A stretch of 64,000 bases of DNA from Chloracidobacterium thermophilum B (GTDB taxonomy: Bacteria; Acidobacteriota; Blastocatellia; Chloracidobacteriales; Chloracidobacteriaceae), in assembly GCF_000226295.1 (NCBI RefSeq), contig NC_016025.1:434001-498000 (forward strand), read 5' to 3'. Under the pieces are notes generated by a model. The model ran no database searches, was not told where the DNA came from, and was given only the letters and a program-made list of their open reading frames with translations. Shown here piece by piece: positions 1-64,000 of the stretch; position 1 is the stretch's first letter; the number at the start of each line of letters is the position of its first letter. Both the position numbers and the translations under genes were made by a program.

Positions 1-2
1 GC

Positions 3-365
3 GCGGCCCTTCGCGCTTACCTCGTGACGCCGGCCGGTGAACTCACCACCATCAAAGGCGATACGAAATCCATCGGCGGACGCCAACGCGAGGCATACCG
101 GACCTTCACCCACCACGAGGTTGACTACGCTGACGGAACCATGCTGTACCTGCTGACCGATGGTTTCACCGACCAGAAAAACCCCACCGGTGAACGCTAT
201 GGTTCGCGCCGAACCGGGCAGAAGCTGCAGCAAATAGCCAGCCTGCCAGCCGCCAGGCAGGCCGAAGCCCTCTCACGGGAAATCCATCTCTTTCGCGGCA
301 CAGAAGCCCAACTCGATGACATTGCCATTGTTGGTGTCCGCCTCAAGGTGAAACATGGCGAGTAG
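3..365 (+). CDS. SpoIIE/RsbU-type PP2C phosphatase, C-terminal fragment
   Basis: The reading frame is open from the window edge, so the 5' part of the gene lies outside. The visible 120 residues match the end of a SpoIIE-type serine phosphatase domain: a strand pair around LVTPAGELTTIKGD followed by SIGG, then LLTDGFTDQ, which carries the metal-binding Asp of the family, and a final DDIAIVGV strand. Such phosphatases usually dephosphorylate anti-anti-sigma factors in partner-switching modules. An anti-sigma-like gene lies just downstream on the other strand, but a functional link is only a guess. A GTG at 24 is in frame but lies inside the domain and is unlikely to be the real start. Confidence 0.8.
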   Translation, partial: AALRAYLVTPAGELTTIKGDTKSIGGRQREAYRTFTHHEVDYADGTMLYLLTDGFTDQKNPTGERYGSRRTGQKLQQIASLPAARQAEALSREIHLFRGTEAQLDDIAIVGVRLKVKHGE

Positions 366-633
366 CGAGTAGCGAGTAGCGAGTAGCGAGTGGCGAATAG
401 CGAATGGGGAATGGAAAATGGAGACTGAGAAATGGAAAGTGAAAAAAGGATAGAAACATACGAACGAACCAGCCAGCTCTCCGTTATCTGCTCGCATCGT
501 TCCTTTCCCCATCAGCTATTCGCTATTCGCTATTCGCCACCCCCCACTCGCCACTCGCTACTTACCACTCACTACTCGCCACTCGCCACTCGCTACTCTC
601 CACTCGCTACTCTCCACTCGCCACTCGCCCCCC
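357..633. repeat. Degenerate GAGTAGC-type short repeats in inverted halves
   Basis: This gap between two convergent genes is built from 7-10 bp repeats. At 360-405 the unit is GCGAGTAGCGAGTAG-like. At 520-630 the complementary unit CACTCGCTACT/CACTCGCCACT recurs about a dozen times. A 16-bp segment at 390-405 has its exact reverse complement at 525-540, so the two halves can pair as a long imperfect stem. Open frames through it give low-complexity HSLLATRYS-like peptides, which I regard as non-coding. It may act as a two-way transcription stop. Confidence 0.75.
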
Positions 634-1839
634 TCACTCACGCTCCCGGATCGTCACCTGCAACGTTTCCCCTTCTGTCACAACAGCCACCCGCACCCGT
701 AGCCGGGCGGCACAAGCGGAGACCTGCCCGGCCGGTACAGTCACAACCACCTGTTCACCATCGAGCCGTACGCTCCCACCAAACTCACGCACTACCGTCG
801 CCACCTGAGTCAGCGCCGCGCGCCGGTTCGCCACCACCAGGCGTAAGGTCAGCGCCGTAACCGGGGCGGCTGCCCCCTGCGCATTGGCCGCCGAACCCGG
901 TTTTGCCTTGGGGGCTTCCTTCGTTTCATCGCGTGCGCTGTCAGCAGTTCCAGTACCGGACGCTCGCCCGGCCACAGGCGGTGGAGCCCCCGCCTCCAGC
1001 GGCGGGGCCGCGGCCAAGGGACGGGCTTCCCGCCGTTCCGCCGACATCGCTTCTGCCTTGTGCGCCGTTTCATCTCCGGCTGACGGCACGGGCGCAGCGG
1101 GTACCCGCCCGGCCGGTGGCCCTGCCGGGGCGGCCAGTGGCGACGGCGCAGAGGCCACCTCAGCCCGTTGCGAGTCTTCCGCCACCCTGGCCGAACCGGC
1201 TGAGGGCCCCGACCGCTTTGATTTCCCCTCCGGCGACGCCGCTTCCGATGCCGATGCTGCCGGGTCTTTTTTCCGTGGTGCAGCACCAGCCGGTGTGGCT
1301 TCGGCGGGCAGTGCCGGACGGGCGGCATCCTCCGGCCGGGCCGGCGCCAACTCCGGCCGCGCCAGCGGCTCTGAATTTTCAGACACCTTTGACTGTGCCA
1401 GTTCATCCGGCGCCGACGGGCTGAGAACCCACCACCACAAACCGCCCCCAACCAGCAAGAACACACCTGCCGCAGCCCCCAGCGCCCAGACCGGCGAACG
1501 AACATTCCATTGCCAGGGCATCCACCCGGACAGCCACCCGGCAAATCTTCCGGTTGACCGGTCAGGCTTGGCCGCCGGCAACGACGCCGCAGGGCGCCAG
1601 CCGGCACGGGCCAGAATTTCCCCCGCCGACGGCCACCCGCTTGGCTCCGGCACGTCCCAGTGCGTTCCCTCCAACCACTTGCGCGCCGTTCGCAGCTCTT
1701 CCAGCCTTTCCCGCGCCGCCGCGGAACGCGCCAGCAAGTCGGCAACTTCCCGGTGGCGCGCCGGCGGCAGCTTGCCGTCGAGGTAATCCTCGAAGTCGCC
1801 ATACAGCGGATTGTCGAGTTCCTCGGACGCAGATGACAT
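634..1839 (-). CDS. Anti-sigma-factor-like single-pass membrane protein
   Basis: Predicted 401 aa. The N-terminal 60 residues (DFEDYLDGKLPPARHREV...) resemble the helical N-terminus of anti-sigma proteins but lack the zinc HxxxCxxC motif. One membrane segment follows near residue 130 (WALGAAAGVFLLVGGG). After it come about 180 residues of Ala/Pro/Lys-rich low-complexity linker and a compact C-terminal domain of about 75 residues (LTLRLVVANRRAALTQV...). The ATG at 1839 is preferred over one 11 codons upstream because a GAAGGA ribosome site lies just before it. No sigma factor gene is adjacent, so the target is unknown. Confidence is good for the layout and modest for the role. Confidence 0.6.
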   Translation of the reverse strand: MSSASEELDNPLYGDFEDYLDGKLPPARHREVADLLARSAAARERLEELRTARKWLEGTHWDVPEPSGWPSAGEILARAGWRPAASLPAAKPDRSTGRFAGWLSGWMPWQWNVRSPVWALGAAAGVFLLVGGGLWWWVLSPSAPDELAQSKVSENSEPLARPELAPARPEDAARPALPAEATPAGAAPRKKDPAASASEAASPEGKSKRSGPSAGSARVAEDSQRAEVASAPSPLAAPAGPPAGRVPAAPVPSAGDETAHKAEAMSAERREARPLAAAPPLEAGAPPPVAGRASGTGTADSARDETKEAPKAKPGSAANAQGAAAPVTALTLRLVVANRRAALTQVATVVREFGGSVRLDGEQVVVTVPAGQVSACAARLRVRVAVVTEGETLQVTIRERE

Positions 1840-2035
1840 AGCCAGTCCTTCAGTTGTGGGTACAGTTGGCAAGCTGGTAGTCGCTGCCGACAGAAAAAGG
1901 TTCCGGCTGGCAGGTTATACGGCACTCAAAAATTTCAGTGTGACAACCCAAGCATGTTACAAAGCACGAACAACCGCCGTTCATTCAGCCAGTGGTGAAC
2001 AACCGCCTTTATCAGCCTTAGCCTTTTATACCACG

Positions 2036-3190
2036 ATGTCTGAACTCGATGTGCTTCTGATGGCGCTGCGCCGTTTCACCTCCCCGGCTCCATGCCACTT
2101 GGCGCTCGCCACCGTGGTGAGTGTTACCGGCTCGTTCTACCGGCGGCCCGGGGCGCGCATGCTCATCGCTGAAACAGGCGAGACGGTTGGCAACATCAGT
2201 GGCGGCTGCCTTGAACCGGACCTCATCGAGCGGGCGCAGGCGATTCTGGCCAGCGGCAAAGCGCAACTGGTGAGCTATGACCTGCACGATGTCGCTACGG
2301 ATACGACGTGGGGGCCGGCGCTGGGCTGTGAAGGCGAAACCCTCATCTACATCGAGCCTTTCCACGCCAACCAGAGCCATCACCCTCTCGACCTGCTGGC
2401 CCTGACCCGCGCAACCGGCGAAGATGCTGCCTTGGCACATGTTTTCCAGGCAGAAGGTGAGTTTGCCGGGCGCGCCGGCTTTCGGCTGCTGCATACCGCC
2501 GACACCCCCGAAGCCAACGGTGCGCCGATTGAACAGGCAGGCTGGATACGGCAGCTCCACTTCGAACTGCGCACCTGCCTGTCTGAACGCCGCTCCCGGC
2601 AGATGACCTACACCACTGCGCGGGGCAGCCTCAGAGCCTTTGTCGAATTCCTGCCCGCGCCGCTCCAACTGACCATTCTGGGCGCTGGCGATGATGCACT
2701 TCCCCTGGCACAACTCGCCGACCGGCTCGGCTGGCATGTCACTGTGGCCGACTGGCGTCCCGCGCTGGCCACGCCGGAACGCTTCCCCACCGCCCGGCAG
2801 GTACTCGTGGTGCCCACGGTCAATGACCTCCCGCTGCGGGCGCAGGATCATGTCGTCGTCATGACCCATCACTACCCCAGCGACAAAGCCATCGTACGCC
2901 GTTTGGCCGCCGTCCAACCGCGCTACGTCGGCCTGCTGGGTCCCCGGCGGCGCACCGAACGCATGCTGGCCGAACTGGCGGACGAAGGCTGTCGTGTTGC
3001 TCCAGAAATTGTTGAAGCCTGGCACTTTCCGGTTGGTCTCGACCTCGGCGCGGAAACGCCCGTGGAAGTGGCGGTCTCCATCGTGGCTGAAATTCTGGCC
3101 GTTGCCAACCGGCGCAACGGCCAGTTTCTGCGCCAACGCGAAGCACCCATTCACACGCCCCTGCCAGTCTCCTCCTCCCTGTCGCCATGA
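2036..3190 (+). CDS. XdhC/CoxI-family molybdenum hydroxylase maturation factor
   Basis: Predicted 384 aa. The N-terminal XdhC/CoxI domain carries the family signature (VSVTGSFYRRPGARMLI, then GNISGGCLEPDL, including the conserved Cys). The C-terminal half is the Rossmann-like XdhC_C domain (LTILGAGDDALPLAQLADRLGW...GLLGPRRRTERML). Proteins of this family bind molybdenum cofactor and load or sulfurate it for xanthine dehydrogenase- and CO dehydrogenase-type enzymes. Its stop overlaps the mocA-like start (ATGA), fitting one maturation unit. No molybdenum hydroxylase structural gene is in the window. The ATG at 2036 starts right before the conserved domain; it has no clear Shine-Dalgarno, and longer upstream starts are possible. 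Confidence 0.85.
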   Translation: MSELDVLLMALRRFTSPAPCHLALATVVSVTGSFYRRPGARMLIAETGETVGNISGGCLEPDLIERAQAILASGKAQLVSYDLHDVATDTTWGPALGCEGETLIYIEPFHANQSHHPLDLLALTRATGEDAALAHVFQAEGEFAGRAGFRLLHTADTPEANGAPIEQAGWIRQLHFELRTCLSERRSRQMTYTTARGSLRAFVEFLPAPLQLTILGAGDDALPLAQLADRLGWHVTVADWRPALATPERFPTARQVLVVPTVNDLPLRAQDHVVVMTHHYPSDKAIVRRLAAVQPRYVGLLGPRRRTERMLAELADEGCRVAPEIVEAWHFPVGLDLGAETPVEVAVSIVAEILAVANRRNGQFLRQREAPIHTPLPVSSSLSP

Positions 3191-3813
3191 GCGTCGCGCC
3201 CGGACGGTTTCCCAGTGCCGCCATCCTGCTGGCCGGTGGCGCGGCGCGGCGGATGGGCGGACGCCCCAAGCTTCTGCTGTCCATTGACGGCGAATCCCTC
3301 CTGCAACGCGCCATCCGCTTGGCGCGCGCGGTTCAAGCTGCGCCCATCCTCGTTGTGCTTGGCGGCCATGCCGAAAGCTACCGCGCCCACCTCGCCGACG
3401 CCGACAGCGGCCCCGATGTCCAACTCATTGACAACCCACAGTGGGCGGAAGGGTTGGGCGCGTCGTTGCGCTGTGGCGTCGCAGCACTTCCCCCGAACCG
3501 GCCGCCGGAAGCCACCTTCTTCGTCCTCGCCCCGGACCAACCGCTGGTGTCGGTCACACAGCTTCACCGGCTTCAGGACGCTCTCCGCGACCATCCCGAA
3601 GCCACGGCGGCCGCCTGCGACTATGCCGGGACGCCCGGCGTGCCGGTACTCTTCCGGTACGTCTGGCGTCACCGGCTGCTGGAAGCGCATGGCGACATCG
3701 GCGCCCGACGCTACCTGCAGGAATACCGCCACGAGGTGACGACGTTGCCCTTCCCTGAAGGCGCATGCGACATTGACACCGACGAAGACTACGCCGCCTT
3801 TCTGCGTCGGTAA
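3187..3813 (+). CDS. mocA: MocA-like molybdenum cofactor cytidylyltransferase
   Basis: 208 aa, normal for the family. The N-terminal nucleotide-binding loop LLAGGAARRMGGRPK is the MobA/MocA signature. NPQWAEGLGASL, then LAPDQPLV and GTPGVPVLF follow the MocA order. The enzyme transfers CMP from CTP to molybdopterin to give the dinucleotide form used by xanthine dehydrogenase-type enzymes. It is translationally coupled to the preceding xdhC-like gene by a 4-bp overlap, supporting a shared job. A MobA (GMP) activity is less likely given this partner. Confidence 0.82.
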   Translation: MSVAPGRFPSAAILLAGGAARRMGGRPKLLLSIDGESLLQRAIRLARAVQAAPILVVLGGHAESYRAHLADADSGPDVQLIDNPQWAEGLGASLRCGVAALPPNRPPEATFFVLAPDQPLVSVTQLHRLQDALRDHPEATAAACDYAGTPGVPVLFRYVWRHRLLEAHGDIGARRYLQEYRHEVTTLPFPEGACDIDTDEDYAAFLRR

Positions 3814-3828
3814 CATTCCAGGCGCCCC

Positions 3829-5580
3829 ATGCCGCACCCCGCCGCCAATGTGCCTCCTTTGCGCCCCGGTCTGGTCATCGGTGAGTACCGCCTCGATGCC
3901 TCGCTGACGGCCGATGTGGGCGATGCCGCGTGGCGCGGGCAAAGCCTGTTGGATCAGGCTATCGTCCGGCTTGATGTGTTTCAGGACACACCGGCGACGA
4001 GTCCGTTGACCCGCGTGGCCTTCGAGCTGGCCAAGCTACCCCCGCACCCCAACCTGCTTCCGGTGCTGGATGTCGTGACCATGGACGCACTGACGTTCGT
4101 CGTCAGCCCCTACTTGCCCACATCGCTGGCCGAGCGTCCACGTCCGCTCACGCCGGAAGCAGCCGTCCACACCATCCGGCAGCTTCTGGAGGCGCTTCAG
4201 GTGTTGCACGAACACGGGCAGGTACACGGACGACTTGCCCCGGATTACGTGGCGCTCGACGGTGAACATGTGCGCCTGCGCGGCTACGGCTTCAGCCAGG
4301 TCCGCCCGCGTCCGGCGGAAATCCTGCCGTATGTCTCTCCCCATGCGCTCGACGCGCCGCCGACGCCCCAGGACGACATCTGGGCAGCCGGCGTGCTGCT
4401 GTTCGAGTTGCTGAGCGGAGACCTGCCGTTTCCGCACCAGAACCAAGACGATCTGCTGCTGGCGATTCGGACGCTCTATCCTGACCCACTTCCACATACG
4501 CTTCCGGCGCGACTGCGGCATATCGTCGCGCGTGCGCTCGAACGCGACCGCCGCCGGCAGTACGCCACTGCGCAGCAGATGGCCGAAGAACTGACCGCCT
4601 GCGCCGCAGAACTCGCCCAGGAAACCACGGCACGTACGTCGTCACCGTCCCTCCGTCCGTTTGCCGTGGCGTCCATCGCTTCCCCGCCCGGACGCCACAC
4701 GGGACGCCTGGCGCTACTGGTTATCGGACTCATCAGTTTTCTGATGCTGGCCGGCATCTGGCTAACCGTTCGGTATTTTGAAGGCAAAGACATGTGGCGA
4801 ATGCTGCCGAACGAGACGATTGTGGCCCCGGCAGGCGGCGACTTTGCAACAATTTCAGAAGCCATCCGGTCAGCCCGGACCGGCGCGCGCATTCTCATTC
4901 GTCCCGGCGTGTACCGCGAAACTGTCCTCCTGACAAAAAACATCGAACTCGTCGCCGATGGTCCGGCTGGCAGCGTCATTATTGCTTCACATGATGCGCC
5001 CTGCCTGCGCCAGAGCCTCGGCGCGCAGGTTGTGCGCGGCCTGACGCTGCAAAGCCATCAGGCTCCGGCCATACAACTCAATGGGGGCGCGCTTACTATC
5101 GAGGACAGTCAGATGACGGCTGTGGCGGGCGAGGGGGTTGCCGTGAAAGGGACGGAGACGCGGCTTGTCATGCGCCGCAGCCGCCTGCACGACGGACCGG
5201 GCCATGGTCTTGCCGCCACCGATGGCGCCCGGCTGGAACTCGTTGAATGTGACATTATCGGACACGGCGGAGATGGCATCCGGCTTACCGGGCAGGCCCA
5301 GCTCCGGGCCTATGACAGCCGCATTGCAGACAACCGGCAGGCGGGCGTCCGGGCGCTGGAGCGCGCTGCCGCCCGGCTCGAACGGTGCACGCTGGAGCGT
5401 AACGGCAAGGCAACGGACGGCAATGTGACCCTGGGGCAATTACCGGGAGCGCAGGCTTCCAAGCCGGCATTGAAAGAGGGACTTCCAGCCCGCAGCCAGC
5501 ATTGCGCTTCACACGTGTTCCCGGCAAACTGGCGACATTCCACTCCACACACAGGTTTGACGCACCATGGCCCTGAATGA
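3829..5580 (+). CDS. Pseudokinase-TM-beta-helix fusion protein
   Basis: 583 aa in three parts. Residues 15-265 have a protein-kinase fold with hallmark helices ([20 protein letters not shown]), but the catalytic residues are gone. The HRDxKxxN loop reads HGRLAPDYV at 133-141, so Asp, Lys and Asn are all replaced. DFG reads GYG and the VAIK lysine is replaced by Arg (IVRLDV). A single membrane segment follows ([19 protein letters not shown]). The C-terminal 250 residues are right-handed beta-helix repeats ([24 protein letters not shown], then VxxCxIxxxGGDGI-like rungs). It is probably a cytoplasmic scaffold or sensor linked to an extracytoplasmic carbohydrate-type beta-helix. The end overlaps the next gene by 14 bp. 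Confidence 0.78.
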
Positions 5581-6346
5581 CATCTCACTTGCCGGCAAGG
5601 TTGCCATCGTCACCGGCGGCGGCCGCGGCATCGGTAAATCCATCACGAAGCATTTCGTCGCGGCTGGCGCCAATGTCGTCATTGCCAGCCGCAAGCTGGA
5701 AGTGCTTCAGGCGACAGCCGCCGAGCTGTCCGACATGCCCGGACGCATCCACTGCGTCGGCTGCCATGTCGGACGCAAGGAAGACATCGAAAACCTCGTG
5801 GCCGAAACAGAAAGGGTTTTCGGCCCGGTGGATATTCTCGTCAACAACAGCGTGACGAACATTGGCCAAGGGCCGTCGCTCGATGTGACCGACGAAATGC
5901 TCGACAAAATGGTGGATGTCAACGTGAAGTCTGTGCTGCGGCTCATCCGGCTGACTGTGCCCAAGATGATCGAGCGCGGCACCGGCGGCTCCATCATCAA
6001 CGTCGTGTCCATTTCCGGCATTCAGCCGCAGTATCAGGGACTGCTGTACAGCTTCACCAAAGCCGGACTTATCATGATGACGCGCAACTGGGCGCAGGAA
6101 TTCAGCCCCCACGGCGTTCGGGTCAACGCGCTGGCACCGGGTCTTGTTCGCACCGACTTCAGCGAGTTCTATTGGAAGAACGAAGACCTGATGCGCCGCC
6201 TCAAAGCCACCCAGCCCATTCCACGCATTGGCGAACCGGATGACATCGGCTTTGCCGCGCTGTTTCTGGCCTCCGACAAGGCATCCTACATGACCGGCCA
6301 GGTGTTAACCGTGGACGGTGGGGCGCTCATCCAGCGGGTACTGTGA
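5567..6346 (+). CDS. SDR-family NAD(P)-dependent oxidoreductase
   Basis: 259 aa, the typical classical-SDR length. It has the dinucleotide loop TGGGRGIG, the NNS(V) motif of the active-site strand, and the Ser-Tyr-Lys triad at about S148, Y161 and K165 (YSFTK). The C-terminal [13 protein letters not shown] is the usual substrate-loop and PGG-like end. The substrate is not predictable. 3-oxoacyl-ACP reductase or a sugar/secondary alcohol dehydrogenase are both possible. It lies between the pseudokinase gene (14-bp overlap) and galK (adjacent stop and start), so the three are probably co-transcribed. Confidence 0.85.
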
Positions 6347-7492
6347 ATGGCAACCCCGGCGGAAACCTTCCGGCAGCAGTTTGGCGTCGGCGGCCGGTGT
6401 TTTTCAGCTCCCGGACGGGTCAACCTCATCGGCGAACACGTGGATTACAACGCGGGCATCGTACTGCCGATGGCAATCGGGTTGCGCCTGTGGGTCTGGG
6501 CCAGTCCCCGTTCTGACCGGCAACTGCACGTCATCGCCCACGACCTGGGGGAAACAGACGTTCTTGACCTCGATGCCCCCGGCCGGCGTACCGGCACGTG
6601 GCGTGATTACCTTGCCGGAACGGCCTTTCACCTCGAAGCTGCCGGTTTTCGCCTGACCGGCGCGAACCTGCTTATCACGAGCGACATTCCGACCGGAGCG
6701 GGACTGTCTTCCTCGGCCGCGTTGGAAGTCGCCGTCGGCTTTGCCCTGCTCACTCTGGCCGGACACACAGTTGACCGTCTGGCACTCGCCCGCGCCGGAC
6801 AGGCGGCCGAGCACGATTTCGTCGGAACGCGCTGCGGACTGATGGACCAGTTCGTGGTGGCGCACGGGCGCGCCGGGCATGCCGTCTGGCTGGACTGCCG
6901 TTCCCTGGCTTTTGACTTCATTCCGCTCGACACAAACCAGTGCGCCGTCGTGGTGGTCGACAGCGGCGTGAAGCACCAGTTGGCGGCTTCGGAATACAAC
7001 ACACGCCGGCAGGAATGCGAAGCTGCACTCAGTGTTCTCCAACGCCTGTTTCCCGACCGGACAACATTGCGGGATGTCACCGAAGCCGAACTGGCGCAGG
7101 CGGCCGGGATGCTTTCGGATTCACTCTTGCAACGGGCGCGGCATGTCGTGACCGAGATCGGCCGGGTCACGGCATTTGCCCAAGCGCTGCGCGCCAGCGA
7201 CTGGACCCAGGCCGGGGCGTTGCTGACGGCTTCCCACCGGTCACTTTCGGAAGACTATGCCGTGAGTTGCCCGGAACTCGATGCGCTGGTGGCGGCCGCC
7301 CGGCAGATTCCCGGCTGTTACGGTGCGCGGCTGACCGGCGGCGGGTTTGGTGGCTGTACGGTCAACCTCGTCGCGCCGGAAGCCCTGGATGCCTTTTTGC
7401 GTGAAGTCCCACGGGCCTATGCCCAACACACCGGCGGCACGGCCCGGATGTGGGTCGTCCAACCGGCCGCTGGCGTCGGCGAAATGGACTGA
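6347..7492 (+). CDS. galK: Galactokinase
   Basis: 381 aa GHMP kinase. The galactokinase signature PGRVNLIGEHVDYNAG is near the N-terminus. The ATP-binding GHMP loop IPTGAGLSSSAALEVA and the C-terminal GARLTGGGFGGCTVNLV follow in order. The enzyme phosphorylates D-galactose at C1, the first committed Leloir step. The start codon follows the SDR stop directly, so expression depends on upstream translation. No galT or galE is in the window. A hairpin with a T-rich tail lies just after the stop. Confidence 0.93.
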   Translation: MATPAETFRQQFGVGGRCFSAPGRVNLIGEHVDYNAGIVLPMAIGLRLWVWASPRSDRQLHVIAHDLGETDVLDLDAPGRRTGTWRDYLAGTAFHLEAAGFRLTGANLLITSDIPTGAGLSSSAALEVAVGFALLTLAGHTVDRLALARAGQAAEHDFVGTRCGLMDQFVVAHGRAGHAVWLDCRSLAFDFIPLDTNQCAVVVVDSGVKHQLAASEYNTRRQECEAALSVLQRLFPDRTTLRDVTEAELAQAAGMLSDSLLQRARHVVTEIGRVTAFAQALRASDWTQAGALLTASHRSLSEDYAVSCPELDALVAAARQIPGCYGARLTGGGFGGCTVNLVAPEALDAFLREVPRAYAQHTGGTARMWVVQPAAGVGEMD

Positions 7493-7496
7493 CCGG

Positions 7497-7530
7497 ACAG
7501 CCTTGGTCGGGAAAAGACAGGCTGTTTGTT
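7497..7530 (+). terminator. Probable terminator after galK
   Basis: The 7-bp arms ACAGCCT (7497-7503) and AGGCTGT (7519-7525) enclose a 15-nt loop and are followed by TTGTT. It sits 5 bases after the galK stop and before the metal-efflux operon. Confidence 0.5.
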
Positions 7531-7617
7531 TAGCCACGTCAATTGTTCGTCTTCCACGATAACTTAGCTCATCCTGCGGGGACACCAACCCCACCCTTCT
7601 GGAGTACAAAGCTGTCC

Positions 7618-8901
7618 ATGCCTGGTGTTCGGATGCACGTATGGTGTGTCACCGTTCTGGCCCTGCTGTGGCTGACCGTTGGCGCTTCGGCCCAGACGCC
7701 CAACCCGATGGCGATCACCGTCGAACAGGCCGTCGCCGAAGCCCTGCAACGCAACCTCAGCATTCTGGCTGAACGCTACGAAATTCCACGGGCCGAAGCC
7801 GAAGTCATCGCGGCCCGGCTGCGTCCCAATCCGGTGCTGAGTCTGGGTGGAGACCACCTGGATGTACTCGGCACGGGCTACGACGCCATCAACAATGCCG
7901 GCCCGCCAGAATATGCGGCACGTGTGGACTGGCCGCTGGAACGCCCAAGCAAGCGCCGCGCCCGGATCGCCGTCGCTGAACAGGCCCGGGCAGCAGCCGA
8001 ATTTCGCCTGCAAGACGCTTTGCGCCAGCTCACACTTGAAGTCCAGCAGGCGTTTGTCGAACTTCAGGCCGCCAAAGAAAGCCTGCAACTGGCGCGCGCC
8101 AACCAGCAGACCTTTGAAGAACTCGTCGCCATCAATGCCGCCCGGGTGCGGGCCGGCGATCTGGCCCCGATTGAACTGGTACGGACGCGCGTTTCCGCCA
8201 TCCAGCTCAACCAGGCGGTCATTCAGGCGGAAACCCGCTGGCGCGTGGCGCAAAACCGGCTTCAGGCCCTGATGGGGCGAGCCGAGGCGCTGGATACCTT
8301 CGAGGCCGTCGGGGACATGCGCCGGGATGACCTTCCGCCGGGGCTTTCCCCGCTGCTGTCCCGCGCGCTTGATCTGCGCCCCGACCTGCGTGCGCTGCGC
8401 GCCGAGCAGGCGCGGACGCTGGCCGATCTCAAACTCCAGATTGCCCAGGGCAAAATCGAGTACACCGTCGGCGTGGAATACCGCCGCCAGCAGGGTCTGG
8501 CCGGAACGGGCAACTCGCTGGGACTGTTCCTGTCCCTGCCGCTGACCATCTATGACCGCAATCAGGGCGGGATTGCCCGGGCGCAGGCCGAAATCCGCCA
8601 GTCCGAACTGCGCATTGCGGCCCTCGAACGGGAAATCCGCGCCCAACTTGAAGCCACGTATGCCCAGTGCCGGGCCGCCAACACCGTCCTGCTGAGCTTC
8701 GAGAGCGGCCTGCTCGAACAGGCCCGCGATGTTCTCAACGTGACCGAATACGCCTACCGCCGGGGTGAAGCCAGTTTCGTTGAATTTCTGGACGCCCAGC
8801 GGACCTACAACGAAACGATGCAGGGCTACATTGATGCCCGCGCCGAATATGCGCGGCTGCGTTTTACGCTGGACAACCTGACCGCTCAGGGAACGCCATG
8901 A
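7618..8901 (+). CDS. TolC/CzcC-family outer-membrane efflux protein
   Basis: 427 aa with an N-terminal signal peptide (VWCVTVLALLWLTVGASAQ). The body shows the duplicated TolC helical pattern (VEQAVAEALQRNLSIL near the start and NVTEYAYRRGEASFVEFLDAQRTY near the end). It forms the outer-membrane channel of the tripartite pump encoded by the next two genes. The ATG at 7618 follows GGAG at 7601 with a slightly long spacing; an in-frame ATG at 7633 is an alternative. The stop overlaps the next start (ATGA). Confidence 0.85.
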   Translation: MPGVRMHVWCVTVLALLWLTVGASAQTPNPMAITVEQAVAEALQRNLSILAERYEIPRAEAEVIAARLRPNPVLSLGGDHLDVLGTGYDAINNAGPPEYAARVDWPLERPSKRRARIAVAEQARAAAEFRLQDALRQLTLEVQQAFVELQAAKESLQLARANQQTFEELVAINAARVRAGDLAPIELVRTRVSAIQLNQAVIQAETRWRVAQNRLQALMGRAEALDTFEAVGDMRRDDLPPGLSPLLSRALDLRPDLRALRAEQARTLADLKLQIAQGKIEYTVGVEYRRQQGLAGTGNSLGLFLSLPLTIYDRNQGGIARAQAEIRQSELRIAALEREIRAQLEATYAQCRAANTVLLSFESGLLEQARDVLNVTEYAYRRGEASFVEFLDAQRTYNETMQGYIDARAEYARLRFTLDNLTAQGTP

Positions 8902-10073
8902 GAGATGTCTTGAAAACCCACGCCGGTCGACTGGCCTTAGCTGGCTTTGTCATGAGTCTGGCCATCGGGTGCCAGAAACCGACGGAAGCGCCGGTCAATC
9001 CGGCCCGGAAAGACGACTGGAAACAGGAAATCCGGGTTGAACCCGTGACCGTCGAACGTGTGCCGCGCGATGAAGTCGTCGCACCCGGCAAGGTCGAACT
9101 CGATCCCAACCGCATTGCGCGCATCATGCTGCCACTGCCCGGACGCATTACGGAAGTGCGTGTCCGGGTAGGCGATGCTGTCCGGGCCGGCCAACCGCTG
9201 GTGACGCTGGAAAGCCCGGACGTGGCAGAAGCCATCGGGGCGCTGCGGCAGGCTGAAGCCAATCTCGTGCAGGCCCGGGCTGGTCTGGCGCAGGCCGAAG
9301 CGGCGCTGGCCAAAGCCGAGCAGGATGCCGAACGCGCCAAAGACCTCTACGAACACCGGGCCATTGCCCAGAAGGAAGTTCTGGCGGCGGACAACGTTGT
9401 GGTGCAGTCCCGCGCAGCGGTTGAGCAGGCCCGCGCCGTCGTGGCGCAGGCCGAAGCCGGCCGGGAACAGGTGCGCCGGCGGCTCGAAACCCTTGGGCTG
9501 GATGACAGCGGACGCGAACAGCGCATTACCGTCCGCGCCCCGCTCAACGGCAAGGTCCTTGAACTCGCCGTGGTTCCCGGCGAGTACCGTACCGATACGT
9601 CCGTGTCGCTGATGACCATCGCCGACCTGAGTCGGCTGGTCGTCACGGCCAACGTCCCGGAAGCCAACCTCTACCTTGTGGAGGTGGGTGAAAACGTCGA
9701 AGTCGAACTGACGGCTTTTCCCAACGAACGTTTCACCGGGCGGGTCATCCGCATTGCCGACACCATTGACCCCCAGACCCGGACGGCGCGGGTCATTGTG
9801 GAACTCACTTCCGGCGTACAGCGGCTGCGCCCGGACATGTTCGCCCGTCTCCGCCTCTCTGACGCCCCGACGCCGCTGCCGGTGATTCCGAAAGCGGCAG
9901 TCGTGGAACGGGAAGGTGTCACCGGTGTCTTTGTTGAACGGGAAGCGGGCAGGTTTGACTGGCGTCCCGTGCGGGTGGGCGTGGCGCTTGGCGAGCGGGT
10001 CGCCGTGCTCGAAGGTCTCCGGCCGGAGGAACGGGTGGTGGTCGGGGGAACGATGCTGCTGTACCGCAATTGA
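8898..10073 (+). CDS. CzcB-like periplasmic adaptor lipoprotein
   Basis: 391 aa. The N-terminus carries a lipoprotein signal with lipobox LAIGC. A lipoyl-like half (LPLPGRITEVRVRVGDAVRAGQPLVTLESPD) precedes a long coiled-coil hairpin rich in Ala/Gln/Arg. The second lipoyl half (ITVRAPLNGKVLELAVVPGEY) and beta-barrel domain follow. It is the membrane-fusion adaptor between the RND pump and the TolC-like channel. There are no His-rich metal-binding extensions of the kind seen in some CzcB proteins. Confidence 0.87.
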   Translation: MRDVLKTHAGRLALAGFVMSLAIGCQKPTEAPVNPARKDDWKQEIRVEPVTVERVPRDEVVAPGKVELDPNRIARIMLPLPGRITEVRVRVGDAVRAGQPLVTLESPDVAEAIGALRQAEANLVQARAGLAQAEAALAKAEQDAERAKDLYEHRAIAQKEVLAADNVVVQSRAAVEQARAVVAQAEAGREQVRRRLETLGLDDSGREQRITVRAPLNGKVLELAVVPGEYRTDTSVSLMTIADLSRLVVTANVPEANLYLVEVGENVEVELTAFPNERFTGRVIRIADTIDPQTRTARVIVELTSGVQRLRPDMFARLRLSDAPTPLPVIPKAAVVEREGVTGVFVEREAGRFDWRPVRVGVALGERVAVLEGLRPEERVVVGGTMLLYRN

Positions 10074-10086
10074 AGCGAGGGCAACC

Positions 10087-13000
10087 ATGATTGAACTTCC
10101 AAATCTGGCGCTGCGCTACCGCGCCGCTGTCCTGGCCGCAGCCCTGCTGCTCATCGGCGCCGGCGTCTGGGCGTTTCAGAACCTCAAGGTCGAGGCATAC
10201 CCGGACATTTCCGATACGGGTGTCGTCGTCATCACCCAGTTTCCCGGCAATGCCGCCGAAGAAGTCGAGCAGCAGGTCACTATCCCCATCGAACGCGCCC
10301 TGAACAACACGCCCAAGGTCATCGGCCGCCGTTCCCGGACGATCTTCGGGCTGTCCGTCGTCGAGCTGACCTTTGACGACGGCGTGGATGATTACTTCGC
10401 CCGGCAGCTTGTGCTCGAACGGCTGCGGGATGCCGAACTGCCGGAAGGCGTACAGCCGGGACTGGGGCCGCTGACGTCGGGCATTGGCGAAATGTACCGC
10501 TACCGGCTCGACGGCGACGGCATCCCGGAAATGAAGCTGCGCGAGCTTCAGGACTGGGTGGTGCTGCCGCGTCTGCTCCAGGTGCCGGGCGTGGCGGATG
10601 TGGCCACCTTTGGCGGGCTGGTCAAGACCTACCGCGTGGAACTTGACCCGCTGAAGCTGGAAAAATTCGCCCTCACGGCCAAGCAGGTGGCCGACGCCAT
10701 CAGCGCCAACAACCGCAATGCCGGCGGTGGCATCGTGGACAATCAGCAGCAGAGCCTGGTCGTGCGTGGCGTCGGGCTGGTTCGCTCCCGGCAGGACATT
10801 GAACGCATTGTCATCGGGGCCTTTGATGGTGTCCCCCTGTTTGTCCGGGATGTGGCGCAGGTGAGCATCGCCCCGGCGCTGCAAACCGGTATTTTCGGCT
10901 ATGACGACGTATCCGGCGGCGTCGAGGGCATTGTGCTGTTGCGCCGGTGGGAAAATCCAAGCGACACGCTGGCCGCGCTCAAGGAAGCCATTGCCGAACT
11001 CAACACCCAGCTTGCCCCGCAGGGTGTCCGCCTCGTGACCGTCTATGACCGGGGGGAACTGGTTTCCAACACCCTGCGTACCGTCTCGCGGACACTCATT
11101 GAAGGGCTTATCGTCGTTACGCTCGTGCTGTTTTTCTTCCTGGGCGACGTGCGGGCGGCGCTGCTGACGGCTATCACCATCCCGCTGTCGCTGCTGTTTG
11201 CCTTTGTCTGTCTGAAGCTGGCCGGCATTCCTGCCAATCTGTTGAGTCTGGGGGCGCTCGATTTCGGCATCATCGTGGACGGCACGCTGGTCATGGTGGA
11301 GCACATCGTGCACCGGCTGGCGGATGACCGGCATTCCCGGCGAAGTGTGTTTGAAACCGTCCGGCGGGCGGCGCTCGACATCGAGCGGCCGGTGTTTTTT
11401 TCCATGGTCATTCTGATTTCCGCCTACCTGCCGCTGTTCACCATGGAGCGGGTCGAGTACCGGTTGTTTGGCCCTATGGCGTTTACCGTGTGCAGTGCGC
11501 TGCTGGGGTCACTCGTGCTGTCCCTGACGCTGACGCCGGTGCTGGCCAGCTACTGGCTGACGCGCAGTGTGCGGACGTGGGAAAACCCGGTTGTCCGGTG
11601 GCTGCGGCAGGGCTATGCCGCTGCGCTGGAAGTGACCCTGGCGCGCCCCTGGCTCACCGTGGGGGCTGCCGGCGCCATCGTGCTGGTTGGACTTGGCATC
11701 GGGCTGCGCCTTGGGACGGAGTTCCTGCCGCAGCTCGATGAAGGCGTCATCTGGATTCGCGCCAACCTGCCGCCTGGCATTTCCCTGACGGAATCGGCTC
11801 GCACGGCCAATCGCATCCGTGCGCTGATTCGGGAATTTCCAGAGGTTTCCGGCGTCATCTCCCAGAGTGGGCGCAATGACGACGGCACCGACCCCTTCGG
11901 TCCCAACCGCAACGAACTGCTGGTCAACCTGCACCCTTACGAAAGCTGGACGACCGGCCGCACCAAGGCCCAACTCGTGGCCGAGATGTCACGCCGGTTG
12001 GAAGCCAGCATTCCCGGAGCGACCTTCAACTTCACCCAGCCCATCATTGACACCTCGACCGAAATGGCCACCGGATCGAGTGCCGACCTGGCCATCATTC
12101 TGCGCGGCCCCGATCTGAAGCAGTTGCGGGAGCTGGCCAAACAAACCCTGGCCATTGTCCGGCAGATTCCGGGCGCGGCTGACAGCTCCATTGAACAGGA
12201 AGCCGACCAGCCGCAACTGCGGCTGCGCGTCAACCGGGAAGAAGTGGCGCGCTACGGCATCAACGTGGCTGATGTACAGGACCTCATCGAGCTGGCCATC
12301 GGCGGCCGGCCGGTGGGCGTGGTGTTTGAGGGCGAGCGGCGGTTTGACATCGTCGTCCGCTACACACCGGAAGCCCGCGCCAGCACGGCCACGATTGGCA
12401 AGCTTCTGGTGCCGACGGCCGATGGCGGGCGCATTCCCCTGTCGCAACTTGCTGAAATTGCCGTCGTGGAAGGGGCCAGCATCATTGCCCGGCGTGAAAA
12501 CCAGCGCCAGGTGACGGTGCGCACCAACATCCGGGGACGTGACCAGGGCGGCTTTGTCCGCGAAGCCCAGCAGGCTGTAGCCGCCCAGGTCAACCTGCCT
12601 GAAGGCTACGCCGTCGAGTGGGGCGGACAGTTCGAGAACCTCACCCGCGCGCGGGCGCGGCTGACCATCGTGCTGCCGGTGACGCTGGCCATCATTTTCG
12701 GGCTGCTGTTTATGACGTTCGGCCGGGCGCGGGATGCTGGCATCGTGCTCGCCAGCGTTCCCTTTGCGCTCGTCGGCGGGCTGGTGGCCCTGTGGCTGCG
12801 CAATATCAACCTGAGCGTTTCGGCCGCCGTTGGTTTCATTTCCCTGTTTGGCGTCGCGGTGATGAGCGGCGTGCTCATCGTGTCGGAAATCAACCGCCTG
12901 CGTGAAGTTGAGGGGCTGTCCGTACGGGACGCCATTTTCACCGGCGCCTGTCAGCAGATGCGGCCGGTGCTGATGATGCTCATCGTGGCACTGCTGGGGA

Positions 13001-13182
13001 TGATTCCGGCAGCGCGCGCCGTCGGAATCGGCTCGGATGTCCAGCGTCCGCTGGCGACCGTCGTCGTGGGCGGTCTCTTTTCGGCCCTGATTCTGACGCT
13101 GCTGGCTCTGCCCAGCCTGTATGCTGTTCTCGTCGCCGAGGAGAAGCCGCCACTTCCCGAAACCACAGTGCCGCCCGCCTGA
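10087..13182 (+). CDS. czcA: CzcA-type heavy-metal RND efflux pump
   Basis: 1031 aa, normal for RND permeases, with 12 expected membrane helices in two halves. TM4 carries LDFGIIVDGTLVMVEH, in which D392, D398 and E405 match the spacing of CzcA D402, D408 and E415. This is the charge pattern of divalent-cation pumps (Co/Zn/Cd/Ni) and not of the monovalent Cu/Ag CusA type. An in-frame start lies far upstream, but the ATG at 10087 sits after GAGG and begins the canonical MIELPNLALRYR N-terminus. It is in one operon with the channel and adaptor genes. No metal regulator is visible beside it. Confidence 0.9.
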   Translation: MIELPNLALRYRAAVLAAALLLIGAGVWAFQNLKVEAYPDISDTGVVVITQFPGNAAEEVEQQVTIPIERALNNTPKVIGRRSRTIFGLSVVELTFDDGVDDYFARQLVLERLRDAELPEGVQPGLGPLTSGIGEMYRYRLDGDGIPEMKLRELQDWVVLPRLLQVPGVADVATFGGLVKTYRVELDPLKLEKFALTAKQVADAISANNRNAGGGIVDNQQQSLVVRGVGLVRSRQDIERIVIGAFDGVPLFVRDVAQVSIAPALQTGIFGYDDVSGGVEGIVLLRRWENPSDTLAALKEAIAELNTQLAPQGVRLVTVYDRGELVSNTLRTVSRTLIEGLIVVTLVLFFFLGDVRAALLTAITIPLSLLFAFVCLKLAGIPANLLSLGALDFGIIVDGTLVMVEHIVHRLADDRHSRRSVFETVRRAALDIERPVFFSMVILISAYLPLFTMERVEYRLFGPMAFTVCSALLGSLVLSLTLTPVLASYWLTRSVRTWENPVVRWLRQGYAAALEVTLARPWLTVGAAGAIVLVGLGIGLRLGTEFLPQLDEGVIWIRANLPPGISLTESARTANRIRALIREFPEVSGVISQSGRNDDGTDPFGPNRNELLVNLHPYESWTTGRTKAQLVAEMSRRLEASIPGATFNFTQPIIDTSTEMATGSSADLAIILRGPDLKQLRELAKQTLAIVRQIPGAADSSIEQEADQPQLRLRVNREEVARYGINVADVQDLIELAIGGRPVGVVFEGERRFDIVVRYTPEARASTATIGKLLVPTADGGRIPLSQLAEIAVVEGASIIARRENQRQVTVRTNIRGRDQGGFVREAQQAVAAQVNLPEGYAVEWGGQFENLTRARARLTIVLPVTLAIIFGLLFMTFGRARDAGIVLASVPFALVGGLVALWLRNINLSVSAAVGFISLFGVAVMSGVLIVSEINRLREVEGLSVRDAIFTGACQQMRPVLMMLIVALLGMIPAARAVGIGSDVQRPLATVVVGGLFSALILTLLALPSLYAVLVAEEKPPLPETTVPPA

Positions 13183-13226
13183 TGTCCGGCAAGCGCCGCT
13201 GGAGCGGCAACCCGCCGTCTTGCCGC

Positions 13227-13745
13227 CTAGGCCTTGGGCAGAGCGTGCTGGCAGAGGTACTTGAAAATGCCCTTCGAGGAAAGGAAACCGATGGGCTTGT
13301 CCTCGTCGTCCACAATCGGCACGTGGCGGTACTTGTGCATCGCCATGAGATTGAGCGTCTTGGCCAGGGTATCGCCGTGCCGCACAACGCCGGGGTTGGG
13401 CGTCATGATGGTATCCACCGGCGTGGCGTCCAGCTCGGTGATGCGGTTGGCAACCTTGTAGAGCATGTCGCGCTCGGTCACGATGCCGACCAGCTTCCCG
13501 CCACGGACGATCATCGCGCAGCCAAACCGCTTTTCCTGCATGGCGCGCAGGGTGGCCCCAATCGAAGTGCCCACCTCGACCGTAATGGCCGGATAGGGAA
13601 AGAGACGGTCAATGGTGTCTTCGGCCAGGGGCTGCTGAATCGGAAGCTCCGGCTCATCCATCTCCACGGCTGTGAGGTCAGAGCCACAGGCCTCACAGGT
13701 TTCTGCGCCAGGCAGGTTTTCAAAGCCACAAGCCGGACACTTCAT
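13227..13745 (-). CDS. Zinc-ribbon plus tandem CBS domain protein
   Basis: 172 aa. The N-terminal zinc ribbon has two CxxC knuckles (CPACG and CEACG). After a short linker come two CBS motifs (IGATLRAMQEKRFGCAMIV...GIVTERDML and TLAKTLNLMAMHKYRHVPIVD...GFLSSKGI). CBS pairs bind adenine nucleotides and commonly act as energy-state sensors. The ATG at 13745 is chosen because an excellent GGAGG lies just upstream. The gene is convergent with czcA and follows the end of the other efflux operon by chance or as a late member; no target is evident. Confidence 0.8.
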   Translation of the reverse strand: MKCPACGFENLPGAETCEACGSDLTAVEMDEPELPIQQPLAEDTIDRLFPYPAITVEVGTSIGATLRAMQEKRFGCAMIVRGGKLVGIVTERDMLYKVANRITELDATPVDTIMTPNPGVVRHGDTLAKTLNLMAMHKYRHVPIVDDEDKPIGFLSSKGIFKYLCQHALPKA

Positions 13746-13859
13746 GACGGCCTTTCCTCCACGGTGGGAATGGCACGCACCGAACAGACCAGGTTGGCAA
13801 CGTGCAGGAGACAGCAGACTAACACGGCGCACGGTGTGGCGTCACCCTCTGAAATGGCC

Positions 13860-15266
13860 TCACCACTGAAACTGCTCAATCGTGCCCAGGGCCAAAGCCC
13901 AGTTGACGCGCGTCATGACGTGCTGCGCCAATGCCTGAATCCGCGCAGTGCGGGCCTGACTGAGCGCCGACTGCGCCCGGATGACCTCCAGGTTGTCGGC
14001 CACACCGGCGGCAAAGCGTTCTTCGGCAAGTTCGACTTCACGCTGCGCCAGTGTCACAGCCTGCTCGGCTGCGGCAACCTGCTCCGCTGCGGCCGACAGC
14101 AGGACCACGGCCAGCCGTACCTCCTGCTCGACCTGCCGCTGGACATCGGCAACCTCCAACTCACGCTGGCGGGCCCGGCTCTTTTCGGCCACCAGCCGGC
14201 CAAACGAAGCGCCACCGTTGAACACCGGAACGTTGACCCGCACCCCGAACGTGCGCGTCGGCAGGGCAAAGCGGTTCGGGCGCACGCCGTTCAGGCCATA
14301 GTCAGCGAAAACTTCAACCGAGGGGAGATGTTCGGCCGCCACGGCCGCCTGTTCCCGGGTGGCCGCTTCGTACTGAAGCCGGGCCAGGACGACTTCAAGC
14401 CGTTGCCGCAGCGCTGCCGACTGGGCGGTGGCCACGTCCGGCGTGGATACGGGGACGAACCGCAGCTCGCCGGTCAGGGTCAGTTCGGCGTCGGCCGGTA
14501 CGGCCATGAGCCGCCGCAACCGCGCCTGGGCCTGCTCCAGCTCAACCTGCGCCTGCGCCCGGCGGGCATCTTCCTCGGCCAGGCGGACGCCGGCCCGAAC
14601 AACATCGAGCTGGGTGGCCAGTCCGGCCGCGCGCTGTTCCTGCGCCAGATGCACCAGAGCGCGCGCCGTCACGATTTCGCGCTCAGCGGCGCTGACCAGC
14701 GATTGTGCGCGCAGCACATCCAGATAGGCCAGCAGGACTTCGCCGGTGATCTGTTGCCGCACGAGCTGCGCTTCCACTTCAGCGGCCTGGCGGGCCGTCT
14801 GCGTGGCGCGATGGCGCTGCACGGCCGACCAGTCAAACAACTGCTGCGCAAGCTGCAAGCGGGCGTCAAACGTGTCAAAGACGATGATGGAACTGATGCC
14901 CGGCAGGAAACCGCCCAATCCCTGTGCGGCCAGGTTGATGGCGGAATTGGCGCGTGTCACCACGCCACTGAGGTTGGGCAGCAGCGCCGCACGGGCTTCG
15001 AGGGCGCGTCCCCTGGCTTCCTCCCGGCGCTCGGCGGCAAGGCGCACCGAAGTTTCGCCGGCCAGCGCCATTTCCACGGCGCGCGCCGGGGACAGTGGAC
15101 GTGGGGCGTGACCGCCAGCCGGCGGATACACGACGCCCGGCACCGGCAGACGGCGTACCGGCGGCAGGTGCTGCGCCGGGGCGCTGTTGCCGGACAGGGC
15201 CACCCCAATGATGACAGGCAGCCAGACGTGTCGGGACAGGAACATGGCCGTTTCTTGCCTCCACAT
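13860..15266 (-). CDS. TolC-family outer-membrane channel of drug efflux operon
   Basis: 468 aa with a signal peptide (LPVIIGVALSGNSAPAQ) and two TolC repeats (SPARAVEMALAGETSVRLAAE and VTLAQREVELAEERFAAGVADNLEVI). The start at 15266 is 10 bases after the RND pump stop, with a GGAGG ribosome site between them. It should provide the outer-membrane exit for the RND pump upstream. Its role with that pump follows from gene order. Confidence 0.86.
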   Translation of the reverse strand: MWRQETAMFLSRHVWLPVIIGVALSGNSAPAQHLPPVRRLPVPGVVYPPAGGHAPRPLSPARAVEMALAGETSVRLAAERREEARGRALEARAALLPNLSGVVTRANSAINLAAQGLGGFLPGISSIIVFDTFDARLQLAQQLFDWSAVQRHRATQTARQAAEVEAQLVRQQITGEVLLAYLDVLRAQSLVSAAEREIVTARALVHLAQEQRAAGLATQLDVVRAGVRLAEEDARRAQAQVELEQAQARLRRLMAVPADAELTLTGELRFVPVSTPDVATAQSAALRQRLEVVLARLQYEAATREQAAVAAEHLPSVEVFADYGLNGVRPNRFALPTRTFGVRVNVPVFNGGASFGRLVAEKSRARQRELEVADVQRQVEQEVRLAVVLLSAAAEQVAAAEQAVTLAQREVELAEERFAAGVADNLEVIRAQSALSQARTARIQALAQHVMTRVNWALALGTIEQFQW

Positions 15267-15276
15267 GTTTACCTCC

Positions 15277-18200
15277 TCAGTCGTGGGCAGCCGATTTCAC
15301 GGACGGCTCACTGCCCAGGCTTCGGCGTGGCCGGAACCAGCGGCGGCGGGCGAGCCAGGCCGCCAGATCGTCAAACAGGGCATAGAAGGCCGGCACGGCC
15401 AGCAGCGTCAGCAGCAGACACAGCGATTGGCCGCCAATGACGAGAACGGAAATCGAACGGTTGCTGCTTGCGCCGGGCCCGCGTGAAAGCGCCAGCGGGA
15501 ACATGCCGGCGACAAAAGCCAGCGTGGTCATCAGGATGGGGCGCAGCCGGTCACAGTTCGCCTGAATGATGGCCGCATCGCGCGCCCAGCCGGCCCGCCG
15601 CAGGCCGTTCATGTGGTCAATCTGCAGGATGGCGTTCTTTTTGACGACGGCAAACAGCACGAGGACCCCCAGCCCGACGAAGAGATTGACGTTCTGCCCA
15701 ACAGCCAGCAGGGAGACGAGGCCAAACGGGAGCGCCAGCGGGAGCGTCAGCAGAATGGTCACGGGATGGATGAACGACTCGAACTGGGCGGCCAGAACGA
15801 CATACATCAGGACGAAAGTCAGCCCGAAAGCGATGGCAAAGTAGTAGGCGGATTCCGCCATGTCTTTGGCATCCCCGGCAAAGACCCGCTCGTAGCCGGG
15901 GGCCAGTTCGAGCGCCTGGAACGCGGCATCAATTTGTTCGGTGGCCGCCGAAAGTGAATACCCGGCGGCGACATTCGCCAGAACGGTGACATAGCGCTGG
16001 CGGTTGAGGCGCTCGATGGCCACCGGCCCCGTCCCTTCAACAAGGCGCACCAGGCCGGACAGTGGCACGGGCGCGCCCTTGGCCGTCGGCACGGCAATTG
16101 CCCCCAGACGTTCCGGCAGGCTGCGAAAGGCATCCGTTGCGCGCAGCCGGATGCGCGGCCGGTCAGCGGCCGCTCCGGCGTCGGCCGCCAGCGTACCGAC
16201 TTCCACCCCGGCCACCAGCAGGTTGAGCGTGGTGGCCACGTCTTCGACGGCGACACCGAGATCAGCCGCCCGCGCCCGGTCAACGACCAGGCGCAGTTCC
16301 GGCGCGCCCAGCACGAGCGTCGAGTTGACATCCACCACCCCCGGCATCCGGCGCATGGCTTCCATGAGACGTTCGGCGTACAGCGCCAGCGGCTCCAGTT
16401 CGGGGCCGCGCAACACATACTGGATCGTCGCGTTTTCATAGCCCCCGCCGGCAAAAGGCGTAATCGGCTGCACACTGGTACGCACCTGTGCGGCATAGGG
16501 CCGCAGACGTTCGCGTGCCAGCCCGATGAGTTCCCTCTGCGAGGCGGTGCGTTCCGCCAGAGGTCTCAGCTTGACGTAGATGTAGCCACGGGAAGCCACG
16601 GGTGGATCGCCGCTTCCGGCCGTCGTCAGGGTGTGGGCGACGCCGGGCAGGGTACGCAGATCGGCCGCGATGCGCTCGACCAGCAGGCTCATGGCAGCGA
16701 GGGACGTTCCTTCCGGGGCGCGGAGCGTCACCTCGAACTCCGATTCATCATCCTGGGGGATGAAGTCCTTGCCGATGACGATAAACAGCGGAACAACGGA
16801 AGCCGCCACGCCCAGACACATCAGGGCCACCCATCCGCGCCGGCGAACCGACCAGTCCACCAGCGGCCCGTAATAGCGCGCCGTCCAACCGGCAGCGGCG
16901 GGCCGGTCCGGGTGCGAAACCGCCATGCGGGCGCACAGCATGGGCGTCAGTGTGAAGGAAACGAACATGGAAATGGCGACGGCGGCCGCGGCCGTGATGC
17001 CAAACGGCGCGAGGAAGCGTCCGACGATGCCGCCCATAAAGGCTGTCGGCAGGAAGACGGCCAGCAGCGACAGGGTTGTGGCCAACACAGCCAGTCCGAT
17101 TTCCCGCGTCGCAGCGACTGCGGCTTCAAACGGCGGCAGTCCTTTTTCACGGATGAACCGCTCGATGTTTTCGAGCACGATGATGGCATCGTCAATGACA
17201 ACGCCCACCATGAGCGTCAGTGCCAGCAGTGTGATGGTGTCCAGCGTGTAGCCAAACGTGGCCATGACGCCAAACGCGCCAATGATGGACGTTGGGATGG
17301 CAAGGGCGGCAATGAGTGTCAGCCCCAGGCGCCGGAGAAACACCAGCACCACAAGACATGCCAACAGGCTCCCTTCAAGCAGGTGGGTTTTGACATCGTT
17401 GACAGCGGCTTCGATGAAGATGGACTTGTCGCCGACTTCGGTCACGGTGACTTCCGGGGGCAGACTGGCACGGATTTCGGTCAGCCTGGCCTTGACGGCG
17501 GCAGCCAGCGCCACGGCATTGCCACCGGCCCGTTTGGAGACCTGCACGATGACAGCCGAACGTCCGTCCAGCGCCGTGATGGTACGGGGCAGCGGCGTGG
17601 TTTCCTCGACGTGGGCGACCTCCTCCAGGCAGACGGGATAGGTCTGGCGGTAGGCCAGCGGCAACCGGCGCAGGGTGGCCGCATCCGGGACTTTGCCTGG
17701 GGCGCGCAGGGCCGTTTCGCGCGCGCCCTGCTCCAGCGTCCCGGCCGGGGCGTCACGGTTCTGGCGTTCGATGGCGGCAACGGCGTCGAGTGGCGTCAGG
17801 TCGTAAGCGCGCAGACGCAGCGGATCAAGTGTGACACGCACTTCGGGCTGCACCCCACCGAGCAGCGCCACTCGCCCGACGCCATCGAGGGTTTCCAGTT
17901 GTTCCTTGATCTGGCGTCGTGCTAGACGTGTCGTTTCAACCAGCGGATAGGGAGCGGACACGGCCAGCCGGATGACCGGCGAGGCATTGGTTTCAAACTT
18001 CTGAACCGTAGGCGGTTCAATGGTTTTGGGCAGTTCGGGGATGACAAGGTTGACCTTGTCGCGGACTTCCTGGGCCGCCACGTCGAAGTCCTTGTTGAGT
18101 GAAAACTGGATATTGACCTGCGAGATGCCTTCAACTGAAGTGGAGCGGATTTCTTTGACGCCGCTGATGGCATTGACGGCCGACTCGACTTTTTCCGTGA

Positions 18201-18390
18201 TGTCGCGCTCGATTTCGACGGCCGAAGCACCGGGATTGGCGATGACAACAGTGACAACCGGGAAATCAACATTGGGGAATCTATCCACACCGAGCGTTCC
18301 ATAGCCGACCAGCCCAAAGACGGCAATGGCCACGATGAGCATGGTTGTGAAAACCGGACGCTGAATACAGATTTCAGCCAGCCACTGCAT
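15277..18390 (-). CDS. HAE-1-type RND multidrug efflux pump
   Basis: 1037 aa, AcrB/MexB class length. The N-terminus QRPVFTTMLIVAIAVFG is the conserved TM1. The TM4 proton-relay pair is present in VGVVIDDAIIVLENIERF (adjacent Asp-Asp), which is typical of the HAE-1 drug/lipophile group and distinct from the metal pump at 10087-13182. The partner adaptor gene at 20258-21592 is separated from it by an opposite-strand gene, so this pump now needs its own promoter. The ribosome site before the ATG is weak. Confidence 0.9.
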   Translation of the reverse strand: MQWLAEICIQRPVFTTMLIVAIAVFGLVGYGTLGVDRFPNVDFPVVTVVIANPGASAVEIERDITEKVESAVNAISGVKEIRSTSVEGISQVNIQFSLNKDFDVAAQEVRDKVNLVIPELPKTIEPPTVQKFETNASPVIRLAVSAPYPLVETTRLARRQIKEQLETLDGVGRVALLGGVQPEVRVTLDPLRLRAYDLTPLDAVAAIERQNRDAPAGTLEQGARETALRAPGKVPDAATLRRLPLAYRQTYPVCLEEVAHVEETTPLPRTITALDGRSAVIVQVSKRAGGNAVALAAAVKARLTEIRASLPPEVTVTEVGDKSIFIEAAVNDVKTHLLEGSLLACLVVLVFLRRLGLTLIAALAIPTSIIGAFGVMATFGYTLDTITLLALTLMVGVVIDDAIIVLENIERFIREKGLPPFEAAVAATREIGLAVLATTLSLLAVFLPTAFMGGIVGRFLAPFGITAAAAVAISMFVSFTLTPMLCARMAVSHPDRPAAAGWTARYYGPLVDWSVRRRGWVALMCLGVAASVVPLFIVIGKDFIPQDDESEFEVTLRAPEGTSLAAMSLLVERIAADLRTLPGVAHTLTTAGSGDPPVASRGYIYVKLRPLAERTASQRELIGLARERLRPYAAQVRTSVQPITPFAGGGYENATIQYVLRGPELEPLALYAERLMEAMRRMPGVVDVNSTLVLGAPELRLVVDRARAADLGVAVEDVATTLNLLVAGVEVGTLAADAGAAADRPRIRLRATDAFRSLPERLGAIAVPTAKGAPVPLSGLVRLVEGTGPVAIERLNRQRYVTVLANVAAGYSLSAATEQIDAAFQALELAPGYERVFAGDAKDMAESAYYFAIAFGLTFVLMYVVLAAQFESFIHPVTILLTLPLALPFGLVSLLAVGQNVNLFVGLGVLVLFAVVKKNAILQIDHMNGLRRAGWARDAAIIQANCDRLRPILMTTLAFVAGMFPLALSRGPGASSNRSISVLVIGGQSLCLLLTLLAVPAFYALFDDLAAWLARRRWFRPRRSLGSEPSVKSAAHD

Positions 18391-18424
18391 TTTCTAGTCT
18401 GAATATTCCAGGTTGAGGAATAAA

Positions 18425-20254
18425 ATGTTTGTCTGTCTCATTGTGTGGTTTTTTATTTCCATTCTCAGTGTATTTTCAGCTTTTTCATTACTTTCCATTT
18501 TTCTCGAAAAGAAAGAAATAATAAAATTGCTTGGTATTCAGCCGTTTTTGACATCATTCATTGGGACATTGGCTTTGTCCAACTTGTTCATGATTCTTGC
18601 TTTCTTTTCTTCATTGAGAACAACACATCTTGTTGTTGTCTCAATCGCAGTACTATCCTACGCTTTTTTTTCACTCACAAGGCAGGATGTTCAAACTTTG
18701 GCAGACATCCTCAGAGAAAATTTTCTGACAATGCTAATCTCATCAGCATTGTCATTTTTTCTCATCAGCATTCCTCACCACGAAGCCTCAGATATTGTTG
18801 GTTATCATATTCAAATGGCGAAATATCTTCATGAATATGGATTGGTTACAGGTCTTGCACTTATCCATCCGCAACTCGGACATCAATCTATATGGTTTGC
18901 ATTACCCGCACCTTTTGAAGATTTTCTGGGAATTTACTCCAGTTTGATAGTAGGCGGATTTTCGCTTTTTATTTCATTTTGCCAATTTTTCAGAAGCCTG
19001 TCTCGAATCAATAAAGACATTTACGAATTTTTTTTGGTGTGCTTTTTTCTTTTAAGTTTTGTCGCCTTTTATGCACGGGTCTACGTTACTTCTGTAGAAG
19101 TGCCACTTAATATCATCATTGGCATGACTGTCTTCTGCTCACTCAGGTATTTTTCATCAGAGGATGAAACACCGGATTCTGAAGTAAAACACCTTTTTTT
19201 CTGGCCAGCAGTTATTTTTCCTTCATTCGGCTTTGCGCTCAAACTTACCGGCATCCCTGTCTTTCTGTTTGGTATCTATCTCTTCATCCATAGATTTGGG
19301 TTCAAACTGAACAAAAGTCATCTGAGGTGGGGTATCATAACTACTATTTTGGTGTTGACCAAGTTAACTGCTTCGGCTTTAACTTCCGGGTGTCCTCTGT
19401 ATCCTTCCAGCCTTTTTCATCTTCAAGCTCCGTGGTTTATTGGTGAAAACTCTTCAAAGGAGGTAATTGAACTTATCACTACGTTCGCACGCCTGGAGGT
19501 GACAAAAGCTCCAGAGAATATCAATCACCTGAATTGGATTTTTCCTTGGTCTAAAACCTTGGGCGGAAAAGGTGTGATTTATTTATTCATTTTCCTGATG
19601 ATACTGATTCTTTCCTGCATCCTGGTTTTGAAGAAGGATTTTTTGATTTTTTGCAAAAAATATACCAGCGTGTTACTTTTTGCCGCTGTCGGCGTTTTAT
19701 ACGTCTTCATCAATGCACCTAGGATCAAGTTTATGGGACCTTACATAATCACAATGGTATCCATGTTTCTCCTTGCAACTTTTCAAAAAGACGCTATCCT
19801 CTCTTCTCTTTCTCTCGTGGCATCTTTTTCCATTTCAGAGATAATGGTTGCCAATCGCAAGCTCGGACTGATACAGGCATTGCTGCTGTTGTTACTGGTC
19901 ATCTCCAGCACTCTTTACAGAGAAAAGTATAAACAATTTATTTTCCTTACAGCCTACACGCATAAACTTGTCCTACATTTGGCATACTTTACTGCGCTTA
20001 CCTTTTACTCTTCTACAAACACAAATCTCCTGTTGCTCCCGGAAGTTTCTTCATTGAAACGCCAGTTTACGAGCCAAGACATCAATGGAGTCAAGTTCTT
20101 CTTTCCCAAAAATTCCATTTCCTGTGGTTACTCACCTTTACCCTGTTCTTTGGGTAAAGTATGGTCAGAGTTTTCACTTGAAGACATCGAGCTTATTGAC
20201 AAAGAAAAAGGTATTGCCGGTGGCTTCAAAAGAAAAAACTACAGCCCGGAGTAG
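18425..20254 (+). CDS. AT-rich multi-spanning membrane protein (LIC_10190-like)
   Basis: 609 aa with about a dozen hydrophobic helices and a short soluble C-terminus. The motifs YHIQMAKYLHEYGLV and SGCPLYPSSLFH recall the LIC_10190-type family of large membrane proteins of unknown function, which have a layout like O-antigen or glycosyltransferase-type polytopic proteins. The base composition is plainly AT-rich (runs of T and A, codons such as TTT and AAA) against GC-rich neighbours, and the gene faces the opposite way inside an efflux operon. The ATG at 18425 follows GAGGAA; a TTG 12 bases upstream is less likely. It was probably acquired by transfer. Confidence 0.7.
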   Translation: MFVCLIVWFFISILSVFSAFSLLSIFLEKKEIIKLLGIQPFLTSFIGTLALSNLFMILAFFSSLRTTHLVVVSIAVLSYAFFSLTRQDVQTLADILRENFLTMLISSALSFFLISIPHHEASDIVGYHIQMAKYLHEYGLVTGLALIHPQLGHQSIWFALPAPFEDFLGIYSSLIVGGFSLFISFCQFFRSLSRINKDIYEFFLVCFFLLSFVAFYARVYVTSVEVPLNIIIGMTVFCSLRYFSSEDETPDSEVKHLFFWPAVIFPSFGFALKLTGIPVFLFGIYLFIHRFGFKLNKSHLRWGIITTILVLTKLTASALTSGCPLYPSSLFHLQAPWFIGENSSKEVIELITTFARLEVTKAPENINHLNWIFPWSKTLGGKGVIYLFIFLMILILSCILVLKKDFLIFCKKYTSVLLFAAVGVLYVFINAPRIKFMGPYIITMVSMFLLATFQKDAILSSLSLVASFSISEIMVANRKLGLIQALLLLLLVISSTLYREKYKQFIFLTAYTHKLVLHLAYFTALTFYSSTNTNLLLLPEVSSLKRQFTSQDINGVKFFFPKNSISCGYSPLPCSLGKVWSEFSLEDIELIDKEKGIAGGFKRKNYSPE

Positions 20255-20257
20255 CCT

Positions 20258-21592
20258 TCATCTATCTGTACTGGAAACAGCTTTCCCGTCCTCCAGCTTC
20301 TCCAGCCCGGTCACAACGACACGTTCGCCGGCTTCCAGACCGGACCGGATTTCGACTTCCCCCCCGACGCCTTCCCCCACCTGAACCACTCGCAGCCGCG
20401 CCCGATCCCCCTCAACGACATACGCCACCTGCGCGCCCAGACCCGGATGCCACCGGACAGCCGCGCGCGGGGCCATCACCCACGGCGTACGCTCCGCCAG
20501 CAGCAGCCGCGCCGTGACGAACATCCCCGGACGCAACCGCTGCTCCCCATTCGACACGATGACCTCAACGCGCAGACGGCGCGCATCAGCTTCCACCAGC
20601 GGGCGAATCGTCGTGACCTCGCCACGAATGACCCAGTCGGGATAGGCGTCGGTTGTGGCCTCGACCGCCTGCCCGCGCCGGACCCGCCCGGCTTCCCCGG
20701 CTGGTACCTGAAGCTCCAGCTTCAACCGTTCCAGTACCACCAACTCCATCAGGGGCTTCTCCGGCGTGACATACTCGCCCACATTGGCAAACCGCTCGGC
20801 CACATACCCGGCAAAAGGCGCCCGTACGGTGGTGTCTTCCACGGCTTTCTGCGCCAGTGCCACGGCCGCCCGCGCTTCGGCAATGCGCGCCTGTGCCGCC
20901 CGTAAACCGGCATATTCGGCCCGCAACCCGTCCAGGATGGCCGCGTAGCGGCGGCGCGCCGCCTGAACCTGCGCCTGCGCGGCTTCCAGCCGGGTGCGGG
21001 CTTCGTCGAGCACCGCGCGGGTGATGTTGTCATGGCGGGCCAGCCGCTCGTAGCGTTCCAGGGTGGCCCCGGCCAGCCGCGCCTCGGCTTCCGCTGCGGT
21101 CAATGCCGCCTGGGCCGCCTCGGCCTCTGGCGTCTGACGTGGGTCAAACACCTCGCCGGTGAGTCCCAGCCGGGCCCGGAGCTGGGCTTCGGCCGCCTCA
21201 GCCTGTGCCAGAGCCGCTTCGGCCTGTGCCAGCCGCTGCCGCGCTTCGCGGTCATCGAGTCGCGCCAGCACCTGCCCTTCCCGTACCACAGCGCCCACAT
21301 CCACCGGGATGTCCACCACCTTCCCCATTGCCGCCGAAGCCACTGCCGACTGCCGCCACGGGACAACGTTTCCCGTCGCCAGGATGGACTGCGGGCGCAT
21401 CCGCACCTGCACGCGCGCCACCGTCACGGGCGTTGGCGCCTCCGTTGCGGCCGACGCCTGGTTTTGGGCTGGACGCTGACACCCAACCCCCAGAACCAAC
21501 GCCACCAGACACAGCCCGCCCACGCCCCAGGCCGCCAGGCCATTGCTACCGCATCGGCGCACTGAAAGCTGCTCCCCTTCCCGGTGCCCCAT
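20258..21592 (-). CDS. RND periplasmic adaptor lipoprotein (MFP)
   Basis: 444 aa. The lipobox LGVGC near residue 38 predicts a lipoprotein. The first lipoyl half (MGKVVDIPVDVGAVVREGQVLARLDD), a long Ala/Glu/Arg coiled-coil, then VRAPFAGYVAERFANVGEYV and a beta-barrel give the AcrA/MexA architecture. It starts one base after the TetR stop, so the two are co-transcribed. Its natural partner is the HAE-1 pump at 15277-18390, although an inverted AT-rich gene now lies between them. An in-frame ATG 15 codons upstream lies inside tetR and was not used. Confidence 0.85.
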   Translation of the reverse strand: MGHREGEQLSVRRCGSNGLAAWGVGGLCLVALVLGVGCQRPAQNQASAATEAPTPVTVARVQVRMRPQSILATGNVVPWRQSAVASAAMGKVVDIPVDVGAVVREGQVLARLDDREARQRLAQAEAALAQAEAAEAQLRARLGLTGEVFDPRQTPEAEAAQAALTAAEAEARLAGATLERYERLARHDNITRAVLDEARTRLEAAQAQVQAARRRYAAILDGLRAEYAGLRAAQARIAEARAAVALAQKAVEDTTVRAPFAGYVAERFANVGEYVTPEKPLMELVVLERLKLELQVPAGEAGRVRRGQAVEATTDAYPDWVIRGEVTTIRPLVEADARRLRVEVIVSNGEQRLRPGMFVTARLLLAERTPWVMAPRAAVRWHPGLGAQVAYVVEGDRARLRVVQVGEGVGGEVEIRSGLEAGERVVVTGLEKLEDGKAVSSTDR

Positions 21593-21593
21593 G

Positions 21594-22220
21594 TCACGCC
21601 CCTGCCATTTCCGTACCGGTGCGGCCGGGCGCTGCACTCCAGGCCAGGATCAGGTCACACACCTGCTGCCGTTGGCGGCCGACCGGCGGCGCCAGGCCGA
21701 AGCCTTCGGCAAAGTAGATGCCATCGGCGGCAAACCGGACAGCCGTGGCTGTCACTTCATCCACACCATCGGACACCAGCAGCCGATGCCAGCGGTCATA
21801 GGCCGTTTGAATCAGTCCCAGCAGTTCGGGGTTGACGGCCAGCGCCGCCAGGAAACTCGCCAGATCGCCCTGCCCCAGGCCCAAGGTCAACGACTCGTTC
21901 GGATCGACCTCGGCAAAGGAAGCCCGTACGTAAGCCCGCAACCAGCGCCCCGGCTTTTCCGGCTCTGGATCACGGGCATACTCCCGCGCCATGGCGCGGT
22001 CCCACTCAGCAATGAACGTCTCAATCAGCGCCCGGATGAGCGCCTCCTTGGTTGGGAAGTGGTACAGCAGTCCCCCCTTGCTGACGCCGGCCGCGCGGGC
22101 GACGGCGTCAAGGGTCAGCCGAGGCAACCCCTCTTCAGCGACGACCCGCACCGTCGCGCGGAGCAGTTCATCCCGTGTCACCTGGGCTGGAGTTGCGGAT
22201 TTGGTTGAAGGACGACGCAT
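21594..22220 (-). CDS. TetR-family regulator of the efflux operon
   Basis: 208 aa. The N-terminal helix-turn-helix (LTLDAVARAAGVSKGGLLYHFPTKEALI) is a textbook TetR motif. The C-terminal half resembles the TetR_C ligand domain. A perfect inverted repeat sits inside the promoter directly upstream, so it most likely represses itself and the adaptor gene. The ATG at 22220 is only 7 bases after the predicted -10 box and has no Shine-Dalgarno, which suggests leaderless translation. A longer start at 22277 would read through the operator and was rejected. Confidence 0.86.
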   Translation of the reverse strand: MRRPSTKSATPAQVTRDELLRATVRVVAEEGLPRLTLDAVARAAGVSKGGLLYHFPTKEALIRALIETFIAEWDRAMAREYARDPEPEKPGRWLRAYVRASFAEVDPNESLTLGLGQGDLASFLAALAVNPELLGLIQTAYDRWHRLLVSDGVDEVTATAVRFAADGIYFAEGFGLAPPVGRQRQQVCDLILAWSAAPGRTGTEMAGA

Positions 22221-22227
22221 GGCGCGT

Positions 22228-22256
22228 ACTGTACCGTCCAGACGGTACAGTGTCAA
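22228..22256 (-). promoter_or_regulatory. TetR operator overlapping a sigma-70 type promoter
   Basis: A perfect palindrome has the arms ACTGTACCGTC (22228-22238) and GACGGTACAGT (22241-22251) around CA. On the minus strand a perfect TTGACA (-35) is followed by exactly 17 bases and TACAGT (-10). The operator fills the spacer and the -10 box, so repressor binding would block polymerase. The predicted transcript start falls at or within a base or two of the tetR ATG. Confidence 0.78.
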
Positions 22257-22312
22257 CCCGGACAACCACTGGCACAACCCCTGGTTGCAGTTGCGCCTGT
22301 GAAAACCCGCTT

Positions 22313-23596
22313 TTACCGGGAACGTGGCGTCGAAGTCGGGGTAATCCGTGCCAGCGCCAGCTCGGCCGTCTCCCGGACGCTGAAATGCTCGTCCTCGATG
22401 GCCGCCCGCTCCAGTGTCGGCCGCACGTCGGTTTCACCGACGCCCACAAGCAGCCCCAGACCCCGCGCCGCCGCCGCCCGCACACGCCATTCCTTGTCGT
22501 GTGTTGCTTCAATCAACGGCACAACCGCCTTCGGATGGCGCGTCGCCGCCAGCGCGTGAACGTAGCGCCAGCGCATTGGCAGGGCCGTGTTCTTGAGGTT
22601 GGAGGTGAGCATGTCAAGCGACTGCATCTCCACCCGGACCGGAGAAACCGCTGGCATGGCCTCCGGCGGTGGCAGCGAGCGAATCGTCCGCTCACGGACA
22701 ATGGTGAAGTTTTTGAGGCTGTGCCGGGCGGCAGCGCGCACCAGGGCATTTTCGTCCCGCACGGCCAGACGTTCGAGAATGCGCTGGGCCTGCTGATACG
22801 GCTCGATGCGCCGCATCTCCATCGTGCCCAGCATGGCAATGGCCTGAAAGCGCAGGTTGGGATGTTCTTCTTCCGTCGAGGCGACCAGATTTTCCACCAG
22901 CCGGGCTTCTTCGTCCGGGATGTAACCGAAGCTCGCCAGCGCCAGCATGGCCTCAACCCGGATGCCCATTTCCTTGGCCTTGCGCATCTCGATGAGCAAG
23001 GGCGAGACCGCCCGTTCGTCCACGACGCGGGGTGCGCTGTCGCAAAGCCGCAGGTGTGCGCGCCAGACTTCCCGGTTGCGCGCCGCCAACAGGGTTTCCA
23101 GCGCCTCCTCACGACCCAGCCGGACCATCTCCGAAGCCGTCCAGGCGCGAATCGTCCAGTCTTCGTCGTCAAGCAGGCGGATGATTTCCGGCAGCGCCGC
23201 AAAATCTCTGAGGCTCACCAGCGCCGAAACCGTCAATCCGCGCACTTCGGTCGAGTCGTCATGCAGGCGTTCCCGCAGCGGTTCACTGGCCCGTGGGTCT
23301 TCGAGTTTGCCCAGCGTATCCACGACAACGGCCCGAACCTCCGGCTCCGGGTCAGACAGCCGCCGCAACAGCGCATCCACGGCTTCCCTGGCTTCCGCTC
23401 CGGTACGCTCAGACAACTCACCGGCCGCCCGTACCCGACGTGTCGGGCGGGCATGCTCCAGGTTCGCCAGAATCTCACGTAAGGGACGCCGGCGTGGTTG
23501 TGCTGCCCGTCGGTAGAGCCACCGTATGGTCAGAACAATTGCCGCCGCCGTGCAAAACGAAGCAAACAGGACCCAGAGGACGGGAAGACCTTTCAT
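22313..23596 (-). CDS. Membrane-anchored HEAT-repeat protein
   Basis: 427 aa. One N-terminal membrane segment (LWVLFASFCTAAAIVLTIRW) is followed by a basic stretch and then HEAT/PBS-lyase-like helical repeats. Examples are LLRRLSDPEPEVRAVVVDTL, LRERLHDDSTEVRGLTVSAL, LLDDEDWTIRAWTASEM and the C-terminal EATHDKEWRVRAAAARGL. Such repeats are protein-protein scaffolds. It lies upstream of the tetR gene in the same direction, 92 bp away, but the tetR gene has its own promoter. A GAGGA site precedes the ATG. Confidence 0.8.
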   Translation of the reverse strand: MKGLPVLWVLFASFCTAAAIVLTIRWLYRRAAQPRRRPLREILANLEHARPTRRVRAAGELSERTGAEAREAVDALLRRLSDPEPEVRAVVVDTLGKLEDPRASEPLRERLHDDSTEVRGLTVSALVSLRDFAALPEIIRLLDDEDWTIRAWTASEMVRLGREEALETLLAARNREVWRAHLRLCDSAPRVVDERAVSPLLIEMRKAKEMGIRVEAMLALASFGYIPDEEARLVENLVASTEEEHPNLRFQAIAMLGTMEMRRIEPYQQAQRILERLAVRDENALVRAAARHSLKNFTIVRERTIRSLPPPEAMPAVSPVRVEMQSLDMLTSNLKNTALPMRWRYVHALAATRHPKAVVPLIEATHDKEWRVRAAAARGLGLLVGVGETDVRPTLERAAIEDEHFSVRETAELALARITPTSTPRSR

Positions 23597-23840
23597 GTGC
23601 GCTTTTCCTCGCCAGCGAGAATGCCAGAGCGACCTGCCTGTGGTCGTGGAAGTGTCTCTAATCTACGATAAAATCGCTATCATTCACAGTGGCCACAGCA
23701 ACATCAGCATTTTCCCTCACCTTGCCGGGATGCATTACCCTGGCTTGAGCTGAAATTTGATTTGGCTTGCATCCAGAGCAACCTCCGCCGCCTCTGGCAA
23801 CTCTGGCATGATGCTGACCTGACATATCCGCCAACCAGCC

Positions 23841-25202
<1,362 letters not shown>

Positions 25203-25211
25203 CGCACTGGC

Positions 25212-25474
25212 TTACCCACTTCCTCCCCGGCCGGCTTTGGGCGCATCTCCGCGAACATCCACGTGAATGCGCTTGTGGCGTCCTGTTGCGCCGTGCTGGA
25301 TGGTGATCGCTGACTTGGGACAGTGGAAATGCTCCCGGCCGGCAATGCAATCCGTTCGGCATTCGCCCGTCCCTCGTGGGGCGGCGACATGACACAGGCG
25401 CGCCAGGTCCCATCAGACAGGCGTTCCAGCCGCCGCTGGCGCGCGTTGGGCTTGACGGTAACTTGCAGTATCAT
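25212..25474 (-). pseudogene. DUF167/YggU-family gene with a frameshift
   Basis: On the minus strand the frame from the ATG at 25474 reads LQVTVKPNARQRRLE, then MSPPHEGRANAE, the front half of a DUF167 protein. After about residue 45 this frame loses similarity. The neighbouring frame then supplies the rest of the family (REHFHCPKSAITI, then GATGRHKRIHVDVRG) and stops at 25212-25214. Adding one base (or removing two) near the GCATTGCCGGCC at about 25337-25348 restores one reading frame of about 88 codons. It is either a true pseudogene or a sequencing error. It converges on the SUMF1-like gene. Confidence 0.75.
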
Positions 25475-25580
25475 CGTTGAACTCCAGCGTCCATTGGCGT
25501 CAGTATCAGAATGCCTCTGTCAACCGGACGCCACATATCAGTTATGATTCCCTACCCACGACACAGGTCAGAAACGCCTC

Positions 25581-26279
25581 ATGCCCATTCTGGAGTTTCC
25601 ACCGGTCGAAGAAGCCGATGAACATGGACTGTTGGCGGTGGGGGGCGACCTTCACGTGTCTTCCCTGCTGCTGGCCTACAGCAACGGCATTTTCCCCTGG
25701 CCACACGAAGGCTACCCCATGCTCTGGTTTGCGCCGGCAGAACGGGCCATTCTGGATTTTGACGACTTTCACATCCCCTCCCGCCTGGCGCGTTACCTGA
25801 AAAAGGTCAACTATACCTTCCACATCAACACGGACTTCGCGGCGGTCATCCACGCCTGCCGCACCAGCGTGCGCAAGCGCCAGCAGGGAACCTGGATTAC
25901 ACCGGAAATCGAAGCCGCCTACACGGCGCTCCATGAAGCCGGCCACGCCCACAGCTTTGAGGCGCGTACCCCGGATGGAGAACTTGTTGGCGGCATGTAT
26001 GGCGTCATGATCGGGCGGGCCTTTTCCGGTGAGAGTATGTTCTTCCGCGCACCGCATGCGTCAAAGTTCGTCATTGTGGAAACCGTCGCCTACTTCCGCC
26101 AGCACGGAATGACCTGGTTTGACATCGAAGTGATGACCCCCCACATGGCGTTGTTCGGCGCAAAGGAAATCCCACGGGCCGAATTCATGCGGCGGCTCAA
26201 ACAGGCCATTGCCCAACCGCCCATCCCGTTGCCGCCGCCCAGACGGCGGCGCATACCCCATTCAGCCCTGTTTTCCTGA
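25581..26279 (+). CDS. aat: Leucyl/phenylalanyl-tRNA-protein transferase
   Basis: 232 aa, normal length. The N-terminal GLLAVGGDL, then YSNGIFPWP and MLWFAPAERAIL, and the core GGMYGVMIGRAFSGESMFF are the Aat signatures. The enzyme adds Leu or Phe to proteins with N-terminal Arg or Lys, marking them for ClpS/ClpAP degradation (N-end rule). The neighbouring genes are unrelated and it appears monocistronic. The C-terminal tail is rich in Pro/Arg, beyond the conserved core. Confidence 0.94.
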   Translation: MPILEFPPVEEADEHGLLAVGGDLHVSSLLLAYSNGIFPWPHEGYPMLWFAPAERAILDFDDFHIPSRLARYLKKVNYTFHINTDFAAVIHACRTSVRKRQQGTWITPEIEAAYTALHEAGHAHSFEARTPDGELVGGMYGVMIGRAFSGESMFFRAPHASKFVIVETVAYFRQHGMTWFDIEVMTPHMALFGAKEIPRAEFMRRLKQAIAQPPIPLPPPRRRRIPHSALFS

Positions 26280-26453
26280 GCCATCCACGGCCACGGCTTC
26301 CGGCTTTTCCGGCACAGTCGCGTCACTTCTGAAAGGCAGCCGGAGTCGGCGATCTTTATAACTTGCAAAGACTGTAAAACCTGCGCCATACCTTTGTGAA
26401 AAGGGACAGGCTTCCATTGCCCATACCGGACGGTTTTTCGTAGGGGGAGCAAC

Positions 26454-28709
26454 GTGCTGAAAGCGCCTAAACTGAAATCCGTGCTGTTGACTGCACTTAT
26501 CACTGGATGGCTTCCCCTGGCGATTCTTGCCCAGAAACCGCCAGCCCCACCGGCAGCCCCCGGCACGCCCCCGGCGGATGCCCCCAAGGCAGCGGGGCAG
26601 GAACCGGCGCCAGGTCAGGGAGAAGACGAAGAAGACGTTATTACTCTTGGCACGGAGCTGCTTCAGCTCTACGTCAGTGTCACCGACAAACAGGGCCGCC
26701 CGGTCAACAATCTCCAGCGGGAACACTTTGTGCTTCGGGAGGATGGTAAGCCACAGGACATCGCCTTTTTTTCGGCGGTCGCCAATGGCGTGCTTGCTGA
26801 TGACCCGGAGGCCAGCACTGAACCGGAAAACCGGTTGCGACCGCCGGCCGTGACACCGGAAGGGCGCTATTTTGCGCTCGTTGTAGATGATCTGCACATT
26901 GCGCCGGGCAACTTTTTGCCGTTGCGCAACGCCCTGCTCAACTTTGTCGAAAAAAACATCGTGGAAGGTGATCACCTGCTTGTGTTGTCCACGAGCGGAA
27001 CCTTGGGCTTTCTCCAGCAGATGACCGACGACAGGCGCATCATGCGGCTCGCCATCGAGCGGCTGACGCCACGCAATGAGGCCGTTGACCAGGGCAGCTT
27101 CGGCTTTGGATTCACCATGACGGACTACGAGGCGTTTCTGGTTGAGCGCAATGACCGTCAGACCATTGACTTTCTGACGCAACTGTACATCCGCTCTTCT
27201 CCGGGCACCCCGCCAAACCAGGCTGAAACCCTCGTGCGCGCTTCGGCGCGCAGCCTTGCCCAGCGGACGGAATACCTGACGACCAGCACCCTTGAGACCA
27301 TCCGCGCAGCGGCACTGGCACTCGGCAACTATCCGGGGCGGAAAACGCTTCTCCTTGCCACGGATGGCTTCATCAACGACGAATTCAACCGCAACGGACG
27401 CTTTCGCATCCAGCGGGTACTCGATGCCGCAACCCGTGCTGGTGTTACGGTGTACTCCATCCACAGCGCCGGTCTGGAAGTCGCGGCGGGCTTTGACGCC
27501 AGCCAACCCGGCCGCTTTGATCCGACCGGAATTGGGCTGAGTCTTGCCTCGCAGGCACAACAGGCCCGCCAAGACGCCTTCCGTGAACTGGCCGCAGCCA
27601 CCGGTGGGCTGACCTTTGTCAACACGAATGATCTGTCCGGCGCTTTCAGCAAGGCGGTGGCCGATGCCTCCACCTACTACGCGCTCGCCTACTACCCGGA
27701 CAAAAAGCCGGATGGCCGCTTTCACAAAATCGAAGTCAAACTCAACCTCCCTGGAAGCTTCACCATCCGCACGCAGCAGGGCTTTTTCTCGCCAAGCGAA
27801 AAGTCCATCCAGAAAGCCGCCGAGAAAAAGAAAAAGCAGGACGCCAAACTCAGCCCCGAAGCCCTGGCGGCGCGTGAAGTCAAAGCGGCGCTCGGCGCGC
27901 CGGTGCCACCGCGCGACATCCCTCTGCGGCTGGCCTCGACCTTCGTTTCCAACGATCTCGAAACGAGCTTCTCCCTGGCGTTTCCCCTGAAAAACATTGC
28001 CTTCCGGGATGTCAAGGGGCGGAAGTCCAATACCCTGACGATGGGCTTTGTCGTTTTTGACCTCAACGGCAAGGCGCTGATGGCGCAGGAAGACACTATC
28101 GCGTTGAACATCCTGCCGGAGCGGTTGGCGCTGGCGCAGGCCGGGTGGGGATCGCAGACCAAGTCGCTCAAACTCGCGCCCGGGATGTACAACGTCCGCG
28201 CCGCCATCTATGACCCCATCACGGAGCACCGGGGCGCTGTCAACCGGTGGATTGAGATTCCGAATGTGTCAAAGGCCGGGATGATGCTTTCCGACATCAT
28301 CTTTCTGCAGGTTGCCCAACCGACGGCAACCGAGCCGGGCGACTCCCAGCCGGTGGCGGGACAGGCCCTGCCCCCCAATCTGGCACCCATCAATCAGGCG
28401 GTGCGCCGCTATCCGGCCGGGGCGCAACTCGTGTTCGTCGTCACGGCCCACAACGTGCCCAAGGGAAAACCAACGGCCGGAAAGTCCAATCTGGCCTTTC
28501 AGATTCAGATTTTCCGTGACAAGGAAGCCGTTTATGTCAGTCCTCTGCAACGTACACAGTCTCCGCCCAACGCGGACGGCACCCTGACCTATGCCGGACA
28601 GGTCTCCCTTGAAGGGCTGGCCGCTGGTCAATACCGGCTGAAACTGGTAGCGTACGAGGAAACAACCAAAAAAACAGCAGTCCAGTCGCAAGACTTCACT
28701 ATTCACTGA
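26454..28709 (+). CDS. Acidobacterial VWFA-related secreted protein
   Basis: 751 aa starting with GTG after a strong GGGGGAG site. It has a signal peptide ending near ILAQ and a Pro/Ala-rich linker. A domain typical of acidobacterial VWFA-related proteins follows (LYVSVTDKQGRPVNNLQREHFVLREDGKPQDI, split here by VTDKQGRPV and FVLREDG). The von Willebrand A-like domain is next (FALVVDDLHIAPGNF, then TLLLATDGF and GVTVYSIHSAGLEV). A long C-terminal beta-rich region ends at YEETTKKTAVQSQDF. It probably binds other exported proteins or matrix; no enzymatic site is seen. A hairpin follows the stop. Confidence 0.82.
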   Translation: MLKAPKLKSVLLTALITGWLPLAILAQKPPAPPAAPGTPPADAPKAAGQEPAPGQGEDEEDVITLGTELLQLYVSVTDKQGRPVNNLQREHFVLREDGKPQDIAFFSAVANGVLADDPEASTEPENRLRPPAVTPEGRYFALVVDDLHIAPGNFLPLRNALLNFVEKNIVEGDHLLVLSTSGTLGFLQQMTDDRRIMRLAIERLTPRNEAVDQGSFGFGFTMTDYEAFLVERNDRQTIDFLTQLYIRSSPGTPPNQAETLVRASARSLAQRTEYLTTSTLETIRAAALALGNYPGRKTLLLATDGFINDEFNRNGRFRIQRVLDAATRAGVTVYSIHSAGLEVAAGFDASQPGRFDPTGIGLSLASQAQQARQDAFRELAAATGGLTFVNTNDLSGAFSKAVADASTYYALAYYPDKKPDGRFHKIEVKLNLPGSFTIRTQQGFFSPSEKSIQKAAEKKKKQDAKLSPEALAAREVKAALGAPVPPRDIPLRLASTFVSNDLETSFSLAFPLKNIAFRDVKGRKSNTLTMGFVVFDLNGKALMAQEDTIALNILPERLALAQAGWGSQTKSLKLAPGMYNVRAAIYDPITEHRGAVNRWIEIPNVSKAGMMLSDIIFLQVAQPTATEPGDSQPVAGQALPPNLAPINQAVRRYPAGAQLVFVVTAHNVPKGKPTAGKSNLAFQIQIFRDKEAVYVSPLQRTQSPPNADGTLTYAGQVSLEGLAAGQYRLKLVAYEETTKKTAVQSQDFTIH

Positions 28710-28755
28710 GTCGTGGGGGCCGACCGGCTGTGGAGGCCGGCTGTGTCAGGGCAGG

Positions 28756-28797
28756 GCCTGCGGCACATCCACCGGCTGCGCCGCAGGCGTGCGGTTT
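28756..28797 (+). terminator. Possible terminator after the VWFA-related gene
   Basis: Nine-bp arms GCCTGCGGC (28756-28764) and GCCGCAGGC (28780-28788) with a 15-nt loop are followed after a few bases by a TTTT run. The tract is short, so read-through into the next gene is possible. Confidence 0.4.
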
Positions 28798-28832
28798 TCA
28801 TCGTTTCCCATTCACGAAAGGAGCCTGTATCC

Positions 28833-29759
28833 ATGGGCAAAGTATTCCGGCCATCACTTGCCGTGCTGTTCACCTGGGCCGTGATCCCGGGGCTGCCGTG
28901 GGTGATCACGGCGCAGACGGCAAAGAAAGAGAAACCTCCGGCAGCCGCGTCATCGGCTCCGGCGGATCCCCTCGTCAACCTGGAACAGCCAAGGACCTCG
29001 ATACCACCCGAAATGCTTTCGGCTCCACCATCCGGGGTTCGCGTCATCCTCAGTCAATTCGCGCTGGCCCTGGACACACTCCCGCCAACCGAACAGCTTC
29101 CGATGTTTTTGGCCGCCCCCAGTCCCCTTCGCTACTGGACGTTTTCCCTCCTCGATCCGAATGTCCGGCGTCGGTTGCTTGAACTCATGGAAGCCGAGGC
29201 CATTCGCCAGTGGCCGGCTCAGGAAAAGGTCATCAGGAGCTTTCTCACCAAGACTCAGGCCGCCTACGACCGCCAGCGGATGCCGGAAGACACCCCTGAA
29301 CAGTTCAAACTGAAAAACGAAGTCGGGTTGCGCTACCTTGCCGAGCTTTCGCCAGAAGAGAGAGCCATTGGCCGTCAGATGCACACCTATTTCTTTGGGC
29401 CCAGCATTCTTCTCCGCTATCAGGGAAGAGTGTGGATTCGGCCGGAGGCGGTGCCGCAAATCGAAGCCTTTCTGAAACGTGTTCCCGCACTGCGCGAATA
29501 CAAAACGGACGAACTCTTTGTCGTATTTTCCGGGAAAACTTCCTCGCCCGTGTTCTTTCAGGACTACGAAACCGATGGTCTTTTCGTGGGTGTGCGTGGG
29601 CCAACCTGCAACTGCGCCCTGGATGTGGATTGTGTTCCGGGAACCTTCTGCCAGACGACCAAGCCACCCTACCCGACTGACTTTGGCACCACCTGTCACA
29701 TGTTTGGCGTACGGCTTCCCTGTTCCGGCTTTTGCACACCAGGGAAGCCACGCCGCTGA
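28833..29759 (+). CDS. Secreted protein with fulvocin C-like Cys-rich tail
   Basis: 308 aa with a signal peptide (FRPSLAVLFTWAVIPGLPW...TAQ). The ATG at 28833 is chosen because AAAGGAG lies just upstream. The middle 200 residues are helical with no recognised domain. The last 45 residues hold seven Cys in the order CNC, then VDCVPGTFC, then GTTC and PCSGFC. This spacing resembles the mature bacteriocin fulvocin C of Myxococcus (CxC, about six residues, C, five residues ending in TF, C). The protein may therefore be a fulvocin C-related precursor or a member of that wider family. No immunity, protease or exporter gene is adjacent. The bacteriocin role is inference. Confidence 0.6.
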   Translation: MGKVFRPSLAVLFTWAVIPGLPWVITAQTAKKEKPPAAASSAPADPLVNLEQPRTSIPPEMLSAPPSGVRVILSQFALALDTLPPTEQLPMFLAAPSPLRYWTFSLLDPNVRRRLLELMEAEAIRQWPAQEKVIRSFLTKTQAAYDRQRMPEDTPEQFKLKNEVGLRYLAELSPEERAIGRQMHTYFFGPSILLRYQGRVWIRPEAVPQIEAFLKRVPALREYKTDELFVVFSGKTSSPVFFQDYETDGLFVGVRGPTCNCALDVDCVPGTFCQTTKPPYPTDFGTTCHMFGVRLPCSGFCTPGKPRR

Positions 29760-30024
29760 CATCCCCGGAAGGATGTGCCCGAAAGGACGGCTGGACTCCG
29801 GGTTGCATAGTGACGCCCAGGATCAGCCACGCTTATTCAGCAGCGGCGAAGGGCTGACGGTATTCATCGGGTTCGAGAAAAGGACAGGGAGCAAACCTGA
29901 TGAGCCAGGGTTCGCAACCCCAGAAAATCTCCACGGCAAAGCTGCCGGCCGACACGCGCTCGTACCTGACGCCGCTCCGCCTGCCCTTCGCGGCGCGCGG
30001 AGCTTCAGTCCGTTGGTTGTACGC
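29760..30024. other. No recognisable gene
   Basis: Several open frames cross this stretch, but none shows a family motif, a convincing ribosome site or matching codon use. The stretch lies between the fulvocin-like gene and the IscB remnant and may be decayed DNA from the same mobile unit. Confidence 0.5.
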
Positions 30025-30317
30025 TCAGATCGCTACCGATGGCAGCGAGAGCGGTGCGTATCGCTCGTCCTGCGTAACCGGTAAGGTCTGTGCCAGACCT
30101 GATTTCATTGTCCACGAATATCCATACCCGTCTGCACGCTGGAGCAGTGTGCAACATCGGTGATGGATGCCTTGTACCAGCCCGGTTGCGGACTGGATGT
30201 TGAAACTGCCGCTGGCTCGAATGGCGACACGACCCAGGTAGTTGCCTGCCTTTTTGCCGGTCGTCACGACCACACGCACCAGGTCCCCGGCCCAAACCCA
30301 GCCGAACATCAGGCGGA
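30025..30317 (-). pseudogene. Truncated IscB-type nuclease, C-terminal remnant
   Basis: The minus-strand frame reads KVRLMFGWVWAGDLVRVV, then GKKAGNYLGRVAIRASGSFNI, here split as GKKAGNYLGRVAI and RASGSFNIQ. It then reads GLVQGIHH and LLQRADGYGYS. This order is what I know from the C-terminal ends of IscB proteins, the RNA-guided HNH/RuvC nucleases ancestral to Cas9. The similarity runs up to the first CRISPR repeat, where an in-frame stop lies in the repeat itself, so the RuvC, bridge-helix and HNH parts are absent. The last 25-30 codons have no similarity and may be read-through. The remnant cannot be an active nuclease. Confidence 0.68.
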
Positions 30318-30805
30318 CTTTAATTCAAGGGGTCTTTTTCAAGACCCATGACGCGTTGGTCAGGGCACGCAGCGTGCCGCGCTTGAACTCGTCCTTTAAT
30401 TCAAGGGGTCTTTTTCAAGACCCATGACCAGAGGGAGCGGAGAAGGCCAACCGTGAACGGAGTTCCTTTAATTCAAGGGGTCTTTTTCAAGACCCATGAC
30501 GGGCACAGCCGCTAAAATCCTGTCTCTGATGGCCTCTCCCTTTAATTCAATTCAAGGGGTCTTTTTCAAGACCCATGACGTAATTCGTTTCTACACTATT
30601 CTATACGCCCTGTCAAGTAACCTTTAATTCAAGGGGTCTTTTTCAAGACCCATGACGATGCGGATACAGTTTCAGATAACCAACCACCGACTGCCTTTAA
30701 TTCAAGGGGTCTTTTTCAAGACCCATGACCGGGCTGTCAAGGTAAATGAAGTCGCTGAATGTCCACTTTAATTCAATTCAAGGGGTCTTTTTCAAGACCC
30801 ATGAC
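30318..30805 (-). CRISPR. Orphan CRISPR array, seven repeats and six spacers
   Basis: Seven copies of a 35-bp repeat start at 30318, 30394, 30466, 30540, 30622, 30695 and 30766. The repeat begins CTTTAATTCAAGGGG and ends AAGACCCATGAC on the plus strand. Spacers are unique and measure 41, 37, 39, 42, 38 and 36 bp. The repeat contains a perfect 7-bp stem, GGGTCTT/AAGACCC, with a GAAA loop on the minus strand. Repeats 4 and 7 are 40 bp because a 5-bp ATTCA unit is duplicated. The minus strand is the likelier transcript, since there the repeat starts with G and ends AAAG. No cas gene is in the window. Confidence 0.9.
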
Positions 30806-30834
30806 TCCGGCCGCGAGGGCGGTTTCAATTTCAC

Positions 30835-30990
30835 TTGACATACTCCCCTGCCTAAAGGCAGGGGATTCTTGTTCTTGGTTCTGCGAGCGCACTTACTTCA
30901 TCAGGTTGCCCCTCCAAAGCAGCGGTGCATCTCTCCCCAAGCGTTCCCTCTTTCGAGGCAGTTCCCTTTTGCCCAAAGGTACTGTTTTGC
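30835..30990 (-). ncRNA. Possible TnpB guide (omega/reRNA) region
   Basis: In TnpB elements the guide RNA scaffold spans the 3' end of tnpB and the right end, and the guide is the flanking DNA next to it. Here that region includes the strong right-end hairpin. The guide of this copy would begin GTGAAATTGAAACCGCC, read towards the CRISPR array. The 5' limit is an estimate and no promoter or experiment supports it. Confidence 0.3.
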
Positions 30991-32116
30991 CACTCCATTC
31001 CCAAGATGCTTAGTCCCTTCTTGAGGATGTTCAAAGCCGCATTCCGGTCTCTGTCTGATTCAAATCCACATTGAGGACAACTATGGGTTCTGGTGGCCAG
31101 GGTTTTTACTACCATACGCCCACAGTTACTACAGTCCTGTGTGGTGTACTGCGGCGGTACGCTGACGACTGCCTTGTCCCACACCTTGCCGTAGTAGTCC
31201 AGCCACGCAGTGAATTGAGACCAGCCAGCATCATGAATGGATTTGGCAAGATGATGATTTTTGACCAGGTTCTTCACCTGCAAGTCTTCGTACACCACGA
31301 CATCGTGAGATGCCACCACGCACCGGGCTAACTTAATCACCCAGTCTTTACGCTGGCGTTGGACTTTCAGATGTGCTTTGCCCAGTCTTTTCTTTTGCTT
31401 GTGGTAGTTCCTGGATTGAGGTTTGCCCCCTTTTCCTGAACTTCCTGCTCAACCTGCGCTGGTGGCCGCTTTAGCCGCTTCTCTGCTTTCCGCAGATACT
31501 TGGGACACTCCACAGGGTTGCCGTTCTGGTCGGTGTAGAAAGCTTTCAAGCCCAAGTCAATGCCAATCACATTGCCTGTGTATTCTCCCTGCTCCTTGCG
31601 CTCCACACCCAAACAGAACTGGGCATAGTACCCATCTGCCCTGCGTATCACCCGCACCCGATTGATTTTGGATTCAAGAATCAACCGTCTTGCTTCACCA
31701 TTGCAGTACAGAGCAAACGAGCCAGCATTGAAGCCATCGGTGAACGAGATAGTCATCCCATCTTCTGACAGCTTCCAGCCCGATACCTTGTATTCCACAG
31801 AACGGCAATGCTTCTTAAATTTGGGATACCCTTTCTTGACCGCCTTGTTTTTGCAGTTGGTATAGAAACGGGAGATGGAAGCCCAAGCCCGTTCTGCACT
31901 TGCCTGCCTTGCCGCTGAGTTTAACTTCCTGACAAAGTCAAACTCTTTGGCCAGGTCTTTGCAGTGGGCATAGAGAACAGCTTTGTTTACGCCCTTGTTG
32001 TCCATCCAGTACCGCACACATTTGTTTCTGACAAACTGTGCGGTACGGATGGCTTCATCCAGAGCCTGATACTGCTCTGCTGTCCCGTTGAGTAGCTTGG
32101 CTTCCATGACTCTCAT
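30852..32116 (-). pseudogene. tnpB: tnpB with two frameshifts
   Basis: The 5' frame (from the ATG at 32116) encodes the N-terminal and first RuvC part (VIGIDLGLKAFYTDQNG holds the catalytic Asp) up to KYLRKAEKRLKR. Near 31465 one extra base shifts the frame. A second frame then reads HQRRLSRKFRKRG until the G-run near 31425-31430, where another base shifts it. The third frame reads SRNYHKQKKRLGKAHLK to the end, with VVYEDLQVKNL, the zinc finger CSNCG...CPQCG and DRDRNAALNIL. Removing two bases gives 421 codons. The protein is broken as sequenced. Homopolymer sequencing error is possible, at least at the G-run. Confidence 0.85.
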
Positions 32117-32212
32117 ACTGCTATTTTATCACAGGTTTGGCTTGATAAAACAGCGTGCGCCTTATATCCCTGCCCTAAAGTGCAGGGCTTTACGGCGTTT
32201 TTTCGGTAAACA

Positions 32213-32297
32213 CGCCTGATGTTGGGGATGTCAACCATGTTGGCTGCGTCCCACAATAAAGCCTTCGACTTCAGTCGAGGGCTGTTTACATCAGGCG
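32213..32297. repeat. Small inverted-repeat segment with central hairpin
   Basis: CGCCTGATGT at 32213-32222 is matched by ACATCAGGCG at 32288-32297. Between them a stem CCTTCGAC-TTCA-GTCGAGGG (32262-32281, one G-T pair) resembles the end hairpins of IS200/IS605-type elements. The segment borders the left end of the TnpB element and may be what is left of another element or of its insertion site. The remaining bases up to 32399 hold no gene. Confidence 0.35.
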
Positions 32298-32399
32298 GCA
32301 CTGCACGTTTTCCAGACGCCGAACCACAGCACAGACAGTAACCGCCACGTCCTTCCTTCCTGCACGGCGTTTTTTCAGCCGTTCACCCGGCGGCAGAGG

Positions 32400-35300
32400 C
32401 TATCGCCGCCGCCGCAGGGCAAACGGGGTGATAACGGCAAACAGCGCCAGCCATCCCAGCGGCCACCACGAAACCGACTTCGAGGGTGGCGGCTGGGCTT
32501 CAGCGTACCAGCCTTTGGTCGGGCCTTTCGGAACCTCGTTGGACACCGTGTAGATCGTCCCGTCAGGCTTGAGGTAAAGCCGCCGCATTTCTTCGAGATT
32601 GAAGGGCCGCGCCCCCCGCCGTCCGAAGACGACGAGCTGGTGACCGCTTTCATCCACGCCCCGGTCACGGTCCAGCCCCTTCGACACCGCCAGCGATTCA
32701 CCCTTGGTGGGATGCGTCGCAATCAGCCGTGGCTCCGGCCGCGGGCTGAAACCACCGTTGGTCGCCATGGTCTCCGGTGAGGTGAGCTGTACGACGCGCA
32801 GGCCGTTCTTACCGTCGGCAACGTAGGCAAAGGCGCTGGCATTCGTCATCCCCACCTTCACATCGCGGGCATCGTTGATGACGCCGCCAGCCGTAAAGAT
32901 TTGGTCAATTTTCGGCTGTTCGGGCCGTTCCACATCCACAATGACCAACCCCTGCTTGCCGCCCGCAATGTAGGCGTAGGTGCGCGCCACATAAACCTGA
33001 TGGGCGTCCTCCAGCGGTATCGTCGCGCCCGGCACGAGACGGGCTTTTTCCGGCAGCGTGATGTCCACGACGTGCATGCCAACGGCATCCGTGACGAAGG
33101 CATACCGGAACTGAATGGCAATCCCCTTGGGCTTCCTGAAGCCTTCGACAATCGAGACCACCTTCGGCGCAGCGGCATTGGCCACATTGACGATGACCAG
33201 TCCCCGGTCACACAGAATGTAGGCATGGTCGCCAGCCACGGTGAGATTTTCCGCTCCGTTGAGCAGACCGTTCGGGTTGAAGGTGTAGTCCTTCTTGAGA
33301 AAGTTGTTCGTCGGGTCGCCATCGAGCAGGGTGGCGGCGTTGATCATGACCAGCCCTTCTTCCCGGTCGCTGACGTAGAGATACGCATAGACCGGGCTGA
33401 TGGGCTGTTCCTCATTTTCGGGAAACCGCTGCCGGGTCGGGTCAACGCCCAACGTCGTGGGCGAAGCAATAGCTGTCGCGTATTTCGTCTTGACATAAAA
33501 CCGCTGCCCCAGCGGTGACACCGGCGCGGTCGTGATGCGCTCGGAGAAGTCCTTGTTGTCAATGTTGGCGATGTCATAGATGTGGACGCCATGCTCGCCT
33601 TCAGCCACATAGAGATACTCGCCCCGCATTTGCAGGCTCAGGGCATGGCCGTGGTGGTGGTAATGCTCGTGCAGCTTGTCGCCACCCGCCTTGTGCTTTT
33701 TGTATTCCTTCGGGTAGGCAATTTCGTGCAGCGTGCTGCCGATGACGGCCTGTGGCTCGCTGCGTTCCGTTGCCACTACAGCCGAGATGCCGTGTTTGCC
33801 TTCAGCAACGTAGATGTAGCGCCCCATGAAGTTGACATAGTTCGTCCCCAGCAGCAGCAACTGCGCCATGATGGCGTTGTTGTCGTTATCCTTGGAAATG
33901 TGACAATCAGTGCAGCCTTTGGTCTCCCGCGCGCGTACCGTGTGAGGAACGTGCGTGTTCATGGCTTGTCCTGAATAGCCCTCGGAGGAAATCGTCTGCT
34001 GCTGCGAGTACAGCCACAGCCGGTTGGCATTCTGGGAACCGACGATGACAGCTGAAGATGAACGCACTGGCGCAATGCGGTTGCCGGTGGCGGTGCCGTC
34101 AATACCGAGCATAAACACATCATCCCGCAGCACCTGGAAGTTGTAGGAAGTCCAGTTGCGCGTCTCCGGGCCGCCTTCGTTGTGATTCATCGGGCGCTTC
34201 CGGTTGGCTGTCATCGGCAGGTGACAGCCAAAACAGCTCGTCATCCAGGCCGAATGACATGCGTAGCACGTCATTCGCTGGTCGCTGTGGGCAAGCTGGC
34301 TGTCCTTGCCTTCATCGGGCTTGGCCGCCGGGTCCCACACATTGCCTTTCATAAGCAGCTTGGCGTAGTGCGACTTTTCGCTGTAGTGCTCGTGGCCGGG
34401 CGTGACCGTATCTTTGGTCTGCACTACCACCCAGAATTTCTCCGGGTCCACCATCGAGTACTGAATAACCTTGCCTTTGTAGGGGCCGGCTGTCGGGATT
34501 TCGAGCACCGATGCCTGCCGGAAACCACGCGCGCGGCGTTTTGAGGGGTCGCGCTCATAAACGGTACGGGTTTTGTAGCCATCCAGCGAGTTGCTGCCGC
34601 CCGGCGCTTCCGCATCCGTCTTGTTACGCGCCGTGAACTTGCCTGTCACCAGTGCGTCATCGGCGCTCTTTTTGCGTGCGCCCCCGGCAAAGCCAGTCGT
34701 CAGCGACTTTGGATTGGCATAGGCGTAAATCGAGCCGTGGCAATCCTGGCAACTGATCTCAATGGCAGCGCGTGGCTCGCCATAAAGGAGCCGGTCGCCA
34801 TGACCATCCTGCGAAAAGTGGCAGTCCACACAGTGCATGCCCTTCTCCAGATGGATGTCCTTCAGGTGAACCGGCACGCCGCTGCGCACAGTGGTTTTGT
34901 TGACCTCAACGCCTTCGGACGTGTATGCCACGGCTTGGCGCAAGGCCTCCGGCGTCACATTCGGCACAGGCTGGTCATTTTCATCCAGGTAGCGACCCTT
35001 GCGGTCCTGCTTGAAAACGGCCCGGTAAATCCAGCCGTGACCGTGGAAATCGGCAAATTGGGTGCGCTTGGCTTTGGGGTTGACCTCAGTCCAGACTTCA
35101 CCCAGAAAAGCCCGGTCGCCCCACTTGCCGCGCTGGGCTGAGCCTTCCGGGTTGTGGCGGGCAATGTTTTCCAGTTCTTCGTCGCTGCGCTTGAGCGGCG
35201 TTTCCGGGTACATCGGGCGGCCATCGGTTTCGTTATCCCACCACATAAAGCCCTGGTAGGTCGTGAGCATGTTCGTCCCCGGATGCATGTGGCAGACCAT

Positions 35301-36614
35301 GCACTGGCTGGTCGGGATGGCGTTGGTCAGGACGTGGCGCACCGGATGGCCCGGCTCATCCTTCGGAATCGTGGGATCGGCGGTTTTCGTCGTGCCGCGA
35401 TTCGTATGGGCATAGTCAAATTTGGTCGAGGAATGCACCGTCGAGCGGTCGTTGGCGTAGGGGGTGTGACACGCCGTGCAGCCGCTGGAACGGTAGTCGC
35501 CGGGATGGTCGTTGGTGCCCATCAGGGAGGTCAGCGGATCGAGCAGGCGCGTCTTTTGCAGTCCCAGGAACACCGGGTCAGTACGCAGCCCCGTCCCAAA
35601 CCCGCGTGGGCTGAGCTTGACTTCGGGCAACCCGGCCAGGTCGGCCTCCGGGTTCGGATTCCCCACTTCGGATTGCTTCCGGCCGCCGCGCTCAAAGACG
35701 CGCAGGATGTTGCCCGGCTGCGTGACTTCCCACCGGGGCAGCGGCGTGATGAACGGGATGATGCCGCGATACTTCCGTTCGGAAGGCGTTGGCGGCTTGA
35801 GGGACATCAGCGCCTGGGGCGCGCCGTCCTGGTTGTAGCTTTCACCCCACCGGGTGTCCTTGTAGGGGTACGCCCCGTTGTTGTAGAGCGCCGCTCCCCA
35901 CAGCATCGCCCCGTGGGTCATCATGCTGGTCTTGACCTTGTCCACGATGAACGCCTGCCCGTCCAGCCGCGCCTCCTTGTTGTGACATTCGCCGCAGGTG
36001 ATGTCCGCCACCCGCAGGTCGCCCGGATTGACGAACCGCACGAAGTCCAGATTTTCCTTGAGCAGGGCCGTGTAGGACAGCTCCGGGTTGGCGGAGTTGG
36101 CCGAGCCGTCCTTGCGCTTCCACAGCTTCGGGTTGGTGGGCTGCGGATGGGCTTCGTTCTGGGCTTTGATGTACGCCGGCTGGCCCTTCTCACTCCCGGC
36201 AGGCTTCATGACATCGCCGTTTCCGCCGTGGCAGTACACACAGGTGATGTTGCGTCCGATGTTGAGGGCGCTGCCGTCGGGCGCAATGTGGGCCGTTTTG
36301 TAACCGCCTTCGTAGCCGGTGTGGCAGCTTATACAACCGCTGTCGTTGCCGTTCTGAAGCCGCCAGTCATCCTCGGTCTTGTCTTTCGCTGCCCGGTAAA
36401 TGCGCGCGCGTGCCGTAGCCGGGTCAACCGGCGCGGAAGGTTTGGATGCGCCTGCCCCCGCGGCCGGCCCATCCTGCGCGGAAGTCTCCACAAACGGAGC
36501 GGCGGTATCGCTGCCGGCCACCGGACGAAACGCCGGCAGGAGACTGAAACCAATGAAGGCCGTACTGACGGCGGCACAAAGGGTCACAACTTTGATTCTG
36601 AAGGCAATCGCCAT
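32400..36614 (-). CDS. Decaheme cytochrome c with LVIVD beta-propeller
   Basis: About 1404 aa with an N-terminal signal or anchor helix. Ten CxxCH heme sites are visible: CISCH, CVYCH, CGECH, CTACH, CMVCH, CVDCH, CQDCH, CYACH, CFGCH and CTDCH, all in the first two thirds. The last third holds LVIVD-type propeller blades ([46 protein letters not shown]). The C-terminus has one membrane helix followed by Arg residues ([15 protein letters not shown]). It follows a porin gene in the same direction, which suggests a porin-cytochrome conduit for electrons across the outer membrane. The ATG at 36614 is preferred over the GTG at 36620 because of GGAAGGG spacing. Confidence 0.82.
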
Positions 36615-36677
36615 GGTCACATACCCTTCCGTCCGGGAGACAGGCTTGGGGAGGGCCTGTCACACAGACGCATCGCA

Positions 36678-38564
36678 TCAGAACGTAAAGATGGCTTTGG
36701 CGTAGAGCGAAAACAGGAAGCGTGACTGTGCACCACAGTTCAGCCCTGAACAGTTTGACGTGAAAATGTCCTTGAAACCATCGAGCGGATTCATGACCGA
36801 AAAGCCGCCCTTGACGATCATGTTTTCACTCAGCAGCGGGCGGTACACGATGCCCACCCCGTAATCAATCCCGACGTTGTTGCGGATGCGACGCTGGAAC
36901 GTCAGCAACTGCAACGATTCCGTGTGGTGGAAACGGAGGTAGTTCAGATTCGCCAGCAGCTTGAGCTTGGGCGTCAGATTGGCTTCGTACCCCAGGTTGG
37001 CCACGATGATGCCCGGATTGACGAAATTCGCCTGCCCCTGCAGCTTGCTGCTCCGCAGACTCGGAATGAGGCTGCCCTGGGTCACGAGCGCCACGCCCGC
37101 CCGCGTCAAACGGATTTCCTGGCTGTTCCAGAAGCTGTTTTCGCCGCCGGCAAAAAACTGATTGTCGAGAATCGAGTCGAAGCCGCGCGCCACCCGGTCG
37201 GTCGGGTTTGCGTCGCCGGAGGAAAAGAAGCCCGACACCTGAAACCGCTGCCAGTCGCGGTCATAGGACAACTCCAGCGCCGCCAACTGGGCATTGATGC
37301 GCGTCGGACGCCCGGCAATCGGTTGCAGCGAGTCGCGCCCCAGCACCTGGTAAAACGCATGGTTGATGTTGAGGCGGCGGAAGTGACCGTTGCCGGTCCA
37401 GCCGATATAGCCTGCCTTGACGCTGTGCGGCGTGACGGGACCAACCTGTGCCGGGCGCACCAGAAAGCGGTTCTGGTCGAATTTGATGCTCGGCTGATCG
37501 TCGTTGTAGTGGACGCTCAACTGCATCGTGTAGCCGGGCTTGATGAAATCCTGCCGGTAGAGATTGGCCACCCACACCCGCTGATTTCGCTGGTCAAAGG
37601 TGTTGATGCCGCTGTTGGTGTCTTTTTCCAGCATGTAGAAAAACGCCGCGTTGAACTGCCACTTGTTGTCGCGGAAATTCCCGAACAGGCGCGCGCCCAG
37701 GTTGAAGTCATCAAAAATCAACCCGCGGAAGTCGCTGTTGAACTGTTGGACGCCCACCCGCAGCGAGGTGGAATCAAAAAACGGACTGTGCCCGCCACGG
37801 CTGCCGCGCCCCCGCAGAAACGGAAACAGCCTGGGGGTGTCACCCAGCCGGACTTCGGCAAAGGCTTCCTGGAAGCCGATGTGCGTGTCAAACCGCGTCG
37901 TCCCCTTGCGGACATCCCGGTTGACAATGCCGTTTTCCCGTACGGCCAGATAGTTCAGATTGAACACCGGCGTGAACTTGATGCGCCAGTCAGGTGGCTT
38001 GAAGGCTGTATCGCCGTGGAACAGCTCAACCGAGGTGACAAAGTTCTGCTGGTTGAGGAACTGTCCGCCGCGTCCGAAAAACTCGGCTGCGCCGGGCCGG
38101 CGGGCGTTGATGTCCTGCGGCAGAGGCGTCCGCCGTCCATCCACGAAGGTGATGCTCTCGAAGGTCAGGACGAGAAAGGTGTGCTGCCCCAGGATGGGAT
38201 AGTCGCCTTTGAGGACATTGAGCCGGTACGGATTGAGAATACTGCCCTTTTCGTAGCGGTTCCATTCCGGGAAGCCAATCCGCCACCGGTCCTCGATGGG
38301 CACGCCCACGTCGCTGTCGCGGCGCTCACTGCGGGGCTCGACGCTGCTGGGCCCTTCCGCGCCGGGCACGGTCAACTCGCGCAGTTCGGGAATGGCGTCG
38401 GCTGTGCGCGGCACACGCGCCCCATCCTGCCGGGACTGGGCTTCCTGGACGACAGGAGCCAGCGCCGCCTCGGAAACCGTTGTCAGATTTTGGGCCGGAA
38501 CGGAACAGCCCAGCCACATCCCCCACCCAACGATGAGCGCGACCAAACGGCGAGTCTGGTTCAT
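36678..38564 (-). CDS. Outer-membrane beta-barrel porin, cytochrome partner
   Basis: 628 aa. The signal peptide RRLVALIVGWGMWLGCSVPAQ follows the ATG at 38564, which has AGGAG upstream. The mature part is rich in alternating beta strands (VFNLNYLAVRENGI, FFYMLEKDTNSG, LSVHYNDDQPSIKF) and ends with Phe (AKAIFTF), the usual outer-membrane barrel end. No plug or TonB box is seen. It is 63 bp upstream of the ten-heme cytochrome and co-directional, a layout like the porin plus cytochrome pairs of metal-respiring bacteria. The substrate and electron path are unproven. Confidence 0.72.
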   Translation of the reverse strand: MNQTRRLVALIVGWGMWLGCSVPAQNLTTVSEAALAPVVQEAQSRQDGARVPRTADAIPELRELTVPGAEGPSSVEPRSERRDSDVGVPIEDRWRIGFPEWNRYEKGSILNPYRLNVLKGDYPILGQHTFLVLTFESITFVDGRRTPLPQDINARRPGAAEFFGRGGQFLNQQNFVTSVELFHGDTAFKPPDWRIKFTPVFNLNYLAVRENGIVNRDVRKGTTRFDTHIGFQEAFAEVRLGDTPRLFPFLRGRGSRGGHSPFFDSTSLRVGVQQFNSDFRGLIFDDFNLGARLFGNFRDNKWQFNAAFFYMLEKDTNSGINTFDQRNQRVWVANLYRQDFIKPGYTMQLSVHYNDDQPSIKFDQNRFLVRPAQVGPVTPHSVKAGYIGWTGNGHFRRLNINHAFYQVLGRDSLQPIAGRPTRINAQLAALELSYDRDWQRFQVSGFFSSGDANPTDRVARGFDSILDNQFFAGGENSFWNSQEIRLTRAGVALVTQGSLIPSLRSSKLQGQANFVNPGIIVANLGYEANLTPKLKLLANLNYLRFHHTESLQLLTFQRRIRNNVGIDYGVGIVYRPLLSENMIVKGGFSVMNPLDGFKDIFTSNCSGLNCGAQSRFLFSLYAKAIFTF

Positions 38565-38867
38565 GCCAAAACTCCTGTCAGCCTGGTGAAGTGCAGCGAC
38601 CCCTTGGGCGCCGGGAGTCGCAACTGGGACATCAAGTGGCACGGGCGATGTCTCGTTTGTGTTTGTAAGCAATCATACCTTTCACAGGGTGTCAAACAGT
38701 AGTTTGGAACAACCGACACACGTCCAGAATCGTGCTTTTCAAACTGATAAAAGGTCTGTGACGACCGGAGAAAAACCGACTAGGATGGCACTGTGCTGCC
38801 GCCAACAATCCTGGCTGGCACGCCTGCTGCGCGCGGCACAGACATCCCTTTCAGACAAGGACGCACC
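38565..38867. other. Divergent intergenic region
   Basis: This gap lies between the minus-strand porin and the plus-strand DinB gene and should hold promoters for both. A TTGACA-like hexamer is visible on the minus strand near 38690, but I see no well-spaced -10 partner. No gene or repeat was found here. Confidence 0.45.
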
Positions 38868-39413
38868 ATGGACACCACACCGGAACTGTCACGCGAGGGA
38901 CTTCGGGAGCGGTTGACGCACAGCCTTGAAGCCGCCATTCGTGAACTCACGGCCCTTTCCGACGCCCAACGTACCTGCCCGCTCAAACCCAGCCGTGCCA
39001 ATCCTGACATCGTCTGGACGCCCTGTGACCACTTCGCCCACCTCATCGGCACGAAGCGGTACTTTCAACGGGAGATTGAAAAAGCCCTGACTGAGAACCC
39101 GGAAGCCCGTCCCCAGCCCTATGCCAACGCGCTGAACCGCCCCAGTGAAGACACCATGGCTGCCGTGCACGCTTTCAACGACCAGTGGATTCTGAAGCAC
39201 CGCGACAAATCCTTTGCCGAACTCGTGGTCATGGCGCGCGAAACGCGCGCTCACACGCTGGATCTGCTCGACCGCACGAGTGATGACCAGCTTGCCTGCT
39301 CCATGCCGGTGCCGTGGGGATTGGCCACAATTGGCGAGGTCTTTGACCTTCAGACGCGCCACATGGCCATGCACCTGGGCTTCATCCGGGAGGGTCTGGC
39401 CGCAAAAGCATGA
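38868..39413 (+). CDS. DinB-family protein
   Basis: 181 aa four-helix bundle of the DinB/YfiT type. His residues at expected metal positions are visible in DHFAHLIGTKRYF, RETRAHTLDLL and TRHMAMHLGF. Members are metal-dependent hydrolase- or thiol-transferase-like, often of unknown substrate. The ATG at 38868 follows AAGGA; an in-frame ATG at 38793 is less likely. The stop overlaps the MFS gene start (ATGA), so the pair is coupled, which might hint at detoxification. Confidence 0.72.
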   Translation: MDTTPELSREGLRERLTHSLEAAIRELTALSDAQRTCPLKPSRANPDIVWTPCDHFAHLIGTKRYFQREIEKALTENPEARPQPYANALNRPSEDTMAAVHAFNDQWILKHRDKSFAELVVMARETRAHTLDLLDRTSDDQLACSMPVPWGLATIGEVFDLQTRHMAMHLGFIREGLAAKA

Positions 39414-40639
39414 CGTCCGTGCCAACCCCGGCTTTGGCGGCTGTCCTGCTTGGCAACGCGCTGATGCGGATTGCCGGGGCCACGGGCGGCGTGCTCATCG
39501 GCCTGTACCTGGCGGCGCTCGTCGCCCAAGGACGGACGTTCGATGCCGGGCTGGTCGGGGCGCTGACAGCCGTGGCCTTTGGCGTTGAACTCGTCGGGTC
39601 CCTGCCCATGGGACTGCTTGCCGACGCCCGGACGCCCCGGACGATGATGGTGTTCGGGGCGCTGCTGGGGGCAGCCGCCGTCCAGATGTTCGGACTGAGC
39701 AGCTTTGTGGCCGTGTTTTTTCTGGCGCGCGCTGGCGAAGGTCTGGCTGTAGCCGCCACCACGCCCTCTGTGCTCGCCTTTCTCACTGAAGCTACGGCGA
39801 CGGATGCCGTCCGGCGCGGCAAGGTCATGAGCTTTTTCGAGATGTCCCTGCTGGGCGGGCTGGCCTTTGGCGGTCTTCTGGCCAGCCTGCTGTGGCAATC
39901 CATCGGCGTCTGGGGCTTTTCGGCAGTAGCGGGCTTGTATGTCGCCGCCGCCGGACTGTTCCTCTCCGGCGCACAGGGACGCGGAACAGCGACCAACGCC
40001 TGGGCAGGTCTGCGTGCAGCGTTGGCCGCCCCCATGCTGCGCCGTCTGGCTCCGGCCTGGATTTGCATCAACGCCATGGTCGGCGTCTGGCTCGGCTCAA
40101 CCCTGCCGTTTCTGCTGACCCTGCCGGAACGCCGGGGTCAGTTCCTGACCGGCATTTTTGCCGACCGGCCGGAGGGTGTCGGCTGGGCGCTCTTGGGCTA
40201 CGCCGTCATTTTTGGTACTGGCGTCACCGGATGGAGTTTCATCCTGCACCGGTTTCGCCGCATCACGGTTCTGCGCCTGGCGCTGGGCGGGCTGTTTGTT
40301 GCCTGCCTTGGTTTCTATGCGCTCAATCACGCCGGGGGGCAGCCGTCCAGCATCCGCTGGCTCATTGGCGGCGGCACGGCACTGGCCATTATGGTCGAAA
40401 GCGGCTTTACGCCGACGGCGCTGGCGCTGCTGGCCGAAGCCGTCGGCGAACAGGCCGGACGGGGTGCCACGATGGGGGTGTATTCGGTGCTGCTCGGCGT
40501 CGGAGCCGTAACCGGGGCCCTGCTGGGTGGACTGGGAGCGCAGTGGGCCGCCATGGACGGCCTCATCGCCGTCACCGTCCTGCTCGCCCTGGGGGCCGCG
40601 GCCGGCGTCGAATGGCTCGCACGGCACACACCCGGCTAG
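39410..40639 (+). CDS. MFS transporter
   Basis: 409 aa with about 12 membrane helices. The A-like loop after TM2 (GSLPMGLLADARTPRTMMV) carries the conserved Gly/Asp/Arg pattern of the major facilitator family. A second similar half begins near residue 215. The substrate cannot be told from sequence. It is coupled to the DinB gene by a 4-bp overlap, so a drug or small-molecule export role is possible. Confidence 0.82.
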   Translation: MTSVPTPALAAVLLGNALMRIAGATGGVLIGLYLAALVAQGRTFDAGLVGALTAVAFGVELVGSLPMGLLADARTPRTMMVFGALLGAAAVQMFGLSSFVAVFFLARAGEGLAVAATTPSVLAFLTEATATDAVRRGKVMSFFEMSLLGGLAFGGLLASLLWQSIGVWGFSAVAGLYVAAAGLFLSGAQGRGTATNAWAGLRAALAAPMLRRLAPAWICINAMVGVWLGSTLPFLLTLPERRGQFLTGIFADRPEGVGWALLGYAVIFGTGVTGWSFILHRFRRITVLRLALGGLFVACLGFYALNHAGGQPSSIRWLIGGGTALAIMVESGFTPTALALLAEAVGEQAGRGATMGVYSVLLGVGAVTGALLGGLGAQWAAMDGLIAVTVLLALGAAAGVEWLARHTPG

Positions 40640-40694
40640 CGGCGGCTATCCGTCAGGCGACGCAGGCCAGACTGGCGGACGCCAGACTGGCGGA

Positions 40695-41486
40695 CTACGT
40701 GGCCTTGGACGCGAGCTGGTCGAGTTGCGCCCGTACGCTCCGCAACCGCTGCGCCGTCCGGTTCCAGACGTAGGCAATCACCTTGTCCGTCGGATAGCGC
40801 CCATTCTGGTTGTACTCCGTGGCGCGCAGGTCAGGATACATGCGGAGGATGGGGATGAGTTCCGGCGCCGACTCCGTCAGCGAGATACGCCGGTCAGCCC
40901 CCTGCATCGTGGCCCACAGCGGCCGGACGAGTTCGTAACTGCGCAGCACGCTGCGGAGGCTGTCGAAAAAGTCCGTCTGTTCCTCATAGTCGTTGTACTT
41001 GGCCAGGAACGACTCCACCGCCACCCGCGCATCTACGACCAACCCGTCATACTGGCTGAACGTCGGGTTGCCATTGACCAGCGTGTTGATGCGGCTCAGG
41101 GCGTCCACCGCCTGGCGGGCATCGCTGACGAAACGCTGGTCAATGCGCTTGACGGGTTCGCCCAAGGTCAGCACGGCCACGTTTTCAAGGGCAATCGTGG
41201 CCTGCTCGCCGCCGGCATTGATGTAGGTGATGCCCTGCAAATCGAGCTTGACCAGCTTGCCGACAATTTCGAGGCCGTCCATGCGCTTGATGCGGATGTC
41301 TTTGCCCACCATCGGGCTGACCGGCGGTGGCGGCGTCCGGCGGGAGGGCTTCCGCCGCTGGGCAGCGACTTCCACCGAAGCCACCAGCGATAACGACAGA
41401 ACAAAAGCAAGCCCCCACCACAGCCACCGCCCGGCCGGGTGGCCGGGCGCCTGTCCGGCCGGTCTTCGTCGCCAAGCGTACGTCAT
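40695..41486 (-). CDS. Secreted protein of unknown function
   Basis: 263 aa with an N-terminal signal peptide (WWGLAFVLSLSLVASVEVAAQ). A small beta domain (IRIKRMDGLEIVGKLVKLDLQGITYI, here MDGLEIVGKLVKLD) is followed by a helical C-terminal part (AVDALSRINTLVNG, DSLRSVLRSYELVRPLW). The ATG at 41486 is chosen for the signal peptide; the ribosome site is weak. It begins 13 bases after the next gene upstream on the same strand, so the two are probably co-transcribed. I do not recognise the family. Confidence 0.6.
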   Translation of the reverse strand: MTYAWRRRPAGQAPGHPAGRWLWWGLAFVLSLSLVASVEVAAQRRKPSRRTPPPPVSPMVGKDIRIKRMDGLEIVGKLVKLDLQGITYINAGGEQATIALENVAVLTLGEPVKRIDQRFVSDARQAVDALSRINTLVNGNPTFSQYDGLVVDARVAVESFLAKYNDYEEQTDFFDSLRSVLRSYELVRPLWATMQGADRRISLTESAPELIPILRMYPDLRATEYNQNGRYPTDKVIAYVWNRTAQRLRSVRAQLDQLASKAT

Positions 41487-41499
41487 AGGGAAGAACCAC

Positions 41500-42138
41500 T
41501 TACAAAACGGTGAAATCGGCGTCATCGAACGGAACGTTGAAAGCCAGATAAAGGATGTCGTCTTCGTGGACGAGTTGCCCGGCCTGCCAGCACTGTTCCC
41601 GCCGTGCCGTGAGAATACCATCCGTGGCGACATAATCACTGTAGGTGATCCGCTCGCCTGTTTCGCGGTCTTCGAGGAAGCGGCACTGGAAATGGGCCGC
41701 GTCAAAGCCGTAACTCACGTCCTCGGAAGGCAGGTCAAGTCGCCAGATGGGATCGCCATCGGTGTCTCGGTCGGCCACCGGCGGCGCGTAATCATATTCC
41801 TCGGCATGGGCCAGGAAATTGCGCGGATACAGCCGGATGCGCCGCTTGATGGCTTCAAGCTGGAGTGCTGGCAACGGCGCCAGCCGCCCCTGCATCATCA
41901 CCTGGCCGGCAAAACCGTTGATCACAATCACCCTGGGTTCACAGCCGGGACGGCGTTCAATGAGACGGATGCGCCCACCGAAGGCGCGGAGGATTTCCAG
42001 TTCGATGGTTTCCGGCGGCTGCATCACCGTCCGGCGGACGTGCATCAGCAAGGTGCGTACGCCGTAGAGCGCGGTTCGTCCACCGATGGCTAATATGCAG
42101 CGTTCGATGAAGGCATCGGGGGCAGTTGTCCAATCCAT
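41500..42138 (-). CDS. Conserved hypothetical, lipid-carrier-like
   Basis: 212 aa, mostly beta strands after an N-terminal helix (FIERCILAIGGRTALYGVRTL). The pattern VMQPPETIELEILRAFG, VIVINGFAGQVMMQGR and YDYAPPVADRDTDGDPIWRLDL, with a basic patch between, faintly recalls LolA- or LolB-type outer-membrane lipid carriers, but there is no clear signal peptide. It lies directly upstream of the secreted protein at 40695-41486. GTG 42144 is an alternative start. The assignment is tentative. Confidence 0.5.
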   Translation of the reverse strand: MDWTTAPDAFIERCILAIGGRTALYGVRTLLMHVRRTVMQPPETIELEILRAFGGRIRLIERRPGCEPRVIVINGFAGQVMMQGRLAPLPALQLEAIKRRIRLYPRNFLAHAEEYDYAPPVADRDTDGDPIWRLDLPSEDVSYGFDAAHFQCRFLEDRETGERITYSDYVATDGILTARREQCWQAGQLVHEDDILYLAFNVPFDDADFTVL

Positions 42139-42375
42139 ACACACAGAGGCGGGCCGGTCCGGGCCGCCGGGGCCAACAGCTTGCTTCTGCTGGCAGCATC
42201 CACAACATCACACGGGCAGACGGTCGTGGGTGTATTCAATCGCGCGGGCGTGCCGGTGTCCACTACTTTTCAGGTTACATTCAAAGTGACCCAGGATTTC
42301 AGGCCGGGGGTTGACGGCGCAAGTGCGCCAGCCCGCTGGAGAGCACAACTGGAGAGCACAACAGGATGTGATGGC

Positions 42376-42404
42376 TTGACTTGCACGCACAAGTCCATTA
42401 CCAA
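42376..42404 (+). promoter_or_regulatory. Possible promoter of tRNA-Pro
   Basis: TTGACT (42376-42381) is followed by 17 bases and TACCAA (42399-42404), which is weak as a -10. The tRNA starts 12 bases further on. Confidence 0.35.
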
Positions 42405-42415
42405 CATGAACACGT

Positions 42416-42492
42416 CGGGGCGTGGCTCAGCCTGGTAGAGCATTCGCTTTGGGAGCGAAGGGTCGCAAGTTCAAATCTTGCCGCCCCGACCA
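42416..42492 (+). tRNA. tRNA-Pro (TGG anticodon)
   Basis: A complete cloverleaf is visible. The acceptor stem is CGGGGCG/CGCCCCG, the D-arm is GCTC...GAGC, and the anticodon stem is TTCGC/GCGAA with loop TTTGGGA. The anticodon TGG is at 42450-42452. The T-arm GCAAG TTCAAAT CTTGC follows, and CCA is encoded at the end (42490-42492). It reads proline CCN codons. Confidence 0.97.
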
Positions 42493-42527
42493 CCTTCGCT
42501 GCCGTGGCTCCCTTCCCAGTACTCCCG

Positions 42528-43208
42528 ATGACCTTGGCTGGTTTCTCTGCGCCGTTCTGGAAAGCCCTGCTGGGCAAGCTCCAACTGTTCGGCATGTGGC
42601 TGGCCGGCTTTGGTGTGTTCGGGGTTCTGCTTTTGGCCTACGTGGATTCGGTCATTCCCCTGACGCCCATCCCTGATGCCACGCTCGCACTGGTCTGTGC
42701 CCAGGGTACGCTGTGGTGGTGGGCGGCAGTATTGGCGGCGCTGGGTTCATCGCTCGGCTGCATGACGGTGTACTGGCTTGTCCGCCGCCTGCGGCAGCGT
42801 TTTCTGGGGAGAAGCCTACTGGCGCGGCGGCTTTCCCCGGAGCGGCAGGCGCGGATTGAGCAGCTCATCCGGCAGTATGACATCGTGGCGCTCGCGGCCG
42901 CGGCCGTTATGCCGCCGCCGTTTCCCTTCAAGCCCTTCGTCATCTGCGCCGGACTGCTGGAGTTTCACCAGGGACGCCTGTTTGTCGGACTGTTTATCGG
43001 GCGGGCGATCCGCTACGGCACGCTGGCCTACCTGAGCATGCGTTACGGCAGTGAAGCCATGAGCCTGCTTCAGCAGCATACCGGCTGGTTTTTCCTTGGC
43101 GTTGGGGTCATCGTTGCCCTCCTTGGCATCTATTTCCTTGTGCGGTGGTATGTCTTCCGTCGTCCGGCACTGACAGCCACCAGCCTGTCGCCGGACATTC
43201 AGCCCTGA
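42528..43208 (+). CDS. VTT/DedA-like membrane protein
   Basis: 226 aa with four to five membrane segments. The motif order (YVDSVIPLTPIPDATLALVCAQG, here DSVIPLTPIPDATLAL) followed by a basic loop RLRQRFLGRSLL, then MPPPFPFKPFVICAGLLE and GRAIRYGTLAYL, fits the SNARE-associated/VTT (DedA, YqaA) family. Members are thought to be lipid scramblases or flippases. It begins 36 bp after the tRNA. The ATG at 42528 is chosen because upstream frames run through the tRNA. Confidence 0.75.
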   Translation: MTLAGFSAPFWKALLGKLQLFGMWLAGFGVFGVLLLAYVDSVIPLTPIPDATLALVCAQGTLWWWAAVLAALGSSLGCMTVYWLVRRLRQRFLGRSLLARRLSPERQARIEQLIRQYDIVALAAAAVMPPPFPFKPFVICAGLLEFHQGRLFVGLFIGRAIRYGTLAYLSMRYGSEAMSLLQQHTGWFFLGVGVIVALLGIYFLVRWYVFRRPALTATSLSPDIQP

Positions 43209-43223
43209 GCCACCCGGACGACC

Positions 43224-43640
43224 ATGAACTTCCTGCGGTATGGATGTTCATCGTTTCTCGCCCTGGGCGGGCTGGTGGTCGCCTTTCTGGCGCTCTATGA
43301 CGCTTTCCAACCCAACCGCCACTGGGGACTCATCGCCGGTATGTTCATCGGCGGGGTGGCGGCTTTTCTGGGAGGCACGGCCGTTATCGAGATGGCCAAC
43401 GCCAGCCGTCGCCGCCGAGGTGAAGCGGAAGCCGCCGCCTGGCTGCCCCGGCTGGCGGCGGAACACGGGGTCATCACCGTTCAGATGATTGAAGACCGCA
43501 CCCCCCTCAGCGCCACGCAAACGCGCCGCTGGCTTGAACGCGAAGTTGCGGCCGGACGGCTCGAACGTCTCGGCCCTGAACGCTACGCCCTCGTGAACGC
43601 CAAACCATCTTCCGAATCATCACCGTCAGACCGGGCATAA
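43224..43640 (+). CDS. Small membrane protein with winged-helix-like tail
   Basis: 138 aa. Two membrane helices (LALGGLVVAFLALYDAF and LIAGMFIGGVAAFLGGTAVI) are followed by a basic stretch and a soluble tail (HGVITVQMIEDRTPLSATQTRRWLE...GRLERLGPERYAL), which looks like a winged-helix fold. It is 15 bp downstream of the VTT gene and likely co-transcribed. The function is unknown. Confidence 0.6.
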   Translation: MNFLRYGCSSFLALGGLVVAFLALYDAFQPNRHWGLIAGMFIGGVAAFLGGTAVIEMANASRRRRGEAEAAAWLPRLAAEHGVITVQMIEDRTPLSATQTRRWLEREVAAGRLERLGPERYALVNAKPSSESSPSDRA

Positions 43641-43689
43641 TTTCCACGAACTCTTGCCAGTTGATACACTGGACGTGGGGTGATTCATC

Positions 43690-44289
43690 ATGTCCAGTCT
43701 GCCGCACATCCGTCTGACGCCGGACGAATACTTGGCCGCCGAACGCTGGGCGACGCACAAAAGCGAGTACGTCGCCGGCGAGGTATTTGCCATGTCGGGC
43801 GCAACCCTCCGGCACTCGCTCATCGCCACCAACATTGCGGCAGAGCTGCGGCAACGCCTCAAGGGGCGCGACTGTACAGTTCACGCTTCGGATTTACGGG
43901 TCGGGACTCCGGCCGGCAACTACTTCTACCCGGATGTGGTCGTGGTGTGTGGCGAACCTGTTTACGCGGATGACCACCGGGACACGATTCTCAACCCCAT
44001 CCTCATCGTTGAAGTGCTTTCGGATTCGACGCAGGACTACGACCGGGGCGGCAAGTTTGCCGAGTACCGCCGGCTCGCGTCGTTGCAGGAATACCTCGTG
44101 GTGGCCCAGACCGCGCCCTGTGTCGAACACCACACGCGCCAGGCCGACGGGTGCTGGCTGCTTCACGAGACAAGCGACCTGACCGCCGTGCTGACACTGG
44201 CTTCCATTGGCTGCCAGTTGCCGCTGGCGGAGATATACGACAAAGTTACCTTCGCTGTCGCCAATCCAGTCGAAGGGGCAACCCCATGA
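43690..44289 (+). CDS. Uma2-family (DUF820) putative endonuclease
   Basis: 199 aa. The Uma2 core shows the start LTPDEYLAAE, then YVAGEVFAMSGAT, a PD-(D/E)xK strand YPDVVVVCG, then LIVEVLSDSTQDYDRGGKFAEYRRL. This is a common, often multicopy, family of restriction-like nucleases in cyanobacteria and acidobacteria, with unknown targets. Its end overlaps the start of the isocitrate dehydrogenase gene by four bases, which is odd for a metabolic gene. Confidence 0.85.
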   Translation: MSSLPHIRLTPDEYLAAERWATHKSEYVAGEVFAMSGATLRHSLIATNIAAELRQRLKGRDCTVHASDLRVGTPAGNYFYPDVVVVCGEPVYADDHRDTILNPILIVEVLSDSTQDYDRGGKFAEYRRLASLQEYLVVAQTAPCVEHHTRQADGCWLLHETSDLTAVLTLASIGCQLPLAEIYDKVTFAVANPVEGATP

Positions 44290-45302
44290 AACACCTCGTT
44301 ACGCTTATTCCGGGGGATGGCATCGGCCCGGAAGTCACGGCTGCGACGCTGCGCGTGTTGAGCGCGGCCGGCGTGGACATCACCTGGGAACGCTTCCCGG
44401 CCGGCGCACAGGCCCTGGCCGAACACGGAACGACCCTCCCCGACGCCCTGCTTTCTTCCATTCGCCGCACACGGGTGGCGCTCAAGGGGCCGGTGACGAC
44501 ACCGGTCGGCGGCGGTTTTACCAGCGTCAACGTCGGGCTGCGCAAGGCGCTCGACCTCTATGCCAACGTCCGGCCGGTCAAAAGCATCCCCGGCGTCAGA
44601 ACGCGCTATGAGAACGTTGATCTGGTCGTTGTGCGCGAAAACACTGAAGACCTGTACTCCGGGCTGGAACACGTTGTCGTCCCCGGCGTTGTGGAAAGCC
44701 TCAAGGTCATCACCGAGCGCGCCTCGACCCGCATTGCCCGGTTTGCCTGCGATTACGCCCGCAAGCACGGCCGCCGGAAAGTCACTGTCGTCCACAAGGC
44801 CAACATCATGAAACTTTCGGACGGGCTGTTTCTGGACTGCTTCCGCAAGGTCGTCCAGCACTACCCGGAAGTGCAGCCCGAAGAAAAAATTGTGGACAAC
44901 ATGTGCATGCAGCTTGTGATGCACCCGGAACGCTATGACGTTCTGCTGATGGAAAACCTCTACGGCGACATTCTCTCCGACCTGGCCACGGGACTGGTCG
45001 GCGGATTGGGTGTGGTGCCGGGCGCCAACATCGGGGACGGCATGGCGGTCTTTGAGGCCGTCCACGGCAGCGCCCCGGACATTGCCGGTCGCGGGCTGGC
45101 CAACCCGACGGCCATGATCCTGAGCGCCACCATGATGCTGCGCTACATCGAGGAAAACCAGGCGGCTGACCGCATCGAGGCGGCCCTGTTTGCGGTTTTG
45201 GGTGAAGACGGCATCAAAACACCCGATCTGGGCGGTACGGCGACCACCACCGAGTTTACCGAAGCCATTGCCACCCGCCTGACGGACAACCCGGACAACT
45301 GA
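44286..45302 (+). CDS. NAD-dependent isocitrate dehydrogenase
   Basis: 338 aa, the short IDH/IMDH type. It has [11 protein letters not shown] at the start, [14 protein letters not shown] around the substrate Arg/Asn region, then [31 protein letters not shown] and [17 protein letters not shown]. The enzyme oxidises isocitrate to 2-oxoglutarate in the TCA cycle. The fold and motif ENTEDLYSG favour isocitrate over isopropylmalate. The long upstream in-frame start lies inside the Uma2 gene and was rejected. The gene is coupled to Uma2 by the ATGA overlap. Confidence 0.87.
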
Positions 45303-45433
45303 AGCTGGGGGCTCACAACTGTAACATCACCTTGCTAAAAACATCGCCGACCAGACAGGTACGCTTGACCTGCGTCCCACTTCACCTTTTGCTGCTGTCG
45401 GCTTCCGACGGCAGACCCTGAAAGGAGCTTGTC

Positions 45434-47911
45434 ATGCCGCGACAACATTTCCGCTGGGTCATCCCTGGCATCTGTATGCTGGCCGGCGCGCTGTTTTTGG
45501 GCTTGTCGCCCCGGCCGGCGGCCACCCAGTCAGCCACTGTCCCGTCACCGCCGGCGATCCAGCTTCCGGTTGCCAACCGGGGGGAAAACCATCTTCGTCC
45601 AGCCGCCCCGCCCAGCCTGCGCCTGCTCGGCGAACGCCTTTCTGCGGCAACCTGTGCGGCGCTGGCCCGCCAACTGCCACCCTTTACCACTGAAGGTTTG
45701 TCCATTGCCCCAAATCAAATTGGCGCCAACCGTTCCGTGCGGGAGGACTGGCTGGCACAACCACGCCAGTTGGGCACCGTGCGCTCCAAAACCGGCGGCG
45801 ACATGCTGACCGGCTATGCCGCTGCCCTGACTTCGCCCCGTGCCGCAGCCCTGCGTCTGCACTTCGAGGGCGTTGACCTGCCACCGGGCGCTGAACTCTA
45901 CGTGTATGGCGCTGCTGACAATACCGTTTCAGGACCCTACACCGGCAGGGGACCGTTCGGCAGTGGCGAGTTCTGGACGGATGTCCTGGCCGGAGAGACC
46001 GCTGTGGTCGAATGGCTTGCACCGGCCGGGCGGACAGCGCCTTTCCGGGTGACGGAAGTGGCGCACATCTGGGACAGTCCCCTGCCCCCGACGGTCAAGA
46101 CAACCGGCAAGGTGGAGGGCAGCGGGCCCGAAGCCGGGGCCTGCAATCTCGACGCCATGTGCGGACCTGAACCGGAAAAAGACAGCGTGGCGCGCATTGT
46201 CTTTCAGACCAGTGGCGGCACATCCGTCTGTACCGGGACAGTCCTTGCCACGCGCAGCAACGACTTTGCACCCTTCTTTTTGACGGCCAACCACTGTGTC
46301 AGTACAGCAGCCGAAGCCCAGAGCGTGCAGGCATTCTGGTTCTACCGCACCACGGCCTGCAACAGCGGCGTTGTCAGCAGCAACTTTTTCCGTTCCCCGA
46401 CCGGAGCGACGCTGCTCCAAACCAACGCGCCGAGCGACCACACGCTGCTTGAAATTCTCGGCGTCATTCCGCGCAACCTGTTCCACGCCGGATGGGATAC
46501 CAATCCACGCCCGGATGGTACAAACGTGTTTGCCCTGCACCACCCGGATGGGGGGACGCCCATTTCCCAGCCCCAACTCTCTTTCCTGCGGCGGTCGCTG
46601 GGCACACTCGCCGGGCAAAACACCAACTGTGGCGGCAGTACCGGATTGCAGGGCGGCTACCGGGTTAACTGGAATCAGGGCGTTACGGAACCCGGTTCGA
46701 GCGGCTCCGGCATCTGGTACTCAACCAGCCAGGGCAGCTTTCTCATCGGCGTGCTGAGCTGCGGGCCGGCCGCCTGCGGTGTGCCACCCAGCCAACTGTT
46801 TGACAACTACGGCAAGTTTTCCGTCTTTGCCCCCAGCATCAACAGCTTCCTTGACGGCGGCTCGGATGATGCCTTTGAGCCAAACAACTCCCGGGCCGAG
46901 GCGCGCTTCGTCACCCTGCCCGTCAACGCCAATAACCTCGTCGTCAAGGAAGTTTCCGAAGACTGGTATGCCATTCAGGCCACAACCGGCGCACGCATCC
47001 TCGCAACGATCAACTTCACGCACAACTTCGGCGATATTGACATGCAGCTTTACCGCAACCAGGAATCCCAGCCTATTGCTATCTCCAACTCGACCAGCAA
47101 CAGTGAAACCATTGATTTCACCAACACTGGCCCGGCCAACCTCTTTTTCCTGCGGGTCTTCCTGTTCAACGACACGCGCAACACCTATCAGATGTCACTC
47201 AATGTCACTGGTGGTGCGCCACCACCGCCGCCTTCCACGGTCGGCTGCTTCCGTCCTTCGGATGGCTTTGTCTATCAGCGCTTCAGCAACACGCCGGGCT
47301 TTGCCGACAACAGCTTCTTCTATGGCCAGGCGGGCGACCGCCCGATTGCCGGTGACTGGAACGGGGATGGCATTGACACGGTCGGCATTTTCCGCAACGG
47401 CACCTTTTTCCTCAAAAACAGCAATTCCCCGGGCTTTGCCGACCTGTCGTTCGCGTACGGCAGCGCAGGGGACATTCCCCTGGCCGGCGACTGGGATGGC
47501 GATGGGGTGGATACCATCGGCGTCTATCGCAACGGGACGTTTTTCCTGCGCAATGCCAACAGCGCCGGGAGTCCCGACATCGTGGTGAACTACGGCAACC
47601 CGAATGACCTGCCGATTGTCGGCGACTGGGATGGCGACCGCACGACAACCGTCGGCTGTTTCCGCCCCTCGAACGGCTTCTGCTACATCCGCAACAGCAA
47701 CACCTCCGGCTTTGCCGACAGCGACTTTTTCTATGGTCAGGCCGGGGACATCCCCGTAGCTGGCGACTGGACAGGCAAAGGTTTTGACAGCATTGGGATT
47801 TACCGCCAGGGCGTCTTTTTCCTGCGCAACGCCAACAGCGGCGGCTTTGCCCATATTCAGGTCAACTACGGCAGTCCGGGCGACATTCCCATCGTGGGGC
47901 GGTGGCGATGA
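45434..47911 (+). CDS. Secreted trypsin-like protease with PPC and blade repeats
   Basis: 825 aa. A signal peptide (VIPGICMLAGALFLGLSPRPA) follows a GGAG site. Residues 250-475 form a lysyl-endopeptidase-like trypsin fold with the likely triad H287 (FFLTANHCV), D335 (SDHTLLEIL) and S423 (GSSGSGIW). A pre-peptidase C-terminal domain follows (DAFEPNNS...EDWYAIQATTGARILATI). The last 225 residues hold five tandem repeats of about 43 aa with a GDWDGDGVDTIGVYRNGTFFLR-like core (GDWDGDGVDTIG), recalling FG-GAP/VCBS blades. It is exported and probably surface-bound. The stop overlaps the next gene (ATGA). Confidence 0.83.
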   Translation: MPRQHFRWVIPGICMLAGALFLGLSPRPAATQSATVPSPPAIQLPVANRGENHLRPAAPPSLRLLGERLSAATCAALARQLPPFTTEGLSIAPNQIGANRSVREDWLAQPRQLGTVRSKTGGDMLTGYAAALTSPRAAALRLHFEGVDLPPGAELYVYGAADNTVSGPYTGRGPFGSGEFWTDVLAGETAVVEWLAPAGRTAPFRVTEVAHIWDSPLPPTVKTTGKVEGSGPEAGACNLDAMCGPEPEKDSVARIVFQTSGGTSVCTGTVLATRSNDFAPFFLTANHCVSTAAEAQSVQAFWFYRTTACNSGVVSSNFFRSPTGATLLQTNAPSDHTLLEILGVIPRNLFHAGWDTNPRPDGTNVFALHHPDGGTPISQPQLSFLRRSLGTLAGQNTNCGGSTGLQGGYRVNWNQGVTEPGSSGSGIWYSTSQGSFLIGVLSCGPAACGVPPSQLFDNYGKFSVFAPSINSFLDGGSDDAFEPNNSRAEARFVTLPVNANNLVVKEVSEDWYAIQATTGARILATINFTHNFGDIDMQLYRNQESQPIAISNSTSNSETIDFTNTGPANLFFLRVFLFNDTRNTYQMSLNVTGGAPPPPPSTVGCFRPSDGFVYQRFSNTPGFADNSFFYGQAGDRPIAGDWNGDGIDTVGIFRNGTFFLKNSNSPGFADLSFAYGSAGDIPLAGDWDGDGVDTIGVYRNGTFFLRNANSAGSPDIVVNYGNPNDLPIVGDWDGDRTTTVGCFRPSNGFCYIRNSNTSGFADSDFFYGQAGDIPVAGDWTGKGFDSIGIYRQGVFFLRNANSGGFAHIQVNYGSPGDIPIVGRWR

Positions 47912-48855
47912 GCGAGCTGCGGCTGGAAGCGGAAGTGACCGTTCCACCAACGGCACACTGGCAACGCCTGGATGAGTTCGTACGGGCCCAACTCGGCGAA
48001 TGGCCCCTGACGGCCATTCGCCGGGCGGTAGCCGAAGGGCAAATCCGGGTCAACGCCCGCCCGCGCACCGCCGGCTGGCGACTGCGCGCCGGCGACCGCG
48101 TCCGCTGGCAACTCGTTGCGCCGCCGCACGTCCGCCTGCCGGCAGCCGACTTCACCCTGCCGGTGGTGTACGAAGACGACGTGCTGCTCGTCGTCGCCAA
48201 GCCGCCGGGGATGCTCTCCCATCCGACGCCCAAAGAACGCACCGGGACGCTGCTCAACCGCCTGCTCACCTATCCGGCATTTTCCACTGGAACCAACCGC
48301 CCGATGCTGCTCCACCGGCTCGACCGCGACACGTCAGGTCTGGTGCTGGTGGCCAAAAATGACCGTGGCACGCGGGCCTTTGCACCGCTGTTTCAGGCCG
48401 GCGACATCGCCAAAACCTACCTGGCGCTGGTGGTGGGTCATCCCGATGCCGAGACTGGAACGATTGACGCTCCGATTGGACGGTCGCCGTCCCTGTGGCC
48501 GCGCTGGCGCGTCCTGCCGGATGGCAAACCGGCGCAGACCAGTTTCACTGTGCTGTGGTGTGGGCCGCAGTGGGCACTGGTGCAGTTTCAGCCCCTGACG
48601 GGCCGGACGCACCAGATACGCATCCACGCCGCCCACCTGGGCTATCCCATCCTGGGCGATACAGTCTATGGCCGGCGGGCCAACCAGAACTTGACGGCTG
48701 AAACCGGCCGCAGTGCGTCCCGGCAGATGCTGCATGCCGCCGAAGTGAAACTCTGGCATCCGCTCGAAAAACGCCCGATGCACTTCTGCGCGCCGCCGCC
48801 TGATGATTTTACGCCCTGGCTGGAAGCGATGCCCGTACCGGGCAGGATCAGTTAG
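47908..48855 (+). CDS. RluA/RluD-family pseudouridine synthase
   Basis: 315 aa. An N-terminal S4-like RNA-binding region (LDEFVRAQLGEWPLTAIRRAV) is followed by the catalytic domain with HRLDRDTSGLVLVAKN, in which the Asp is catalytic. GRTHQIRIHAAHLGYPILGD follows at the expected place. It makes pseudouridine in rRNA or tRNA; the exact site is not predictable. The ATG at 47908 overlaps the protease stop. A GTG at 47902 is the longer alternative. Confidence 0.87.
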   Translation: MSELRLEAEVTVPPTAHWQRLDEFVRAQLGEWPLTAIRRAVAEGQIRVNARPRTAGWRLRAGDRVRWQLVAPPHVRLPAADFTLPVVYEDDVLLVVAKPPGMLSHPTPKERTGTLLNRLLTYPAFSTGTNRPMLLHRLDRDTSGLVLVAKNDRGTRAFAPLFQAGDIAKTYLALVVGHPDAETGTIDAPIGRSPSLWPRWRVLPDGKPAQTSFTVLWCGPQWALVQFQPLTGRTHQIRIHAAHLGYPILGDTVYGRRANQNLTAETGRSASRQMLHAAEVKLWHPLEKRPMHFCAPPPDDFTPWLEAMPVPGRIS

Positions 48856-48871
48856 ACACTCAACCGGCTTC

Positions 48872-48899
48872 TTTCAGGCCTGAAGTTTCAGGCCTGAAG
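48872..48899. repeat. Two adjacent copies of a palindromic 14-mer
   Basis: TTTCAGGCCTGAAG occurs at 48872-48885 and again at 48886-48899. Each contains the perfect palindrome TTCAGGCCTGAA. The second copy includes the last codons of the SctJ-like gene. The pair sits between convergent genes and could be part of a two-way terminator or a protein-binding site. Confidence 0.6.
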
Positions 48900-49757
48900 C
48901 TGCTTGCGCTCGCTGCCCTCGGCTGCGGCCGGGGCTTCCGCCGCGGCCGGCGTTGCCTGACGCCGTTTGACATAAAACAGCAGCCCACCCAGGCCCAAAG
49001 CAATCAATGCAACGGAAATACTGACAAAGGCAATGAGTTTGTTGACCTTGGCGCGCTTCTCGATGTCGGCCAGTTGTGTCTGAAGCTGGCGTGGCGGCTC
49101 GTGGAAAATCGTGACGACGACATTGTTGGCATCCAAGTTGGGGACACCGCCCGTCACCAGACGCCGGACATCCTCTTCCTTGAAACGGGTTTCGGCGGCG
49201 GTTGTCACCAGCAGCACCGAAGCCTTGGCGGGAGTGGGCTGCAAGTTGGCGATGTCTTTTTCCGGCAGTACGATGTTGACGCTCACCCGCGCCACATCGG
49301 GCAACTGGCGCAACTGGCGCTCGATTTCCGTCTTGATCTGCTTGATTTTTTTGGCTTCCTCGGCCGTCGGCGACAACCCGCCGAACGTCCCCCCGCCGGT
49401 GTCCTCACCAAGCCCTGTCCCGGTCGGGCGCGGCAGCCCCAGTTCCTGCAGGATGCGAATAGCCAGCGCCGCTTTCCCGGAGGCAAAGGCGTCCTCGACA
49501 ACCAGAATGCGCCACCCCTTCTGGTCTTCGCCGCCGGCCGCTTCCTTTTTGGCTTCAATGCCCCGGTCCTGGAGTACCGCGATGATTTCGTTGGCTTCCG
49601 TCTCCGTCGGCACGGTGACAATCGCTTCCTGCTTCTGACAGGCCGTGGTCAGCAGCAATACACACCACAAACCGATCAGCGCCGGCCAGCGCCGACAGGT
49701 CTGACGCCAGCCGTGACGCCACACTGGCGCCAGCGAACGAAGGAAACCAAGAGACAT
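48888..49757 (-). CDS. SctJ/YscJ-type (FliF-like) ring lipoprotein
   Basis: 289 aa. The lipobox LTTAC gives Cys40. The first ring domain reads TEANEIIAVLQDRGIEAKKE, followed by ILQELGLPRP. The second reads EIERQLRQLPDVARVSVNIVLPEK and KASVLLVTT, then VRRLVTGGVPNLDANNVVV. One C-terminal membrane helix follows (LIAFVSISVALIALGLGGLL). This is the order seen in the inner-membrane ring protein of type III secretion systems. No other type III gene is in the window, so it is either orphan or borrowed. A GGGAG site precedes the ATG. Confidence 0.82.
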   Translation of the reverse strand: MSLGFLRSLAPVWRHGWRQTCRRWPALIGLWCVLLLTTACQKQEAIVTVPTETEANEIIAVLQDRGIEAKKEAAGGEDQKGWRILVVEDAFASGKAALAIRILQELGLPRPTGTGLGEDTGGGTFGGLSPTAEEAKKIKQIKTEIERQLRQLPDVARVSVNIVLPEKDIANLQPTPAKASVLLVTTAAETRFKEEDVRRLVTGGVPNLDANNVVVTIFHEPPRQLQTQLADIEKRAKVNKLIAFVSISVALIALGLGGLLFYVKRRQATPAAAEAPAAAEGSERKQLQA

Positions 49758-49855
49758 ACGAACTCCCGATGGGTCGTGCGAATGGAGTCTGGGCGTTGCC
49801 GGTCAATGCTGCCGCTAAGCTTGGCGACACGGAGCGGAAAGTCAACCCGGATGGC

Positions 49856-50515
49856 TCAGGGATGGATCGTCACCGGCGTTTTGAGCGGGCAGGCCAGCCA
49901 CAGTTCTTCGATGTCGTCGTTGCTCAACGCCACGCAGCCCCACGTCCAGTCGCTGCCCGTCCCGCCTCCGTGAATGCCGACTTCCCCGCCCAGGGGTGTG
50001 TTCCACGGCGGACGCACCTGCTGCTGCTGTGCCTGCCGGATGGCACGGTACTGGCGACGGTTGATGAGGCCATCCCGCAGCCCCCGTTCAGCGTCTTCCT
50101 CATTCGGATAGCTCAACCCCAGAAACAGATGAAACCGGCTGCGATCATTGCGGGTGCAGACATAAAACGTACCGACCGGCGTGCGGTGGTCACCTTCGCA
50201 GACTTTGTCCAGCTCTGGTTCTGCACCGAGAGCGACAGTATAAGCCTTGACACAGGTTTGGCCGGACCATAGTTCAAGCCGCCGCAATGACTTGTATACC
50301 CGCAGGGAGACCGCCTTGAGCGGAAAAGGCACGCCAGCTTGCAGCGCAGCGGCCCGCAGCCGCTCGCCGGCTTCCGGTGCAGGTGTGGTCTGGGGCGGCA
50401 AAGCGGCGCTCTCGGCCAGCATGGCCAGCAGAAAAGGCAACAGCGCAGGTAACCGGCGCGTCGCAGCCAACAACCGATGGACTGTCCCCCCACTTGCAAT
50501 TGCGATGCTCTCCAT
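49856..50515 (-). CDS. YkuD-type L,D-transpeptidase
   Basis: 219 aa with a signal peptide-like start (LPALLPFLLAMLAESAA). The YkuD domain shows KVCEGDHRTPVGTFYVC and the active site GIHGGGTGSDWTWGCVALS, in which Cys is the nucleophile. The usual His just before GC is replaced by Trp-Gly, a variant seen in YafK-like members. It cross-links or attaches peptidoglycan in the periplasm. It lies 98 bp upstream of, and in the same direction as, the SctJ-like gene. Confidence 0.82.
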   Translation of the reverse strand: MESIAIASGGTVHRLLAATRRLPALLPFLLAMLAESAALPPQTTPAPEAGERLRAAALQAGVPFPLKAVSLRVYKSLRRLELWSGQTCVKAYTVALGAEPELDKVCEGDHRTPVGTFYVCTRNDRSRFHLFLGLSYPNEEDAERGLRDGLINRRQYRAIRQAQQQQVRPPWNTPLGGEVGIHGGGTGSDWTWGCVALSNDDIEELWLACPLKTPVTIHP

Positions 50516-50555
50516 ATCAAGTTCCGATATTCCCTATACCTTTTTGGAAACCACG

Positions 50556-51047
50556 ATGACCATTCGCGTTTTGTTTGTCTGCACAGCCAATATCTGTCGC
50601 TCCCCGATGGCCGAAGGGATTTTTCGCCACCTCGTGGCTGAAGCCAGGCTCACCGGCCAGATTGAAACAGACTCCGCCGCCATTTCGCCGATGCGGGTTG
50701 GCGAACCGCCCGACCCACGCGCCCAGCGGACGGTACTCAAGCGCGGCATTGACATCAGCGATCTGCGGTCGCGGGAAGTCTGGCGGGATGATTTTCACCA
50801 GTTTGACTACCTGGTGGCCATGGATCGCACCAACCATGCCTACCTGCGCTCCCTGTGTCCGCGCGGCTGTGAACACAAAATCTTCCTGATGATGGAGTTT
50901 GCACCGGCCATCGGGATTGCTGAAGTCCCCGATCCCTATGCCGGTGGTGAAGAGGGGTTCGAGCTGGTGTACCGCGCTTTGGAAATGGCGGCGCGCAACC
51001 TGCTGACCTACATCCGGCAACAGCACCAGCTTACTCCAACCGAATAA
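50556..51047 (+). CDS. Low-molecular-weight protein tyrosine phosphatase
   Basis: 163 aa. The phosphatase loop CTANICRS (Cys9, Arg15) lies at the N-terminus, and the general acid is in VPDPYAGG. Such enzymes dephosphorylate BY-kinases of polysaccharide export or arginine-phosphorylated proteins. The ATG at 50556 begins the domain at the expected point; earlier in-frame starts would overlap the L,D-transpeptidase gene. Confidence 0.88.
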   Translation: MTIRVLFVCTANICRSPMAEGIFRHLVAEARLTGQIETDSAAISPMRVGEPPDPRAQRTVLKRGIDISDLRSREVWRDDFHQFDYLVAMDRTNHAYLRSLCPRGCEHKIFLMMEFAPAIGIAEVPDPYAGGEEGFELVYRALEMAARNLLTYIRQQHQLTPTE

Positions 51048-51144
51048 ATCTTCTGCGGCGCTTCAGAGCTGCCAGAATGGCTTTCAAATCGAGTGATAGT
51101 CCTTCAATCTTCGCGCCGCAGCTCCAGCCGGGGCATAATCAGGC

Positions 51145-51336
51145 TTACGTTTCACTTCTTTGCCCTTTTCTCGCGCCCGCGCTGGAAGATAATCCTTCCG
51201 GGCGTTTGCGTCCGGCGCAGGCGTGCGAGCAATAGATGACCTGCTCCCAGGTGTTGCGCCATTTTTTGCGCCAACGAAAAGGCCGACGGCACACGGGACA
51301 CATCTTTTCCGGCAGGAAGGGCTTTTTGTGAGTCAT
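51145..51336 (-). CDS. DUF2256 zinc-binding small protein
   Basis: 63 aa. The signature [23 protein letters not shown], here [13 protein letters not shown] and [19 protein letters not shown], has the two Cys pairs of the DUF2256 family. The role is unknown; members are often beside photolyase or cryptochrome genes, which is not the case here. It starts within the stop of the TPR gene (overlap), so the pair is coupled. Confidence 0.83.
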
Positions 51337-52616
51337 GGCTGGGATTCCTCTGCCTCATCCGGCGAAGTTGGCGGAACCGTGGCCGTCGTCGCCACATAGG
51401 GCTTTTTCAGGTGCGCCTGCGCCCGGGCGTGGACATCAAACACATTCGGCCGCCTGAGAACGGCCCGGTACGCCTGCATGGCCTCGGCCCGCTGCCCCAG
51501 CGCGTCATGCGCCTCGCCCAGCCGCAACTGCGCCAGCGTCATCAGGTCGGCATTGGCGTTGGGAAGCGTCAGCACCCTGCGAAAATGCGGCACGGCTTCG
51601 GCCACCCGGCCGACCGAAAACAACACATCGGCAAACTGGTAGTGGATGGCATCACGGTAAGGGCCGGCCGCATCCTCTTTCGTCAGTTCCTCGAAGCGCG
51701 CCATGCCTTCCTCCAAACGCCCCAGGCGCACCAACGTGTCGGCCAGCTCCAGACGGGCAACATAGTTGGCCGGATACTGACGGGTGAACGTTTCGAGGTA
51801 AGACATCGCATCCGCATATCGTTTCTCGCGCTTGTAGAGTGCAATCAACAGCAGCCGCGCCGCGTCCTGTGCGGTCCGTCCCTCGTCGGCGGCTTTGGCC
51901 ACCAATGCCAGCCCCCGCTTTTTGGAACCACGCACACCGCCCAGTGCCGCAATGACCTTGACCGGCAGCGGCAGTGAGCCAACCACGTAGTTGTACAAGC
52001 CAATCGAGAGGTTGGCGTCGGCGTAGTCGGGATCGAGCTTGAGCACCTCGCGGTGCAGGGCAACGGCCTTGTTGCTCTGGCTCAGGGCCGCCAGAAAGGC
52101 CCGTGTAATGGTGGCCTCGTAAGCGGCCAGCAGACCGTGCGCCATGCCTTTGTAGTAGAGCGCCACCGTATCGCGCGGATTCTCCCGGAGACGGGCATCC
52201 GCCACGTGCAAGGCACGGTCCACAGCCTCGCGGAGGCGGCGGTCAAAGTCCTTGTCGAAAGCGTCTTTCGTGTCGGCAAAAAAGGTCTCGCCAGCGTAGG
52301 TTGTCGCCTGCAGGCGGCGCGTACGGTAGAGCTTTTCAGCCCACATACAGTTGGCCAGGTAGAGGTAGCCGGCTGGATGCGTCGGGTCAATCCGGGTGAG
52401 TTGTTCAAAAGCCGCCCACGCCCCACGGTAGTCGAGGTTGTAGAGCGCATTGAAGCCCTTGGTGCGCACCTGCTCAAAGGTTTCTGTGGCCGCAGGCGTG
52501 TCCACGGCGGAACGGGACGCAATTCCACCAGGCGGGGCCGCCCATGTGCCACACCCGCCCAGACAAACCAGCCAGACGGACAGTACAGCCAACCACCAAC
52601 TCAGACGCTGAAACAT
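51333..52616 (-). CDS. TPR-repeat lipoprotein
   Basis: 427 aa. The lipobox LGGC follows the ATG at 52616, which has GGAGG upstream. Repeated helical pairs in the TPR style are visible: [42 protein letters not shown], then [22 protein letters not shown] and [21 protein letters not shown]. These probably hold other envelope proteins in a complex. The longer in-frame start has no signal peptide or site and was rejected. Confidence 0.78.
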
Positions 52617-52708
52617 AACGCCAGCCTCCACATCAGAAATGCCATTCGGACGTGAAAAACCAATCCACCGCTGCGTGCTACACTCCACAGCGAAACATTC
52701 TGTCCAAT

Positions 52709-54136
52709 ATGCGCTCCGATTCACCCATGACGATTCTGGTTGTTGAGGATGATGCTGTGCAGCAGCGGCTGCTCCGGTTCTTTCTGGAGCAGCAGGGCTA
52801 CCAGGTCATCAGCGCGTCGAATGTTAGCGAGGCGCTGACGTGCATACAGCCTGGGCTGCCGGATGCCCTGCTGCTCGACGCCATGCTGCCCGATGGCTCG
52901 GGACTGGATGTGTGTCGGCAGATTCGCCAACTCGCGGAGGGCCAACCCCTGCCCATTCTGTTGTTGACGGCCTACGACATCGAGCCGGTCATTGTTGAAG
53001 CCTTTGAAGCTGGAGTTACTGACTTCATTCCCAAGCCGGTCAATCTCAGGCTGCTTGAACGCCGCTTGTACTATTTATTGCGCGCGGCGCGTCATGAAGC
53101 GGCACTCCGCGAACGTGAACAGCAGTATCGTACCCTCGTCAACGCCCTGCCCGATGTTGTTATTCGTGGCCGGCGGGATGGAACCGTCACGTACTTCAAG
53201 CCCAGCGAAACCTGTCCGGCGGAGATGTTCAACCTCGAAATCACACCTGACACCCGTTTGGCGGCGATTCTCCCGGCGGAAGGCGTCACCAGGATTGAGC
53301 CTGCACTGAACAACCTGACCGCTGAAACCCAACTCACGGTAGAGTACCGGGCCCAGTGCCAAGGTGTCTGGCGCGAGTTCGAGGCGCGGATCATTGCCGA
53401 CGGCCCGGATGCATTTGTGGCCCTCATCCGGGATGTCACAGACCGCAAAACAACCGAGCGCCTGCGCGAAGACTTCACCGCCATGGTGGCCCACGACATC
53501 CGTTCGCCCCTGACGGCGATGCAGATGGCGCTGGAACTGCTCGAAGCCCGGGATGCCTGTGCAAACCAGAACCTGCAGGAAATCGTCTCCGTAGCCCGCC
53601 AGGGACTGAACAAGGTTCTGCAGCTTGCCAGTGACCTGCTGGAACTGTTCCGCGCCAATCAGACCGGCATGACCCTGCTCAAAGGCGTCGTCTTCCCCAC
53701 CGTCCTGCTGAAACGCTGTGTGGGTGAAATCAGCTTGCAGGCGCAGGGCAAAAACATCGAGCTGACACTGGAAGCCCCGGAAGACCTGCCGCCCTTCGTC
53801 GGGGATGGCCCGAAGCTGGAGCGGGTCGTCTCCAACCTGCTCTCCAATGCCCTCAAGTTCACGCCGGAAGGCGGACGCATCACAGTCAGCGGCGCCGCCG
53901 ACGGTGAATGGGTGGTCATCAGCGTGGCCGATACCGGCCCCGGTATCGCGCCAGAGGTACAGGCAACGATGTTCGAGCCTTACCGCCAAGGTGGGAAACA
54001 CCACAGTTTGGGCGTCGGTCTCGGTCTGGCCATCGTCAAGCGTATTGTCACCGCCCACCGGGGACAGATTTCCGTTGAAAGCAGCGAGGGGCAGGGCACG
54101 ACCTTCACTGTGCGCCTGCCCCTTCACCTCAACTAA
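52709..54136 (+). CDS. Receiver-PAS-histidine kinase
   Basis: 475 aa. The N-terminal receiver has phospho-acceptor D57 (LLLDAMLPDGSG) and the KP of the active site (DFIPKPVN). A PAS-like domain spans about 140-245 (YRTLVNALPDVVIRGRRDGTVTYF). The kinase core has H262 (MVAHDIRSPLTAM), then N-box NLLSNALKFTPEGG, G1 VADTGPGIAP and G2 GVGLGLAIVKR. The receiver-first order suggests a phosphorelay middle step or a kinase governed by another sensor. No cognate regulator is adjacent. The start lacks a clear ribosome site; ATG 52727 is possible. Confidence 0.84.
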   Translation: MRSDSPMTILVVEDDAVQQRLLRFFLEQQGYQVISASNVSEALTCIQPGLPDALLLDAMLPDGSGLDVCRQIRQLAEGQPLPILLLTAYDIEPVIVEAFEAGVTDFIPKPVNLRLLERRLYYLLRAARHEAALREREQQYRTLVNALPDVVIRGRRDGTVTYFKPSETCPAEMFNLEITPDTRLAAILPAEGVTRIEPALNNLTAETQLTVEYRAQCQGVWREFEARIIADGPDAFVALIRDVTDRKTTERLREDFTAMVAHDIRSPLTAMQMALELLEARDACANQNLQEIVSVARQGLNKVLQLASDLLELFRANQTGMTLLKGVVFPTVLLKRCVGEISLQAQGKNIELTLEAPEDLPPFVGDGPKLERVVSNLLSNALKFTPEGGRITVSGAADGEWVVISVADTGPGIAPEVQATMFEPYRQGGKHHSLGVGLGLAIVKRIVTAHRGQISVESSEGQGTTFTVRLPLHLN

Positions 54137-54144
54137 GCCCTCCC

Positions 54145-57100
54145 TTAGAACTGAAACTTCAGCGCAAACTGGAACTGCCGGGGCGGGACGGCCGTCGCCA
54201 CGGCCCGCCCAAAGGCCGGCGCTTCCAGAATCCTGATCGGCGTTGCAAAGTGGGTGCGGTTGAACAGGTTGAAGGCCTCAACCCGCAGCAGCAGGGCATA
54301 CCGTTCGGCAAACACAAACCGCTTGGTCAGCGCCACATCCACCAGTGCCACGCCGGGCGCGCGGAACGTGTTGCGCCCGACGAGGCCCTCGCCTGGACCC
54401 GTAAAGTTGAAGGAAGTCAGGGTCAGCGGGTTGACGCCCGGCGCCAGTGCAATCTGCTGTGCGCCGCGCCGCCGGAGCACCAACCCCTGCGTCGTCGCCA
54501 GACGGTCAGTGCGGTTGCCGTCGCGGTTCGTGTCCAGCCCTGTGATCACCGTGAAGGGCTGCCCGGTCTGCAGGGTCACGATCCCTGACACCTGAAACCC
54601 ACCCAGCCACGGGTTGGAGGCCAGCCAGGGCAGGTCATACTGCACGCCCGTCGTGAACCGGTGCCGGATGTCAAACGACGCGCTGCCCCGTTCAAGCCGT
54701 GTGATGCTGGGAACGTCAAGTTCGATCTGCGACCGGTTGGCGTTGCCGGCGGTGTCGAACAGTTCCGAAGTGCTGTCAATGGCATGCGCCCACGTATAGG
54801 CGGATTGGAATGTCAGCCCACGGGTGAACCGCTGCCGGACGCTGATCTGCAGGGCATGGTAGGTGGCGTCGGCATCGGTCGAAAAGCCCGAAATGGCTCC
54901 CGCTGCGCTGTCATTCCGCCGCTGCAGAACCTGTACTTGGTCAAAGGGACTGGTTGGCGTGGCCTGGAAGAAGTACAGCGGCGTGAGTGGCCCTCCGTTG
55001 GGCGTGCCGGGACGAATAATGTCGCTGCCAAACGTGCCGACGTAAGCTACGGAAGCCGTCAGTCGGTCGGCCAGCACCTGTTCCACCGACAGTGACACCT
55101 GGTGTACCCGCGCTACGCTCATATTCCGCCGTGGCAGCGTATAGGCCAGACTGAAGTTCTGGCGGTCGAACAAATCCCCCAGAAACAACGGGGGCGAACC
55201 AACGATAATAGGTGCTGCCGTTGAACTGGGACTGCCACTGCCGGGGATGGAGTCGGGCAGCGGAGGGACACGCGCCCCACACCGGCCGCTCCCCGGAGGA
55301 CACAGGAGAATCGCCGGATTGGAACGCAGGATGTCGGGAAACACGATGCCGGACCGGAAGTTGGACTGCACGCTGTTGGGGAACAGATTACGGGACTGCC
55401 CGGTGATGGTGAGCGGGATGATGTCGTAGAACATTCCATACCCTGCCCGCACAGCCGTGCGCCCGTTGCCAGACACATCCCAGGCCAGGCTGGCCCGGCC
55501 GGCGAAGTTTCGGGGTGAGGAGTCGTAAATGCCCTCCCGCTCGTTGACAAACCCCCGGTAGTTGTTGAACGCAGCAAAAAAGGCTGCCGCGCGGGGCTGG
55601 TCAGCCGGTGCGACGGGAAAATCCTCTGGACGCACGGCCAGGCCACGGCGCAGCCGCTCATCGCCGGTGTCGGGAACGGTGTTGAGTTCATACCGCACCC
55701 CACCCCGGACGATGACCCGTGAGCCAAGGCGGACCGTCTCGTTGATGAAAAAGTTGTATTCGGTCGTCCGCAGCCCCAGGGTCGAGTTGGGATCGGTGAC
55801 AAAGGTCTGTCCAATATCGGAAGGCAGCCCTAATCCCACGAAGTCCACCCCGCTGGCGTAGCGGAAGTTTCCGCCCGGCGGAATGACAATCCCCGGCGCG
55901 AAGCTGAGGTTCAGCCGGTAGTTGATGTCGGCAAAGCTGTTGGAGCGAATGAAGCGGATGTCGGCGCCGGCCTTGAGCGTTCCGCGTCCGTGGTTCCAGA
56001 TGAAGGTATCGGCGACCTGAATCGTATTCGTCACCCGCCCCTGCGGAAAGATGCTGGGGTCCACGCCGATGCTGCTGTAGGGCAGCACATTCACCCGACC
56101 CAGCGGGCCGCTGCGCCCATCGGGAAGCCCATCGCCGGTCAAGTCCACCCCGATTGAGCGGGTCTGAAAGATGAACGGACTGCCAGGAATTTCGTCAAAG
56201 CCAAGCCGCTGCCGGCCGTACGACAACCGCATCTGGTTTGAAAACCGGTCGGAGATGCGGGTCGTGAAATCAAAGGCGACATTGTGGGTGCGCGTCCGGG
56301 AATCCACCCCGGAGTTGATGGCGTCCCCGACGTTCGGCAGCCGCCCCTGGTCGTCGCTGAGGTTGTAGCGCGCCGTAAACAGCGTCGGACGGTCAAACGG
56401 GCTGAACTGGTAGTCACTCCGAAATGAAAACAGCGTCGCCGCGCCGTTACCCGCCAGGAACTGCGTCAGGGTATTGACGCCGTGCGGGCCGCCCGGATTG
56501 TTGGGCAGGGGGTACAGATCGAGCAGATCGCGCCCCAGCAGGCTGGGAACGCGGCCGATGGCCAGCGCCGCCGCCCGCTCAGCGGCCGTCGGGACGGCAA
56601 AGTGTGTCGCCTGGGTGCGATTGACGCCAATCCGCTCAAACGCCGTGAAAAAGTGCCAGCGGTTTTGCCGGAAGGGGCCACCCAGCGTAGCCCCTGACTG
56701 GTGACGGGTGAAGGCCGGCTTGCCAATCCGTACCGAGCCGGCGCGAAAATCAAAGGCATCGCGCGCATTGAGCCGGACGTCGTTGAAAAACGAGTACACG
56801 TTGCCGTGAAACTCGTTCTCACCGGTACGCGAGACGACGTTGATCTGCCCGCCGCCGTTGCGCCCGCTTTCGGCATCGGCCAGCAGGGTGGTGATCTGAA
56901 ATTCCCGGAGACTCTCAATGGGCTGGGGTGCCGTGGCGACGTAACCGCGCCGCCGCCCGCCCACGTCCTGGTCATTGTTGTCGGCGCCGTCAATGGTGAA
57001 GTTGTTGCCGCGCGCCCGAATGCCATTGACCACAAACTCCCCCCCACCCACATTGGGCCCGATGCCCGGCCCATTGACGCCAAAGAAGGAGGGTGGCGGC

Positions 57101-57681
57101 GCCACGCCTGGCGCCAGCAACGCGAAGGTGTCGAAGTTGCGGATGCCGCGCAGCGGCAGCGCCAGGATGAACTCGGCCGTGGCACTGCCGCGCAGGGCCG
57201 CATCGGCAATGTTGGCCTGGGTTGTCCCAGGTGTCGGCGCGGGCGGCTGGCCAGGCACCGTCGGTGACGGCGTCGGTGCAGGCGCAGGGGCGGTTGGTGG
57301 CTCCAGGATGATCGGGGGGGGCTGGATGATTTTCTCCCGGTTGACCTCGACGATGAAGTTCTCGATGGCGTTTTCCCGGAAGCCGTCGGCCTGGGCGCGA
57401 ATGTCATACAGCCCCGGCAAAATCAGGTCGAAACGATAGACACCACGGGCGTCCGTCCGCGCTGTACGGGTCAGGCCGTTGACCTTGTTGAGAATACGGA
57501 CGATGGCCCCGGGGACGGGCGTGGCGTCGCGCTGAATAACCGTGCCGAGAATGGTGCCGGTCGTCGTCTGCGCTTGGGCCTGCCACCCAACCCAGGGCGA
57601 CAGTGCGTGCAGGAGAAGCCACAGCCCCAGGAACAGCCACGCAAGGCACCGCCGTTGTGAGCAAGTGATGAGGGAGTTCAT
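54145..57681 (-). CDS. TonB-dependent-type receptor, carboxypeptidase-regulatory type
   Basis: 1178 aa. A signal peptide (AWLFLGLWLLLHALSPWVGWQAQ, cleavage near AQAQ) is followed by the carboxypeptidase-regulatory-like domain (TILGTVIQRDATPVPGA, TDARGVYRFDLILPG). A long Pro-rich linker comes next, then a plug region (FVVNGIRARGNNFTIDGADNN) and a large barrel, ending LKFQF. This resembles the acidobacterial Oar-like TonB receptors. The ligand is unknown, possibly peptide or glycan. It is convergent with the kinase gene by 8 bp. The ATG at 57681 has GAGG upstream and begins the signal peptide. Confidence 0.82.
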   Translation of the reverse strand: MNSLITCSQRRCLAWLFLGLWLLLHALSPWVGWQAQAQTTTGTILGTVIQRDATPVPGAIVRILNKVNGLTRTARTDARGVYRFDLILPGLYDIRAQADGFRENAIENFIVEVNREKIIQPPPIILEPPTAPAPAPTPSPTVPGQPPAPTPGTTQANIADAALRGSATAEFILALPLRGIRNFDTFALLAPGVAPPPSFFGVNGPGIGPNVGGGEFVVNGIRARGNNFTIDGADNNDQDVGGRRRGYVATAPQPIESLREFQITTLLADAESGRNGGGQINVVSRTGENEFHGNVYSFFNDVRLNARDAFDFRAGSVRIGKPAFTRHQSGATLGGPFRQNRWHFFTAFERIGVNRTQATHFAVPTAAERAAALAIGRVPSLLGRDLLDLYPLPNNPGGPHGVNTLTQFLAGNGAATLFSFRSDYQFSPFDRPTLFTARYNLSDDQGRLPNVGDAINSGVDSRTRTHNVAFDFTTRISDRFSNQMRLSYGRQRLGFDEIPGSPFIFQTRSIGVDLTGDGLPDGRSGPLGRVNVLPYSSIGVDPSIFPQGRVTNTIQVADTFIWNHGRGTLKAGADIRFIRSNSFADINYRLNLSFAPGIVIPPGGNFRYASGVDFVGLGLPSDIGQTFVTDPNSTLGLRTTEYNFFINETVRLGSRVIVRGGVRYELNTVPDTGDERLRRGLAVRPEDFPVAPADQPRAAAFFAAFNNYRGFVNEREGIYDSSPRNFAGRASLAWDVSGNGRTAVRAGYGMFYDIIPLTITGQSRNLFPNSVQSNFRSGIVFPDILRSNPAILLCPPGSGRCGARVPPLPDSIPGSGSPSSTAAPIIVGSPPLFLGDLFDRQNFSLAYTLPRRNMSVARVHQVSLSVEQVLADRLTASVAYVGTFGSDIIRPGTPNGGPLTPLYFFQATPTSPFDQVQVLQRRNDSAAGAISGFSTDADATYHALQISVRQRFTRGLTFQSAYTWAHAIDSTSELFDTAGNANRSQIELDVPSITRLERGSASFDIRHRFTTGVQYDLPWLASNPWLGGFQVSGIVTLQTGQPFTVITGLDTNRDGNRTDRLATTQGLVLRRRGAQQIALAPGVNPLTLTSFNFTGPGEGLVGRNTFRAPGVALVDVALTKRFVFAERYALLLRVEAFNLFNRTHFATPIRILEAPAFGRAVATAVPPRQFQFALKFQF

Positions 57682-57964
57682 GGAAATAGCCTCGGTTTGA
57701 AAAACAGGTTTTTTGTTTTCAGGGAAACTTTGGATGCCACTCAAGGGTGTTTTGGATGACGCAGGGAAATCAGACGGAAGCCCGGATGTGCTCATAAATG
57801 CACCCTATAGCGAATGCATCAGTCCAAGTCTTGTCAACTGTTTTCTTAGGTTCTGGGACTTGCGTATGATGCCCGGCATCCAGCCCCTCCGTCACGACTG
57901 GCCCAGGTTGTTCATTGTCCTGTCAACCGTCCAGTGCCTTGATTCCATTTGAAGGACCCTCACA

Positions 57965-58507
57965 ATGACATTTGATGACAAAACACTCCCGGCTTCCCCC
58001 ACGCACGTCCCGCCCGGACGAAAGACGTTGCGGCTGGGGCTGGCCTTGGTGCTGCTCGCTGGTGCTCCCCTGTTGTCACCGACGGCTTTGGCCGCTGTTG
58101 GCAAACCGGTTTCATCCGCATCACCCCAACAGGTTGAAGTTTTTGATGTGATGACGACAACACGCCTCGAGCGCATCCTTCGCTCGTTCACTGACGTGAA
58201 GTGGCGTGAACTGGACAACAACACCTACCTCATCGAGCTTACAGACGGTCTGAAGATGCGGCTTGTCAAACGCGACAAAAGCCTCCTGCTGGCCGCTGTC
58301 TGGGGCGGACAGCCCATGACGCTCAATCGCATCAATGAATGGAACCGCGTCAAGCGGTTTGCCAAAGCCTACCTCGACAACGACAACGATCCGGTACTCG
58401 AAAGCGACTACGAACTGACGGGCGGCGTGACGGAACAGAACGTCAAGGAATGGATGAAAACGTTCGTGTACTTCGCCAAGGAGTTTCAGAAGTACATGCG
58501 GGAGTAG
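57965..58507 (+). CDS. Secreted YbjN-domain protein
   Basis: 180 aa with a signal peptide (LGLALVLLAGAPLLSPTALA). The YbjN-like domain shows LRSFTDVKWRELDNNTYLIEL, then RINEWNRVKRFAKAYLD, DPVLESDYELTGGVTEQNVKEW. YbjN proteins share a fold with type III chaperones and bind other proteins. It lies divergent from the TonB-type receptor gene. A hairpin follows the stop. Confidence 0.8.
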   Translation: MTFDDKTLPASPTHVPPGRKTLRLGLALVLLAGAPLLSPTALAAVGKPVSSASPQQVEVFDVMTTTRLERILRSFTDVKWRELDNNTYLIELTDGLKMRLVKRDKSLLLAAVWGGQPMTLNRINEWNRVKRFAKAYLDNDNDPVLESDYELTGGVTEQNVKEWMKTFVYFAKEFQKYMRE

Positions 58508-58551
58508 GGGCCGGCATCAAACGCCGATCCCGGCGGGGACGGTATCAGCAG

Positions 58552-58573
58552 CCGGGAAGTCCTCGCTTCCCGG
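58552..58573 (+). terminator. Possible terminator after the YbjN gene
   Basis: Eight-bp arms CCGGGAAG (58552-58559) and CTTCCCGG (58566-58573) enclose a 6-nt loop. The T content after it is weak. Confidence 0.4.
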
Positions 58574-58712
58574 TTGTCCCTCCTGACGCACCGTGGTGGG
58601 TATTGCCACCATCCGGTGTGGCGGATAAGCTGACGCTTCTGTAATTTCGCCGTTGCGCCACATCCTGCTTTCACGCTGTCAGGGCAGTTTTACTCCAACT
58701 TTCGGAAAAGCC

Positions 58713-59723
58713 ATGTATCACGTGTCGTTGCCGCGCCGCCTGTGGGCAGCAAGCTTCTTCCTCGGCGCGTTCTTCGGGCTGTTATGGCTGCCGGCCGACG
58801 CCGGGGGCAAAGCCACCGCACCAGCGGCCGCCCAGGTTTCCACTTCAGGTATCACACCCCATTTCCGCAACTGGCTTGTCGCCAACGGTTACGGAAGTTT
58901 TGATTTTGCCCGGGCCGACCTGGCCGGGGGCAGTTATGGCGGACGGCAGAATGATGCCGATACGGTCGTCAACCAGCCGGTCATCTTCATTCACGGCAAC
59001 TCCGACAAAGCCGTGGGCACGGGCGTTCCGGGTCAAACCGGCTGGAACGCCTCGATTCAGTACTTTCTCTCGCAGGGCTACAAGACAAGTGAGCTGTATG
59101 CCACCACCTGGGGTCCGGCCAATGCCCTCTTTTCGGCGCAGCAGTACCACTCGCGCGAACACCTCACCCGGCTGCGTGCTTTCATCCAGGCGGTCAGGCA
59201 GTACACCGGAGCGGCCAAGGTGGACATCATCGCGCACTCGATGGGCGTGACGCTGGCCCGCAAGGCCATCAAGGGCGGCCCGGCTTCTGATGCGCTGGCC
59301 GGTGGGAGCTATAACCTCGGCCCAAGCCTGACTTCCATCGTGGACACCTTCGTGGGGATTGCCGGCGGCAACCAAGGGCTGGCCACCTGCTATCTCTCCG
59401 GCCCAACCACGCCGACCTGTGGCAACACGAATGGGTTTTATCCGGGCTACCTGCTGGGTGGGTTCGGGCCGTATGGCGTATCGGCTTTTCTCACCGAACT
59501 GAACTCCAGCACCGGTTACGAAGGGGCCTATCGCTACTCGATCTGGTCAAGTGTGGATGAGGTCATCGGCTATGGCTGTCTGGTGTATGGCCGCAACACC
59601 TGCCGCATTCCGGGCCAGACCGGCGAGCGCAGTTTTTCGTCGGCTCCGTATGGCCATTTCGGCTGTAAAGACCTGACGGCTTACTGGCAACTGCGGATGG
59701 TCAAGTTTCACGCGACAAGTTGA
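58713..59723 (+). CDS. Secreted class 2 lipase-like hydrolase
   Basis: 336 aa with a signal peptide ([21 protein letters not shown]). The oxyanion strand VIFIHGNSD and nucleophile elbow [12 protein letters not shown], with S176, give the alpha/beta hydrolase fold. The pattern [15 protein letters not shown] and the gene length fit the lipase class 2 (LipB/EstA-like) family. It would act on lipid or ester substrates outside the cell. The ATG at 58713 has GGAAAAG upstream; the longer in-frame ATG at 58653 lacks a signal peptide. A strong terminator follows. Confidence 0.82.
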
Positions 59724-59750
59724 AACCGCGACCAGCGACACCGGACACCC

Positions 59751-59787
59751 GGCAAGCCGGCTCACCTTCGGCTTGCCTTTTGTTTTT
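59751..59787 (+). terminator. Rho-independent terminator after the lipase gene
   Basis: A 9-bp stem GGCAAGCCG (59751-59759) / CGGCTTGCC (59769-59777) with a 9-nt loop is followed by TTTTGTTTTTG. It is 28 bp after the stop codon. Confidence 0.85.
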
Positions 59788-59846
59788 GTCTTCGGCCACA
59801 TTGGCACACCCTGACTCCAGCGTAGTTCACGGAATGCGATCTGGTC

Positions 59847-60191
59847 ATGGCAGCACGCAAGCTTGAAGGCACGGCACAGGCCCTGCAAATCTTCATTGGT
59901 GACGACGACATGTGGGAAACCGAACCACTCTATCGGGTGCTCGTTCACCGTCTGCGCCTGGCCGGCGTGGCAGGAGTGACGGTGACGCGCGGCATTGCCG
60001 GTTTCGGACTGAGTGGGCAAATCCGGGCGGCCGACCGGCTCGGCGGCGCAACCGACCTCCCGTTGGTGGTGACAGTGATTGACATACCGGAGCGGATTGC
60101 CAGTCTGCTTCCCCTCATAGACGAGTTGGTCGAGGATGGCCTGGTCATCCGGTTCGATGTTGAAATTCTCCGCCATCAGGACACCAACTAA
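59847..60191 (+). CDS. DUF190 (PII-like) protein
   Basis: 114 aa. LQIFIGDDDMWETEPLYRVLVHRLRLAGVAGVTV, split here as LQIFIGDDDMW and GVAGVTVTRGIAGFG, then LPLVVTVIDIPERI and LIDELVEDGLVI. This is the DUF190 family, which has a ferredoxin-like fold related to PII proteins and is often beside crcB (fluoride export). No crcB is visible here. The end overlaps the sensor kinase gene end by four bases (convergent). Confidence 0.86.
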   Translation: MAARKLEGTAQALQIFIGDDDMWETEPLYRVLVHRLRLAGVAGVTVTRGIAGFGLSGQIRAADRLGGATDLPLVVTVIDIPERIASLLPLIDELVEDGLVIRFDVEILRHQDTN

Positions 60192-61579
60192 CCGGAAGCG
60201 TCCTGGAGCGTGGGCGTCCCGCCTGCCGGGATCGCCGGAAGCGTCAGCGTAACCTGAAAGCCATCCGGGAGATTCTCAGCCCGGATTTGCCCGCCGTGCA
60301 GCGCCGCCGCGCGCGCGGCAATGGCCAGCCCCAGACCGACGCCTCCGCTGGCCCGGTCACGGGCGGTTTCGACCCGGTAGAAAGGCTTGAAAATGTCCTC
60401 CAGCGCCTCCGGTGGGACGCCTTTGCCGTAGTCCCGAACCGTGATGTGAAGCCGGTCGGGAACAGCCCTGACCTCGACTTCGACACAGGATGACGGTGGC
60501 GTGTGGCGTACGGCATTGCGCATGATGTTTTCCAGGGCACGGCGCAGGAGTTCGGCATCGCCGAGAATGGGCCGGTGGGCGTCATCGGTCAGAATGCGGC
60601 ACTGCACGGTCCGGTCAGCGGCCTGGGCTTCAAAATCCACGTCCGTAGCCACCTGCTGGGTCAGCGCCGCCACATCCAGCCACTGGGTCGCATCCAGGGA
60701 CGCCGTGCTTTCCAGCCGCGACAGCGCCAGCAGTTGCCCGACGAGTTCATCCAGCCGCTCGGACTCCCGCTCGATACGTGCCAGGTGCAACTGGGCTTCA
60801 GGGCCGGCCTTGCGTTGGGCGAGTTCAAGCGCCAGCCGCAGGCGTGCCAGCGGTGAGCGCAGTTCGTGTGAAATATCCCCGAAAAGCCGGCGCTGGGCTG
60901 TTACCAGGGCTTCAATGCGTTCAGCCATCGCGTCGAAGTCGCGCGCCAGACCGCCAATTTCATCCGTCAGCCGCCCCAGCCGCGCTCCGGTACGGGCCGT
61001 CAGATCGCCGGCCGCCAGCCGTTGGGCCGCCTGGCGCAGGCGGCCGATGGGACGGGTCAGATACCAGGCCAGCCCGTAGCAGACGATGCCACTTCCCAGC
61101 ACAAGGACAGACAGGCGGATAACGCGCGCCCGCGTCCAGAAGGGCGGCATGGGGAGCAGATTCCGGTCAAACACGGTCGCCAGCAGGTAGCGCCGGCCGC
61201 TGGCACCTTCCACTGTCCGCAGCAGGAAGGTTCGGCTTTCCACGATGGCAAATTCCTCGCGGCGCTTGCCGTCAGGACTCATCGGCCACGCTGGCGGCAT
61301 CGTACCCACAAGCGGCTGTCCCTGTTCATCGAGCAGTGCGGCTTGCAACTTGGACGTTTCCATCACCCGCCGGAAGTAACCGGCAACGGCTTCCGGCCCC
61401 TGTTGTTCGTAGAGCAGCACGGCCGTTTCGGCATACAGGGTTGTCGCGGCGGTCAGGGTCCGGCGGCCAGGCCAGACGACATCGGAAGCCGTCAGGGAGC
61501 TGACCGCCGTGACCAGAACCGTCAGCCCGGCCATCGCCAGCCAGAACCACAGGAAAATCTTGATGAACAGGGTGCGCAT
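60188..61579 (-). CDS. CpxA-type sensor histidine kinase
   Basis: 463 aa. Two membrane helices (IFLWFWLAMAGLTVLVTAV and IRLSVLVLGSGIVCYGLAWYL) bracket a periplasmic sensor of about 130 residues. HAMP follows (TRPIGRLRQAAQRLAAGDL), then H238 (GDISHELRSPLARL). The ATPase core has NIMRNAVRHTP, DYGKGVPPE and GVGLGLAI. It pairs with the response regulator nine bases upstream. The sensor domain resembles CpxA, so envelope stress is a likely signal. Confidence 0.87.
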   Translation of the reverse strand: MRTLFIKIFLWFWLAMAGLTVLVTAVSSLTASDVVWPGRRTLTAATTLYAETAVLLYEQQGPEAVAGYFRRVMETSKLQAALLDEQGQPLVGTMPPAWPMSPDGKRREEFAIVESRTFLLRTVEGASGRRYLLATVFDRNLLPMPPFWTRARVIRLSVLVLGSGIVCYGLAWYLTRPIGRLRQAAQRLAAGDLTARTGARLGRLTDEIGGLARDFDAMAERIEALVTAQRRLFGDISHELRSPLARLRLALELAQRKAGPEAQLHLARIERESERLDELVGQLLALSRLESTASLDATQWLDVAALTQQVATDVDFEAQAADRTVQCRILTDDAHRPILGDAELLRRALENIMRNAVRHTPPSSCVEVEVRAVPDRLHITVRDYGKGVPPEALEDIFKPFYRVETARDRASGGVGLGLAIAARAAALHGGQIRAENLPDGFQVTLTLPAIPAGGTPTLQDASG

Positions 61580-61588
61580 AATGAAGCG

Positions 61589-62296
61589 CTAGGCAGAAGA
61601 CGCAGGCGTTCCCGCCGGTGGACATACGGCATACAGATACCCGACGCCACGGACGGACTTGATGCGCTCGCTGCCATCGGCGTGGGGGCCGAGTTTCTTG
61701 CGCAGGTTGCTGATGTGCATATCCACGCTGCGGTCGAGCGGATGAAACGACCTTCCCAGCGCCCGCAGCGAAAGATCATCGCGCGAGACAATCTGGCCGG
61801 CGTGTTGCAACAACACCGTCAGCAGGTCAAACTCAACCGAGGTTATAGGTATCACCTGTCCCTGCTTGCGGACGCTGCGGGAACCAAAGTCCAGTTCGAC
61901 ATCCCCGACAACCAGTTTTTCAGCCAGCAACTCCGGTTTGGTCCGCCGCAGAATGGCCCGGATGCGCGCCAGCAGTTCACGGGGATTGAAAGGTTTGGAA
62001 AGATAGTCGTCCGCACCGATTTCGAGGCCCACGATGCGGTCCACATCGTCGCCGCGCGCCGTCAGCATCAGGGTTGGCACGTGCGACACGGACCGAATCC
62101 GCTTAAGCGTCTCGAAACCATCCAGCCGGGGAAGCATCACGTCAAGAATGATGAGCGCATACGGTTCGCTCGTCGCCCGCCTCACTCCCGACTCGCCATC
62201 GTGAACGACTTCGACGGCAAACCCTTCAGCCGTCAGGTACTCCACCACGAGTTCACAGAGTTCGGTGTCATCATCAATGACAAGCAGGCGTTCCAT
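61589..62296 (-). CDS. OmpR/CpxR-type response regulator
   Basis: 235 aa. The receiver has the acidic pocket DDD at 8-10, phospho-acceptor D52 (LIILDVMLP) and K in DYLSKPFNP. The C-terminal winged helix shows ITSVEFDLLTVLLQHAG and RSVDMHISNLRKKLG...IKSVRGVGYLY. It is 18 bp downstream of hemH and 9 bp upstream of its kinase, so the three are probably one operon. Regulation of hemH by the pair is not shown. Confidence 0.9.
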   Translation of the reverse strand: MERLLVIDDDTELCELVVEYLTAEGFAVEVVHDGESGVRRATSEPYALIILDVMLPRLDGFETLKRIRSVSHVPTLMLTARGDDVDRIVGLEIGADDYLSKPFNPRELLARIRAILRRTKPELLAEKLVVGDVELDFGSRSVRKQGQVIPITSVEFDLLTVLLQHAGQIVSRDDLSLRALGRSFHPLDRSVDMHISNLRKKLGPHADGSERIKSVRGVGYLYAVCPPAGTPASSA

Positions 62297-62314
62297 GACG
62301 AGTACCGCCCTGGT

Positions 62315-63373
62315 TTACCCCCTGGCCGCCTGTTCCGTCGCCTGCAACGGATAGCCTGCCGCCAGACGCGCGCGGACCAACCCGGCCAGACCACGGATGA
62401 AAGCGCGGTGGCAGTTGAGTGCCGGAACACGGCGGAAATGGGGAATGCCGACCTCCTGGGCCAGCGCCTGGTACTGGATGTCGAGTTCGTACAGTGTTTC
62501 GATGTGCTCGGAAACAAAGCTGATGGGAACAGTCAACACCTGTTCGTGGCCTTCGCCTGCCAGCCGCCGCAGGGTGTCTTCCGTGGAGGGTTCCAGCCAA
62601 CGTACCGGGCCGACCTTGCTCTGAAAGGAGAGCCGATGTGGCGGCCGCGTCCCAAGCCGCCGCTCAAGCGCCGTCATGACGGCGGCAATGGTCCGCTCGT
62701 GGTGCCGCAGGTAGGGATCGCCCCGCTCAACATACTTGGTCGGAATGCTGTGCGCGCTGAACAACAACTGAATCGCTTCCGGGCGCGGGTCGGGAAACCG
62801 GCGCATTTCTTCCGCGATGAGATCGGTCAGCGCCGCAATGTAGCCCGGCTCGGTCTCATAATGTGTCACGTAGCTGCGCCGCATCTCCCGGACGCCACCG
62901 TGCTGGTCAAAGCAGCGAATGAGCTTTTTGGCAGCCGCTCCCGTGGTGGTCACGGAAAAATGGGGAAACAGGGGCAGCACAACGAGGTGCGTGATGCGGT
63001 CCTGGAGCACCTGCTGAAACGTGCTTTCAATCAACGGATGCCAGCACACCATCCCGACATACACGCGCGCCTGAACCCCCTGGCAGGCCAGTTCATCCTG
63101 CAACGCCGCAGCCTGCTCAGTGGTGATACGCCGCTGTGGCGAGCCACCGCCAATTTTCTCATACAACCGCCGGGATTTGCCCCGGCGCAGCCGGGCAATC
63201 AACCAGCCAAACGGCCGCTGGAGCGCAGGAATGGGCAGACGGATGATGGAAGGGTCAGAAAAGAGATTCCGCAGAAAGGGCTCAACATCGGCCAGCTTTT
63301 CCGGCCCGCCCAGGTTGAGCAGCAAAACACCCAGGCGCACAGGTTGGGGACGCTTGAAAGGTCGAATGTTCAT
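62315..63373 (-). CDS. hemH: Ferrochelatase
   Basis: 352 aa. The motifs LGVLLLNLGGPEKLADVEPF, then LFSAHSIPTKYVERGDPY with the catalytic His, and PISFVSEHIETLYELD with its Glu, are all present in the family order. It inserts iron into protoporphyrin IX to make heme, useful here given the ten-heme cytochrome. It heads a predicted operon with the response regulator and kinase genes. The ribosome site before the ATG is weak. Confidence 0.93.
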   Translation of the reverse strand: MNIRPFKRPQPVRLGVLLLNLGGPEKLADVEPFLRNLFSDPSIIRLPIPALQRPFGWLIARLRRGKSRRLYEKIGGGSPQRRITTEQAAALQDELACQGVQARVYVGMVCWHPLIESTFQQVLQDRITHLVVLPLFPHFSVTTTGAAAKKLIRCFDQHGGVREMRRSYVTHYETEPGYIAALTDLIAEEMRRFPDPRPEAIQLLFSAHSIPTKYVERGDPYLRHHERTIAAVMTALERRLGTRPPHRLSFQSKVGPVRWLEPSTEDTLRRLAGEGHEQVLTVPISFVSEHIETLYELDIQYQALAQEVGIPHFRRVPALNCHRAFIRGLAGLVRARLAAGYPLQATEQAARG

Positions 63374-63484
63374 TGGTGATGAATTCCCGGAGAAATCAAC
63401 GCAGGCAGCCGCGGGGGTAGGGCACGAGGGACTATACGCAACTCGCCGGAGCGCGCCAAGTCACCCGTGCGTGAGAAAGTTTAC

Positions 63485-64000
63485 CGAAAAAACGCCGTAA
63501 AGCCCTGCACTTTAGGGCAGGGATATAAGGCGCACGCTGTTTTATCAAGCCAAACCTGTGATAAAATAGCAGTATGAGAGTCATGGAAGCCAAGCTACTC
63601 AACGGGACAGCAGAGCAGTATCAGGCTCTGGATGAAGCCATCCGTACCGCACAGTTTGTCAGAAACAAATGTGTGCGGTACTGGATGGACAACAAGAGCG
63701 TCAACAAAGCTGTTCTCTATGCCCACTGCAAAGACCTGGCCAAAGAGTTTGACTTTGCCAGGAAGTTAAACTCAGCGGCAAGGCAGGCAAGTGCAGAGCG
63801 AGCTTGGGCTTCCATTTCCCGGTTCCATACCAACTGCAGAAACAAGGCGGTCAGGAAAGGGTATCCCAAGTTCAAGAAGCATTGCCGTTCTGTGGAATAC
63901 AAGGTATCTGGCTGGAAGCTGTCAGGGGATGGGATGACTATCTCGTTCACCGATGGCTTCAATGCTGGTGCTTTTGCTCTGTACTGCAATGGTGAGGCAA
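63485..64000 (+). mobile_element. IS200/IS605-type TnpB element, copy 2, cut by window edge
   Basis: The left end begins after TTAC (63481-63484), as in copy 1, and the next 100 bp up to the tnpB ATG are identical to copy 1 read on its coding strand. The insertion site is 111 bp from hemH. The two copies face away from each other and enclose about 31 kb. The right end lies outside. Confidence 0.85.
63574..64000 (+). CDS. tnpB: TnpB N-terminal part, continues past the window
   Basis: 142 codons are visible with no stop. They match copy 1 apart from about nine residues, for example NKSVNKA against NKGVNKA and CRNKAVRKG against CKNKAVKKG. The region with the two frameshifts of copy 1 lies past the window, so whether this copy is intact is not known. 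TnpB is the RNA-guided DNA nuclease of these elements. Confidence 0.87.
   Translation, partial: MRVMEAKLLNGTAEQYQALDEAIRTAQFVRNKCVRYWMDNKSVNKAVLYAHCKDLAKEFDFARKLNSAARQASAERAWASISRFHTNCRNKAVRKGYPKFKKHCRSVEYKVSGWKLSGDGMTISFTDGFNAGAFALYCNGEA

What the first reader, a model, noticed from the sequence alone, without database searches (positions are those of the whole stretch)
30025..30805. IscB C-terminus runs straight into a CRISPR array
A minus-strand frame with IscB-like C-terminal motifs (GDLVRVV, then GRVAIRASGSFNI and LLQRADGYGYS) ends at the exact base where the first CRISPR repeat begins. The rest of the nuclease is absent. IscB is the ancestor-like relative of Cas9, and CRISPR-linked IscB loci are rare. 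The array lies where the IscB guide RNA and N-terminus would be. Either an IscB-CRISPR locus has decayed, or recombination has fused an array to an IscB fragment.
Basis: partly seen in the sequence, partly recalled or inferred. Interest (0 to 1): 0.8.

Follow-up and report, generated by a model that had tools for sequence, protein, structure and literature searches.

The report
IscB scrap beside orphan CRISPR fragment
A scrap of a transposon-borne IscB nuclease gene lies beside a stranded piece of CRISPR array most likely because both were trapped in one insertion hot spot, not because they work together; the array is still of interest because a sister species carries a CRISPR memory that matches this array's own repeat.

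Summary
The observation largely holds. Window 30109-30291 (minus) encodes about 61 codons from the end of an IscB, 181 of 183 bases identical to an intact 445-aa IscB on the other contig of this genome. Some 20-27 bp further on, a 7-repeat CRISPR array begins (30318-30805).

The idea of a working IscB-CRISPR locus is not supported. The stretch has no HEARO (omega) RNA and no catalytic domain; 40 window ORFs gave no cas hit; none of 10 IscB loci examined in this genome and relatives has an array beside it; the repeat is no more like the IscB guide RNA than shuffled repeats. In sister species G004 the same site holds an intact IscB of another lineage and TnpB elements, and no array. I read the site as an IS200/IS605-type hot spot where a truncated IscB was fused by rearrangement to a leaderless array fragment that abuts a decayed TnpB element.

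The notable part is incidental. G004's type I-G array holds a spacer made of 31 nt of this array's repeat, exact, plus 4 nt of an unknown spacer, with a type I-G PAM (TTN) at all seven repeats here. One species' CRISPR appears to have recorded another array's repeat.

The parts
30025..30309 (-). Open frame named in the finding (94 aa); only its middle is IscB
   Evidence: ORF list; match to intact IscB over residues 6-68 of 94
30109..30291 (-). IscB 3'-end remnant, about 61 codons; no HNH domain, most of RuvC absent, no HEARO RNA
   Evidence: 181 of 183 nt identical to the intact IscB of this genome and to its counterpart in G004; no HEARO RNA in 29500-32500
30292..30317 (.). Junction sequence between IscB remnant and first repeat, possibly a cut-off spacer (inference)
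   Evidence: No IscB identity; best outside match 21 of 22 nt in an unrelated gene of G016, treated as chance
30318..30805 (-). CRISPR array: repeats at 30318-30352, 30394-30428, 30466-30500, 30540-30579, 30622-30656, 30695-30729, 30766-30805; those at 30540 and 30766 carry a 5-nt internal duplication; strand inferred
   Evidence: orientation inferred from likeness to I-G repeats in this sense
30806..30834 (.). 29-nt stretch between last repeat and the TnpB element, possibly a cut-off spacer; too short to hold an ordinary leader (inference)
   Evidence: Coordinates
30835..32210 (-). IS200/IS605-type TnpB element; tnpB split into two frames (31367-32116 and 30852-31340)
   Evidence: 94% identical copies in G004; OrfB_IS605 / TnpB and Cas12f1-like TNB matches
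30306..30316 (+). ACATCAGGCGG, first copy of an 11-bp direct repeat that brackets array plus TnpB; possible trace of the rearrangement
   Evidence: 3 matches in the window, 0.04 expected; a third copy lies at 13175-13185 on the minus strand
32288..32298 (+). Second copy of the 11-bp direct repeat, inside flank shared with G004

Best explanation
This is a composite scar in an insertion hot spot of IS200/IS605-type elements. An IscB element inserted or recombined in at this site, then lost everything but about 183 bp near its 3' end. A fragment of a CRISPR array, without leader or cas genes and perhaps from a type I-G-like system, came to lie 18-27 bp from the scrap through a DNA rearrangement. 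A TnpB element abuts the other end of the array. Shown: the sequence identities, the junction coordinates, the different contents of the same site in G004, no HEARO RNA at the site, no cas hit among 40 window ORFs. Inferred: the order of events, the joining mechanism (end joining or short homology), and that the array no longer grows, having no recognisable leader and no cas genes with its repeat. If the array acts at all, the likeliest way is crRNA processing in trans by the genome's own type I-G Csb2 (Cas5-Cas6 fusion). The IscB scrap has no role.
For: Same site in G004: flanks 97.2% over window 26271-30108 and 95.2% over 32175-37997, but with an intact IscB (71% aa to the other lineage), a TnpB of the window's kind in opposite orientation, and another TnpB; no repeats or array there. 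The IscB boundary on the left flank is within a base or two of the same place in both genomes. In G005 the two outer flanking genes are 239 bp apart. An intact IscB with HEARO RNA exists on this genome's other contig; none of 10 IscB loci has an array in the DNA held, with positive control. No HEARO in window 29500-32500. No cas hit at E 1e-10 in 40 ORFs. The stretches between array and IscB / TnpB are 26 and 29 nt, against spacers of 36-42 nt.
Against: No genome with the intermediate states was found, so the order of events is unproven. G005 also lacks the neighbouring 348-aa ORF (28713-29759), so it is not an exact empty site, and in G002 and G003 the left flank was not found in the DNA held. 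The array's source is unknown. The 11-bp direct repeat would fit one recombination event but also occurs at 13175. The link to type I-G rests on hairpin position and modest similarity.
Confidence: 0.85

Rival explanations
1. A decayed CRISPR-associated IscB locus: an IscB once used RNAs from this array and later lost its N-terminal part.
For: Juxtaposition, 18-27 bp apart. CRISPR-linked IscBs exist in the literature (recalled; the term appears in the listing for PMC12991159, which I did not read). A 10-mer of the repeat occurs in the guide-RNA region of two IscB elements.
Against: 0 of 10 IscB loci with an array; the same-lineage intact IscB has its own HEARO RNA; repeat within shuffled controls, 0.08 to 0.97 of shuffles reaching the score; G004 has IscB at the site without array.
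Confidence: 0.04
2. The array is a live stand-alone array placed at the site by chance and served in trans by the chromosomal type I-G machinery; the neighbouring transposons are irrelevant.
For: Repeats are nearly uniform, 5 of 7 identical over 35 nt; hairpin ends 12 nt from the 3' end as in the genome's I-G repeat, and similarity to I-G repeats is in one orientation only; type I-G Csb2 cuts 4 nt beyond the hairpin leaving an 8-nt handle (PMC9638904 passage).
Against: No room for an ordinary leader (29 nt to the TnpB element); the I-G locus is about 519 kb away with a different repeat; no protospacer found with one 20-mer from each of six spacers in viral contigs.
Confidence: 0.25
3. Assembly error: the fusion does not exist in the organism.
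For: IscB and TnpB are multi-copy here, a usual source of misjoins.
Against: The scrap has bases that neither intact copy has (30155, 30291), and its left junction is nearly the same as the IscB junction in an independent genome. The genome is in 2 contigs, 99.99% complete.
Confidence: 0.03

Closest known systems
IscB / HEARO (OMEGA) elements of the IS200/IS605 kind
   Same: The scrap is nearly identical to the 3' end of a typical IscB gene.
   Different: Only about 61 codons remain; no catalytic HNH domain, no HEARO RNA, right-end hairpin missing.
CRISPR-associated IscB loci (recalled from Altae-Tran et al. 2021, not read here)
   Same: An array lies next to IscB sequence.
   Different: No intact IscB, no guide RNA, no array at other IscB loci examined, no likeness of repeat to guide RNA.
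Orphan CRISPR arrays without cas genes
   Same: Short array, no cas hit in the window ORFs scanned, repeat unlike those of the genome's two cas-linked arrays. A survey of plasmids found orphan arrays shorter on average and possibly remnants (PMC9071438 passages).
   Different: Both ends run into transposon sequence within 26-29 nt, and a sister species has a spacer that matches its repeat.
Type I-G CRISPR-Cas (Csb2, Cas8g, Cas3g, Cas4-Cas1)
   Same: Same hairpin-to-end distance as the genus I-G repeat and one-sided similarity.
   Different: Different repeat sequence; no I-G genes linked to it.

Membership tests
CRISPR-associated IscB locus | IscB gene with HNH and RuvC nuclease parts | tested here: not met
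   Only residues matching about the last 61-63 aa of a 445-aa IscB
CRISPR-associated IscB locus | Guide (HEARO/omega) RNA at the locus | tested here: not met
   None in window 29500-32500 at E up to 1; positive for L010 and L060; also none above the cut-off at L058, whose IscB left end is cut by a TnpB
CRISPR-associated IscB locus | Array kept beside IscB in relatives | tested here: not met
   0 of 10 IscB loci; several hold only about 1.5 kb per side or partial genes, and further IscB places were not fetched
CRISPR-associated IscB locus | Repeat related to the guide RNA | tested here: not met
   Local alignment within shuffled repeats for four elements: 0.106, 0.082, 0.612, 0.972 of 500 shuffles reach the score
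CRISPR array | Three or more near-identical repeats with unlike spacers of even length | tested here: met
   7 repeats, 6 spacers of 36-42 nt
CRISPR array | Hairpin-forming repeat | tested here: met
   7-bp stem, -12.7 kcal/mol
CRISPR array | Leader next to the array | tested here: inconclusive
   26 nt and 29 nt before IscB and TnpB sequence begins; no leader model was run
CRISPR array | Spacers match mobile DNA | tested here: not met
   One 20-mer from each of 6 spacers against viral contigs: 1 hit, chance (23 of 37 nt); whole array against phages and plasmids: none
Type I-G array | Repeat with hairpin ending 12 nt before its 3' end (4 nt plus 8-nt handle) | tested here: met
   Folds; processing rule from a passage of PMC9638904. 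A weak criterion by itself
Type I-G array | Linked cas3, csb2, cas8g, cas4-cas1 | tested here: not met
   No cas hit in 40 of 42 window ORFs of 130 aa or more; the other two are the TnpB pieces; the genome's I-G genes lie about 519 kb away
IS200/IS605-type TnpB element | TnpB with RuvC / zinc-ribbon region | tested here: met
   Cas12f1-like TNB 74 bits for 30852-31340; TnpB family 96.7 bits for 31367-32116, just under the cut-off of 100; frame is split

The most novel reading that the evidence does not exclude
CRISPR against CRISPR: a sister species' type I-G system took a spacer from an array with this repeat. The spacer is 31 nt of repeat plus 4 nt of a spacer not present here, with a TTN PAM, so its crRNA would be aimed at every repeat of any such array at once. 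Arrays of this kind would be multi-site targets, which could explain why the repeat was found in the genus only as this leaderless fragment and as that spacer.
Probability: 0.45. Interest if true: 0.65.

Novelty: new member of a known kind. Interest (0 to 1): 0.38.

Why it matters
As an IscB-CRISPR link it would be a false lead for the origin of Cas9, and showing it to be an accident of a hot spot saves effort. The incidental spacer may matter: in one large plasmid survey CRISPR arrays were masked to avoid false spacer matches (PMC9071438, passage), so immunity of one CRISPR-Cas system against another's repeat could be overlooked by such pipelines. Here the case is unusually clear: 31 exact nt, a fitting PAM, unlike repeats, two species.

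Tried and rejected
Fragment alone against Pfam, PDB sequences and NCBIfam: nothing significant. Identity came from the intact copies.

Repeat derived from IscB guide RNA: a shared 10-mer in two of four elements is within controls (plain letter shuffles of the repeat).

Junction stretch resembling DNA of G016 (21 of 22 nt, L045): lies inside an unrelated 943-aa gene; taken as chance.

Spacer 2 hit in viral contig IMGVR_UViG_3300033417_000006: only the 20 letters asked for match, 23 of 37 in all; chance.

HgcC RNA at 30822-30914: 20.6 bits against a gathering score of 50; ignored.

Stem of one G004 spacer elsewhere: only itself among 8 genomes, none in viral contigs.

Literature: searches for spacers matching CRISPR repeats, CRISPR in Chloracidobacterium, IscB with arrays and orphan arrays with TnpB showed no paper on this case in their listings; titles and abstract starts only. 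Passages were read in PMC8730458, PMC9755519, PMC9638904 and PMC9071438, no whole paper.

Full report
Where it is. The window is C2:434001-498000 of a two-contig, 3,695,372-bp genome. The contig sizes recall Chloracidobacterium thermophilum B; that name is from memory, not from a call. Six same-genus genomes are held, G001 to G006.

Observation. The minus frame 30025-30309 contains an IscB C-terminus. Its match in the same genome is an intact 445-aa IscB on the other contig (C1:1094223-1095557), 94% over 63 aa, E 4.5e-36; that gene scores 457 bits with the NCBIfam IscB model, cut-off 175. In DNA, 181 of 183 bases of 30109-30291 agree with it, and the same 181 agree with its counterpart in G004; those two intact elements are 98.8% alike over 1722 bp. 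The array has seven repeats, five of 35 nt and two of 40 nt with a 5-nt internal duplication, and six spacers of 36-42 nt. Within 3 mismatches the repeat occurs nowhere else in the genome.

What the site is. In G004 the flanks are kept: 97.2% over window 26271-30108, 95.2% over 32175-37997. Between them lie an intact IscB of another lineage (71% aa), a TnpB element of the window's kind in the opposite orientation with its frame also broken, and a second, unlike TnpB of 383 aa. Between these two TnpBs I read by eye a further TnpB zinc-ribbon scrap (L058 about 6750-6930; no search was run on it). There is no array. The IscB boundary on the left flank falls within a base or two of the same place in both genomes. 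In G005 the outer flanking genes are 239 bp apart, but G005 also lacks the neighbouring ORF 28713-29759, so it is not an exact empty site. In G002 and G003 only the right flank was found in the DNA held. The site thus collects IS200/IS605-type elements and their broken remains.

Is it a CRISPR-linked IscB? Tests: (a) intact IscB elements L010 and L060 carry HEARO RNA above the gathering score (105 and 101 bits, cut-off 83); L058 does not, its IscB left end being cut by a TnpB; window 29500-32500 has none. (b) 0 of 10 distinct IscB loci show an array in the DNA held, with a positive control; several hold only about 1.5 kb on a side or are partial, and other IscB places were not fetched. (c) Against the guide-RNA regions of four IscB elements the repeat scores within shuffled controls (0.106, 0.082, 0.612, 0.972 of shuffles reach it). 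(d) No cas family at E 1e-10 in 40 of the 42 window ORFs of 130 aa or more, the other two being the TnpB pieces; shorter ORFs were not scanned. The genome's two cas1 genes go with other repeats: an array of about 100 repeats whose Cas1 and Cas7 best match type I-B models, and one of about 51 repeats of type I-G.

The array. Read on the minus strand the repeat is GTCATGGGTCTTGAAAAAGACCCCTTGAATTAAAG. Its main hairpin ends 12 nt before the 3' end, as does that of the genome's I-G repeat (the window repeat may add three outer pairs). Published I-G processing cuts 4 nt beyond the hairpin and leaves an 8-nt handle (PMC9638904, passage). Similarity to the I-G repeat of this genome and to the like repeat of G005 (whose cas genes I did not type) is modest and in this sense only: 0.024 and 0.002 of shuffles reach the score, against 0.763 and 0.124 in reverse. 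Both ends run into transposon sequence after 26 and 29 nt, shorter than any of its spacers. I read it as an internal piece of a longer array without leader; that is inference. No protospacer was found.

The spacer in the sister species. A search for the repeat core in 58 genomes hit one place outside this genome, G004:C2:750390. There it is a spacer, between two copies of another repeat, beside cas4-cas1, cas8g, cas3g and cas56g. Of its 35 nt, 31 equal the window repeat exactly at all seven copies (E 1.8e-12); the other 4 (ACGA in crRNA sense) match none of the sequences that follow the seven repeats here. The triplet before the match is TTT at five repeats and TTC at two, which fits the TTN PAM reported for type I-G (PMC9638904, passage). 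The sense assumes that the leader lies on the cas side, as the degenerate repeats at the far end suggest. Of 455 spacers extracted from eight arrays and compared with 19 fetched stretches, this is the only one that matched another array's repeat; the extraction lost two of six window spacers and two of five in the G004 array. So G004's lineage probably met DNA that carried an array of this kind. Interference is not shown. In G004 the cas4-cas1 frame (525 aa against 581 here) starts about 100 bp from a TnpB insertion and lacks the first 45 positions of the model, so adaptation there may now be impaired.

Where else the repeat occurs. No exact match to two forms of the core in genome contigs of 84,980 species or to one in viral contigs; with up to 3 mismatches in 26 nt, 2 of 396 phylum genomes, this one and G004. 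The collection scans may leave out records very near the window's own genome. No array match in phages or plasmids.

Judgement. The juxtaposition is real but most likely accidental. The IscB half is a dead scrap and the array an orphan fragment. The interest rests on the G004 spacer, which can be tested directly.

Noticed in passing
L059 9381-9415 (G004:C2 about 750381-750415): Spacer of a type I-G array made of 31 exact nt of the window array's repeat plus 4 nt of an unknown spacer, with TTN before the match at all seven repeats.
   Followed up: yes
L059 9124-9527 (G004 type I-G array): Three of its five spacers, those nearest cas, contain perfect stems of 7, 7 and 11 bp (the other two: 2 and 2); among 448 spacers of six other genus arrays 12 reach 7. 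Post hoc, but it hints that hairpin DNA was captured there.
   Followed up: partly
L059 11738-13111: A TnpB element close to the window's lies next to the start of the G004 cas4-cas1 frame, which lacks the first 45 positions of the Cas1g model.
   Followed up: partly
window 63480-64000: A second copy of the TnpB element begins at the window's right end (matches G004 copies at 93-95%).
   Followed up: no
window 30500-32000: G+C falls to 0.48-0.51 across array and TnpB against 0.56-0.63 around them, as expected of acquired DNA.
   Followed up: no
window 43690-44289: ORF matches the PADLOC candidate defence model PDC-S03 (E 9.2e-23); not examined.
   Followed up: no
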